A DNA stretch of 45,627 bases from Campylobacteraceae bacterium (GTDB taxonomy: Bacteria; Campylobacterota; Campylobacteria; Campylobacterales; Campylobacteraceae). The DNA lies in NCBI GenBank assembly GCA_031274495.1, contig JAISQB010000019.1, positions 1-45,627 on the forward strand. Reading direction: 5' to 3'. The translations under genes were made by a program, and so were the position numbers. The first letter of the stretch is position 1. Each line of letters opens with the position of its first letter. Under the pieces are notes generated by a model, which ran no database searches, had not been told where the DNA came from, and was given only the letters and a program-made list of their open reading frames with translations. Positions 1 through 45,627 of the stretch are shown one piece after another.

Positions 1-67
1 GTAGGGGGTTCGAACCCCTGACCTCAACGCTGCCAGCGTTGCGCTCTCCCAGCTGAGCTAACACCCC
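1..67 (-). tRNA. tRNA-Ala(GGC), 3' end cut by window edge
   Basis: On the minus strand the sequence reads GGGGTGT for the 5' acceptor arm, a standard D arm, an anticodon stem CAACG/CGTTG with loop CTGGCAG (anticodon GGC, reading GCC Ala codons), and a T arm AGGGG-TTCGAAC-CCCCT. The window ends after the first two bases of the 3' acceptor strand, so about five pairing bases and the discriminator lie outside. No other tRNA was seen next to it. Confidence 0.95.
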
Positions 68-85
68 GAAAGTTACAAGAGCAAA

Positions 86-91
86 ATTATA
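86..91 (-). promoter_or_regulatory. -10 box for tRNA-Ala
   Basis: TATAAT on the minus strand, about 20 bp upstream of the tRNA 5' end. The position where a -35 box would sit (roughly 107-114) is inside the first Cas12a-like repeat, so that repeat overlaps the tRNA promoter. Inferred from motif and spacing only. Confidence 0.55.
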
Positions 92-106
92 CAAGCAGAA
101 TACTTA

Positions 107-367
107 ATCTACAATAGTAAAAAATTGATTTTCGGGCATAGATGAATGCCCTTAGTGGGTACAAAAAGCAAAGTAGTTTATAAAACCAAATCTTAGCTGT
201 GTCCATAGACGCAGATAAATATCTACGATGGTGAAAATTGATTGCGGCGCAATCATCTACGATAAGTAGAAATTGATTTGTGGACATAGATGATACGGAC
301 GACACAGATGTCGTAACATACGACCTGCAACAGTAGAAATTACTTTGCAAGCATATGGGAAGCTTGC
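107..367 (-). repeat. Degenerate Cas12a-type crRNA-like repeats with interleaved hairpins
   Basis: Four copies of one motif lie at about 107-130, 221-243, 255-278 and 324-345. On the minus strand the best copy reads AATTTCTACTTATCGTAGAT (stem TCTAC/GTAGA), the form of a type V-A (Cas12a) crRNA repeat core. The copy at 324-342 reads AATTTCTACTGTTGCAGGT, two bases from the core I recall for Francisella Cas12a. The other two are weaker (TTTAC/GTAGA with a wobble; TTCAC/GTAGA with a mismatch). Start-to-start spacings are 114, 34 and 69 bp, so this is not a regular array. Different short perfect or near-perfect hairpins lie between copies. No cas gene is in the window. It could be a relic array, a repeat family of other origin, or chance similarity. 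Confidence 0.5.
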
Positions 368-463
368 CATTCACGAGGCGGTGATAAAAGAGAAATTGTA
401 TACAGAAAGTGTGCAAAAACACCGCTGTTTTAATTTCTCAAAAACTGCACCCACGCAAAAACG

Positions 464-1366
464 CTATCTGATGTACCTCTCCTCCACCTCATTTAGCGCG
501 GCTTCTAAAATGGATATGTTCAGTTTATCGCTCTTCGCTATATCCAAAAGCCCCTCTTTGATAAGGTTAAATACTATCCGCTTCTTCTCTTGTTCGCTTT
601 TTGCCGCGTACTCGTGCGCGTTTGCGAGTGCGGCAAAGCCGTAAACGAACCATTTTTCGGTTGCGCCGGCGTGGGAGAGCGCGTTTTCGTAGCTATCGGC
701 GACGCTGATATATAGGTGTGTGTAGTTTGGGAGTTTAAACTTTAACTCCCTTAACCGCCGCAAGATAAGCCCCGTGAGCATATCGCTGTAAGGGGTAAAA
801 TATTGGTGTCCGACACCGTCTAAATGGTAGTAAAACCTTATATCGCGGATGAGTTTATTGGGCTCTATCTTGGCACTTGCCCTCGCCTCTCTATCTTTTA
901 GGATTTTCTCCAAAAGATTTTGGCGCGCCCTCTTCTCGTACTCTTTATTCATCTCCCTAAGCTTCTCGATGCTCAGCAAATCTTGCACCTTTGAAAGCTT
1001 TTGTCTCATCGCTATAAACGCCTCTCTATTTTTATACTTTGCGTCCAAAATGTCTATCACTTCGTACAATTTATCAAAAAGCGTGTTTAATGGTAACATA
1101 TCTAAGTTTCGCAGCTTCTCAAAAGTCACGGTGATGGTAAAACACGAGCGCTTTTTGTAAAATTTCACAAACGGCAAGTCGCTGTACCACTTCATAAATG
1201 TATCATCTTTTGAATAACTTTTGGGCGGATAGGCAAAAACTATCTCCAATTCGCCAAACGGTATATCCGCCCACGCATCCGATAGATAGTCGTGAAAATA
1301 CTCAAACGGCGCTCTAAGCCCCGCGCCGTATTGATTTCGCGTCAACAGTTTAACACCCACTCTCAT
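464..1366 (-). CDS. Conserved hypothetical protein, 300 aa
   Basis: I do not recognise the family. The open frame extends up to 1444, but the Met at 1366 follows GGGAG at a good distance and starts one base after the stop of the upstream gene; the longer form would overlap it by 77 bp. The protein has no signal peptide or membrane segment. It is charged, with an aromatic N-terminal third, a Lys/Arg/Glu-rich helical (possibly coiled-coil) stretch around residues 125-185, and a helical C-terminus. It is the last gene of a dnaG, PP-loop ATPase, unknown-gene operon, which suggests co-expression, but gives no firm function. A link to tRNA sulfur chemistry or replication would be guesswork. Confidence 0.8.
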   Translation of the reverse strand: MRVGVKLLTRNQYGAGLRAPFEYFHDYLSDAWADIPFGELEIVFAYPPKSYSKDDTFMKWYSDLPFVKFYKKRSCFTITVTFEKLRNLDMLPLNTLFDKLYEVIDILDAKYKNREAFIAMRQKLSKVQDLLSIEKLREMNKEYEKRARQNLLEKILKDREARASAKIEPNKLIRDIRFYYHLDGVGHQYFTPYSDMLTGLILRRLRELKFKLPNYTHLYISVADSYENALSHAGATEKWFVYGFAALANAHEYAAKSEQEKKRIVFNLIKEGLLDIAKSDKLNISILEAALNEVEERYIR

Positions 1367-1367
1367 T

Positions 1368-2354
1368 TTAAACTCCCACCATATACTCTCTTGACCCCTC
1401 TTTAGCGCCCGCAGCGCAAACCTCATAAACCTCGCCCGCGACAAGCACGCCGTGCGTTTTATCTTTGTCTATCTTCGTAAAGGATAGGGCTATTTGTGCA
1501 GCTAAAATCTTATCCTCATACGAAGCGTTTTTTGAGATTTTGCCGTAAGGTGCGGGCAAATCCTCGCCTAAAAATATCTCCTCAAAACCGCTGTTTTTTA
1601 AACTCTGCAAAGTGTCGTTTTCGCTCTCGTTGCGTCCCAATATAAGTTTAGCGCCATTTGGCAAACGAAAGTGTCTGCCTATCTTTAAAAGTGCTATATC
1701 CTCCACACGCAAGGGCTGATACGTTACAAAATCTTTCAGTTTCGCGCTAAAATATATATCCGTCAGCAGACAGCCCCCGCCAGGACTGGCGTACTCTTCA
1801 AACCCAAACTCCTCCGCCAAAGCTATCTGCCTCTTTCTATCCCTACCCTCGATATCAAGCAGCTTTTCCCTATCTACCCACCCTTCTATCTCGGGCTTTG
1901 TGGGCGGCAAAAGTTTCGCGCTCATAGGACGCAGGATAAGCCCGTCGTCATCGCTGCTCAGTTCCAGCACGCTTTTTAAAGCTTTGGAGTTTTGACTCAT
2001 CGGACGCTGCCCCAAAACTTCGCCCGTGATGATAAAGTTAGCCCCATATTCACCCAGCAACGCTTTTGCCTTTTTCATCATAAAGCCGTGACAGTCGATA
2101 CAGGGGTTGAAGCGCTTGCCGTATCCGTATTTTGGGGAAAAGAGCACCTCTTTTAAGTACTCCTCCCTGGCGTCTATCGCTTCAAACTCAGCCCCCGCCG
2201 CCTTCGCGCGGGAGCTAAAAAGAGCCGACATATCTTTCGTGCCGCCAAATCCTATGTTTATATTGATAGCGGTAACATTGATGTTTTGATTTGTGATAAT
2301 CCTCATAGCGAGCATACTATCCAGCCCGCCGCTAAAAAGCGCTAAAGCTCTCAT
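1368..2354 (-). CDS. MnmA/ThiI-like PP-loop ATPase, probable tRNA thiolation enzyme
   Basis: 328 aa. The N-terminus has the PP-loop SGGLDS at residues 8-13, which binds ATP and adenylates a substrate. An NPCIDCH segment near residue 83 matches the NPCxxC Cys motif of the 2-thiouridylase MnmA, and GGGCLLTD farther on supplies a second candidate Cys, as in sulfur-transfer enzymes. The C-terminal third differs from MnmA and may be an RNA-binding module of the NFACT-R type, which I believe accompanies this subfamily. By inference it modifies tRNA with sulfur, but its target base cannot be read from the sequence, and it need not be the main MnmA of the cell. The start overlaps the end of dnaG by 23 bp, so the two are translationally coupled. 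Confidence 0.75.
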   Translation of the reverse strand: MRALALFSGGLDSMLAMRIITNQNINVTAININIGFGGTKDMSALFSSRAKAAGAEFEAIDAREEYLKEVLFSPKYGYGKRFNPCIDCHGFMMKKAKALLGEYGANFIITGEVLGQRPMSQNSKALKSVLELSSDDDGLILRPMSAKLLPPTKPEIEGWVDREKLLDIEGRDRKRQIALAEEFGFEEYASPGGGCLLTDIYFSAKLKDFVTYQPLRVEDIALLKIGRHFRLPNGAKLILGRNESENDTLQSLKNSGFEEIFLGEDLPAPYGKISKNASYEDKILAAQIALSFTKIDKDKTHGVLVAGEVYEVCAAGAKEGSREYMVGV

Positions 2355-3990
2355 ACGGTACCAATTCTCCTCCCCTCAAACGGGTTATAATATCTCTTAT
2401 TTTTCTAAATAAAAAGCTCTTTTTGTCAAAGTCGAGCTGCGTGTTTTTTTTGATTTTTTCAAGTTTCTCTTCGTAAAACAGATGCAAAAACGGTATCAGC
2501 GCGGCTATAAGTTCGCTCTCTTCATACACCTTTATCTCTTCAAGCAGCAAAAGCCGCCTAAGACTTGGATGCTCTATCTGCTCATCCAACAGCAACGACA
2601 ACTCTTCGCCGTGTACTTTGAACATAGATGTGTCTATGATATCCATCACCGTAGCGATGAGGTTTGGCTTCACAAGCAGCGTTTTTACGATGGAAAGCTC
2701 CAGCATATCCTCAAATCCGCCACGCGATGCGCCGCTTCTGATGGGGCGTTTGGTCCCAAGTGTGATGAGATTTGCCCTGATGCCGAGCATACTCGCCAAC
2801 ATACCTACATAATTATACGACAGCACGGATGGGAGCGTGCGAAGATACGCGATAGACTCTTCCAACGCCTTTTGTTTTTCGTGCGCGTCTTTTAGGTCGT
2901 ATTTGCCCGCTATGTGTTCAAGGCAAAATTCTATAAACTCTTTGGGGCTGTTGTAGAGCGCATTTAGTTTGTCTATGAGCCCTTTTTGCACCATATCGGC
3001 AGGGTCCATATCGCCGCTGAAAAGTACCACGCCGCCATTGATATTGTGCAAAGAGAGAAGCTTTGAAGCTTTAAACGCCGCCTCGATACCGGGCGCGTCG
3101 CCGTCGTATGAGAGTATGACTTTTGGTTCCCCTCTTGTCAAAAGCGGTATATGCTCATTTGTAAGAGCCGTCCCCAAAGTCGCCACCGCTTCGTTAAATC
3201 CCGCCTGATGGAGCATTATGACATCCAGATATCCCTCGCAGACGATAATCTTTTTGCTTCTCATAATAGACTCTCTGGCAAGATGGTAGCCGTATAAAAG
3301 CCTTGATTTGTTAAATACTTTTGACTGGGGCGAGTTAATATATTTTGAGGGGTGGTTCGTGATGGTGCGCCCGCCAAATCCGACGACCCTGCCGCTTGGG
3401 GCGTATATGGGAAAGGTGATGCGTTCAATAAATCTTGCATATTCATTGCCGTTATCATTAATGCCGATAACGCCAAGCTCTATCGCTTCGCCGCGCGCGA
3501 AAAACCGTTGCTTTAAAAAGTTCAAAGTCGCGTAAGATGCCGGCGCGTAGCCTATCTCAAACTTTTGTATGGAGGATTGTCCGATGCCCCTTTGGGTAAG
3601 ATAAGACAAAGCTTCGGGCGTTTTGTCAAGATTTTGCGTGAAAAAGAGATTTAACTGTTCTAATATCTTTTTATCGGGCTTTCTCTCTTCGCCGCCCCTG
3701 CTGTAAGTGAGGGCGAAATTGCTCATCGAGGCTATCTTTTCGATAGCTTCCGGATAGGTCAACTTCTCATACTCCATCACAAATTTTATCGCGTCCCCGC
3801 CCGCGCCGCACGCAAAACAGTGGTATATCTGCTTTGACGGGCTCACGTGGAGGCTTGGCGTAGTGTCGTCGTGAAACGGGCAGACAGCTTTGAAATTCGC
3901 GCCGCTTCTCTTAAGCTCCAGATAATTGCCGACAATATCAACTATATCTATACGTTGTTTAAGTGTTTCAATTGAGCTTTGTTCTATCAT
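2332..3990 (-). CDS. dnaG: DNA primase DnaG
   Basis: 552 aa, making RNA primers at the replication fork. The N-terminal CHC2-type zinc site is C37, H40, C58 and C61. The catalytic core follows, with GFGGRT near 204-209 and the TOPRIM acidic residues E252 (EGYLDVI) and D296/D298 (DGD). The C-terminal region, expected to bind the DnaB helicase, is less conserved. The start agrees with other Campylobacterota primases as I know them. No Shine-Dalgarno sequence precedes the ATG, and the -10 box lies so close (3998-4003) that the mRNA may be leaderless. First gene of a three-gene leftward operon, divergent from the lapB-like gene. Confidence 0.97.
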   Translation of the reverse strand: MIEQSSIETLKQRIDIVDIVGNYLELKRSGANFKAVCPFHDDTTPSLHVSPSKQIYHCFACGAGGDAIKFVMEYEKLTYPEAIEKIASMSNFALTYSRGGEERKPDKKILEQLNLFFTQNLDKTPEALSYLTQRGIGQSSIQKFEIGYAPASYATLNFLKQRFFARGEAIELGVIGINDNGNEYARFIERITFPIYAPSGRVVGFGGRTITNHPSKYINSPQSKVFNKSRLLYGYHLARESIMRSKKIIVCEGYLDVIMLHQAGFNEAVATLGTALTNEHIPLLTRGEPKVILSYDGDAPGIEAAFKASKLLSLHNINGGVVLFSGDMDPADMVQKGLIDKLNALYNSPKEFIEFCLEHIAGKYDLKDAHEKQKALEESIAYLRTLPSVLSYNYVGMLASMLGIRANLITLGTKRPIRSGASRGGFEDMLELSIVKTLLVKPNLIATVMDIIDTSMFKVHGEELSLLLDEQIEHPSLRRLLLLEEIKVYEESELIAALIPFLHLFYEEKLEKIKKNTQLDFDKKSFLFRKIRDIITRLRGGELVPYESFSAF

Positions 3991-3997
3991 AAACGAA

Positions 3998-4003
3998 ATT
4001 ATA
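3998..4003 (-). promoter_or_regulatory. -10 box of dnaG operon
   Basis: TATAAT on the minus strand in GAGTATAATTTCG. Only seven bases separate it from the dnaG ATG, so transcription would start at or next to the start codon. Confidence 0.6.
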
Positions 4004-4022
4004 CTCTCTCTTAGCTTGTCTT

Positions 4023-4031
4023 TGCTATAAT
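4023..4031 (+). promoter_or_regulatory. Extended -10 promoter of lapB-like/rnhA/rnc/aroC operon
   Basis: TGCTATAAT, a perfect extended -10 box, about 30 bp before the TTG start at 4062. It sits back to back with the dnaG promoter in a 71-bp divergent spacer. Confidence 0.7.
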
Positions 4032-4061
4032 CAAGACTCAGTTTAGCTAAAAAGGTTTGAG

Positions 4062-5081
4062 TTGGATACGCTTCTTATAGAGTATAGAGATCCTATTTTC
4101 GGCATTATCATCTTTTTTGCGATCATATTTATCATAGCCTTTTTGAACTACTGGTGGGGCATTTTCAAAAGCAAAGAGGAGCGCCACAGCATAGAGCAAT
4201 TTATAAAGCGTTTTGAAGTTATGGCGGATGCGAACGAATATAAAAAACTGCTTGATGAGTTTAGCATCTCAAGTGAATCAATGGGACTTTTAGCGCACTC
4301 TTACTCCAAAAGCGGCGAATATGAAAAAGCTATCGGTATTTATCTCATCGCCCTAAAGCGCGTCAAAAACAGAGAAGAGAAGCAGTACTTTTTATTTGAG
4401 CTTGGAAAGACTTACTTTAAAGCGGGGTTTTTAAGACGCAGCGCGGATATATTTACAGAGCTTTTAAGACTCTACCCGCGCCACGAAGAGGCTTTGAAAA
4501 CTTTGACCGTTATCTATGAACAGTTAAAAGAGTATGATAGAGCGCTTGAGGTTTTGGACGCTTTAGAAGAGCTCGATGTCAATACCACGACTGAGAAAAA
4601 CTTTATAAAAGCCTTAAAGACCATCAACGACAACCTCAAAACAGCAAAACAAAAATACGACATCTTGATAGAGCTTACAAAAAAAGAGTCCGTCGTCGGG
4701 CGAATTTTATTTGAATTTGCCAAAAAAGAGAATCTATCCATCGACATCAACCTCATCAACGCAAGCAGTGTGCTTGACCTGTTGTGGGAGGGTGACTCGT
4801 GGTCATTGAAGGATTCAAACGAGCCTTTGGTAAGAGCCGTACTTGCCGCCAAAGGAGATGGAGAGTGCCCGCAAAACGCCCCGTTTGAACTGGAGATTTT
4901 GTCGATTTTGAAAAAGCAAAACTACACCAAAGCATCCCTTAACTTCGAATACACCTGCACGGCGTGCAAAGGCACATTTCCGGTACATTTTTATCGCTGC
5001 CCGTCGTGTTATACTCTCAAAAATCCGCACATTTCACCCTCTTTAATCAAAAGCGAATATGAAAAGTATTACTCTTTTTAG
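4062..5081 (+). CDS. LapB/YciM-like membrane-anchored TPR protein with C-terminal zinc site
   Basis: 339 aa with a TTG start after AAGG. Residues about 12-34 form one hydrophobic segment that would anchor the protein in the inner membrane. A cytoplasmic run of TPR-like helices follows (for example 91-160, with SGEYEKAIGIYLIALK and FRLLRRSA-like repeats). The C-terminus carries a rubredoxin-like zinc pair C299xxC302 and C313xxC316. This anchor-TPR-zinc order is that of LapB (YciM), which in E. coli guides LpxC breakdown and so controls lipopolysaccharide synthesis. Whether it does so here is inferred. Its end overlaps rnhA by 23 bp. The same order with dnaG, rnhA, rnc and aroC is known from Campylobacter. 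Confidence 0.75.
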   Translation: MDTLLIEYRDPIFGIIIFFAIIFIIAFLNYWWGIFKSKEERHSIEQFIKRFEVMADANEYKKLLDEFSISSESMGLLAHSYSKSGEYEKAIGIYLIALKRVKNREEKQYFLFELGKTYFKAGFLRRSADIFTELLRLYPRHEEALKTLTVIYEQLKEYDRALEVLDALEELDVNTTTEKNFIKALKTINDNLKTAKQKYDILIELTKKESVVGRILFEFAKKENLSIDINLINASSVLDLLWEGDSWSLKDSNEPLVRAVLAAKGDGECPQNAPFELEILSILKKQNYTKASLNFEYTCTACKGTFPVHFYRCPSCYTLKNPHISPSLIKSEYEKYYSF

Positions 5082-5499
5082 CGACGGCTCGGCTTTGGGG
5101 AATCCGGGCTTTGGCGGGTACTGTGCGATTTTGCGCTTTGGGGAGCACGAAAAGATAGTAAGCGGGGGCGAGAATGATACGACAAACAACCGTATGGAGT
5201 TAAAAGCCGTCATTGAAGGGATAAAAGCTTTGAAAGAGCCCTGTCGGATAGAGATAGTGAGTGATTCGAGTTATGTGACAAAGGGGATCTCTTTGTGGCT
5301 TGAAAATTGGGTGGCGAAAGGGTTTGCGAAGGTGAAAAATCCAGACCTTTGGATAGAGTTTTTAGAGGTCTCAAAGATGCACAAACTAAAAACGACTTGG
5401 GTCAGAGGTCACAACGGTCACGAAGAGAACGAGAGGTGCGACAAAATCGCAAAAGAGGAGGCACAAAAATTGAAGGAGAGGCAATGGAAGAGTCTATAG
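5059..5499 (+). CDS. rnhA: Ribonuclease HI
   Basis: 146 aa; cuts the RNA strand of RNA-DNA hybrids, needed to remove R-loops and primers. The four catalytic acids are visible: D9 in FSDGS, E47 in NNRMEL, D69 in IVSDSS and an Asp near residue 131 in ENERCDKIA, with the RGHNGH loop just before it. The gene starts inside the end of the lapB-like gene, and its own end overlaps rnc by 16 bp, so the four genes are tightly coupled. The cell also encodes RNase HII (8644-9198). Confidence 0.96.
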   Translation: MKSITLFSDGSALGNPGFGGYCAILRFGEHEKIVSGGENDTTNNRMELKAVIEGIKALKEPCRIEIVSDSSYVTKGISLWLENWVAKGFAKVKNPDLWIEFLEVSKMHKLKTTWVRGHNGHEENERCDKIAKEEAQKLKERQWKSL

Positions 5500-6167
5500 A
5501 AAAGCTTGAGCAGTGTTTGGGTTATAAGTTTAAAAATACGCAACTTATAACTCAAGCTCTCACACACAAAAGCTGCACAAAAATCAAAAACAACGAAAGG
5601 CTTGAGTTTTTGGGAGACGCCGTACTTGACCTCGTTATCGCGGAGTATCTATATATGAAATTCCCCACAAAACCTGAGGGTGAACTCTCGAAACTGCGCG
5701 CCTCATTAGTCAGCGAAAAGGGTCTGAAAAATCTCGCGTTGAAGCTTGATTTGGGAGAGTACATATTAGTCTCCAAAGCCGAAGATAACAACCACGGCAG
5801 AAACAAAAGCTCGCTTCTGTCAAACGCTTTTGAGGCTCTTATAGGGGCGGTCTATCTCGAAGGCGGGATGAAAAGTACCAAGATGGTGATGATACCGCTT
5901 TTGGAGAGCGTTTACCCTAAGATAGATTTGAAGACGCTTTTTAAGGATTATAAGAGTAGTTTGCAGGAGATCACGCAGGTACATTTTGGCGTCACGCCCA
6001 AATATGTCCTCTTGCACTCATCAGGACCCGACCACAAAAAAGAGTTTGAAATGGCGGCTCTATTAAATAACAAAGAGCTCTCCAGAGGGCGCGGGGCTAC
6101 TAAAAAAGATGCCGAACAGAGCGCGGCAAAAGAGGCGATAGAGATACTGAAAAAGGATATAGGGTGA
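5484..6167 (+). CDS. rnc: Ribonuclease III
   Basis: 227 aa; cleaves double-stranded RNA in rRNA and mRNA processing. The open frame begins far upstream at 5307 inside rnhA, but the ATG at 5484 follows AAGGAGAGGCA, and the protein from MEESIEKLEQ has the normal family length. The signature NERLEFLGDAVLDLV lies at about residues 33-47, and the second metal-binding Asp/Glu set is in SNAFEALIGAVYLEGG near 109-124. A double-stranded RNA-binding domain covers about 150-225, ending in GRGATKKDAEQSAAKEAI. Confidence 0.96.
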   Translation: MEESIEKLEQCLGYKFKNTQLITQALTHKSCTKIKNNERLEFLGDAVLDLVIAEYLYMKFPTKPEGELSKLRASLVSEKGLKNLALKLDLGEYILVSKAEDNNHGRNKSSLLSNAFEALIGAVYLEGGMKSTKMVMIPLLESVYPKIDLKTLFKDYKSSLQEITQVHFGVTPKYVLLHSSGPDHKKEFEMAALLNNKELSRGRGATKKDAEQSAAKEAIEILKKDIG

Positions 6168-7243
6168 ACTCTTTTGGTGTAAGATTTAGCATCACGACAT
6201 TCGGCGAATCACACGGCAGCGCGATAGGCTGCATCGTAGACGGCGTTCCGGCGGGGCTTTTGATAGACGAAAGCTACATCCAAAGCGAAGTGGACAGAAG
6301 AAGACCCGGTCTTACAAAATTTGCTACCCAGAGAAAAGAGAGCGACACGGTACAAATCTTAAGCGGCGTGTTCGAAGGGGTCAGCACGGGCGCACCCATA
6401 GCCTTAGTGATATACAACGAAAATCAAAAATCAAGCGATTATGAGAGTATCAAGTCGCTATTTCGCCCTGCGCACGCCGACTTTACATACTTCAAAAAAT
6501 ACAACATAAGAGATTACCGAGGCGGAGGCAGAAGCAGCGCCAGAGAGACGGCGGCAAGGGTAGCGGGCGCGGCGATCGCCAAAAAATTGCTCGAAACATT
6601 TGGCATAAAAGTACAAAGCGGCATCTTTGCCATAGGGGGCATCGAAGCACAAAACATAGACTTCGAATACGCCAAAACAAGCGAAATCTTCGCACTCGAC
6701 AGACTAAAAGAGGAGGCGCAAAAAGAGGCTATCCGCGAGGCGCAAAAAGATAAAGACTCCATCGGCGGCTGCGCATATGTCAAAATCCTAAACGCCCCCA
6801 TAGGACTCGGGGAGCCACTATACGAAAAACTTGACGCACTCTTAGGCGGCGCGCTTATGGGTATAAACGGCGTAAAAGCCGTCGAGATAGGCGAAGGCAT
6901 AAACGCGTCAAAACTAAGAGGCTCTCAAAATAACGACCAAATGGACAAAACCGGCTTCCTATCAAACCACTCCGGCGGCATCCTCGGCGGCATCAGCACA
7001 GGCGAAGATATAACCCTAAAAATCCACTTCAAACCAACCCCATCAATCTTCCTAAACCAATCAACACAAGACACAAACGCAGAGCCCATAAACTTCACCC
7101 TAAAAGGCCGCCATGACCCCTGCATCGCCATCCGCGGCAGCATAGTAGCCGAAGCAATGGCAGCTTTGGTCATCGCCGACACACTACTGTTGAATGCGAG
7201 TGCAACGGTGGAAAATCTTAAAAAGATTTATGGCAACAATTAG
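6164..7243 (+). CDS. aroC: Chorismate synthase
   Basis: 359 aa; converts EPSP to chorismate, the last step of the common aromatic pathway, using reduced FMN. Family signatures are FGESHGSAIGC near residue 14, the segment RRPGLTKFATQRKE near 45, the DYRGGGRSSARETAARVAGAA block near 118-138, and GRHDPC near 313. The GTG start at 6164 overlaps the rnc stop (GTGA), so it is translated from the same mRNA. The last gene of the operon; the repeat-bounded fic cassette follows. Confidence 0.97.
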   Translation: MNSFGVRFSITTFGESHGSAIGCIVDGVPAGLLIDESYIQSEVDRRRPGLTKFATQRKESDTVQILSGVFEGVSTGAPIALVIYNENQKSSDYESIKSLFRPAHADFTYFKKYNIRDYRGGGRSSARETAARVAGAAIAKKLLETFGIKVQSGIFAIGGIEAQNIDFEYAKTSEIFALDRLKEEAQKEAIREAQKDKDSIGGCAYVKILNAPIGLGEPLYEKLDALLGGALMGINGVKAVEIGEGINASKLRGSQNNDQMDKTGFLSNHSGGILGGISTGEDITLKIHFKPTPSIFLNQSTQDTNAEPINFTLKGRHDPCIAIRGSIVAEAMAALVIADTLLLNASATVENLKKIYGNN

Positions 7244-7313
7244 TATATGTTAGTTTGTTAATAAAATATGGGTCTTTAAAAGCTCAAAAATACCCCACAA
7301 TCAAAAACTCCGC

Positions 7314-7399
7314 GTTAGTCAAAGTTTGCATCAAAAGTTTGACTAAGCAAATCCTTAGTCAAGTTTAACGCTCAAAACTTGACTAAGAAGCGAAAAACT
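7314..7399. repeat. 86-bp direct repeat, left copy, flanking fic
   Basis: Matches 8558-8643 at about 79 of 86 positions in the same orientation with no gap. It is built of two hairpins. The first is TTAGTCAAA...TTTGACTAA. The second is perfect: CTTAGTCAAGTTT at 7354-7366, an 8-base loop, and AAACTTGACTAAG at 7375-7387. The two hairpins resemble each other, so the unit itself looks like an ancient doubling. Confidence 0.9.
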
Positions 7400-7428
7400 G
7401 CTATATTAAGCCGCTAAAAGGAGTAATT

Positions 7429-8562
7429 ATGGATTTTAAAGATTTCCAAGCGGGCATCTACAAACAAGAATACCAATATAAAAGCTTTTTACCTTGCAAG
7501 ATAGATCACACTTTCACGTGGAATGATCCGGCTATCAACACAAAACTCGAAGAGGCAATAAAGATTTTAAGCGAACTTGATACATTTGCTGCATTCATAC
7601 CAAATATCGATATATTTATACAAATGCATATAATAAAAGAGGCAAATACATCAAGCAAGATAGAGGGAACTAGAACAGAAATGGATGATATACTTATACC
7701 CAAAGAGCAATTGGATCCCGAAAAAAGAGATGATTGGCAGGAGGTGCAAAATTATATCGAAGCCATAAATTATGCCGTAAAAGAGCTCCAAAACTTACCT
7801 CTTAGCAATAGACTTATCAAAAAAACACACGAAGTGCTTTTGAGCGGCGTGAGAGGCGCGTCGAAGCAGCCCGGAGAATTTAGAAAATCGCAAAATTGGA
7901 TTGGGGGCTCAAGTATCAAAAATGCTTCATTTATACCTCCAAGTCACAATGAAGTGGCTGATTTGATGAGTGATTTGGAAAAATTCCTGCACAATCAAGA
8001 GATTTTTGTCCCTCATCTTATAAAGATAGCTATAGCACATTATCAATTTGAAACTATACATCCATTTTTAGATGGCAACGGCAGAATGGGAAGACTTTTG
8101 ATAACGCTTTACCTTATAAGCAGCGGATTGCTAAAAAAACCGTCCCTTTATCTATCCGATTACATAGAAAAAAATAAAAACAGTTATTACGAGGCTTTAA
8201 CGATTGTTAGAACCAAAAACGACATTGCCCACTGGGTAAAATTTTTTCTTGATGCGGTTATATTCACTGCAAACAGTAGTGTATTGACCTTCAAGTCCAT
8301 TGTAGAGTTAAAGCAAAAAATGGACGCTTTTGTCTTGAAGCTCGGCAGAAAAGCACAAAATGCCAATAATCTGATTGAATTTTTATATAAAACGCCGATT
8401 ATTTCCGTAAATGACATCATAGAGCCTCTTGGGATAAGCAAGCAAACCGCAAATCAACTTGTGAAAGATTTTAGACAAGAGGGCATTTTAAAAGAGATGA
8501 CGGGATTTGAGAGAAATAAGCGTTTTATGTTCAAAAGCTATGTGTACTTATTTATCTCTTAG
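7429..8562 (+). CDS. Fic family AMP-transferase with self-inhibiting N-terminal helix
   Basis: 377 aa. Fic enzymes usually move AMP from ATP onto a Ser, Thr or Tyr of a target protein. The full active motif HPFLDGNGRMGR is at residues 211-222. The inhibitory motif [S/T]xxxE[G/N] is seen as SSKIEG at 75-80, N-terminal to the core, as in class II Fic proteins, so the enzyme should be held in check by its own Glu79. The C-terminal region (about 320-365, SVNDIIEPLGISKQTANQLVKDF) looks like a winged-helix DNA-binding domain. ATG follows AAAGGAG. The gene stands alone with no antitoxin beside it, seems richer in A+T than its neighbours, and lies between 86-bp repeats; its TAG stop is inside the right repeat. 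Target unknown. Confidence 0.92.
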   Translation: MDFKDFQAGIYKQEYQYKSFLPCKIDHTFTWNDPAINTKLEEAIKILSELDTFAAFIPNIDIFIQMHIIKEANTSSKIEGTRTEMDDILIPKEQLDPEKRDDWQEVQNYIEAINYAVKELQNLPLSNRLIKKTHEVLLSGVRGASKQPGEFRKSQNWIGGSSIKNASFIPPSHNEVADLMSDLEKFLHNQEIFVPHLIKIAIAHYQFETIHPFLDGNGRMGRLLITLYLISSGLLKKPSLYLSDYIEKNKNSYYEALTIVRTKNDIAHWVKFFLDAVIFTANSSVLTFKSIVELKQKMDAFVLKLGRKAQNANNLIEFLYKTPIISVNDIIEPLGISKQTANQLVKDFRQEGILKEMTGFERNKRFMFKSYVYLFIS

Positions 8563-8643
8563 TCAAGTTTCGCATCAAAAGTTTGACTAAAAAAATCCTT
8601 AGTCAAGTTTAACGCTCAAAACTTGACTAAGAAGCAAAAAACT
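8558..8643. repeat. 86-bp direct repeat, right copy, flanking fic
   Basis: Second copy of the 7314-7399 repeat. It supplies the fic stop codon (TAG at 8560-8562) and contains the same two hairpins; its second hairpin is identical to that of the left copy. It ends right before the rnhB stop, so its hairpins may also end transcription from both sides. Confidence 0.9.
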
Positions 8644-9198
8644 CTAAAACAACCCCTCCTCCAACGCCTTTATCTTAAAGCTTTTTCGTTGGATGGGGCT
8701 GGGACCGAACTGTTTGATGGCTTTTATGTGTGAGGCGGAGCCGTAGCCTTTGTGTTTGGCAAATCCGTATTGCGGGTATAGTTTGTCCATCTCTACCATA
8801 TATCTGTCGCGTGTGACTTTTGCTAAGATGCTCGCGGCGCTCACTTCGGGTACTTTTGCATCGGCTTTTATCATCGTTTGCACGCCTTTTACACCAAACG
8901 CGCAGTTGCCGTCCATAAGGATGTCGCTCTCTTTGAAGTGCTCTTTTATCGCCGATATCGCCTCCCTCAAGCACGCGCTTAAGCCTTTTTTGTCCACTTC
9001 ATCGTGGGAAAATAGGACGATTTTGTAAAGCGCGTTTTTGGCGATCTCCTCAAACAACTCCTCTCGTTTTTTTGGGCTCAAAGCTTTAGAGTCCGCGACC
9101 CCTTTGACGCTACTTTGCAAAACGCACCCCGCGACCGCTAAAGGACCCGCCAGACATCCGCGCCCGGCTTCGTCAATACCGCAAAGACTATTTGACAA
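8644..9198 (-). CDS. rnhB: Ribonuclease HII
   Basis: 184 aa; nicks at ribonucleotides embedded in DNA. The motif GIDEAGRG provides the first two acids (D9, E10), ILMDGNCAFG gives the next Asp near 94, and the VTRDRYM segment the fourth. ADSKALSPKKRE near residue 36-47 is also typical. It is close to the short end of the family, with no extra domains. The start overlaps the end of the nitroreductase gene by 11 bp, so it is the second gene of a two-gene leftward unit. Confidence 0.95.
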   Translation of the reverse strand: MSNSLCGIDEAGRGCLAGPLAVAGCVLQSSVKGVADSKALSPKKREELFEEIAKNALYKIVLFSHDEVDKKGLSACLREAISAIKEHFKESDILMDGNCAFGVKGVQTMIKADAKVPEVSAASILAKVTRDRYMVEMDKLYPQYGFAKHKGYGSASHIKAIKQFGPSPIQRKSFKIKALEEGLF

Positions 9199-9826
9199 AA
9201 GTTACTATCTTCTCAAGCGACCAGCGGATCTGGTCTGTTTGCTCGCCGGCTCTGTAGCCAAACGCTATGGCTAAAGCTATCTTGTATGATTTTTTGTCAA
9301 ATTCGGGGATATTTTCGGCAAGTGCGGCTTTTAATTTTTTGGCGTTGAACCCCTCCAGCGGACAAGAGTCTATGCCAAGAGCGGCTGCCGCGGTCATCAT
9401 ATTTGCCCCCGCGATATAAGCTTGCATCTTTGCCCAGCTCGTGACATCCGCCTCCAAATCGTTTTCAAGAAAGCTGATGAGCTCCCTTTTCCCGCTCTCC
9501 ACCGCTTTGATATCTTTTTCGATCCTGCCAAACGCTTCATCCAGATACTCGCTTGTCTGTTTGAAAAACTTAGCTTTTCTTGAAAGCAGTATCACAAGAT
9601 GAGAACTTGTCGCGACTTGCGGCTGCCCAAAAAACGCCTCTTCAAGAGCTTTTTTGACTTTGGCGCTCTCTATGACCAAAAAATGCCAAGGCTCAAGACC
9701 AAACGATGATGGCGAAAGTCTGCCCGCCTCCAGCACAGCGACGATCTCCTTTTTCGAGATCCTCCTCTTATCGTCAAACAGCTTGCACGCATGACGAAAT
9801 TTCATGGCTTTTATGAATTCACTCAT
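9188..9826 (-). CDS. Nitroreductase family FMN oxidoreductase
   Basis: 212 aa, by choosing the Met at 9826, which follows GGAGG at 8-9 bases; the open frame extends to 9922 but has no such site there. Family features are the FMN phosphate-binding RHACKLFDD near residue 10, the SPSSFGLEPWHFLV block at about 38-51, and the Ala/Gly-rich AAAALGIDSCPLEGFN region near 147-163 that is typical of NfsB-like enzymes. It should reduce nitro or quinone compounds with NAD(P)H. The natural substrate cannot be told. Cotranscribed with rnhB. Confidence 0.9.
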   Translation of the reverse strand: MSEFIKAMKFRHACKLFDDKRRISKKEIVAVLEAGRLSPSSFGLEPWHFLVIESAKVKKALEEAFFGQPQVATSSHLVILLSRKAKFFKQTSEYLDEAFGRIEKDIKAVESGKRELISFLENDLEADVTSWAKMQAYIAGANMMTAAAALGIDSCPLEGFNAKKLKAALAENIPEFDKKSYKIALAIAFGYRAGEQTDQIRWSLEKIVTFVK

Positions 9827-10065
9827 CTCTTGCCTCCAAATATTTAATGCGTTCATAATGATACCTAAAATCACAGTAATTAAGCAATGTAAAACTCTTT
9901 TTGGAGTAGGATAACGCGACAAGTTAGATACTTTTTGTTAGCAGAAGTAGCACAAGCAAGCAAAGGGGTAGAGAAAAATTTCCGCTCTCAAAAACAGCCG
10001 TGATAGCGCCCGAAAAACGGACATAAAGGGGCGAGAGGGGCGGTTTTGAAGTTGAGTTGGTTTTT

Positions 10066-10074
10066 TGATATGAT
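10066..10074 (+). promoter_or_regulatory. Extended -10 promoter of hemJ
   Basis: TGATATGAT after a T-rich run, 24 bp before the hemJ ATG. The rest of the 272-bp spacer (9827-10098) shows no gene. Confidence 0.5.
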
Positions 10075-10098
10075 TAGAAAAAATTAAAAAGGTCAAAT

Positions 10099-10614
10099 AT
10101 GGAGTACTATTTATACATCAAGGCGTTTCACATTGTAGCGTTTATGTCGTGGATGGCGATGCTTTTTTATCTGCCAAGACTTTTTGTCTACCACGCCGAG
10201 CATAAAGAGAAAAAAGAGTTTTGCGGAGTTGTCGAGGTGCAGGAGCGCCTTTTATATAAAGCTATCGGATTGCCCGCTTTTTGGGCTACGCTGATAAGCG
10301 GTCTGGCGATGATAGCGCTCAATTTAGACCTGCTTCGCCCCTCCATCAACGGCGGCTGGATGCATGTGAAGCTCACCGTTTTGGTGCTTTTGATCGCCTA
10401 CTCATTTTCGCTCGAATACTACAGAAAACAGCTAAAAAACGGCACCTGTAAAAGAAGCGGCAAGTTTTTCAGGGCATACAATGAAGTCCCCACGCTGCTT
10501 TCCATCATCATCGTCGTATGCGCCGTCACAAAAGAGTTTTATCCGATTTTTACGATTTTTATGGTAGCGCTGTTTGCGTTTATAGCTTTTATGATTATGA
10601 AAAAAAGGAGTTAA
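10099..10614 (+). CDS. hemJ: Protoporphyrinogen oxidase HemJ
   Basis: 171 aa; oxidises protoporphyrinogen IX to protoporphyrin IX in the inner membrane in bacteria without HemG or HemY. There are four to five hydrophobic segments. The N-terminal signature AFHIVAFMSWMAMLFYLPRLFVYH contains the conserved His11 and the Trp/Arg typical of the family, and GGWMHVKL near residue 85-92 carries the conserved Lys. Length fits the UPF0093 family. Start has a modest AAAAAGG site. The next gene begins one base after its stop. Confidence 0.9.
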   Translation: MEYYLYIKAFHIVAFMSWMAMLFYLPRLFVYHAEHKEKKEFCGVVEVQERLLYKAIGLPAFWATLISGLAMIALNLDLLRPSINGGWMHVKLTVLVLLIAYSFSLEYYRKQLKNGTCKRSGKFFRAYNEVPTLLSIIIVVCAVTKEFYPIFTIFMVALFAFIAFMIMKKRS

Positions 10615-10615
10615 T

Positions 10616-11371
10616 ATGCGCTTTTTAAGCATATTGGTAGGTTTGGGCGCGGCTTTTATCTTGAGCGGTTGCATTATCTCAAATGCCCCCGTCACGGATA
10701 GAACGCAGCTTGTTTTGGTGGATGCGAAAAAGGAGAAGGCGCTGGGACTTAGCGAGGCGGAGTCCATCTTGAAAAACGCTACATTAAGCGCGAATAAGAC
10801 TTTGACGAATAAAATCGTTGAAATCGGCAAGCGCATAGTAGCGGTATCCGACGACGCGAAGCAGTATGAGTGGGATTTTTATCTTTTGGAAGATCCGACG
10901 ATAAATGCTTTCGCACTGCCCGGCGGTAAAGTCTTTTTTTATACGGGTATCTTGAAGCTGATGAGCAATGACGACCAGATAGCGACGGTAATGGGACACG
11001 AGATAGCCCACGTATTGGCGCATCACGGTGCGGAGAGGATGAGTCAGCAGATGGTAAGCAATGTCGGGGCGCAGATACTCTCCTCTGTTCTTAACATCCC
11101 CGCCGAATATAAAGGTCTTTACAGCACAGCTTACGGCATCGCCAGCAATGTCGGCGTGATATTGCCATTTAGCCGCAAACACGAAAGCGAAGCCGACACG
11201 ATAGGGGTCTATCTGATGAAAAAAGCGGGTTACAATCCCAATGAAGCGGTAAAATTTTGGCAAAAAATGGCCGAAGCTTCACGGGGCTCAAAGCTCGAAT
11301 TTCTATCCACCCACCCCTCAGACGAGAGGCGTATAAAGGATATAGAGGCATATATCAAGACGCTGGAGTAG
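10616..11371 (+). CDS. M48 family metalloprotease lipoprotein
   Basis: 251 aa. Signal peptide with lipobox LSGC, giving a lipid-modified Cys near residue 19. The zinc motif HEIAHVLAHH is near 128-137 and the third ligand Glu is in HESEADTIG near 191. This set-up matches the periplasmic Oma1/LoiP/BepA-type peptidases (YcaL/YggG in E. coli), which clear misfolded outer-membrane proteins. There is no TPR domain after the protease, so it is closer to LoiP or YcaL than BepA. The role is inferred from the family. Confidence 0.92.
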   Translation: MRFLSILVGLGAAFILSGCIISNAPVTDRTQLVLVDAKKEKALGLSEAESILKNATLSANKTLTNKIVEIGKRIVAVSDDAKQYEWDFYLLEDPTINAFALPGGKVFFYTGILKLMSNDDQIATVMGHEIAHVLAHHGAERMSQQMVSNVGAQILSSVLNIPAEYKGLYSTAYGIASNVGVILPFSRKHESEADTIGVYLMKKAGYNPNEAVKFWQKMAEASRGSKLEFLSTHPSDERRIKDIEAYIKTLE

Positions 11372-11454
11372 CTGTTTTTGATATTTTGAGGATATAGCGG
11401 CGGCGTAATTTATGCTTATGCTGCTTATCCCAAATTTTCACGCTTGCCCTCTCT

Positions 11455-11568
11455 TCATTATTCCCGCGTAGGTGGGAATCCAAATTAAAAAGCTCTTGAT
11501 TTGTAAGTTATCTGTGCCGTTTTCTATAATGATCAAATTATTTGGATTACCACTTTCACGGGAATGAC
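11455..11568. repeat. MITE-like palindromic repeat (ATTCCCGCG.../...CGGGAAT)
   Basis: The ends are inverted relatives: ATTCCCGCGTAGGTGGGAAT followed by CCA on the left, and TGGATTACCACTTTCACGGG followed by AAT on the right. Both are the well-known proteobacterial dispersed repeat that yields the false peptides WIPxYAGM and HSRESGNP; the minus frame here reads SHSRESGNPNN and WIPTYAGIM. The inside is AT-rich and holds no gene. About 114 bp, just behind the DUF2179 gene's stop. Confidence 0.75.
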
Positions 11569-11582
11569 TTAAGAAAAAGCGC

Positions 11583-12197
11583 CTACTTTCTAATCCCCCT
11601 CGTGAAAAAGTTGATGATATTCCGCTTAGATTTTGCCTCACTTATGGGCAAGCCTTGCTCGCTGATGAAGCGTATATCCTCTATCGAGTAGACGGCGTTT
11701 GGATTGTAGTGCAAGATGACTGGGAGGATTTTGGGGACATCGGCTCTTTTGATGACTGTGAATACGACATTTACCGCTCCCGTGTTACCCTCCGCGTCCA
11801 AGACGGTGACTGCGTATCCGCTCGCTCTTAACTCCGCCGCCAAAGCGTAGGAGTCTTTTTTCGTGATGATGCGCACTACCACCGTTCCTATGGCGAGTTT
11901 TCCCTCTATAAAAATGCCCAGAAAATTGCCTATCGAGTAGCCCAGTGCGTAAGCGAAAAAGTGGCTGATGTGCGTGAGATTTGCCATAACTTGCGTGATA
12001 GCCGCAAGCCAGATACATATTTCAACAAAGCCTAGCACGGGGGCAAGATATTTCATACCTTTGGATAAAAATATAATTCTCATCGTCCCAATCGTCACAT
12101 CCGTAATCCTCGCCAAACAGATGAGCATCGGGATACCGTAAGTTTTAAAAAAGTCGCTCGCAATGATCTCGTTTAAAGTTTCCATTCTTATGTCCAT
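11583..12197 (-). CDS. DUF2179/UPF0316 membrane protein
   Basis: 204 aa. Three hydrophobic segments fill residues about 18-110, followed by a soluble C-terminal domain of about 90 residues with VVRIITKKDSYALAAELRASGYAVTVLDAEG, the DUF2179 fold known from YitT-type and UPF0316 proteins. The function of the family is unknown; the C-terminal domain resembles small regulatory sensor domains. The start may be this ATG or the Met at residue 5; neither has a good ribosome site. It is alone on the minus strand. Confidence 0.8.
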   Translation of the reverse strand: MDIRMETLNEIIASDFFKTYGIPMLICLARITDVTIGTMRIIFLSKGMKYLAPVLGFVEICIWLAAITQVMANLTHISHFFAYALGYSIGNFLGIFIEGKLAIGTVVVRIITKKDSYALAAELRASGYAVTVLDAEGNTGAVNVVFTVIKRADVPKILPVILHYNPNAVYSIEDIRFISEQGLPISEAKSKRNIINFFTRGIRK

Positions 12198-12308
12198 AAA
12201 ATTTTTGTCTATTATATCTCATAAAAGCACCCGCAAAAAGCGTTAAAATCATTATGTAAGTTTATTTAATATAAAATTTATCTTTTCAAAAATCCAAAAG
12301 GATGACTT

Positions 12309-12947
12309 ATGCAAAACAGACCGCTCTCGAACCGCCGTATCGCGAATGTGGCGATTTTTTTCACGTGGGCTATGTTGATTGTCTATTTTTTTCAGGTGAT
12401 ACTAAACTATATCTACGAAGTTGCCGGCCCTTTGTTTGTCGCCGAAGATATGTCTGCTTTTTTGAAATTTACCGCTTTATATTTGGTTGCTACTCTTAGC
12501 ATTGTTGTATTTATCATAATTTATCTTATAATTTTTTTAGTCTGGTTTTACAGAGCATACGCCAATCTTCACGAGGTAAACGCCATGCCCAAATACTCCA
12601 AAAGTTGGGCTGTGTGGAGTTGGATTATCCCGATAGTAAACTTTTATCTGCCGTTTCAAATACTAAAAGAGATGTACGCCAAAACGGCGCAACTTTTGAG
12701 CGATTCGCCCGAGCGCGATAGGCTTAAAAACGGTGTGCCTACGGTCAATATTTTTTGGGCGCTATTTCTTATATGTATAGCTTTTGATATTGTCTATTTT
12801 GTCAGTATATTTCCGGATTTGTCGGTGTTTTTTGATATTTCTATGTTTATCTTGCTTGTTCCGGCTGCCCGGTACACGGCAAAAATCATCGATGATTATG
12901 CGCAAGCCGAAGAACAACTGCTGAGCGAAAAGGGCTTTATCTGCTAA
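12309..12947 (+). CDS. DUF4328 four-helix membrane protein
   Basis: 212 aa. Four hydrophobic segments at about 13-33, 52-80, 95-115 and 148-190. The motif WFYRAYANLHEV followed by WAVWSWIIPIVNFYLPFQIL is the DUF4328 signature, a family without known function. ATG follows AAAAGGATGA. Its stop lies inside the end of the convergent pldA gene (11-bp overlap). Confidence 0.8.
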   Translation: MQNRPLSNRRIANVAIFFTWAMLIVYFFQVILNYIYEVAGPLFVAEDMSAFLKFTALYLVATLSIVVFIIIYLIIFLVWFYRAYANLHEVNAMPKYSKSWAVWSWIIPIVNFYLPFQILKEMYAKTAQLLSDSPERDRLKNGVPTVNIFWALFLICIAFDIVYFVSIFPDLSVFFDISMFILLVPAARYTAKIIDDYAQAEEQLLSEKGFIC

Positions 12948-13860
12948 ACGAGAAGCCCAGCCCAAGCCGCCTTGTTCTGCGATTATAGTCTATTAAACTC
13001 TCACCATACCCGTCAAAGTACTGCACATAGCCGAAAAGTCCGTTTTGCCAAAGAGAAAAAGTCCAGTCTGCCTGCACGGCGCCTCTGTTGTCGCTAAAGT
13101 CAAAATTATTTCGCAAAAGCAGCTTAAAAACGTGCTCTTTATACGGATATATGAGCGTCAAATCGCCATACCCCATATAGTCAAGTATGTCGTGGTTGTC
13201 GTCATCGTCGGGATTTTCATAGACGCGATACCATACACGCGGATTGATAAAAAACCCCTTATATTGCAGCATCACATCCAGATAGAGTCTATTCCACGAG
13301 CGGGAGCTACTTTCGCTCTGCCCGTTTGACTCGTGCAGGAAGCCGAATTTGTAGTTTTTGATGGGGGATTTGTTGTTGTACCACGGGATACTCACATAAA
13401 TCTCAGGCAGATAGTTGGTCTCGCGAAAAGGGGAGGAGTGTTTATAAAGCTGCCACCACGAACGCTGCGTATATGCTAGACTTAGCGTCTCTTTAAATCC
13501 TAAAAAATCATACAAAATATCTTTTTTAAGGCTAAGCTGAAACGCCACCTCCGTGCGCTGCCTATCATCGTGCATCACAAAATCGTGAGTCATAGGCAAA
13601 AGGTAGTTCGACTTGTACGGGTCGATATTAAAGATAGAGCCCGCCATCTGAAAAGCGGTATTGCGCGTCGCATTGTCGGTATATTCGTCGAGATACGCAT
13701 CAAAATACTGCTCTTTTCTTTGAAGCGCCAAAAAAGCCCCATCCCTCAAAGGCGACGCATCCTCAAATGCTTCAGACCTATCAGTATCATTGCCTACCTG
13801 CGCAAAACCCACCCCGCACAACAAAACCGCCAAAAGAAATATTCTCATCACAACCCTCAT
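12937..13860 (-). CDS. pldA: Outer membrane phospholipase A
   Basis: 307 aa with a signal peptide ending near GFAQ. It is an outer-membrane barrel that hydrolyses phospholipids that have reached the outer leaflet. The catalytic set H176, S178 (HESNGQ) and N190 (SWNRLY) has exactly the spacing of His142, Ser144 and Asn156 of the E. coli enzyme. The segments after it alternate as beta strands, and the protein ends in Phe-Ser-Phe-Ser-Arg, near the usual aromatic barrel end. The Met at residue 5 is an alternative start. Overlaps the convergent DUF4328 gene by 11 bp. Confidence 0.92.
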   Translation of the reverse strand: MRVVMRIFLLAVLLCGVGFAQVGNDTDRSEAFEDASPLRDGAFLALQRKEQYFDAYLDEYTDNATRNTAFQMAGSIFNIDPYKSNYLLPMTHDFVMHDDRQRTEVAFQLSLKKDILYDFLGFKETLSLAYTQRSWWQLYKHSSPFRETNYLPEIYVSIPWYNNKSPIKNYKFGFLHESNGQSESSSRSWNRLYLDVMLQYKGFFINPRVWYRVYENPDDDDNHDILDYMGYGDLTLIYPYKEHVFKLLLRNNFDFSDNRGAVQADWTFSLWQNGLFGYVQYFDGYGESLIDYNRRTRRLGLGFSFSR

Positions 13861-13932
13861 TTTTTTCGTAATTATACTACTTAAAGCGCGAATTTAGCGG
13901 ATAAAATTAAAGTTATGCGGATAATTAGCATC

Positions 13933-15153
13933 TCAAATTTCCCTTTGCCCGTGCGCCTCTATCTTCGCCATATACGCCCTCTTCATCGCCTCTTCGAATG
14001 TTTCGTTGTCTTTATATTCATAGCCGAATACCTCGCTCCATAACGAGGCGTCTTCCATACAGAGGTAGAAAAAGACCTCGCCGTGCCACGCCGCGAATGC
14101 TTTGTAGAGTGTGCTAAACATCTGCTTTTTTATGCCCAGCGGGTAGGAGAATTTGCCTTGCGTTTGCAAAAGGGGCATTTGGAGGATTTTTGTCTGCGCC
14201 GCCCCAGCGCGAATCTGCCTTAGAACGGGCTTTGTAAAGGTGAGTGTGCCGATGGAGATGAGGGCTACGCTTTTGGGATTAAATTTTTGCATAAGCTCTT
14301 TGGCAGCGGCTTCGTATTCATCTTGCCACCCCTCGAACCAGACCATCGGGTGAAAGTGAAAGCCCACCAAAACGCCATTTTGCGCTAATGTTTCCGCCGC
14401 CTCTATGCGCCGTTTTAGGCTCGCGGTCAGGTGCTCTTCATTGTCTATGACGGTCTGCGGATTTAGCGAAAAGGTGCAGATGATGTTGGACGGCAGGGGA
14501 GTTTTTAAAAGATAGGCTACATTGTCGCTTTTACTCTTAAACTCCAAAATCACATTCGGATTTTGGCGCGCGAACTCTATCAAAGCCTCCAGCACGCCGC
14601 CGCTGTTGCCCCACATCAACGAATCCGACGACTGTCCCGTGCCGATGTGGTAGATTTTATCTTTGTCAAATTTCAAAGCGAAGAGTTTTGTAGCAAAATC
14701 TCTATCTATCACGATATCTTGATAAAACGACTGTATGGAGCAGTAAGAACAGCCAAATCCGCACCCCTCGTACGCGTCAAGCGTCAAGAGATTGCAGCAT
14801 CTGGTCTTTTCACTCGCCACGGGACACCTGCCAAATCCCGCCGCGCTTTTTTCTTGTATATGCAGGCTGTTTTGGCGGTAAATTGGCTTTTGTTTTAAGT
14901 TTTTGTCATATTTTTTGGGAGCGTTTTTTAACTCTTCGTATCTCTTTTTGAGGTAGCCAAAATCGCCCTCGCCCCACACATCCTCTATATCCTCACCCCA
15001 CATTTGAAGATCCACCGCTATCGTGATTAAAAGCTGTATCTGCGCAAAAGTGAGGCGGTGAAATGCTGCCTTTTGCCTTAAAAGTGGGCGCGTCTTCTCT
15101 TCAAGGCTCAAAAATGCCGTATGCTCTTTCGCGCTCTCAAACCGCTCAAACAT
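13933..15153 (-). CDS. Spore-photoproduct-lyase-like radical SAM protein
   Basis: 406 aa. The iron-sulfur motif CxxxCxxC is C131, C135 and C138 in EGCGFGCSYCSIQ. The following parts (GTGQSSDSLMWGN, LEFKSKSDN, GFHFHPM and WFEGW) resemble the SPL family, which repairs thymine dimers in spores. Campylobacterota do not make spores, so this is an SPL-like homologue of unknown substrate; many bacteria have one. The start overlaps the end of the nucleosidase-like gene by 8 bp, so the two are an operon. Confidence 0.85.
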   Translation of the reverse strand: MFERFESAKEHTAFLSLEEKTRPLLRQKAAFHRLTFAQIQLLITIAVDLQMWGEDIEDVWGEGDFGYLKKRYEELKNAPKKYDKNLKQKPIYRQNSLHIQEKSAAGFGRCPVASEKTRCCNLLTLDAYEGCGFGCSYCSIQSFYQDIVIDRDFATKLFALKFDKDKIYHIGTGQSSDSLMWGNSGGVLEALIEFARQNPNVILEFKSKSDNVAYLLKTPLPSNIICTFSLNPQTVIDNEEHLTASLKRRIEAAETLAQNGVLVGFHFHPMVWFEGWQDEYEAAAKELMQKFNPKSVALISIGTLTFTKPVLRQIRAGAAQTKILQMPLLQTQGKFSYPLGIKKQMFSTLYKAFAAWHGEVFFYLCMEDASLWSEVFGYEYKDNETFEEAMKRAYMAKIEAHGQREI

Positions 15154-15664
15154 ATCTACTCCACATCGGTATGGTTTTTTGTATCAACGCGCCCACTTTC
15201 GCCTTTGATGGGGTCTCATCCTCCAGATAGTCCGACACCACTTTAAATATATATTTTTCCACATCCCCGCTCTGTAAAAACGCCCCGCTCTCCATATCTA
15301 CAAGCGTTGATGAGATATCTTTCGCGCTTGATACCGGAGCGGCACAGGCGCAAAGGGATGCGTAGGGGATATCCAAATCTTTATGGGTCGCGCAAAAGAG
15401 TGAGCCTATCTTGATATCTTTGTCGGCACAGCCAGCGATACCTATATTTATAAGCCTCTGCGCTCGAAAAAGCTCTAACGCGTACTTTAGCGCCTCTTTG
15501 GTTTTTTGCGCGCCGACTCCTGAGGCGATGAGGACAATGCCCTCTTTCTGGTAGATGTTGAATGGTCGGCGTCTTGTGCATTTTAGTCCGAAATAGCCTA
15601 TTATCGGTTTTGCTTCGGCGATGAGAGCCGTGTGTATGAGTGTTGTGATGTTGATTTGTTCCAT
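15146..15664 (-). CDS. Short nucleoside phosphorylase/nucleosidase-like protein
   Basis: 172 aa from the Met at 15664; the open frame extends to 15718, but neither start has a clear ribosome site. Features of the MTA/SAH and futalosine nucleosidase fold are ALIAEAKPII at the N-terminus, LIASGVGAQKTKEAL near 49-63, INIGIAGC near 77-84, and the purine/ribose site LVDMESGAFL near 124-133 followed by KVVSDYLED, where the catalytic Asp is expected. It is some 60 residues shorter than the usual enzyme, so it may be a slimmed relative. Which nucleoside it splits is unknown. Coupled with the SPL-like gene. Confidence 0.75.
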   Translation of the reverse strand: MEQINITTLIHTALIAEAKPIIGYFGLKCTRRRPFNIYQKEGIVLIASGVGAQKTKEALKYALELFRAQRLINIGIAGCADKDIKIGSLFCATHKDLDIPYASLCACAAPVSSAKDISSTLVDMESGAFLQSGDVEKYIFKVVSDYLEDETPSKAKVGALIQKTIPMWSRYV

Positions 15665-15782
15665 TACGCAATTGTACCGTTTTAGCAATAAATTTAGGAC
15701 AAAATGCGTATAAATCAAATATATTTAATGAAATTAGCGCTAAAATCTATCCATTCAAATATTTACCGACAAGGGAGCAAAT

Positions 15783-16286
15783 ATGGCGCATGAAGAAGGA
15801 AGAAGGAAATTCTTCGGCTACGCGCTCGGCGGATTCGCCGCTTTGGGAGGCGTTCTGTCTCTTGGAGCGATGAAAAGGACTTGGGATCCGCTACCGAGTG
15901 TTGAAGCTGCAGGGTTTTTGACTGTAGACCTTTCGCCCATGAAGGACGGCGAGAGCCGCACGATAGAGTGGCGCGGATTGCCTGTTTTTATCTTAAAGAA
16001 AACAGCTGAGATGAAGAAAAATGAGAGTAGAGATGTCGTGGTGGACGACGTGAACTATACGGTGGTCATACAGCTTTGTACACATCTTGGATGTATTCCC
16101 GAGTGGAAAGAGTCCAAACAGCAGTTTCACTGTGCTTGCCACGGCGGCATATTCGACGCCGACGGACTTGTAGTGTTGGCTCCGCCGCCAAAACCTTTGG
16201 ATATACCGCCTTTTAAGATAGATGGTGCGACTCTGGTGCTTGGCGAAGAGGGTCCTGAGTATAAACAGCTCACGGCTAAAGCGTAA
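15783..16286 (+). CDS. petA: Rieske iron-sulfur subunit of the bc1 complex
   Basis: 167 aa. An N-terminal twin-arginine-like stretch (EGRRKFFGYALGG) precedes a single membrane anchor, as expected for a folded Fe-S protein exported by Tat. The [2Fe-2S] site is box I CTHLGC (C99, H101) and box II CACHGG (C117, H120), with C104 and C119 as the disulfide pair. It carries electrons from quinol to cytochrome c at the outer face of the inner membrane. RBS AAGGGAG is at 15771. First gene of petABC. Confidence 0.97.
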   Translation: MAHEEGRRKFFGYALGGFAALGGVLSLGAMKRTWDPLPSVEAAGFLTVDLSPMKDGESRTIEWRGLPVFILKKTAEMKKNESRDVVVDDVNYTVVIQLCTHLGCIPEWKESKQQFHCACHGGIFDADGLVVLAPPPKPLDIPPFKIDGATLVLGEEGPEYKQLTAKA

Positions 16287-16294
16287 GGAGGCGG

Positions 16295-17572
16295 ATGATG
16301 GCACATATTAGAAAATCGACAGGTTTTATAGATTGGCTTGATCAACGGTTGGCGATTAAACCTTTGATGAAAGTGTTGATGACTGAGTATTGGATACCTA
16401 AAAATATCAACTTCCTCTGGGCTATGGGCGTCGTACTTTTGGTACTTTTTGCGGTACTTTTCATAACGGGACTGTTTTTGTTGATGTACTACAAACCCGA
16501 TGTCAAGCTGGCGTTTGACAGTGTAAACTTCACTATAATGCAAGAGGTCGCGTACGGCTGGCTGTGGCGACATTTACACGCGGTTTCGGCGTCTTTGATA
16601 TTCCTCATCATATACATTCATATGTTTGTGGCGATATATTACGGCTCGTATAAAAGCGGCAGAGAGATAATCTGGCTTAGCGGTATGCTCTTGTTCGTCT
16701 GTTTTTCAGCTGAGGCTTTCAGCGGATATATGCTTCCTTGGGGGCAGATGAGCTACTGGGCGGCGAAAGTTATCACGCAGCTATTTGCGAATGTTCCGTT
16801 TATAGGAGACAGTTTAGTCATATGGATAAGGGGTGATTTTAACCCTGCGGATGCTACTTTGACGAGATTTTTTATGCTTCACGTAGTGCTGCTTCCTGTT
16901 GTTATGATAGCGATTATAGCTTTGCACTTTTACAGCTTGCGCATACCTCACGTAAACAACCAAACTGCCGAAGAGATCGACTTTGATGAAGAGGCGGATA
17001 AATACAAATACGGCAACAAAAAAGATTCCAAAGTCATACCTTTCTGGCCTGCGTTTTTATGCAAAGACTTTTTTGTGGTAAGCGTGTTTATGATATTGGT
17101 GGCGTATCTTGTATGTTTTCACTTTAACTTCGCGATGGATCCTATCAACTTTGACCCCGCGAACAATCTCAAAACACCCGCGCACATCTACCCAGAGTGG
17201 TACTTTTTGTGGAGTTATGAGGTGCTAAGAGGCTTCTTCTTCGATATAGCAGGTATCCCCGCGATGTACATAGGACTAATCGCGTTTGGCTTTGCGCAAA
17301 TCGCGTTTTTCTTGTTGCCATTCTTAGACCGCGACCCGGAGGTAAAACCTGCCTCAAAAAGACCGCTTTTCAGGATATGGTTTTGGGTGCTTATCGTGGA
17401 TCTGATACTCCTTACCGTATATGGCAAATTGCCGCCGGGCGATGATATATATAGTATCATCATATCAAACAACTGGGCAGGCTTTGTCATCACGATACTC
17501 TTTATCGCGCTATTCGTCGTGCTGCCGTTCATCACGATAATTGAGAGAAGAAAAAACGGAGGTGCCAAATGA
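16295..17572 (+). CDS. petB: Cytochrome b of the bc1 complex
   Basis: 425 aa, a full-length mitochondrial-type cytochrome b rather than a split b6/IV pair. Eight to nine hydrophobic segments. Haem-ligand histidines lie in WRHLHAVSASLIFLIIYIHM and in FFMLHVVLLPVVMIAIIALHFYSLRI. The quinol-site motif PEWYF is present near residue 291. Start ATG-ATG follows GGAGG. The end overlaps petC (ATGA), and petA ends 8 bp before. Confidence 0.97.
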   Translation: MMAHIRKSTGFIDWLDQRLAIKPLMKVLMTEYWIPKNINFLWAMGVVLLVLFAVLFITGLFLLMYYKPDVKLAFDSVNFTIMQEVAYGWLWRHLHAVSASLIFLIIYIHMFVAIYYGSYKSGREIIWLSGMLLFVCFSAEAFSGYMLPWGQMSYWAAKVITQLFANVPFIGDSLVIWIRGDFNPADATLTRFFMLHVVLLPVVMIAIIALHFYSLRIPHVNNQTAEEIDFDEEADKYKYGNKKDSKVIPFWPAFLCKDFFVVSVFMILVAYLVCFHFNFAMDPINFDPANNLKTPAHIYPEWYFLWSYEVLRGFFFDIAGIPAMYIGLIAFGFAQIAFFLLPFLDRDPEVKPASKRPLFRIWFWVLIVDLILLTVYGKLPPGDDIYSIIISNNWAGFVITILFIALFVVLPFITIIERRKNGGAK

Positions 17573-18627
17573 AAGAGTTAAAGATTTTAGCGGTACTTGT
17601 CGTATTTACGCTTCTGACATATATCGGTATAGAGCCTTTCGCGCACAAAGAGATGAATCCCGCGGTAGCCCCTGCCAATTTTAATTATGAGCAGGAGGAT
17701 ATAGACCTGGCATCTGTCAGGGTAGAAGAGGCGAAAATTGCGCTTAAAAAAGCCGAGGATAAACTCGCGCAAAACACGAGCGACCAAAACCTCATCAACG
17801 CCGTGGAGAGCGCGAAAAAAGATATTGAGTTACGAGAGAATGACCTTAGCGCTTACAAAGAGCTTTGGGCACAGGTCAATAAGATAGAGGCTTTGAAGGG
17901 TGACGCCGATAGCGGCGCCGGAGCGGTTGAACTATGCTTGGCTTGCCATAGTTTAAATAGCCAAGATAGGCCAAATGCACTCACCGATGAAGAGCTTTCA
18001 CAAAATTACGGCGTGGTTTTACCGGATTTGAGTTTGGCAGGAGCGATTTACGATAAAAAATTCCTCGCGGCTCTTATCATCAACCCCGCTCAAGCTTTGA
18101 AGATTACGAAAAAGTTTAACGACGAAAATCCGTTTCTGATGAGCGCTACGCCTGTTTCGTATGATGGCGAGTTTGATGAAGCGTCGGCTCAAAGCGTGGC
18201 TGATATCATCGCATATTTGCAATCTATAGCTCCACAAAACGCGACTGATAAAGAGGTCTTTGAATCCGCGTGCGTACGCTGCCACGATATGAGATATGAC
18301 GCTGTCTATTCACCAAGCGAAAAGACGGCTCTAAAAGCTTATATGGGTTCAAATCCGCCGGATCTGTCTATGATGATTCGTTCACGCCTTGCGGACTATC
18401 TTGAGAATTTCATCAACGACCCGCAGAAAAAACTTGACGGCACGGCAATGCCTCGCGTAGGACTCACAAAAGAGCACACCGAGCAAGTTATCGCCTATAT
18501 GGATAAGGTAGGCGACAGCAAAAAAGAGGAGAGAGTGGTCGTAGGAATCGGTATGATCATATTCTTCGCCATTTTAGCGCTTTTGGCGTATCTATGGAAA
18601 GTAGGAGTCTGGAGAGACTTGCACTAA
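17569..18627 (+). CDS. petC: Di-haem cytochrome c of the bc1 complex
   Basis: 352 aa. Two haem c motifs, CLACH at residues 123-127 and CVRCH at 235-239, so this is the di-haem type found in Campylobacterota in place of cytochrome c1. The N-terminus has an uncleaved-looking anchor or signal (about 5-22), and the C-terminus one membrane helix (about 325-343) ending in WRDLH. Between anchor and first haem lies a charged helical stretch, about 44-108, that reads as a coiled coil. Last gene of petABC; a short stem-loop follows. Confidence 0.93.
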   Translation: MKELKILAVLVVFTLLTYIGIEPFAHKEMNPAVAPANFNYEQEDIDLASVRVEEAKIALKKAEDKLAQNTSDQNLINAVESAKKDIELRENDLSAYKELWAQVNKIEALKGDADSGAGAVELCLACHSLNSQDRPNALTDEELSQNYGVVLPDLSLAGAIYDKKFLAALIINPAQALKITKKFNDENPFLMSATPVSYDGEFDEASAQSVADIIAYLQSIAPQNATDKEVFESACVRCHDMRYDAVYSPSEKTALKAYMGSNPPDLSMMIRSRLADYLENFINDPQKKLDGTAMPRVGLTKEHTEQVIAYMDKVGDSKKEERVVVGIGMIIFFAILALLAYLWKVGVWRDLH

Positions 18628-18633
18628 ACTTTG

Positions 18634-18658
18634 GGGGAGTTTTACTCCCCTAATCTTT
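18634..18658 (+). terminator. Terminator after petABC
   Basis: GGGGAG-TTTTA-CTCCCC stem-loop starting 7 bp after the petC stop, followed by TAATCTTT. The T-run is weak, so ending may be partial. Confidence 0.7.
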
Positions 18659-19018
18659 ACATTAAATATTATAATTACAAATTTTTTTAGAGCTAATTCT
18701 ATAAAAAATAGGGTTTTTTATCAGACTTTTTGCTCATTTTTCTCTTTTAACCGCAGTATGTGATAAATCTTTAAAAATATTCTTTGCATTAGCTCTATTT
18801 TCTTAAACTTTCTAATGTGTAAACTATACCTATTTTACGGGCTTACAAAAGATGCTATTCAATATTTGCCTCTTATCTTTACTTATTATTTGCTTAATAA
18901 TCTCATAGTCTAAATTATATAAATATTATATTAAATATTATATCTTATAAAATAAATACAAATATTCTTTTGCTTTCATTAGATAATATTACTATTGGAG
19001 TTTTACGGAGGGTGAAGG
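18659..19018. other. AT-rich 5' region of hemerythrin gene 1
   Basis: No gene in this stretch. Its last 120 bp resemble the region before hemerythrin gene 2 (19770-19888), including ATATAAATATT and the shared ATTCTTTTGCTTT, which shows that the copied unit took in the promoter. Confidence 0.7.
18982..18987 (+). promoter_or_regulatory. Probable -10 box of hemerythrin gene 1
   Basis: GATAAT, 31 bp before the start codon, at the place equal to TATAAT at 19850-19855 before copy 2. Both lie after ATTCTTTTGCTTT. Confidence 0.5.
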
Positions 19019-19471
19019 ATGGCATACTGGGATTGGGATCTATCCTATGGCGTTGGTGTGGCAGAGATAGACAAGCAACATAGAAAGTTAGTTCAATATA
19101 TAAACGAATTGCACGACTCATGCGTACGCAACGATAGAAATGTCGTTAAAAATACGCTTGCGGGCTTAACGGACTATATCGTTGCACACTGTTCTTTCGA
19201 GGAAGAGCTGATGAAAAGAGCGAGGTATCCCATGTTCGCGCAACACAAAAGCGAACATGACGCCTTTGCCTCAAGCATCAACAAATACAAAACCACTTTC
19301 AATTCCGGGGGCGATATAGCCGGTCAACTCATGGCAGAACTACAGATTTGGCTTACACATCATGCTGTGCAAGGGGGCGCGATGTACAGGGATTGTATGC
19401 AAAAAATTTTTATTGAAGAAAAAAACTCCACAAGGCAGAGTTGGTTGCAAAATATCTTCAGTTTTCTATGA
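19019..19471 (+). CDS. Bacteriohemerythrin paralogue 1, bridging Asp ligand missing
   Basis: 150 aa, a four-helix di-iron protein that binds O2. Ligands H21, H57, E61, H76, H80 and H115 are all present, but the seventh, Asp120 in the HxxxxD motif of both paralogues, is Gly here (HAVQGG). The Asp bridges the two irons, so O2 binding is likely weakened or changed; it may hold one iron or work as a sensor or chaperone instead. It also has about 15 extra residues at the C-terminus. Duplicate of the gene at 19889, sharing upstream and downstream sequence. GGAGGGTGAAGG precedes the ATG, so it appears to be expressed. Confidence 0.92.
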   Translation: MAYWDWDLSYGVGVAEIDKQHRKLVQYINELHDSCVRNDRNVVKNTLAGLTDYIVAHCSFEEELMKRARYPMFAQHKSEHDAFASSINKYKTTFNSGGDIAGQLMAELQIWLTHHAVQGGAMYRDCMQKIFIEEKNSTRQSWLQNIFSFL

Positions 19472-19888
19472 TAACAGCTTTTGTCCGCCGCCCTGTTTTG
19501 CTTGAAAAAACCACATAAACTTTCCATAAAAACTAAAAAATCCAAATCAAAAAAAATCTCATCAAGCATTTAATTTTATCGTTAAAGACGCTACAGCTAT
19601 TATCTTATTTTTTACTTATTTATCTTTTTAATATGTGTATGTGTTTGAAATAAATTTTTAAAAATACCATTTATATTTGCCCGCTTCTGTTGCGCTTTTA
19701 AATATTATAATACCATGCACGAACAAAAGAAGCTACATCAGCACTAATTCATTAGTTGTCATCTATTTTAATTAACTTTCAAACTATATAAATATTGGAT
19801 AAAATCTTATATATCTTAAGATAGTATGGACATTCTTTTGCTTTTATCATATAATATAACTTTTAAATCTTTATAAAGGATTGAACAG
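19472..19888. other. 417-bp spacer between hemerythrin genes 1 and 2
   Basis: No gene. The start (19480-19500) carries TCCGCCGCCCTGTTTTG, matching TCCGCCGCCCTATTCTG after gene 2 (20325-20341). The end matches the upstream region of gene 1. It is therefore the junction of a tandem duplication, with AT-rich filler between. Confidence 0.7.
19850..19855 (+). promoter_or_regulatory. Probable -10 box of hemerythrin gene 2
   Basis: TATAAT, 33 bp before the start, conserved in position with the box before gene 1. Confidence 0.55.
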
Positions 19889-20293
19889 ATGGCATATTGG
19901 GCTTGGGATTCATCTTACGATATCGGTATAGAGGAGATAGACAATCAGCACAAAAGAATAGTTCAATATATAAACGAGTTGCATGGGGCGCTTGTTCTAA
20001 ACGATAAGGATGCTGTTAAAGATATATTTTTAAACATAGCGGATTATACTCTTTCACACTTCTCTTTTGAAGAGAAGTTGATGAGAGAAGCGGGATACCA
20101 TATGTTTGCGGAGCACAAAAGCACTCACGAGGCTTTTATATCAACTATCGGCAAATACAAATTTGCTTTCGATGCAGGGCGCGATATAACCGGTCAACTG
20201 ATGGCGGAATTGCAGATTTGGCTTACGCACCATATATTACATGAAGATAAAGACTATAAAGAGTGTGTGCAAAAAATGCTCTTTTCCAAATAA
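19889..20293 (+). CDS. Bacteriohemerythrin paralogue 2
   Basis: 134 aa with the full ligand set H21, H57, E61, H76, H80, H115 and D120 (HILHED). The single-domain form is soluble and cytoplasmic and is thought to bind O2 for delivery to oxidases or for protection of oxygen-sensitive enzymes. It shares MAYWxWDxSY and QLMAELQIWLTHH with copies at 19019 and 29500. RBS AAAGGA. Downstream hairpin at 20673-20711 is the first candidate terminator. Confidence 0.95.
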   Translation: MAYWAWDSSYDIGIEEIDNQHKRIVQYINELHGALVLNDKDAVKDIFLNIADYTLSHFSFEEKLMREAGYHMFAEHKSTHEAFISTIGKYKFAFDAGRDITGQLMAELQIWLTHHILHEDKDYKECVQKMLFSK

Positions 20294-20722
20294 TCTCGAA
20301 GTAATCTACGGGCAACGTTTTTTATCCGCCGCCCTATTCTGTTAAAAAGTGTTGCTAAAAATAGTCGTCGACGCTTTATTTTAGGTAGTTTGCAATAATG
20401 CATATTAAAAATAAAGAATAGCAGAGTTGCCGGCAGGACGGACATCTGCAAGCTTACTGATAAAATGGCTACTTCATCGTCCGCCAAGAACGATATTGCA
20501 CTGCAATAAAACAAATTTCTTTGACAGATTAAAAACACTCGGCATAACGGCTTGTCAAAAAAAACATAGAACTCTTGCTCGAAATAGTGCTGTTACTATA
20601 AAAACTTATGAGAATAATATGGGGATAATTGTCGCCTTTATGTCCCGTTTCGTTTGAAAGACCGCAATAAAGCGGAAAGTTTTGTCAAGCAATAAAGCGA
20701 CAAACTTTCCGTAAAAAATAGA
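20294..20722. other. 429-bp spacer between hemerythrin 2 and fumarase genes
   Basis: No gene that I can support. A 36-codon open stretch (20399-20506, ending in KNDIALQ) has no start or ribosome site and could be debris. ATAAAGCG occurs twice near the end, inside and next to the hairpin. Confidence 0.6.
20673..20711. terminator. Stem-loop between convergent hemerythrin 2 and fumB
   Basis: CGGAAAGTTTTGTC and GACAAACTTTCCG pair over 13 positions with one bulged T; loop of 12. It lies between convergent genes and could end transcription from both directions. There is no strong T-run on either strand. Confidence 0.6.
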
Positions 20723-21280
20723 CTAAATCTCTATATAAGGCTTTTGACCCGTTTCGTAAAAGTTATTACCCTCGCTATCGATAGCTACGATAGCCGGAAA
20801 ATCCTCAACGGTAAGCCTTGCGATGGCTTCAGGTCCAAGTTCGGGATAAGCCAAAACTTCGTATTTTTTAATCGTCTGCGATATAAGCGCACCCGCCCCG
20901 CCGATAGCGACCATATAAACCGCGCCGTTTTTTACGATGGACTCAATCACCTCTTTTGAACGGTAACCTTTGCCCACCATACCGCTTACGCCAAGATTTA
21001 AGATAGTGGGCGTATATTTATCCATTCTGCCGCTTGTCGTAGGACCTGCCGCTCCTATGACTTGTCCCGGTTTTGCGGGGCTTGGTCCAAGGTAGTAGAT
21101 CGTTTCGCCCTCTAACTCAACGGGAATTTTTTCTCCCCTCGCCAAAGCTTCGGTCAAAGCTTTGTGGGCGGCGTCGCGCGCGGCTATTATCGTACCTGAG
21201 ATTAAAACATTATCGCCCGCTTTTAGTTTTTTGGCGACATCTTTACCAAACGGGGCTTTTATCTTTATAGCTTCTGACAT
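20723..21280 (-). CDS. fumB: Class I fumarate hydratase, beta subunit
   Basis: 185 aa. This is the small subunit of the two-subunit oxygen-sensitive fumarase, matching the C-terminal domain of the one-chain class I enzymes. Typical segments are GDNVLISGTIIAARDAAHK near 22-40, IYYLGPSPAKPGQVIGAAGPTTSGRMDKY near 62-90, and GKGYRSKEV near 103. Together with the alpha subunit it interconverts fumarate and malate. It starts 9 bp after the alpha gene. Confidence 0.93.
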   Translation of the reverse strand: MSEAIKIKAPFGKDVAKKLKAGDNVLISGTIIAARDAAHKALTEALARGEKIPVELEGETIYYLGPSPAKPGQVIGAAGPTTSGRMDKYTPTILNLGVSGMVGKGYRSKEVIESIVKNGAVYMVAIGGAGALISQTIKKYEVLAYPELGPEAIARLTVEDFPAIVAIDSEGNNFYETGQKPYIEI

Positions 21281-21289
21281 TGTGACTCC

Positions 21290-22135
21290 TTAAAGCGTGA
21301 TATCGGCGTGGCGCGCCGCGTGGCAGTTGACATTTATCGCGACGGGAAGCCCCGCTATATGCGTAGGATACCACTCGACATTTACCTTAACAGCCGTCGT
21401 CGTACCACCTAAGCCTTGCGGACCAACGCCCGTTTTATTGGCAAGCTCCAAAAGTTCCTCTTCAAGTTTGGCGTAGTCGGGATGTGCATTGTGTGAATCG
21501 ACCGAGCGCACAGCCGCCTCTTTTGCCAAAAGCGCCGCTTTATCCATCGTACCGCCCACGCCCACGCCTATGACCAGCGGAGGACAGGCGTTGGGACCTG
21601 CTAATTTAACAGCTTCCAAAAAGACCTTTTTGACACCTTCCAAGCCGTCCGCGGGGACCAGCATCTTCAAAACACTCTTGTTTTCGCTGCCAAAGCCTTT
21701 GGGGGCGACTTTGATTTTTAGTTTATCACCTTTGACTATTCTTACATTGATGACAGCGGGGGTGTTGTTGAGTGTGTTTTTTCTGTTAAATATCGGCTCC
21801 GCGACTACGGATTTTCTCAAATACCCCTCCGTGTAACCCTTCGCGACACCCTCATTTATGGCATCCTCCAGATAGCCGCCCTCTATCATTATATCCTGTC
21901 CATACTCGACAAATACGACCGTCATACCCGTATCCTGACAGATAGGCGTCGCGTCTTTCGCGGCGATATCGGCATTTTCTATAAGCTTGCCCAAGATGTC
22001 GCGTCCAAGCGGCGATTTCTCATCCTTTTGCGCCTGCTTGAACGCCTTGTACATATCCGGCGTTACAATTTTACACGCCTCAATACAGAGCGCAGCCACC
22101 GCATCGGTGATATCTTGCGTTTTTATCACTTTCAT
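21290..22135 (-). CDS. fumA: Class I fumarate hydratase, alpha subunit
   Basis: 281 aa, holding the [4Fe-4S] cluster that binds the substrate. Candidate cluster cysteines are in CQDTGMTVVF (near 65), ACPPLVIGVGVGGT (near 187) and NVNCHAARH (near 272). The family includes the TtdA tartrate dehydratases, but the pairing with this beta chain and the central metabolism context favour fumarase. The cluster is easily destroyed by oxygen, which suits a microaerobic host. RBS AAGGAAG. Confidence 0.93.
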   Translation of the reverse strand: MKVIKTQDITDAVAALCIEACKIVTPDMYKAFKQAQKDEKSPLGRDILGKLIENADIAAKDATPICQDTGMTVVFVEYGQDIMIEGGYLEDAINEGVAKGYTEGYLRKSVVAEPIFNRKNTLNNTPAVINVRIVKGDKLKIKVAPKGFGSENKSVLKMLVPADGLEGVKKVFLEAVKLAGPNACPPLVIGVGVGGTMDKAALLAKEAAVRSVDSHNAHPDYAKLEEELLELANKTGVGPQGLGGTTTAVKVNVEWYPTHIAGLPVAINVNCHAARHADITL

Positions 22136-22277
22136 ACTGCCTTCCTTAACGTTTTTTAATATATACGCTATTGTACTTGCAGATAATTAAAAAAAACTTT
22201 CCTATGACTTAAGTAGAAATCTATAAGTTCTAATTTTGTAATTATGGTGAACATTCCATGATAGAGAGCAAGGAGTA

Positions 22278-22312
22278 TTTTGCATCATTGATTGCAAGCC
22301 AATGATGCAAAA
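22278..22312. terminator. Stem-loop after lipoprotein operon
   Basis: TTTTGCATCATTG and CAATGATGCAAAA form a perfect 13-bp stem with a 9-base loop, 11 bp past the stop of the last lipoprotein gene. Confidence 0.7.
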
Positions 22313-22322
22313 ATTGATAAAA

Positions 22323-22757
22323 TTACAATCCCTCTTTTTCTAAAAATACTGCTTTATCTAAAGCTGTAAAAAAAGCCTTGAAAACTTCAGGGTCATCTAC
22401 CGCTTTTGGCATTTCACTCCGTGAAGAAAATTGAGCATTTGCTCTAACTGTTGTAAGGGCTTCGTTTTTACTTCTTACGACAACTGTCATTTTTAGAGAT
22501 GCCCCGGATGCTAACTTGGTAGCTGTGACGGTACCGGTTCCCATATCGACTTTGTCCGCTATAAAACCAAGATCTTGCAAAGCGGATATAACAGCTCTTG
22601 ATACGGTCTGTTTTGATTGGTCATACTCTCTTGTCTGATAACTTCTAATTTGAACCTGCTGCACATCGTCCATTATCAATTGTTTTGAGTTTGTAGCGCA
22701 ACCAACAAGCAACACAGATAGCATTGCTATACATATTGATTTGATATATTTTCTCAT
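22323..22757 (-). CDS. Small lipoprotein, paralogue of the next gene
   Basis: 144 aa with a signal peptide and lipobox LVGC (Cys19). I do not know the family by name. It shares with the preceding gene product an N-terminal RSYQTREYD, a central ALQDLGF with a following acidic stretch and a GTVTATK-like strand, and the C-terminal DPEVFKAFFTALDKAVFLE. The alternation suggests a small alpha/beta periplasmic domain. Its ATG overlaps the stop of the upstream paralogue (ATGA). Confidence 0.85.
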   Translation of the reverse strand: MRKYIKSICIAMLSVLLVGCATNSKQLIMDDVQQVQIRSYQTREYDQSKQTVSRAVISALQDLGFIADKVDMGTGTVTATKLASGASLKMTVVVRSKNEALTTVRANAQFSSRSEMPKAVDDPEVFKAFFTALDKAVFLEKEGL

Positions 22758-23287
22758 AAATTATTTGCCTCCAAAAAGAGTGATTTTGATAGTCGTCCAA
22801 AAAACTCACTATAAATTTCCGGATCATTAATTGTCTCTATTTTTATAACATTGCCTTTTGTATTGCTAATAACCCTTTGAATATTCAATCTAACTATGAC
22901 TTTACTGTTTATTTCTTTAGGGGTTGTTACTACCGTGGCTCTAATAACCTGCGTGTGGTCTGTAAGTTCAAATGCACCCGCGCCACCAAAGATAGTAAGA
23001 AAAAAAGCACCTACTTGTTGCCATATCTCCCTGGCATCTCTTGTCTTAGAGCATGTTATTAGTCCAAAATCGCTATTTATCTCGTCTATGTTAAATCCCA
23101 AATCCTGCAGTGTAGCGGCGCTTGCAGAGAGTATTTCAGTTTCATTGATGGTATCGAAACTTCTTGTTTGAAGTTGACGCTCTTCCAGTGTTGATTCTGA
23201 CAAAGTAACCATATCCACAGCGCGCGGAGCACATCCCGATAAACAAATTATGGCAAACAATAGCGCCACAAAAATAGAGCTTTTCAA
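22754..23287 (-). CDS. Small lipoprotein, paralogue of the previous gene
   Basis: 177 aa, lipobox LSGC (Cys19). It matches the 144-aa neighbour over RQLQTRSFD, TLQDLGFNIDEI, GLITCSK and NDPEIYSEFFGRLSKSLFLE, but has an extra hydrophobic Gly/Phe-rich insert, about 88-108 (IWQQVGAFFLTIFGGAGAF), which could touch a membrane. The two may form a heteromer; this is inference from similarity and coupling. Confidence 0.85.
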   Translation of the reverse strand: MKSSIFVALLFAIICLSGCAPRAVDMVTLSESTLEERQLQTRSFDTINETEILSASAATLQDLGFNIDEINSDFGLITCSKTRDAREIWQQVGAFFLTIFGGAGAFELTDHTQVIRATVVTTPKEINSKVIVRLNIQRVISNTKGNVIKIETINDPEIYSEFFGRLSKSLFLEANNL

Positions 23288-23309
23288 TTAAATCTCCCGA
23301 TATCTATTA

Positions 23310-23708
23310 TTAAAAGCTTGAAGTGTGGTATGCCACATCTCTTACTTTTTGGTTGTTGTCAAATTTGATAATGACGGTAAGCGTTCGCTGTGATTTTGCG
23401 GAACTTTTACTGCTGCCACCAAAAAGTATAAGTGTTCCATATGAGTCTGTTGAGGCTTGCTGTGTCGAAATTTTATCATACACCCAAACTTCTCTTCGCT
23501 CGTTATCTGTTGAGATGATATTTGGAGAGCCCATTACCTCTATGACTTCTGCTGAACTCATACCAACTTTTATCTCTCGTTGCGCTTTTGCAACCGTCAA
23601 ACTTTCGTCCGCTTGAGGATTATACAAAGATGTGCAACCGCTAAAAGCAAATACTAACACCAAAAGCAAACCTTGCCGGACAATTTTGAATTTTACCAAC
23701 ATATTCAA
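23310..23708 (-). CDS. BamE/SmpA-like lipoprotein
   Basis: 132 aa with lipobox FSGC near residue 25. The segment VAKAQREIKVGMSSAEVIEVMGSPN, followed by REVWVYDK, is the pattern of the SmpA/OmlA (BamE) domain: a helix pair with GMS..EV...G.P, then strands. BamE itself supports outer-membrane protein assembly; many relatives do other jobs. It is the first gene of the three-lipoprotein leftward operon, 22 bp before the next, so it may work with the two paralogues. Confidence 0.8.
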   Translation of the reverse strand: MNMLVKFKIVRQGLLLVLVFAFSGCTSLYNPQADESLTVAKAQREIKVGMSSAEVIEVMGSPNIISTDNERREVWVYDKISTQQASTDSYGTLILFGGSSKSSAKSQRTLTVIIKFDNNQKVRDVAYHTSSF

Positions 23709-23937
23709 ATCCTTATTTTTTTCTAATAGAAAAGAATTATAATTATAAACACCATAAAGTAAACTTATAATAACAATATTTTAATAAATTTCTTTAATTT
23801 TGCAGCTACAGAAGCATATATTTACTTTTTGTATCCCTTTCAAATGTTGAATGATTTTAGCGATGCACACGCAAAATAATACTTCAAGCATATTTTTGCT
23901 AATATGTCCCATCTATTTTATCAGCGGAGTTGTATTG

Positions 23938-24672
23938 ATGAAGAGAATTTTAATTTTTCTATGTTTGAGCGGGCTGCTTTTTGCGGGTAAGTTTGAAGAT
24001 AATTTAAAAGAGAGTGTAAAAAACAAATTCGGATTAGACATAACGATAGTAAGTTCGGATAGTCTTAAAAGTATAAAGGGTTTGCGGTTTGCGTTCATTA
24101 AAACCAGTGACGGCAATACTATGCTTTGGTGTGCTTCCGAAGACGGCAAGTCATTTATAGCGGAGTGCAATCCCGTCTCTTTTGCCAAGGATAGCGACGA
24201 AAAGCTTTTTATGAAGAGGGCGAACGAAGTTAGAGTTATGGATGAAGCACCGATAAATCAAGCGATTGATGATTTGCTATCAAGCATACCCGAAGAGGCG
24301 GGGCTGCTTTTAAAGTCAAAGACCAAAACGGATAAGCTTTTGACGATAGTCACAGACCCTGATTGTCCGTTTTGCCGCAATGAATTGGCGAATTTGAGAG
24401 AGCACTTAAAGACGATTAATGTAAGGCTTATTTTTGCGTCGGTACACGACGAGAAGGCTTTCATCAAGTCTGCTCTTATCTTAAAAGAGGCAAAAGGTCT
24501 CCAAGACAACGAAAAGATCATATCTATCGTAGAGAAGTACTATAAAGATATCGAACTTAATGAAAAACAGTTGCAGACAAATACCGATGTCGTGCACGCG
24601 GCGACAAAAACGATATTTGACTCAAGATTGATACGCGGTGTCCCTAAATTGCACTACGGCAAACTGAGATAG
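23938..24672 (+). CDS. DsbC/DsbG-like periplasmic thiol-disulfide protein
   Basis: 244 aa from the Met at 23938, which follows GCGGAG; the open frame runs back to 23851 but the first 29 codons lack a ribosome site. Signal peptide ILIFLCLSGLLFAG. The N-terminal half (about 20-130) looks like a dimerisation-type domain, and the thioredoxin fold starts near 143, with the redox motif CPFC in DPDCPFCRNEL. The cis-Pro loop GVPKLH is near the end, which is short. It could be an isomerase or part of cytochrome c maturation. First of three close genes. Confidence 0.82.
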   Translation: MKRILIFLCLSGLLFAGKFEDNLKESVKNKFGLDITIVSSDSLKSIKGLRFAFIKTSDGNTMLWCASEDGKSFIAECNPVSFAKDSDEKLFMKRANEVRVMDEAPINQAIDDLLSSIPEEAGLLLKSKTKTDKLLTIVTDPDCPFCRNELANLREHLKTINVRLIFASVHDEKAFIKSALILKEAKGLQDNEKIISIVEKYYKDIELNEKQLQTNTDVVHAATKTIFDSRLIRGVPKLHYGKLR

Positions 24673-24681
24673 GACAAGGAC

Positions 24682-25848
24682 TTGGAAGAGAGCGCGGTCA
24701 TTATATTTTTGGCGCTTTTGTTAGTAGCCGCGCCTTTTATCTCAAGCGTTACAAAAATCCCCATAGTCGTAACGGAGATGCTTTTGGGGGTGTTTGGTGC
24801 GTATGTGGGGCTTTTGAAGGCATTCGATTCGTTTGAGATTTTGGCGCATCTTGGCTTTTTATACTTGATGTTTTTAGTCGGTATGGAGGTCAATCTAAAA
24901 GAGCTGCGCTTCGGCAAATCTTCGCTTTTCAAAAAAACCGTCTTCTTTTTTAGCGCGATATACATCCTCTCCGTCATCACCACCGTCTATTTTAAGTTAA
25001 ATATCGTCTATGTCGCGATATTTCCTATCTTTTCACTGGGCATTTTGATGACTTTGGTCAAAGAGTACGGCAGAGGCGAGGCGTGGCTCTCTTTGGCTTT
25101 GAATGTCGGTATCGTCGGGGAGCTTATCAGTATCATCGTGATGATAGCGCTAAACAGCGTCTTGAAAAACGGATTTAATGTGCACTTTTTTATCACCATC
25201 GCCATACTCATACTCTTTTTCCTAAGCTTCGCGCTCTTTTTCAAAGCGGCGAAAGTCTTTTTTTGGTGGTTTCCAGAAGTCAAAACGATACTTATGCCCT
25301 ATCAGGACAACAAAGATATAGACATACGCCTCTCAACGGCGCTTGTTTTTACAATGGTAGCCCTTATGATAGTCATCGGCATAGACGAAGTTTTGGGGGC
25401 GTTTTTGGCGGGACTGTTTTTGGCTTTCTTTTTCAAACACAAGACCGATTTGCGCGAGAAACTCTCGTCGTTTGGGTTTGGCTTTTTCATCCCGCTCTTT
25501 TTTATATATGTGGGCTCAACGCTGCCTATCAACGCCTTTACAAACCCCGAAGTGCTGGAGCTGGCGCTGTTCGTATCGGGCGCCATAGTAGCTATAAGGC
25601 TCATAGGCTCTTTGGCGGCGTATCTTAGCTATTTTGGATTTAAAAATACGGTCCTTTTTTCTTTGAGCAACTCCATACCGCTGACATTTTTGGTCGCCAT
25701 CGCCACGCTGGCGTACAATACAGGCGCAATAGAAGATAACGAATACTACGCCATCATCATAGCAGGACTCATCAGCGCGATATTTCTCATCATCATTATA
25801 AAGATTTTGTACTATCTTTTTGGCTTCTCAGAGGCTAAAGGCAGATGA
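24682..25848 (+). CDS. Cation:proton antiporter, KefB/CPA2 type
   Basis: 388 aa, TTG start at 24682 after AAGGA. About 12 hydrophobic segments fill the chain. Signs of the CPA2 family are [13 protein letters not shown] near the start, [14 protein letters not shown] near 70, and a long middle with [18 protein letters not shown] near 230-250. No TrkA-N nucleotide-binding domain follows, so it is the short form. The ion (Na or K) cannot be told. Overlaps tsaD by 4 bp. Confidence 0.88.
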
Positions 25849-26825
25849 TATTAAGTATTGAGAGCAGCTGTGATGATAGCTCTTTGGCATTGACGAAAAT
25901 TGACGATTACAAACTCTTTTTTCACAAAAAAATTTCACAAGAGATAGAGCACTCCTCATACGGCGGCGTAGTACCGGAACTTGCCGCAAGGCTTCACGCT
26001 ACCGCGCTTCCAAAGATACTTGAAGAGATATCGCCCTATCTAAAAGAGGTAAAAGCTATCGCCGTTACAAATGAGCCCGGACTTTCCGTAAGCCTCATAG
26101 AGGGGGTTATGATGGCGAAGGCTTTGGGGCTTAGCCTTGGCGTGCCGATATTGCCGATAAATCACCTCAAAGGGCATATATATTCGCTCTTCATTGGAAA
26201 ACCGCAGAGGCTGCCGCTTGGCGTTTTGTTGGTATCAGGCGGTCATACGCAGATTTTGGATGCTAAGAGTTATGATGATATAAAGATATTGGCGACCACG
26301 CTGGATGATAGTTTCGGGGAGAGTTTTGATAAAACCGCAAAGATGTTGGGGCTCGGGTATCCCGGGGGCGCTATCATAGAGGAGTACGCGAAGTTGGGGG
26401 AGGAGCGATTTAATTTCACCGTGCCTATGCAAAAATCAAAAAATATCGCCTTTAGCTATTCGGGGCTAAAAAATCAAGTAAGGGTCGCCGTCCAAAAGCT
26501 TGGGGAAAAGACCCAACAAGATATGTACGACATCGCCGCCTCCTTTCAAGCCGCCGCGATAAGCCACATCCTAAAACAGTGCGAAAAGGTCTTTAAACAG
26601 ACCCATTTTAAAGAGTTCGCCGTAGTGGGAGGGGCTGGGGCGAATCAAACGCTAAGAGATAAGATGGGGATTTTGTGTGAAAAATTTGGCTCAAAACTCT
26701 ATCTGCCCCCGCTTGAATTTTGCTCCGACAATGCCGCTATGATAGGAAGGGCGGGCATTGAGGCGTATAAATTAAAAAGATTCGCCCTGCCGCACGAAAT
26801 CAAGATAAATCCTAAAGTGAGGTAA
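25845..26825 (+). CDS. tsaD: tRNA N6-adenosine threonylcarbamoyltransferase TsaD
   Basis: 326 aa. Transfers the threonylcarbamoyl group to A37 of tRNAs that read ANN codons. Features are [13 protein letters not shown] at the start, the metal-binding histidines in [10 protein letters not shown] near 104-113, [10 protein letters not shown] near 127, [21 protein letters not shown] near 150-170, and [12 protein letters not shown] near 262. ATG overlaps the antiporter stop (ATGA). Confidence 0.97.
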
Positions 26826-26948
26826 AAAAGATATATTCTCCGTGCTATGTTTAAATTTTCACCCATTGCATCTTTTCACCCCGTGTTGTATGCGCTACCA
26901 TTTTAAAAATTTTTTGACAATCGTCTATTTTAAGTTGTAGTAAGATAT

Positions 26949-27227
26949 TTACACGCTATGAACAACAATATTTTTCACAATATAAAAACTATAATGTTTA
27001 ATGTTTGCATTAAGCCACCGAAAAATAGCTTCCTTGTTGCTCATATCTGCTATAACCTTGGCGTCCTCTATTTTATAATATATCATTTCATAGATAAACT
27101 CTTGACCTTCCTCGTCACTTTGATAGCGTGGCTCAAATATAAAACCATTATTTTGCATAAACTCATCAAGTATTAAAGCGAATTTTACAAATCTTGAATA
27201 GGCATGTGCTTTATTATTATAAGGCAT
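26949..27227 (-). CDS. Small hypothetical protein, 92 aa
   Basis: Not recognised. AAGGAG lies 8 bases before the ATG, a strong reason to take it as real. The protein is soluble, rich in aromatic and charged residues, with a central acidic SDEEGQEFIYEMIYYKIEDAK and no motifs that I know. It stands alone in an AT-rich stretch between tsaD and the small membrane protein gene. Confidence 0.6.
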   Translation of the reverse strand: MPYNNKAHAYSRFVKFALILDEFMQNNGFIFEPRYQSDEEGQEFIYEMIYYKIEDAKVIADMSNKEAIFRWLNANIKHYSFYIVKNIVVHSV

Positions 27228-27424
27228 TTTTTAACTCCTTTTTTTAAAGTGATATTTTACCATAAAAAAACCTATCCAGTAACTTTATGTGGACTTTTTG
27301 TTTCCTTTCTCTATATTAAGCCTTTTGATTTATCCTATAAATATCGGCATTAGTTCAAAAAAGCTGCCAACAAAAATTTAACCAAGCTTTCCATATGCCG
27401 CCGCTATCTTTATCTCCAGTTACA

Positions 27425-27691
27425 TTAAAAATATAATGAGAGCAGCAATACAAAAAGATATCCCGCCATAGCAAAGATAGCCGCAAATATCACACATTTT
27501 ACGATGTGTACCTGCGCGGCGGTTTTGGCTCTATCTTGCTTGTTTTCCCTATCGGGTTTTACATCCTCATCGGCGCTAAACATAAACTCTTCGTGGCGTA
27601 CCCATTTTGGTTTTGCCCTCTCCTTCTCTTGAGCTTCCTTTACAACCATCGGTATAAATTTAAAAATAAACGAAAGCAAAAATCTAAGCAA
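27425..27691 (-). CDS. Small membrane protein, 88 aa
   Basis: Hydrophobic N-terminal start (LRFLLSFIFKFIPMVV), a charged middle with many Lys, Glu and Asp, and one clear membrane helix at about 65-87 (VKCVIFAAIFAMAGYLFVLLLSLYF). Its start overlaps the end of murB by 8 bp, so it belongs to the mqnD-murB transcript. Family unknown to me. Confidence 0.7.
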   Translation of the reverse strand: MLRFLLSFIFKFIPMVVKEAQEKERAKPKWVRHEEFMFSADEDVKPDRENKQDRAKTAAQVHIVKCVIFAAIFAMAGYLFVLLLSLYF

Positions 27692-28469
27692 AGTTTTCCC
27701 CTACTATCTCTATCTCCAGCTCCAATCTCACGCCGAATTTTTCCAACACCGCTTCTCGTGCCGATTTGATAAGGCTTATCGCCTCTTCGTAAACGCCGCC
27801 TCCGAGATTGACTAAAAAATTTGCGTGCGCCTCGCTAAACGCCATATTTCCCACGCGCCTGCCCTTAAATCCCGCCCCCTCCAACAGCCGCCCCGCGTAA
27901 TCTCCCTTGGGATTTTTAAAGCAGCTCCCAGCACTCGGCAGTTTTGGCTGATTGCCCCTTAAATTTTTAAACATCTCCAAAAGCGCGTCGTCAAACCCCT
28001 CTTTTTTGGCAAACACCGCCTCAAAGATGACCCCCTTTATACCGCTTCTTCTATAGCCAAAATCAATATCTTCCTTCGCTATTCTCTTGCCGTCCACAAG
28101 CACGCTTTTTATGTTGTCCGATATGCAAAACTCTTTCAACCCCGCGTTCATTTTCACGATGCCGCCGATGGTGCCGGGCAGCCTTTGCAGTAGTTCAAAG
28201 CCTTGCAGATTGTGCTTTTTGGCGTAACTCAAAAGCTTCCCGCCGCTTGTCGCCGCCCCTACTCGTATGCCCGCCTCATCTTCGCAGATGTAGTCAAATT
28301 TTTTTGAGAGCATAGCCAAAGGGGGAGGATTTGGCGAGACTAAGATATTGTTTGCGCCGCCGATTAAAAAGGTACCTTTTGGGATTTGGCGCGCTTCGTC
28401 TATCTCGGTGACCCAAACCTTTGGACCTATTTTGATGCTTGAAAATTTGGAAAAATCGATCTCTCTCAC
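27684..28469 (-). CDS. murB: UDP-N-acetylenolpyruvoylglucosamine reductase MurB
   Basis: 261 aa, GTG start at 28469 overlapping the mqnD stop (GTGA). It reduces the enolpyruvyl group with NADPH and FAD in the second committed step of peptidoglycan synthesis. Signatures are LIGGANNILV (FAD) near 35-44, LPGTIGGIVKMNAGL near 98-112 and PSAGSCFKNP near 176-185, with the catalytic Ser. AFSEAHANFLVNLGG follows near 209. It is a short type II-like MurB. Confidence 0.95.
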   Translation of the reverse strand: MREIDFSKFSSIKIGPKVWVTEIDEARQIPKGTFLIGGANNILVSPNPPPLAMLSKKFDYICEDEAGIRVGAATSGGKLLSYAKKHNLQGFELLQRLPGTIGGIVKMNAGLKEFCISDNIKSVLVDGKRIAKEDIDFGYRRSGIKGVIFEAVFAKKEGFDDALLEMFKNLRGNQPKLPSAGSCFKNPKGDYAGRLLEGAGFKGRRVGNMAFSEAHANFLVNLGGGVYEEAISLIKSAREAVLEKFGVRLELEIEIVGENFA

Positions 28470-29326
28470 GAGTATCTATCCTTTTTATATTCAAGCGGCA
28501 CGAGATAGTCGCGCGAGCGGATCTTCTCATCATAAAATCCCGCGTTAAAGCCTATCTCAAATAGCCTATCCACCGCGTCCAACTGCTTTTCGCTCATACT
28601 GACGGAGTTGTCGTTGGCGTATAGATTGAGATACCTCTCCAGCGCCTTATCGTCCACGCGTACTAAATTTCGCTCCAAAAGCATACCGCTCAACTGTTTT
28701 TTGCATTTTATCGCAACTAAAACGGCTTTAGTCAAAATCTCTTCACACTCGCACGCGCGCAAAAGCGGCATAGAACGGCGCAACGCCATACCGCCAAGCG
28801 GCAAAGGCAGGTCGCTTTTTACAAAATCCACCCAAATATCCCAAATCTCTCTCTCCACCTCAAGACTCTCATCAAAGCTCAAAATACTCTCGTGTATCAA
28901 CACCCCCGCATCCGCCTCGCCGCTTAAAACCGCCGCTTCTATATCTAAAAAGTTTTTATATATGATACGAGCATCCGGATATGCGGCGCGAAAAAGCAGC
29001 GCGTTTGTCGTATGGGCGCCGCTAAGGGCTACTTTAAAATTGCGCTTTAGTTTTGCGCCTCGTTTTTTGATGAGTTTGGGACCATACCCCTCCCCGAAAC
29101 TTACCGCCGTCCTTAAAAGCGCATAATCGTCCCGTATGATAGGATAGAGTGCAAAGCTTATCGCGCTCACATCGTAAGTCCCCCTCAAAGCTTCATCGTT
29201 TAGCGTCTGGATATCCAACGCGTGGTTTTCAAACCCAACGCCCCCTCCTACCCAGCCGAATTTGATGGCGTAGTACATAAAAATATCATCCGCATCGGGC
29301 GAATGGGCGAGCTGCAATATCTTCAA
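28466..29326 (-). CDS. mqnD: 1,4-dihydroxy-6-naphthoate synthase MqnD
   Basis: 286 aa; makes the naphthoate ring in the futalosine route to menaquinone, the quinone used by this group. The N-terminal LAHSPDADDIFMYYAI is the MqnD signature; HTTNALLFRAAYPDA near 108-122 and a Glu/His-rich GVLIHESILSFDE near 145 line the cleft of the periplasmic-binding-like fold. First gene of an operon with murB and a small membrane protein. Confidence 0.93.
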   Translation of the reverse strand: MKILQLAHSPDADDIFMYYAIKFGWVGGGVGFENHALDIQTLNDEALRGTYDVSAISFALYPIIRDDYALLRTAVSFGEGYGPKLIKKRGAKLKRNFKVALSGAHTTNALLFRAAYPDARIIYKNFLDIEAAVLSGEADAGVLIHESILSFDESLEVEREIWDIWVDFVKSDLPLPLGGMALRRSMPLLRACECEEILTKAVLVAIKCKKQLSGMLLERNLVRVDDKALERYLNLYANDNSVSMSEKQLDAVDRLFEIGFNAGFYDEKIRSRDYLVPLEYKKDRYS

Positions 29327-29499
29327 ATCATATCCTTATATCAAGCGCTGAGGCACTCTTTTTGGTCTCCCGTATTGTATCAAAAAGATAATTAAAAAAA
29401 TCGTTTTATCTATTTCTTAGCATAGTGTTAGAAGTTGCTCATTAATTTGTATTATAAATTAACACAAAGTTTCTTGTATTATAACTAAAGGAGAAGAGA

Positions 29500-29970
29500 A
29501 TGGCCTATTGGAATTGGGATCCATCATATGAATTGGGTATAAATGTTATCGACAATCAGCATAAAAAGCTTGTTCAATATATCAACGAGTTGCAAGCCGC
29601 GCTTACGACAAAGGATAGAGATAAAATCGCTTCCGTACTCGTAGGTGTGACAAGTTACACGCTATCGCATTTTGCGTTTGAAGAACAGTTGATGGCAGAG
29701 GCTGGTTACGCAATGGCGGGACCTCACAAAAAAGTTCACGAATCATTTATAGCGACTATAAATAGATACAAATCAAGTTTTGACGAAGGATATAATATCA
29801 CGGGTCAATTGATGGCGGAGCTTCAAATCTGGCTCACACACCACATCGTTCACGACGACATCGACTATAAAGAGTGCGTACAAAAGATGTTGGAAAAAAA
29901 AGATACACACAGTATAGAGATGAGAGCAGAGAGCAAAAAGAAGGGTTGGTTTCAGACACTGTTCGGATAA
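29500..29970 (+). CDS. Bacteriohemerythrin paralogue 3
   Basis: 156 aa. Ligands H21, H57, E61, H76, H80, H115 and D120 are all present (HIVHDD). The C-terminal tail of about 20 residues ends in KKKGWFQTLFG, similar to SWLQNIFSFL of copy 1, and could be an amphipathic or targeting tail. The flanking DNA does not match that of copies 1 and 2, so this copy is older or came separately. RBS AAAGGAG. Confidence 0.95.
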   Translation: MAYWNWDPSYELGINVIDNQHKKLVQYINELQAALTTKDRDKIASVLVGVTSYTLSHFAFEEQLMAEAGYAMAGPHKKVHESFIATINRYKSSFDEGYNITGQLMAELQIWLTHHIVHDDIDYKECVQKMLEKKDTHSIEMRAESKKKGWFQTLFG

Positions 29971-30058
29971 ACCAAACTTTAACCTTAGAGCGGCAAACAT
30001 CGCCGCTCGTATCGGCGCGGAAGTTTTACAAGGTAGAACTTTTGCGCCGATAAATTTT

Positions 30059-30487
30059 TTAATCTTTCAGATTTACCAAACTATCCGCAAAAAACTCTTT
30101 TATCTCTCTTGCCCACGCTTTTTGTTTCGCACCCAAACTCAGTTCACCATTGCCGCGTAAATCGAGCAGTTCTACTTTTAAATCGACTATTTTTTTAGGC
30201 AGAGCTTTTAAGTTATTGTTAGATAGATTGAGCTTTTTTAAATTTGTAAGATTGCAAATCTCTTCTGGCAGGGAGTGCAGTTCAAGATTTGAGAGGTCGA
30301 GCTCTTTGATCTTCAAAAGCGACTGTTCGTCATATCTTGGCATCCTTTTGCGGCTAACACCGTTATCGTCCGCCCATTTTGAAAGAACGCCGCTCCAACT
30401 ATCCAAATCATAATAGCGGTAACGAGAGACAAAGATTATCAACACCAAAGCCAAAACGCACACCAATGTCGTTATAATTATCGCCAT
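30059..30487 (-). CDS. Membrane-anchored leucine-rich-repeat protein
   Basis: 142 aa from the Met at 30487, which has AAAGGA upstream; the open frame extends 13 codons further without a ribosome site. One N-terminal membrane helix (AIIITTLVCVLALVLIIFV), then a short linker and about three LRR units near 55-115 (LDLSNLELHSLPEEI, LKKLNLSNNNLKALPKKI, LLDLRGN). It would face the periplasm or cytoplasm as a small binding module. Partner unknown. Confidence 0.8.
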   Translation of the reverse strand: MAIIITTLVCVLALVLIIFVSRYRYYDLDSWSGVLSKWADDNGVSRKRMPRYDEQSLLKIKELDLSNLELHSLPEEICNLTNLKKLNLSNNNLKALPKKIVDLKVELLDLRGNGELSLGAKQKAWAREIKEFFADSLVNLKD

Positions 30488-30610
30488 CTGTCGATCCTTT
30501 TTTTTGAAATTCTCAAATCTTAACATATTTTCTTAAAACCCAAACTTAGCGCGCAAAAAAGCTCCTATGCCCCATCGATAAAAGGTTTTAACATTTCTTT
30601 AATATCGTTT

Positions 30611-30619
30611 TGGTAAAAT
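30611..30619 (+). promoter_or_regulatory. Extended -10 promoter before secG
   Basis: TGGTAAAAT about 75 bp before secG, in an AT-rich spacer. Likely start of the secG-to-RDD operon. Confidence 0.5.
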
Positions 30620-30694
30620 AATACTCCTCATAAAAACGCGCTTTATCAAAATTGCAGGTATTTGGGGTATTTTGTTTGATTTTAAGGATATTAA

Positions 30695-31030
30695 ATGACC
30701 GAATTTTTCTTTGTACTTGAGTTCATTTTGGCGATAATCATCACTATCGCCGTTTTGCTTCAAAAAAGCTCTTCCATAGGCTTGGGCGCATATAGCGGCA
30801 GTAACGAATCGCTATTCGGCGCAAAGGGAGCGGGCGGATTTTTAGCCAAATTTACGCTTGTCGTAGCGCTTATTTTTGTCGCCAATACGATAGTTCTCAC
30901 ATATTTGTACAACTCCCAAAGCAACGACTCTTTAATTGACGCTGCTCCATTATCCGCTCCGTCGGTTCCCGCAACGCCCAATACTTTGGCGCCGAGCGCT
31001 CCGGAAGCTCCGTCGCAGCCCGCTCAGTAA
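30695..31030 (+). CDS. secG: Protein translocase subunit SecG
   Basis: 111 aa. Two membrane helices at about 4-24 and 50-72, joined by the SecG-type loop SSSIGLGAYSGSNESLFGAKGAGGFL. A Pro/Ala/Ser-rich tail follows (residues 85-111), common in this phylum. It helps SecYE push proteins across the membrane. The stop overlaps the next ATG (TAATG). RBS TAAGGA. Confidence 0.93.
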   Translation: MTEFFFVLEFILAIIITIAVLLQKSSSIGLGAYSGSNESLFGAKGAGGFLAKFTLVVALIFVANTIVLTYLYNSQSNDSLIDAAPLSAPSVPATPNTLAPSAPEAPSQPAQ

Positions 31031-31971
31031 TGCGTCATTTTTTGCTTTTTTGCGCGCTTAGCGTCTATCTTTTCGCTGACGCGCATATCTTTTTATATCA
31101 CCGCTTCAACGACGACAGATATCCGTCCACCAACACGCAAAACGAGACTTTGCGCAAACAGTTTCAATTTTTGAAAGATAACAACTACACGGTTGTGCCT
31201 TTGCAGGCTATTGTGGACAAATTAAACCAAAACGAAACTCTGCCCGACAAATGGGTCGCGCTGACGATAGACGACGGATATAGAAGCTTTTTGAGCGCGG
31301 TGGATATGTTTAAAGAGTTCGGTTACCCGTTTACGATGTTTGTCTATTCTCAAGCGGCTGAAAAAAATTATCCCGATTTTTTAAACTGGGAAGAGCTTAA
31401 AAAGCTTGAGAGTGCAGGCGGGACGCTTAGTTTTCACTCATATGCCCACTCGCGCCAGACAAGACTGAGTAAAGATGAGTTAAGAGACGACTTCAAAAAG
31501 GGGCTGGAGCTGTACGAAAAACGGCTTGGGAGCAAAAGCGCTTTCTACTCTTACCCTTACGGCGAATTTAACGACGAGGTGCAGAGTGTGGCTAAAGAGT
31601 TTGGATTTAGCGCGATACTAAATCAAAATATCGGCGCGGTTGGAGATAAGAGCAGCCCGTATGACCTTAACCGTTTTGCGCTCACGGGAGATACCGCCCT
31701 AAAGCCTCTTTTAAAATACAAAGTCCTTGACGCACAATGGTTAGAGCCCAAAACTTACCCCGCAAACGGCAATATCACAAAAGTGGAAGCCAAGCTCAAT
31801 AGCTCAGCCAAAAAAGCGCAGCTTTACATCACCGACCTTGGCTGGCGCGATGTGGAGGTAAAGGACGGTTTGGTAAGTTACGAGATGAATGAAAAGTTAA
31901 AAAAATCAAGAGTGAGAGTGATACTGCAAGTAGGCGATAAAATCTCAACAAAAATTTTAGTAAAGGATTGA
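31030..31971 (+). CDS. Secreted polysaccharide deacetylase (NodB domain)
   Basis: 313 aa with a signal peptide ending near LFADA. The NodB fold has the metal and catalytic Asp pair in LTIDDGY near 78-84, HSYAHS (H..xxH) near 136-141, and YSYPYGEFND near 177-186. A beta-rich C-terminal part of about 80 residues follows. It should remove acetyl groups from a polysaccharide or peptidoglycan in the periplasm. Its insertion between secG and frr is worth comparing with relatives. Confidence 0.88.
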   Translation: MRHFLLFCALSVYLFADAHIFLYHRFNDDRYPSTNTQNETLRKQFQFLKDNNYTVVPLQAIVDKLNQNETLPDKWVALTIDDGYRSFLSAVDMFKEFGYPFTMFVYSQAAEKNYPDFLNWEELKKLESAGGTLSFHSYAHSRQTRLSKDELRDDFKKGLELYEKRLGSKSAFYSYPYGEFNDEVQSVAKEFGFSAILNQNIGAVGDKSSPYDLNRFALTGDTALKPLLKYKVLDAQWLEPKTYPANGNITKVEAKLNSSAKKAQLYITDLGWRDVEVKDGLVSYEMNEKLKKSRVRVILQVGDKISTKILVKD

Positions 31972-31974
31972 CAG

Positions 31975-32532
31975 ATGTTAGAGGAAATTTACAAATTTGA
32001 AAAAGAGCATATGAGCAAGAGTATAGATGCCCTAAAGCGCGATTTTCAGACGCTAAGAAGCGGCAAAGTGAACATATCCGTTTTGGATAATATCCACATA
32101 GACTATTACGGCTCGCCGACTCCTTTAAATCAAGTCGCTTCCATAATGGCAACAGACGCTGTCACGATAAGCATCGCGCCGTGGGAAAAGAAGCTTGTAA
32201 AAGATATCGAAAGGGCGATAGCCGAAGCAAATATCGGCGTCAATCCCAATAGCGACGGCGAGGGTGTGAAGCTATATTTTCCACCTATGACCGTAGAGCA
32301 GCGCCAAGAAAACGCCAAACACGCAAGAGCGTTCGGCGAAAAAGCCAAAGTCGCGGTAAGAAACATCCGCAAAGAGGCGAACGACAAAATCAAAAAGCTC
32401 GAAAAAGATAGCGCGCTTAGCGAAGATGTCATCAAAAAGGGCGAAAACGAAGTGCAAAAAATCACAGACGAATTTATAAAAACAGTCGACGAACTCGTCA
32501 AGCAAAAAGAGAATGAACTTTTGAAGGTATAG
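31975..32532 (+). CDS. frr: Ribosome recycling factor
   Basis: 185 aa, usual length; splits ribosomes after termination together with EF-G. Family stretches are [21 protein letters not shown] near 21-41, [23 protein letters not shown] near 87-109 and [18 protein letters not shown] near 126-143. It starts 3 bp after the deacetylase gene. Confidence 0.97.
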
Positions 32533-32534
32533 AT

Positions 32535-33143
32535 ATGGATATAGAGTTGATTTATAAAAACGCGGGCGCTTATCTTGACGGGCATTTTCTGCTCTCGTCG
32601 GGCAACCACTCGCGCTACTATCTGCAAAGCGCGAAAGTGCTTGAAAATCCGCGTATGGCAGGAGAACTTGCCGCAGAGTTAGCAAGACAGATAAGATATT
32701 CAGGCATAAAAGCAGACTGCGTGTGCGCTCCGGCGTTAGGGGGCATACTTGCCGGCTACGAACTAGCCCGCGCCCTTAATATACGCTCCATATTCACCGA
32801 AAGAGCTGATGGAAAGATGACGCTGAGACGGGGATTTGAAGTGAAAAAAGGTGAGAAATTTATCATCTGCGAAGATATCATCACAACGGGCGGTTCGGCT
32901 TTAGAGTCAGCCAAAATCATCTCCGAGATGGGCGGGCAAATCGTAGCTTTTGCAGCACTCGCCAATCGTGGCTTTTGCGCGAGAGTTGGCAGCGCAAACA
33001 CGCCAAAACCGACCTGTAAATTACCAAACGATGTGCCGTTTTTCGCGCTCGCGGACTTTGACTTTGAGATATTTTCTCCCGATGAGTGTCCGATGTGCAA
33101 AATGGGAAGCGTCGCCGTAAAGCCCGGCAGCCGCAATAGCTAA
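32535..33143 (+). CDS. pyrE: Orotate phosphoribosyltransferase
   Basis: 202 aa; forms OMP from orotate and PRPP in pyrimidine synthesis. The PRPP motif is [16 protein letters not shown] near 111-126; [15 protein letters not shown] near 16-30 and [13 protein letters not shown] near 86-98 also fit the family. It begins 2 bp after frr. Confidence 0.96.
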
Positions 33144-33148
33144 AACCT

Positions 33149-33667
33149 ATGCGCCAAAAAGCCAAAAAAAAAGAAAAACCCACCCCCTCCCCCACACAAA
33201 GCGCGCCTATCTCAAAGCGCGTGAATTGGGCAGACGGAGATGTCTGCCAAAGCGCCTTCGAGCCCACGCAAAGCGCGCCCATCTCAAGGCGCGTGAAAGC
33301 TTTTATCATCGATATGTTTATGATCAATATGGCTATTTTATACTTCGCGGTCTATATTATTTTAGGCAGCCGCGAAGAGTTTTTGCAAAATCAGAGCGCT
33401 ATATTTATCTGTACGATGGTTTTTGGCGTCATACTCTCTATCTTTTTTGCCGCTAAGGGGCAAAGCCCGGGATATAAAGCTTACGATATAAAATTAATAG
33501 ACGCGAGGACGGGTGAAAAGCCGGGGTTTTTTAGGGCGTATTGGAGATTTTTATGCTTTATGTTCTCAGGGGCAATTGTGGTTGGTCTTTTGTTAGTATT
33601 TTTTAGAGATGATAAAAAATCTCTGCACGACATATTATCGGACACCATATGTATAGAGTGTATATAG
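33149..33667 (+). CDS. RDD family membrane protein with repeated N-terminal segment
   Basis: 172 aa. The RDD core begins near residue 48 (RRVKAFIIDMFMINM) with three hydrophobic segments. Ahead of it is an unusual N-terminus in which PTQSAPIS(K/R)RV occurs twice, 24 residues apart, from a 72-bp in-frame repeat. The gene has no good ribosome site at 33149. Family members are linked to ion transport or remain uncharacterised. Last of the secG operon. Confidence 0.8.
   Translation: MRQKAKKKEKPTPSPTQSAPISKRVNWADGDVCQSAFEPTQSAPISRRVKAFIIDMFMINMAILYFAVYIILGSREEFLQNQSAIFICTMVFGVILSIFFAAKGQSPGYKAYDIKLIDARTGEKPGFFRAYWRFLCFMFSGAIVVGLLLVFFRDDKKSLHDILSDTICIECI
33191..33297 (+). repeat. Intragenic 35-bp direct repeat with hairpin between
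   Basis: Copies at 33191-33225 and 33263-33297 share about 31 of 35 bases (CAAAGCGCGCC, ATCTCAA, GCGCGTGAA). The 37 bp between contain the hairpin GGCAGAC-GGAGAT-GTCTGCC. The unit is 72 bp and keeps frame inside the RDD gene. Confidence 0.8.
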
Positions 33668-33673
33668 AAATTA

Positions 33674-33682
33674 TGATACAAT
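33674..33682 (+). promoter_or_regulatory. Extended -10 promoter of mlaA
   Basis: TGATACAAT, 7 bp after the RDD stop and 33 bp before the mlaA ATG. Confidence 0.5.
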
Positions 33683-33714
33683 AACCGCTATTTTGTAAAT
33701 TGTGGGAGAGGGGT

Positions 33715-34449
33715 ATGAAATTTATAATAGTTGCATTTTTGTTACTATTTTCTTGTGGGTGTGCGGATAAAGGCGCAGTGGGTGTACCACAGGTCGATGA
33801 AGATGATTTTGAGGCGGAATTTGCCGTAAAAGAGGAGTTTGACCCTTTTAGAGGATACAATAGAGCTATGACCGCATTTAACGACGCGGCGTTTCGCTAT
33901 GTGCTTATCCCCGCCGCGGATGGTTATAGAAAGGTGGTGCCTAAGGGGGCAAGAATGTCTATAGGTCACTTTTTTGACAATCTGTTCTTTCCGTTGCGCT
34001 TTGCGAACAACCTGCTTCAGGGAAAAGTGGTAAACGCGCTTGGCGAAACAGGGCGGTTTATCATCAACACTACGGTGGGATTTTTGGGCTTTGCGGATGT
34101 AGCTGATGAGATATACGGTATAAAACAGCACGATGAAGACTTTGGTCAGACGCTGGCAGTTTGGGGCATCCCTGCGGGTTATCATATCGTACTGCCGATA
34201 CTGGGACCTTCAAATATGCGCGACCTTGCGGGTGCGGTGGTTGATTATACGGTAAATCCCGTTGATTGGAAAGATTGGGGCGTGGTTGATGATTATTGGC
34301 AAAGCACCGGTATAAACGCGTTTAGGACGCTAAATGGTATGGCGGAGTTTGCGCCGATGTATGAGGCTATGACAAAAGACGCGATAGATTTGTATCCGTT
34401 TATGAAAAATATGTACGAACAAAGACGAGAAAAACTTATCAAGGAGTAA
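33715..34449 (+). CDS. mlaA: MlaA (VacJ) outer-membrane lipoprotein
   Basis: 244 aa from the ATG after GAGAGGGG; a TTG 15 bp upstream is the other frame start. Lipobox FSCGC near residue 14. The family block DPFRGYNRAMTAFNDAAF at about 43-60, and FGQTLAVWGIPAGYHIVLPILGPSN near 141-165, mark MlaA. In E. coli it pulls misplaced phospholipids from the outer leaflet and hands them to MlaC. It precedes mlaC and an MMPL-type permease in one operon, as in Campylobacter. Confidence 0.95.
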   Translation: MKFIIVAFLLLFSCGCADKGAVGVPQVDEDDFEAEFAVKEEFDPFRGYNRAMTAFNDAAFRYVLIPAADGYRKVVPKGARMSIGHFFDNLFFPLRFANNLLQGKVVNALGETGRFIINTTVGFLGFADVADEIYGIKQHDEDFGQTLAVWGIPAGYHIVLPILGPSNMRDLAGAVVDYTVNPVDWKDWGVVDDYWQSTGINAFRTLNGMAEFAPMYEAMTKDAIDLYPFMKNMYEQRREKLIKE

Positions 34450-34452
34450 GAG

Positions 34453-35049
34453 ATGAAGTTAAAACTTTTTTTGGCGGCGCTTTTGGCGTGTACACAGCTT
34501 TTGGCGCTTGAAGAGAGCGAGATAGATACGGTCTTAAACCGCGATATCACAAAAGCGACTGCTATCTTGCAGGATAAGAGTGTAAAGGATGATGAGAAGT
34601 CGCAGAAAATTTTCGCGATGTTTGACTCCTTTTTTGACTTTAATCAAATGGCGACAATATGCCTTGGAAAGGCGCAGTGGACAGCTTTGAGCAGTGCTCA
34701 GCAAGATGAATTTATAACAAAATTCGTTAAACGCCTCAAAGAGTCTTATATACAAAAATTAAAACTCTACACAGATGAGAAGATTACAATCAAAAAGGGC
34801 GAGAAAAAGAGCGCGACGCGTATTCAAGTCCCGATGATTTTGAGTTCCAAAGACGGGCAAAATTATGAGATTTTATATAAATTTTACGACACAAAAGATG
34901 CGCGCGGCTGGCTTATCTACGATGTGGATATAGTAGGTGTGAGTATCGTTCAGACTTATAGAAGCCAATTTGACGGCGCGCTGAAAAACTCCTCGTTTGA
35001 GGATTTGATAGCCAAAATAGACGCTATAGATATAGAAGTTAAAAAATAA
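34453..35049 (+). CDS. mlaC: MlaC-like periplasmic phospholipid carrier
   Basis: 198 aa with a signal peptide ending near LLALEE. The MlaC/Ttg2D domain follows: DFNQMATICLGKAQWTALSSAQQDEFITKF near 57-86 and the C-terminal KDARGWLIYDVDIVGVSIVQTYRSQF near 150-175, typical of the family. It shuttles lipid between MlaA and the inner membrane. Its stop overlaps the next ATG. Confidence 0.94.
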   Translation: MKLKLFLAALLACTQLLALEESEIDTVLNRDITKATAILQDKSVKDDEKSQKIFAMFDSFFDFNQMATICLGKAQWTALSSAQQDEFITKFVKRLKESYIQKLKLYTDEKITIKKGEKKSATRIQVPMILSSKDGQNYEILYKFYDTKDARGWLIYDVDIVGVSIVQTYRSQFDGALKNSSFEDLIAKIDAIDIEVKK

Positions 35050-37505
35050 TGCTGAAAAAACTCTATGACGGATTGATATTAAAATATCCGATTATTGTCC
35101 TTGCGGTACTCTTTGCGATCGTCGCCTCCCTCACATTTTGGGCTGCAAAGCTTGAAGTGGACGCTTCGGCGGAGACGCTGCTCTTAGAGGATGATACGGA
35201 CTTGCAATTTATGCGAGAGACATCGGAGAGGTATCCGTCCGGTCTTGATATGACTATCATCTCTTTTGCCCCAAAAGAGGATATCTTATCGCCAAATACG
35301 CTTCGCGCTATCGATGAAATCTCGAAAGATTTGAAAAAGATAGAGCGCGTGGGGTCCGTTATGAGTATACTTGATGTCCCGCTTTTAGAGAACGGCAGCA
35401 GCGCGATAAAGGAGCTGGTAAATGATGTGACGACTCTGCAATCACCCTATGTGAATCTTGAAAAAGCCAGAGTGGAGCTTTTGACAAGTCCGATTTATAG
35501 TGAAAATATCGTAAGCAGGGATTTGAAAACTACCGCGATTGTGGTTATGCTAAAGAGTAATGATATCTATACCGAACTGCTTGAGAAGCGAAATAATACA
35601 AGAGATAGAGCTGAGGCAAAGGGGGCTACGAAAGAGGATAAAGAGGCGTTCAAACTCGCCTCAAGCGAATTTAAAAAGCACCGCGATGAACTGCGCATCA
35701 AAGAGCGCCAAACCATAGACGATATAAGAGCGGTTTTAAAAAAGTATGAAAACGAGGGCAAACTCTTTGTCGGCGGCGTAAATATGATAGCCGTGGATAT
35801 GATACGCTTCGTTAAATCCGACCTTGTATATTTCGGCACGGCGCTGTTTATACTGCTGGCTTTCACGCTTTGGGTGATATTTCGCCAGTTGCGCTATGTC
35901 GTGTTGCCGCTTTTGATATGCGCTCTTAGCATCGTTTCGACGGCGGGGATTTTAGGATTTTTCGGCTGGGAAGTTACGGTTATCTCGTCCAACTTCGTAG
36001 CACTGCAACTCATCCTCACCATCTCTATCATCCTGCACCTCATCGTAAGGTATCGCGAGCTTGCCTCCAAATACCCAAAAGTCCCGCAAAAAGAGCTTGT
36101 CTTATTAGCGACCCTATCCAAAGCCAACCCCTCTTTTTTCGCGGTCTTCACGACAATCATCGGCTTTTTATCGCTGATGCTCTCAAACATCAAACCCGTC
36201 ATCAATCTTGGCTGGATGATGGCGAGCGGCATCACGATGTCTTTAATCATCGCTTTCGCGGCGTTTCCGGCTATACTTGTCTTACTGCCCAAAAAGCAAC
36301 TCTACACGAAATTTGAAAAAGAGTTCGCGTTCTCATCTTTTTGCGCCAAGATAGTCGATAAACACGGAATTGCTGTGGTAACGACGGCTGTGTGTATGAT
36401 CATTTTTACGCTTATCGGCGTGCAAAAAATACGCGTTGAGAATAGCTTCATCAACTACTTCAAACCCTCAACGCAGATATATCAGGGTATGCAAAATATA
36501 GACCAAAATCTTGGCGGCACAACGCCTATGGATTTAATCGTAAATTTTAACACGCAAAAAGCAAGCGCGGACGAAGAGGACGACTTTGAAAAAGAGTTCG
36601 CGGAGGATAAAAACGACCCCAAATACTGGTTCACACCAAAAGTCACAAGCGCGGCTTTAAAGGTGCACGACTACTTTGATAACAACGAATTTATCGGCAA
36701 AGTGCAATCTTTAGGAACGCTTCTTAAAGTCGGCGAGAGGCTCAATAACGGCAGAGCGCTGGATAATTTTGAGCTGGCTCTTATCTACACGCAGCTTCCA
36801 GTCAGCTACAAAGATATGATTCTCTCACCTTATATCAACATAGAGCACAACGAACTTCGCTTCACGATGCGCCTCATAGACTCTGACCCGAGACTAAAGC
36901 GCAACGAGCTGATACAAAAGGCGAACGAAGACTTAAAAGAGATAATAACGCCCGACATCGGCACATTCAGGCTCTCGGGCGCTATGGTTTTATACAACAA
37001 TATGCTCCAGTCGCTTTTCAAATCGCAGATTTTGACGCTGGGTGCGGTGGCGTTGGTCTTTTTAATCATATTTATCCCGCTCTTTGGCTCGATTAAAGCC
37101 TCCTTGATAGCCGTTGCTTCCAATCTCATACCTATGGGTGTGGTATTTGGCTTTATGGGCTTTGCGGGCATTCCGCTTGATATGATGACTATCACTATCG
37201 CGGCGATTAGTATCGGTATGGGCGTGGATAATGTCATCCACTATATACACCGCTTCAAAGAGGAGTTGCGCTTAAGCGGCGGGGACTATACAAAAGCGAT
37301 GTACAACTCCCACAACAGCATAGGCTACGCGATGTACTATACGACTGTGGCGACGGCTTTGGGATTTGGCGTGCTGGTCTTTTCAAACTTTATGCCGACG
37401 ATATACTTTGGGGTGTTGACGGTTGCCGTTATGATAATGGTCTTTTTCGGCGCGATAGTACTGTTGCCAAGGTTACTTATCACATTTAAGCCGTTTGGGT
37501 CTTGA
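35049..37505 (+). CDS. RND/MMPL superfamily permease in the mla operon
   Basis: 818 aa. Layout is the RND one: a first membrane helix (about 15-33), a large periplasmic domain (about 35-250), five to six helices (about 255-410 and one near 435-453), a second large domain and a final helix bundle (about 655-812). Motifs such as LPLLICALSIVSTAG and the acidic GMGVDNVIHYIHRFKEE (near 725-740) match MMPL-type transporters, including hopanoid and lipid movers. It should use proton flow. Being tied to mlaA and mlaC, it is a candidate lipid mover. Stop overlaps the next start (TGATG). Confidence 0.9.
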   Translation: MLKKLYDGLILKYPIIVLAVLFAIVASLTFWAAKLEVDASAETLLLEDDTDLQFMRETSERYPSGLDMTIISFAPKEDILSPNTLRAIDEISKDLKKIERVGSVMSILDVPLLENGSSAIKELVNDVTTLQSPYVNLEKARVELLTSPIYSENIVSRDLKTTAIVVMLKSNDIYTELLEKRNNTRDRAEAKGATKEDKEAFKLASSEFKKHRDELRIKERQTIDDIRAVLKKYENEGKLFVGGVNMIAVDMIRFVKSDLVYFGTALFILLAFTLWVIFRQLRYVVLPLLICALSIVSTAGILGFFGWEVTVISSNFVALQLILTISIILHLIVRYRELASKYPKVPQKELVLLATLSKANPSFFAVFTTIIGFLSLMLSNIKPVINLGWMMASGITMSLIIAFAAFPAILVLLPKKQLYTKFEKEFAFSSFCAKIVDKHGIAVVTTAVCMIIFTLIGVQKIRVENSFINYFKPSTQIYQGMQNIDQNLGGTTPMDLIVNFNTQKASADEEDDFEKEFAEDKNDPKYWFTPKVTSAALKVHDYFDNNEFIGKVQSLGTLLKVGERLNNGRALDNFELALIYTQLPVSYKDMILSPYINIEHNELRFTMRLIDSDPRLKRNELIQKANEDLKEIITPDIGTFRLSGAMVLYNNMLQSLFKSQILTLGAVALVFLIIFIPLFGSIKASLIAVASNLIPMGVVFGFMGFAGIPLDMMTITIAAISIGMGVDNVIHYIHRFKEELRLSGGDYTKAMYNSHNSIGYAMYYTTVATALGFGVLVFSNFMPTIYFGVLTVAVMIMVFFGAIVLLPRLLITFKPFGS

Positions 37506-38044
37506 TGGAGCTTGTTTTATTGGCACTCGCGCTATCGTCGGATGCGTTCGCGGTAGCGCTTACTCTTGGTATTAAAAAGACGAAGCTTTTGCCCACAGCC
37601 TGTTATGCGGCGTTTTATTTTGGGCTTTTTCAGGGGCTTATGCCGCTGATTGGGTTTTTTATGGGCAAAGAGAGTGCCTCTTTGCTCGACCCATTCGGAT
37701 ATTGGATCGCCTGTACCATCTTGGCGGCTCTTGGCTGTAAAATGGTGCGCGACAGCTTCGCGGGCAATCACGAGAGTCTGCATATCATCTCACACAAAAA
37801 GTTCCTATTGCTCGCCCTTGCCACAAGTATAGACGCTCTGGCTGTGGGATTTACGCTGCCGCTTTTGGGCATAGCTCTGTTTATCAGTATCGCCGTTATC
37901 GCCTCCGTCACCTTCGCGCTATCATTTTGCGGCGTCTATATCGGGGCGATGGGCGGGAGCCGATATGAGAGCAGAGCCCACCTTTTTGGCGGGGTTATTC
38001 TTATAGCGATAAGTTTAAAGATAATTTTTACCGATATTTTATAA
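37505..38044 (+). CDS. mntP: Manganese efflux pump MntP
   Basis: 179 aa with ATG at 37505. Six hydrophobic segments. The two family repeats carry the acidic motifs LSSDAFAVAL (near 11-20) and TSIDALAVGF (near 104-113). It exports Mn2+. Expected riboswitch or promoter is not seen because the gene follows the permease directly, so it depends on that operon's transcript. Confidence 0.92.
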   Translation: MELVLLALALSSDAFAVALTLGIKKTKLLPTACYAAFYFGLFQGLMPLIGFFMGKESASLLDPFGYWIACTILAALGCKMVRDSFAGNHESLHIISHKKFLLLALATSIDALAVGFTLPLLGIALFISIAVIASVTFALSFCGVYIGAMGGSRYESRAHLFGGVILIAISLKIIFTDIL

Positions 38045-38048
38045 CGAC

Positions 38049-38067
38049 GCCTATATGAGGCTTTTTT
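38049..38067 (+). terminator. Short terminator after mntP
   Basis: GCCT-ATATG-AGGC then TTTTTT, 5 bp beyond the mntP stop. Confidence 0.65.
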
Positions 38068-38090
38068 CAAGCTCTTTTTTAAAAGCAAAA

Positions 38091-38099
38091 TGTTAAAAT
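38091..38099 (+). promoter_or_regulatory. Extended -10 promoter of recA
   Basis: TGTTAAAAT, 29 bp before the recA ATG. No LexA-like box was seen. Confidence 0.6.
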
Positions 38100-38128
38100 A
38101 AAAGACTTCATTTTTAAGGATTTTTTTT

Positions 38129-39178
38129 ATGGCGGCAGTTGATGAAAACAAAAAAAAGGCTTTGGAACTTACTCTAAAGCAGATTGATAAAGCTTTCGGC
38201 AAAGGCGCTATCGTGCGTCTTGGCGATAAAGAGTTCGAGCCGATTGACGCCATCAGTACGGGCTCGCTTGGACTTGATATCGCTCTTGGCATCGGCGGCG
38301 TACCCAAAGGCAGGGTGATAGAGATTTATGGACCTGAAAGTTCGGGCAAAACAACCCTCGCACTCCAGATCATAGCCCAATCCCAAAAAGCGGGCGGCAT
38401 TTGCGCTTTCATAGACGCCGAACACGCTCTTGATGTAAAATACGCCAAAAATCTGGGCGTTGATGTGGATAATCTTTTAGTCTCACAACCCGACTTTGGC
38501 GAACAAGCGCTTGATATCGTCGAAACCGTCGCCAGAAGCGGAGCGGTAGATGTTATAGTGGTCGACTCCGTCGCAGCTCTCACGCCCAAAAACGAAATCG
38601 ACGGCGATATGGGCGACCAGCATATGGGACTTCAGGCAAGGCTTATGAGTCAAGCTCTTAGAAAACTAACGGGCGTTTTACATAAAATGCAGACAACTGT
38701 CATCTTCATCAACCAAATCCGTATGAAAATCGGCGTTATGGGCTACGGCAGTCCCGAGACCACGACAGGCGGCAACGCGCTTAAATTTTACGCTTCCGTA
38801 AGAATCGATGTAAGAAAGATAGCCACCCTAAAACAGGCAGAAGAGCAGATAGGCAACCGCGTCAAAGCCAAAGTTGTAAAAAACAAAGTAGCGCCACCGT
38901 TTAGACAAGCCGAATTTGACATAATGTTCGGCGAGGGCATCAGCAAAGAGGGCGAACTTGTAGATTACGGCGTCAAACTTGACATCATAGACAAATCGGG
39001 CGCGTGGTTTAGCTACAAAGAGTCAAAACTCGGACAAGGCAGAGAGAATACAAAAGCATTTTTAAAAGAGAATCAACCAATAGCTAAAGAGATTGAAGAG
39101 GCGATAAGACAAAGCATCGGCATAAACTCCTCTTTGATAACGATAAGCGACGATGATGAAACAACAGGAGATGAGTGA
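38129..39178 (+). CDS. recA: Recombinase RecA
   Basis: 349 aa. Walker [10 protein letters not shown] near 66-74, Walker [11 protein letters not shown] near 140-149, and the loop region [21 protein letters not shown] near 157-177. It forms filaments on single-stranded DNA for strand exchange. The acidic C-terminal tail ([10 protein letters not shown]) is normal. The gene ends in eno's start region. No intein. Confidence 0.98.
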
Positions 39179-40449
39179 TGATATACATTGACGATGTATA
39201 CGCGACGGAAGTTTTAGACAGCCGCGGCAACCCGACCGTACAAGCGACGGTAGTTTTAGGGGACGGCACAAAGGCAAGCGCTATCGTTCCAAGCGGTGCG
39301 AGTACGGGAAGCAAAGAGGCGATAGAGTTGAGAGATAAAGACCCCAAACGCTTCAAAGGCAAAGGTGTCTTGCAAGCCTGCGACAATGTCGGCAAAATCG
39401 GCGACGAATTGATAGGCTTAGAGCCATTTAACCAAGCTCGGATCGATAAGCTCATATATGAAATCGACGGCACCGGCAACTACTCAAACCTGGGAGCCAA
39501 CGCGGCTCTTGGCGTATCTATGGCTGTAGCGCGCGCGGCGGCAAAAAGTCTTGGCACGCCTCTATACCGCTATCTTGGCGGAGTAAGCGCCAGTGTGTTG
39601 CCCACGCCGATGTTTAATGTCATAAACGGTGGCAAACACGCCGACAATAGCGTAGATTTTCAAGAGTATATGCTTATGCCTCTGAATTTTGATAGTTTCA
39701 GCGACGCCCTCCGCGCCGTGACGGAGTGCTATCACAGCTTAAAAGAGATTTTGCAAAAAAGCAACCACTCCGTATCTTTGGGCGACGAGGGTGGATTTGC
39801 TCCAAATCTCAAAAATAACGAAGAGCCCATCAAAGTCTTAGTAGAGGCGATAGGTCACGCGGGATATGAGGCGGGCAAAGATATAGCTATCGCGCTGGAC
39901 GCGGCAAGCAGCGAATTTTTTGATAAAAGCGGCTACAACTTAAAGGGCGAAGGCAGGATTTTAAATAGCGCGCAGATGGTCGATTATTACGCCGAACTTT
40001 GCGGCAAATACCCGATAGTATCCATCGAAGACGGACTTAGCGAGGATGATTGGGAGGGGTGGGAGCTGCTCACGAAAAAGCTTGGAGGCAAAGTCCAACT
40101 TGTAGGCGACGACCTTTTTGTAACAAACGCGGCGATTTTGGCGCAAGGCATCAAAAAAAGAGCGGCGAACTCCATACTCATCAAACTAAATCAGATCGGC
40201 ACGGTAACGCAGACGCTGGAGACTATCCGCTTAGCTCACCGCAGCGGTTACACTTGCGTCGTAAGCCACAGAAGCGGTGAGAGCGAGGATGCGTTTATAG
40301 CTGATTTCGCGGTGGCAGTAAACGCGGGACAGATAAAAACGGGCGCAACGGCAAGAGGCGAGAGAACAGCCAAATACAACCGCCTTTTGGAGATAGAAAG
40401 AGAACTTGTTTGCGGCGAGTACTTAGGAAAAACACTCTTTCATAAATGA
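39178..40449 (+). CDS. eno: Enolase
   Basis: 423 aa from the ATG at 39178, seven bases after AGGAG; an overlapping GTG at 39175 is four bases from it and less likely. It interconverts 2-phosphoglycerate and phosphoenolpyruvate. Features are DSRGNPTVQ near 13-21, GASTGSKEA near 40-48, [12 protein letters not shown] near 200-211, [14 protein letters not shown] near 282-295, [13 protein letters not shown] near 333-345 and SHRSGESED near 363-371. It overlaps recA by one base. Confidence 0.98.
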
Positions 40450-40727
40450 AAATACTTGAGAGTCTTAAAAATGGACTTTTAGACAAAATCGACCACGAAA
40501 AATTTTTTCTTTACACGAAAAGAGTTCTGGTCGGTTTTGTCGTCATCATACTTGGCATCTACTTTGGAAATATGCTCTTTGGCAACTCCTCTTTGGAGGT
40601 ACTGCTAAGTCTTAAGACTGACAAAGCGCGGCTTGAACAGCGTATGAAAGAGCTGAAAAACGAAAATGCGAGGCTGCAAAAAGAGTTTTTTGAGCTGCAG
40701 CAATTAGACCCCGACATAAGACAATAA
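40446..40727 (+). CDS. FtsB/DivIC-like cell division protein
   Basis: 93 aa. One membrane helix (about 26-47) followed by a coiled coil (about 50-85, [30 protein letters not shown]), the layout of the FtsB/DivIC septum initiator family. Start overlaps the eno stop (ATGA). The order recA, eno and this gene is shared with Campylobacter. Confidence 0.82.
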
Positions 40728-40793
40728 CTTAACTCCACACCAAAAACTTCCATATACGTAACTTTATTTATTAAAATATTTAATATAAATACG

Positions 40794-40810
40794 ATAACAT
40801 AATCTGTTAT
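40794..40810. promoter_or_regulatory. Small palindrome upstream of 60-aa membrane protein
   Basis: ATAACA-TAATC-TGTTAT, 24 bp before the ATG. It could be an operator overlapping the promoter. Confidence 0.3.
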
Positions 40811-40834
40811 TAATTTTTTCAAGAGGAGATCAAT

Positions 40835-41017
40835 ATGAGATTAAGCGCTCCTACGCAGGTGATTTTTTTGATTACGCTTATCGTGGCTATTTTTGCGGTT
40901 CTTGCGACTATGGGTGCGGGCTATGTTACCATTCCCGTTGTCACGGATAACGCTTTTTGGTTTTTAACCGGTGCGTATGTTCTTTTGGCTCTTGGAGTAA
41001 CATTAAAGGGTTTGTAA
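40835..41017 (+). CDS. Small two-helix membrane protein, 60 aa
   Basis: Begins MRLSAPTQVIF; two hydrophobic segments, about 8-32 and 40-59, joined by TIPVVTDNA. AAGAGGAGA precedes the ATG. Family not named by me; similar small proteins occur in this phylum. No sign of a toxin feature. Confidence 0.75.
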   Translation: MRLSAPTQVIFLITLIVAIFAVLATMGAGYVTIPVVTDNAFWFLTGAYVLLALGVTLKGL

Positions 41018-41116
41018 GTTTAGCCCTCTTTCGTCAAAAAAACGCGACAAATAAGCTAAAGGAGTTAGGTAGGGTGTGGGTAAGCATCTTTGTCGCGCGT
41101 TTGTGAGAAATGCGTC

Positions 41117-41144
41117 AAATTGTAAGAGGTGACTCTTGCAATTT
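41117..41144. terminator. Stem-loop after the 60-aa gene
   Basis: AAATTGTAAGAG-GTGA-CTCTTGCAATTT, 12 pairs with one G-T wobble, then a short T/A run. Probably ends the 60-aa gene's transcript. Confidence 0.5.
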
Positions 41145-41234
41145 TAAGCACGCGGTATTGTATATTAAAAGAATTTACTGAATAAAAATAACATTAAATA
41201 CTATATAAATTTGCAAGAAAATTATCGAATAAAT

Positions 41235-41264
41235 CCCCAAGTTGGCGCGTGACGCCGCTTGGGG
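41235..41264 (-). terminator. Terminator of gltA
   Basis: CCCCAAG and CTTGGGG with an inner GGCG/CGCC pair, 8 bp past the gltA stop. Confidence 0.7.
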
Positions 41265-41272
41265 TTTAGGAT

Positions 41273-42553
41273 TTATTCAGGTGTTATCTCTGTTGGTCCA
41301 AGATAAAGCTGTCTTGGTCTTGCTATTTTTCCGTCAGGCTGCTCTTTGAACTCTATCCATTGAGCTATCCAGCCCGGAACCCTTCCTATGACGAATATAA
41401 CGGCATACATCTCTTTTGGTATGCCTAAAGCCCTCAGTATGAGTCCGGAGTAAAAGTCTATATTCGGATACAGTCCTCGCTCTATGAAGTACTCGTCGTG
41501 CAGCGCGATCTCTTCGATTTTATTTGCGACCTCTATGAGTTTGCTGTCGATATTGCGCGCCTCCATCAGCTGTTCGCGGATATTTTTTAGTATCGTTGCC
41601 CTTGGGTCGAAGTTTTTGTAGACTCTGTGTCCAAAGCCCATAAGTCTGAATGGGTCGTTTTTATCTTTGGCTTTTTCTATGTATTTTGCGACATTTTTCA
41701 CATCGCCTATCGTCTCAAGTTGGCTTATAACAGACTCGTTCGCGCCGCCGTGCGATCTGCCCCATAAGGCACAGATACCCGCACTTATCGCCGCGTATGG
41801 GTGAGCGTGCGTGGAGGCTACGGTTCTAACTGTAGTAGTAGAGGCGTTTTGCTCGTGGTCTGCGTGAAGCGTGAAGATGGTATCAAGCGCTTTTACCTCT
41901 ATAGGTTTTAAATCTATATGGTCGTGCGGATATGCCCTTAACATATATAGTATATTTTCGGTGAATCCTCTATCTAAGTTAGGATAGATGATGGGAAGTC
42001 CGCGGCTGTATCTGTATGAAAACGCGGCTATTGTGGGGATTTTGGCGATAATTCTTTTTGCCATCTCCATATACTCTTCAGGCGAATCTATATCCAAATG
42101 GTCAAAATAAAATGTAGAGAGCGCCGAAACGGCAGCGGATAAGATAGCCATCGGGTGAGCGCCGTCAGGGAAAGCGTCAAAAAGCTTCTTCATACCCTCG
42201 TGCACAAAAGAGCGTTTTTTCAGCTCAAGCTTGAATGCGTCTCTCTCTTCGGCTGTGGGGAGTTTTTTATACAGCAGCAGATGCGCCGTATCCACGAAAC
42301 TCTTCTGCGTCGCAAGATAAGAGATATCGTACCCCCTATACATCAACTTGCCCTTTCCGCCGTCTATATATGTTATCCTTGAACGGCACGAAGCTGTCGA
42401 TGTGAAGCCTCTATCCAACATAAAAAGCCCCGTATCTTTGTAGAATGTCGCGATATCTACTACCGACGCGCCCAAAGTGGGGTCTATAATTTTGTACTCA
42501 AAACTGTCACCACTGCGGTTATCTATCATAGTGACACTATTTCTTTTCTCCAT
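41273..42553 (-). CDS. gltA: Citrate synthase
   Basis: 426 aa, the hexameric type of Gram-negative bacteria. Condenses oxaloacetate with acetyl-CoA. Active-site stretches are LHADHEQNASTTTVR near 234-248 with the catalytic His, GFGHRVYKNFDPRA near 308-321, and the Asp region IDFYSGLILRALG near 366-378. The RBS AAGGAG is 8 bases before the ATG. Whether it runs oxidatively or only for biosynthesis cannot be told. Confidence 0.97.
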   Translation of the reverse strand: MEKRNSVTMIDNRSGDSFEYKIIDPTLGASVVDIATFYKDTGLFMLDRGFTSTASCRSRITYIDGGKGKLMYRGYDISYLATQKSFVDTAHLLLYKKLPTAEERDAFKLELKKRSFVHEGMKKLFDAFPDGAHPMAILSAAVSALSTFYFDHLDIDSPEEYMEMAKRIIAKIPTIAAFSYRYSRGLPIIYPNLDRGFTENILYMLRAYPHDHIDLKPIEVKALDTIFTLHADHEQNASTTTVRTVASTHAHPYAAISAGICALWGRSHGGANESVISQLETIGDVKNVAKYIEKAKDKNDPFRLMGFGHRVYKNFDPRATILKNIREQLMEARNIDSKLIEVANKIEEIALHDEYFIERGLYPNIDFYSGLILRALGIPKEMYAVIFVIGRVPGWIAQWIEFKEQPDGKIARPRQLYLGPTEITPE

Positions 42554-42579
42554 TGCTTACACTCCTTGTGATTTTCTAT

Positions 42580-42585
42580 ATTATA
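42580..42585 (-). promoter_or_regulatory. -10 box of gltA
   Basis: TATAAT on the minus strand, 26 bp before the gltA ATG. A palindrome-like GTTAC-ATTT-GTGAC (42616-42629) lies about 30 bp upstream, where an activator could bind. Confidence 0.55.
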
Positions 42586-42694
42586 AGCAATTTGGGTTAT
42601 AGCGCGTATACTTCCGTCACAAATGTAACTATTTGACACATTATCGCAATGCTTTTGTTACTTTTAGTAATATAAACTAAATTTTAAAGCGCGC

Positions 42695-44761
42695 TTATTG
42701 TTTCTCGTGTCTATATTTACATTTTATACATTCTAAAAATTCACCCTTTTTGAGCGATTTCTTTGCCATAACGCCGCCGCATTCGGGGCATTTTTCGTTT
42801 GTGGGTTCGTTATTTGAGATGAAATTGCATTTGGGATAGTTGGAGCAGCCGAAAAATTTGCCTCTTTTTGAAGCTCGCTCGATGATATCCCCGCCGCATT
42901 CGGGGCACTTTACGGAGAGTTTTACCACCTCTTTTTTGGGGGCTTGGTTGATATTTTTTGTGTATTTGCATTTAGGATAGTTGCTGCACGCCACAAATTC
43001 GCCAAATCTCCCCTTTCTCAAAAGAAGTTCGCTGCCGCACTCCGGACACTTTTCACCTAACGGCGTAGCGACTTTGATGCTTTGTATCTCTTTTTTGCCC
43101 TTTGCCACCTGCTCGTCAAACGGCGTATAAAACTCCGCCAAAACAGCCTGCCAATCCTTTTTCCCCTCCGCGATAAGATCCAGCGTATCCTCCATAGACG
43201 ATGTAAAACCGCTATCTACGATTTTGGGGAAGTGGTTCTCAAGTAGCTGCGTGACCGTGAAGGCTATCTCGGTGGGTACGATCTGCTTTTTTTCTATATT
43301 GATATAGTCGCGCGAAGTTAGTATCGAGATGGTAGGCGCGTAAGTCGAAGGGCGTCCTATGCCTAAACTCTCAAGTTTACTTATCAAACTGGCCTCCGAA
43401 TATCTCGCGGGAGGCTCGGTAAAGTGACAGTTTGCTTCGATCTGTTTTAGCTCTATCGCCTCTTTTTCTTTTAAGTTTGGCAAAAGCGCATCTTTATCAT
43501 TCCCGCCGTAGACTTTATAAAAGCCGTCAAATAGAAGCTTTCTGCCGTTGGCTTTAAATTTGGCGTTGGATGAGGCGAAGATAACGCTTTGCGACTCAAA
43601 TAGCGCATTTGCCATCTGCGAAGCTAAAAAGCGATTGTAGATAAGCGTGTAGAGTTTCAGGTCGTCCGCTTCAAGGTAGCTTTTGGCAACTTGCGGCGTA
43701 AAGCCGATAATCGTCGGTCGTATCGCCTCGTGCGCCTCTTGTGCCCCTTTTGATTTGGTCGTGTAAATCTTTGGCTTTTCACTCAAATATTTTTCGCCGT
43801 AAACTTTTTCTATCTCTTCCCTCGCCGCGCTTATCGCCTCTTTCGCGATATTTAAAGAGTCCGTCCTCATATAAGTGATGACGCCGCTTATGCCGTTCGT
43901 GGTCTTCACTCCTTCGTATAATTTTTGGGCTATACTCATCGTCTTTTTAGGCGAAAATCCCAACAGCGAAGATGCGCTCTGCTGTAGCGTCGAAGTCATA
44001 AACGGCGGATTTGGCGCGGAGGTTCTGGTCTTTTTCTCGATGGAGTCCACGATATAAGGTTTATCTTTGACGGCATCTCTTATCTTCGTAGCCGCCGCTT
44101 CATTTGTGATGGTCAGCTTCTCTATCTTTTCGCTTTCAAATTCCACCAAAAGAGCTTCGATATTGGGCGCGAAAAGCGCGTCTATGCTCCAATACTCCTC
44201 TTTTTGAAAAGCCCTTATCTCCCTCTCTTTGTCCACTACGATTTTAAGCGCCGAAGACTGCACCCTGCCGGCACTCAAACCTCTTTGGATTTTGGAGGCA
44301 AGCAGCGGAGAGAGTTTGTAGCCCACTATCCTATCCAAAAGCCTTCTTGCCTGCTGCGCGTTTACGCTGTCTATATCTATGCGTCTTGGATTTTTCAGGG
44401 AGTTTATGATGGCCGTTTTTGTTATCTCGTGAAATGCGATCCTTGGGAGTGACTCGGGCTTTTTGCCGATGGCTGTGGCTATATGGTAGCCGATAGCCTC
44501 GCCTTCTCTATCTTCGTCGGTCGCGATATATACTTCGTCGCTCTTTGCCGCGGCATCTTTTATCTCTTTGACGATAGCGGCGTGATCTTTTTCTATCTTG
44601 TATTCCGGTACGAAGAGTGAATTTTCGATTTTTATACCAAAAGTGCTTTTGGGCAAATCCCTCACGTGCCCTTTGGATGCTAAGACGGAGTAGTCTCCTC
44701 CTAAAAAATTCTTAATGGTTTTTGCCTTAGCGGGTGATTCTACTATAATTAGTGATTTCAA
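42695..44761 (-). CDS. topA: DNA topoisomerase I
   Basis: 688 aa; relaxes negative supercoils. The TOPRIM Glu is in IVESPAKAKTIKNFLG and the acidic triad in ATDEDREGEAIGYH near 78-91. The active Tyr is Y297 in GVITYMRTDS. Three C-terminal four-Cys zinc modules at about 577-688 start CPECGSELLLRKG, CPECGGDIIERAS and CPECGGVMAKKS. Usual family length for this group. Confidence 0.97.
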   Translation of the reverse strand: MKSLIIVESPAKAKTIKNFLGGDYSVLASKGHVRDLPKSTFGIKIENSLFVPEYKIEKDHAAIVKEIKDAAAKSDEVYIATDEDREGEAIGYHIATAIGKKPESLPRIAFHEITKTAIINSLKNPRRIDIDSVNAQQARRLLDRIVGYKLSPLLASKIQRGLSAGRVQSSALKIVVDKEREIRAFQKEEYWSIDALFAPNIEALLVEFESEKIEKLTITNEAAATKIRDAVKDKPYIVDSIEKKTRTSAPNPPFMTSTLQQSASSLLGFSPKKTMSIAQKLYEGVKTTNGISGVITYMRTDSLNIAKEAISAAREEIEKVYGEKYLSEKPKIYTTKSKGAQEAHEAIRPTIIGFTPQVAKSYLEADDLKLYTLIYNRFLASQMANALFESQSVIFASSNAKFKANGRKLLFDGFYKVYGGNDKDALLPNLKEKEAIELKQIEANCHFTEPPARYSEASLISKLESLGIGRPSTYAPTISILTSRDYINIEKKQIVPTEIAFTVTQLLENHFPKIVDSGFTSSMEDTLDLIAEGKKDWQAVLAEFYTPFDEQVAKGKKEIQSIKVATPLGEKCPECGSELLLRKGRFGEFVACSNYPKCKYTKNINQAPKKEVVKLSVKCPECGGDIIERASKRGKFFGCSNYPKCNFISNNEPTNEKCPECGGVMAKKSLKKGEFLECIKCKYRHEKQ

Positions 44762-44787
44762 AATAGACCTTTTTTTTTAATTCTGAA

Positions 44788-44796
44788 ATTCTATCA
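44788..44796 (-). promoter_or_regulatory. Extended -10 promoter of topA
   Basis: TGATAGAAT on the minus strand, 26 bp before the topA ATG after a T-run. Confidence 0.5.
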
Positions 44797-45508
44797 AAAA
44801 AACGAATAAATATACTTAAGAGTTTAAACTTCTTTTCGACAGACTTCGCGCTTATTGTTAAAATAATATATATTTAAACAGTGCCAAAATAGTACATTGA
44901 TTATCGCACTATTTGCTATATTATCTTTTTTTAGTAAACTAACCGTTATATAGATATTGACTTTTAAAGCCAATAATTATGCAGACAAAGCGCCGTCTAT
45001 TTGCTTTGCAAAAAATGTAGCAAAATGATAGCGGTAAAGTTTTAAATATAAGCGGTAGAATGGTTCGCTCTGAATGTTCACACCCTTTTCTATCATTTAC
45101 GGCCCTTATGTATATTTTGATGACACTATACTCAATGGCAATATTGATACTGACCGTAGCCACAATTTTATCGACACTTTTGCATATACTTGTTTCATAA
45201 GCAACATACATAATCTTGCAACCATCCGCTACCGCCATTTACCCACAAATATGTAAATTTCTGCTTGAACTTTTTGTTGTATGTATAGCGCTTGCTTTAG
45301 CAAACAACAGCCATCTTTATCATAACATGACCTTAAAAGGGTTGGATTTGTTGTGTGTTTTGATATATATTTGTATTTTAGGTAGATATTGTATGGTTTA
45401 AAAGCCTATGGTTTGTATTTTTACTGTACAAACAATGGAATTTGTAAAGTTTTATCTATCCGTTTAGTCTTTTTATTGTAGAATATTTCAAAGTTATAAA
45501 TAAAAAGT
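44797..45508. other. AT-rich stretch without a convincing gene
   Basis: Open frames here are short and lack ribosome sites. One worth noting is the 46-codon frame at 45060-45200. A 99-codon minus frame (44939-45238) has irregular content and no start signal. No match to a gene that I know. Confidence 0.5.
45060..45200 (+). CDS. Possible 46-aa membrane peptide
   Basis: ATG to TAA encodes a peptide with one long hydrophobic run (about residues 12-45, ending TVATILSTLLHILVS). A weak AAGCGG lies upstream. Small hydrophobic peptides of this kind include type I toxins, but chance is quite possible in AT-rich DNA. Confidence 0.2.
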   Translation: MVRSECSHPFLSFTALMYILMTLYSMAILILTVATILSTLLHILVS

Positions 45509-45569
45509 CGTCTCGCCTCTATAAGTAGAGCCAAAGGGGTAATTTGGCTCTACTTATAGAGGCGAGACG
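45509..45569. repeat. Perfect 27-bp inverted repeat with 7-base loop
   Basis: Left arm at 45509-45535 and right arm at 45543-45569 are exact reverse complements; loop GGGGTAA. The arm includes CTCTATAAGTAGAG, itself a short hairpin. The first 11 bases of the arm after its CG (TCTCGCCTCTA) recur at 45617-45627, at the very edge of the window. No T-run follows on either strand, so it is not an ordinary terminator. Confidence 0.9.
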
Positions 45570-45627
45570 GTAAGTAGTCTCGGTAAGGGGTTTCGGTGGT
45601 TAAACTTTTTACCCAATCTCGCCTCTA

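What the first reader, a model, noticed from the sequence alone, without database searches (positions are those of the whole stretch)
107..345. Orphan Cas12a-like crRNA repeats beside a tRNA gene
Seen: four related motifs in one orientation (minus strand). The best has the exact crRNA core form AATTTCTACT...GTAGAT with a perfect 5-bp stem, and another differs by two bases from the Francisella-type core. Known: Cas12a processes repeats with this UCUAC-loop-GUAGA stem, and some Campylobacterota carry Cas12a. Inferred: a decayed array, or a host set of decoy/guide-like RNAs, since no cas gene lies nearby and spacings (114, 34, 69) are irregular. Alternatively a different hairpin repeat family that resembles it by chance.
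Basis: partly seen in the sequence, partly recalled or inferred. Interest (0 to 1): 0.7.

Follow-up and report, generated by a model that had tools for sequence, protein, structure and literature searches.

The report
Decayed Cas12a CRISPR array, tRNA-Ala flank
Just before a tRNA-Ala gene lie the worn remains of a small Cas12a-type CRISPR array, in a bacterial genus where intact Cas12a arrays are common; it is probably a dead relic and not a new RNA system.

Summary
Four Cas12a-type repeat cores lie on the minus strand at 341-323, 274-255, 239-221 and 126-107. Scored with a matrix built from real repeats of the same genus, they rank 1, 2, 3 and 5 in the whole window. Their summed score is 80 bits, against a maximum of 28 on 120 simulated strands.

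Copies 2 and 4 are homologous over 39 nt (79% identity), and the homology ends at the canonical repeat ends. Copies 1 and 2 are 67 nt apart; intact arrays in the genus have periods of 62-68 nt.

The genus is rich in type V-A systems: four of 14 genomes carry near-complete cas12a genes, and at least eight carry arrays or remnants. This genome holds a frameshifted cas12a N-terminus, then a second cas12a start cut off at a contig end. Upstream lies a solitary repeat whose guide seed matches the cas12a promoter behind a TTTA PAM, the signature of the known CreR autoregulator.

The window cluster has no leader, no adjacent cas genes, two broken stems, one lost spacer, and a terminal repeat abutting the conserved tRNA-Ala promoter. 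Best reading: a decayed, cas-less V-A array. Chance hairpins remain the main rival; function as guide or decoy RNA is unsupported.

The parts
323..358 (-). R1: degenerate V-A repeat; core 341-323 AATTTCTACTGTTGCAGGT, 5' half CCATATGCTTGCAAAGT
   Evidence: 19.0-bit core, rank 2 in window; 16-nt match with R2 at spacing 67; 5' half best matches genus repeat GTCTAGACTCTCAAATT, 9/17
292..322 (-). former spacer between R1 and R2, about 31 nt, of normal V-A length; palindromic
   Evidence: lies between the repeat ends; 24/26 match to an unannotated gut phage scaffold at E=0.02, without a PAM
255..291 (-). R2: best-preserved repeat, ATCTATGTCCACAAATCAATTTCTACTTATCGTAGAT, intact UCUAC/GUAGA stem
   Evidence: 28.6-bit core, best in window; exact core match; 39-nt 79% repeat with R4; handle folds at -4.0 kcal/mol
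221..256 (-). R3: degenerate repeat abutting R2 with no spacer; core AATTTTCACCATCGTAGAT, broken stem
   Evidence: 13.9-bit core; 17-nt 82% match with R4; no stem predicted
175..210 (-). possible fifth repeat remnant (R3b): 5' half TCTATGGACACA kept, 3' half lost; 67 nt before R4
   Evidence: 12-nt direct repeat with R2 (D5); register 209 to 142 is 67 nt; inference
107..143 (-). R4: terminal degenerate repeat ATCTATGCCCGAAAATCAATTTTTTACTATTGTAGAT, abutting the tRNA-Ala promoter
   Evidence: 18.7-bit core, 15.9 bits with the covariance model; 39-nt repeat with R2
68..106 (-). tRNA-Ala promoter, vertically inherited (TAAGTATTCTGCTTGTATAAT)
   Evidence: conserved in G001, G002, G006, G008 as TAAGCATTTGACTTGTATAAT or nearly so; clear homology stops at the 3' end of R4
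1..67 (-). tRNA-Ala, anticodon GGC read from the loop, truncated by the contig end
   Evidence: Rfam RF00005, 49.4 bits
464..1444 (-). accessory ORF of up to 326 aa, probable start near 1366; present only in this genome within the genus; family unknown
   Evidence: no Pfam, PADLOC, phage, plasmid or PDB match and only insignificant PHROG matches; homologs in G161 and G080 (50% and 43% identity) without nearby repeats

Best explanation
The cluster is the remains of a small type V-A (Cas12a) CRISPR array of four or five repeats, read on the minus strand. It has lost its leader and cas genes and is decaying between an accessory gene and the tRNA-Ala promoter. It would once have been transcribed and cut by Cas12a at each UCUAC-loop-GUAGA handle. 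Today only R2 has a fully intact handle and R4 a weakened one. R2 is followed by a self-pairing stretch and by R3 without a spacer, so it should give no useful guide. Shown: motif similarity, clustering, register and period of the repeats, V-A systems in the genus, and cas12a remnants plus a CreR-like element in this genome. Inferred: common descent with a real array, and loss of function.
For: The motifs are among the top-scoring V-A cores in the window and cluster far beyond chance. R2 and R4 are a 39-nt direct repeat at 79% identity, ending at the canonical repeat ends; the best 36-nt self-match is 28/36 against a maximum of 26/36 in 300 shuffles. R1 to R2 and R3b to R4 are 67 nt apart; intact genus arrays show 62-68 nt. 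The 5' halves are related in register (R3/R4 10/17, R1/R4 9/17, R2/R4 14/17), and R1, R2 and R4 are all closest to the same genus repeat type. A two-repeat stretch of the G008 array aligns with R1-spacer-R2 at about 70% over 94 nt. Genus: cas12a above the family cut-off in 4 of 14 genomes and arrays with 36-nt repeats in many. This genome: a cas12a fragment, a second cas12a start and a CreR-like element on C43. Clear homology with the relatives' tRNA-Ala promoter stops at the 3' end of R4. Cas-less arrays of one or two repeats also occur in G004 and G013, where no cas12a was found.
Against: The 5' halves do not carry the genus hallmark GTCTAGACTC; the full-length matrix gains nothing from them for R2, and the covariance model ranks R2 only second and R4 fifth in the genome, with E of 0.5 and 3.3. 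No leader is present and no spacer has a convincing target. The region holds six perfect hairpins of at least 6 bp, against 1.0 expected, which a dead array does not explain. No intact array with this 5' half was found.
Confidence: 0.7

Rival explanations
1. A hairpin-rich intergenic region near tRNA-Ala in which one chance Cas12a-like core (R2) was partly duplicated locally, with R4 being an upstream extension of the tRNA promoter; no CRISPR ancestry.
For: Six perfect hairpins against 1.0 expected, and fold z-score -4.5. Exact cores occur by chance about 0.2 times per genus genome. R2 and R4 are homologous, hence not independent. AAAATYRATT upstream of the tRNA promoter also occurs in G006 and G008.
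Against: R1 carries the 14-mer AATTTCTACTGTTG of canonical genus repeats, and R4 carries the canonical TACTATTGTAGAT ending. R2 has neither loop, so the copies resemble real repeats separately. The period is 67 nt and the homology ends at canonical repeat ends. The genus and the genome have V-A parts.
Confidence: 0.23
2. A functional set of crRNA-like RNAs: guide RNAs of CreR or CreA type, or repeat mimics (Racr) that occupy Cas12a.
For: R2 keeps a perfect handle; CreR-like guidance exists in this genome at cas12a; V-A Racrs are documented (PMC10651486).
Against: No TTTV-plus-9-nt targets for the R2 or R3 guides in the assembly and none with 6-nt seeds at the cas12a promoter. R1 and R3 lack stable handles and the R2 guide is a closed hairpin. 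No promoter-like site on the minus strand. The nearest upstream genes are ordinary chromosomal genes.
Confidence: 0.07

Closest known systems
Type V-A (Cas12a) CRISPR arrays of the same genus (e.g. G008 repeat GTCTAGACTCTCAAATTAATTTCTACTTTTGTAGAT)
   Same: Core AATTTCTACT-loop-GTAGAT, 36-nt unit in register, one orientation, about 67-nt period
   Different: Divergent 5' half, repeats only partly conserved, one lost spacer, no leader, no adjacent cas genes
Cas-less remnants in the genus (G004 C31, C5, C25; G013 C136)
   Same: One good repeat followed by degenerate copies; no cas12a found in those genomes
   Different: They keep the canonical GTCTAGAC 5' half in at least one copy, and G004 C31 and G013 keep the leader, so they look younger
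CreR, the crRNA-like autorepressor of type V-A (reviewed in PMC12737573)
   Same: Repeat core outside an array
   Different: CreR represses the cas promoter through a guide that matches it; the solitary repeat on C43 fits that, the window copies have no such target
Racr, solitary repeat units of phages (PMC10651486)
   Same: Repeat-like element without cas genes
   Different: Racrs are solitary units in viral genomes, often just downstream of a promoter; here there are four decayed copies between chromosomal genes

Membership tests
Type V-A CRISPR array | Repeat 3' end AATTTCTACT-N3..5-GTAGAT with a 5-bp stem | tested here: met
   Met exactly by R2; R1, R3 and R4 degenerate
Type V-A CRISPR array | Near-identical 36-nt repeats | tested here: not met
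   R2 and R4 79% over 39 nt; the other pairs weaker. So it is not an intact array; the claim is descent from one
Type V-A CRISPR array | Regular spacing with unique spacers of about 26-32 nt | tested here: inconclusive
   67 nt for R1-R2; 35 and about 113 nt elsewhere, or 67 for R3b-R4 if R3b is real
Type V-A CRISPR array | Leader upstream | tested here: not met
   No genus leader sequence upstream of R1
Type V-A CRISPR array | cas12a (with cas1, cas2, cas4) adjacent or in the genome | tested here: inconclusive
   cas12a not on this contig; on C43 a broken cas12a N-terminus and a second start at the contig edge; the only cas1 found, on C45, appears to belong to another group. cas2 and cas4 not searched
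CreR / CreA | Guide seed matching a PAM-flanked promoter target | tested here: not met
   None for the window copies where tested (R1 and R4 guides only locally); met for the C43 solitary repeat
Racr | Solitary repeat mimic on a phage or plasmid that inhibits Cas12a | not testable with these tools
   Location is chromosomal with four copies; inhibition needs an experiment

The most novel reading that the evidence does not exclude
A retained cluster of degenerate Cas12a repeats alternating with small hairpins, made as one RNA upstream of tRNA-Ala, that binds Cas12a without giving guides: a chromosomal titrator of Cas12a.
Probability: 0.05. Interest if true: 0.65.

Novelty: new member of a known kind. 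Interest (0 to 1): 0.3.

Why it matters
It shows type V-A immunity in different states within one genus: intact loci, remnants of one or two repeats, and this apparently older relic. It also warns that isolated Cas12a-like cores can be leftovers or chance, since exact 16-base matches outside arrays arise about once per five genomes here. The more useful by-product is the CreR-like element before cas12a, whose seed and promoter target change together across four species and which is therefore testable.

Tried and rejected
A multi-copy hairpin or repeat family was rejected: exact and two-mismatch searches of the genome give no other similar cluster. A functional pair with the neighbouring ORF was rejected: its homologs have no such repeats nearby. 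Guide targets for the R2 and R3 guides: none. Spacer matches in phages: only one marginal hit, E=0.02, 24/26, that leaves out the first five bases of the spacer and has no PAM. Intact arrays with the same 5' half in reference genomes or viral contigs: none; the two pattern matches are single cores in apparently unrelated DNA, one in a Staphylococcaceae genome and one in a viral contig. A first covariance model had its stem off by one column and was rebuilt. Two Pfam calls on the ORF homologs failed on frame errors and were not repeated.

Full report
Observation. On the minus strand between tRNA-Ala (67-1) and an ORF ending at 464 lie four sequences like the 3' part of a Cas12a repeat. Scored with a matrix from 15 distinct V-A repeats of the same genus, the cores reach 19.0, 28.6, 13.9 and 18.7 bits, ranks 2, 1, 5 and 3 in the whole window on either strand. 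The cluster sums to 80.2 bits, against at most 27.8 on 120 simulated strands. The simulated strands keep first-order composition only, so the comparison ignores local duplication; that matters, because R2 and R4 are clearly homologous.

Are they repeats of CRISPR kind? R2 (291-255) and R4 (143-107) form a 39-nt direct repeat at 79% identity that starts within about two bases of the expected 5' end of a 36-nt V-A repeat and stops exactly at GTAGAT. The best 36-nt self-match is 28/36, against a maximum of 26/36 in 300 shuffles. R1 and R2 share CAAA..AATTTCTACT at a distance of 67 nt, and a partial copy of the 5' half (TCTATGGACACA, 209) lies 67 nt before that of R4. Intact arrays in the genus have periods of 62-68 nt. 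The 5' halves are related to each other in register (14/17, 10/17, 9/17), and the best genus match of R1, R2 and R4 is the same repeat type, GTCTAGACTCTCAAATT, though weakly (9-10 of 17). R1 and R4 each carry canonical loop sequence that R2 lacks, so they are not simply copies of R2.

Surroundings. In relatives G006 and G008 the NFACT/ThiI-like gene (window 1368-2354) lies directly upstream of tRNA-Ala; here an extra ORF and the cluster sit between them. The tRNA promoter TAAGTATTCTGCTTGTATAAT is conserved in four relatives; clear similarity ends at the 3' end of R4, apart from a weak AAAATYRATT match further up in G006 and G008. The extra ORF has good homologs only outside the genus among 299 genomes of the order (G161, G080), plus a weak partial match in G014; the two good homologs have no such repeats nearby.

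Type V-A in the genus and in this genome. Four of 14 genus genomes carry cas12a above the family cut-off, and many carry arrays with 36-nt repeats, most of the form GTCTAGACTC-N7-AATTTCTACTNTTGTAGAT. Two genomes without a detected cas12a (G004, G013) keep remnants of one or two repeats, so array loss is ordinary here; G013 is only 62% complete. This genome has no intact array in the assembly, but contig C43 ends in a frameshifted cas12a N-terminus of about 115 residues followed by a second cas12a start, MATKFLRDFNNLYSVQKTLRFELRPQ, that runs off the contig. A functional cas12a in the organism can therefore not be excluded. The only cas1 found, on C45, groups by score with a cas1 of the relatives that lies away from their V-A loci (inference from scores and location).

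CreR-like element. Upstream of cas12a lies a solitary repeat, about 90-120 nt before its target in the cas12a promoter. In this genome its guide TATGTATTG matches TTTA-TATGTATTG, overlapping a TTGACA -35-like box; G007 (TGTGAGTTA) and G008 (CGTGTGTTA) match for nine bases behind TTTA, G003 with one mismatch. Shuffled guides reach the same in 0.15-0.25% of trials per genome. Guide and target change together between species. CreR is described for type V-A as a crRNA-like RNA that, with Cas12a, represses the cas promoter (PMC12737573).

Function of the window cluster. R2 has a good handle (-4.0 kcal/mol) and R4 a weaker one (-2.2); R1 and R3 have none worth the name, and the R2 guide folds on itself. 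The R2 and R3 guides have no TTTV-plus-9-nt target in the assembly; the R1 and R4 guides were tested only locally. No minus-strand promoter-like site was found. The simplest account is a dead array. What it does not explain is the excess of small perfect hairpins (six against 1.0 expected; fold z-score -4.5); two relatives' upstream regions show weaker folding (-1.2 and -2.0).

Verdict. Decayed, cas-less type V-A array, confidence 0.7; a new member of a known kind, of modest interest.

Noticed in passing
G000 C43:641-450 (L066, L002), also L067, L069, L070: Solitary Cas12a repeat upstream of cas12a whose guide seed (about 9 nt) matches the cas12a promoter behind TTTA in four species (one with a mismatch), with guide and target changing together: a CreR-like autoregulator.
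   Followed up: yes
G000 C43:1-450 (L040): Frameshifted cas12a N-terminal fragment directly followed by a second cas12a start that runs off the contig.
   Followed up: partly
window 464-1444 minus: Accessory gene of unknown family, inserted between the NFACT/ThiI-like gene and tRNA-Ala; good homologs (43-50% identity) only in another family of the order (G161, G080).
   Followed up: partly
L064 (G080 C86), around 1400-3100: The homolog of the accessory gene is flanked by repeated copies of a segment with AAAACCGCAATGAAAAACGAAGAAAAAGAAAGG, as if in a row of duplicated or cassette-like genes.
   Followed up: no
L072 (G004 C31:3016), L068 (G011 C117): Other V-A loci in the genus also lie near tRNA genes: a remnant about 500 nt from tRNA-Pro and a cas12a about 360 nt from tRNA-Gln.
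   Followed up: no
window 460-100 minus: Six perfect hairpins of at least 6 bp within 401 nt, one expected; not explained by a dead array.
   Followed up: partly
L008 (G011 C26:43182), L033 (G004 C31:61273): Solitary exact Cas12a cores away from arrays, L008 just upstream of an ATG; could be chance or CreA-like.
   Followed up: no
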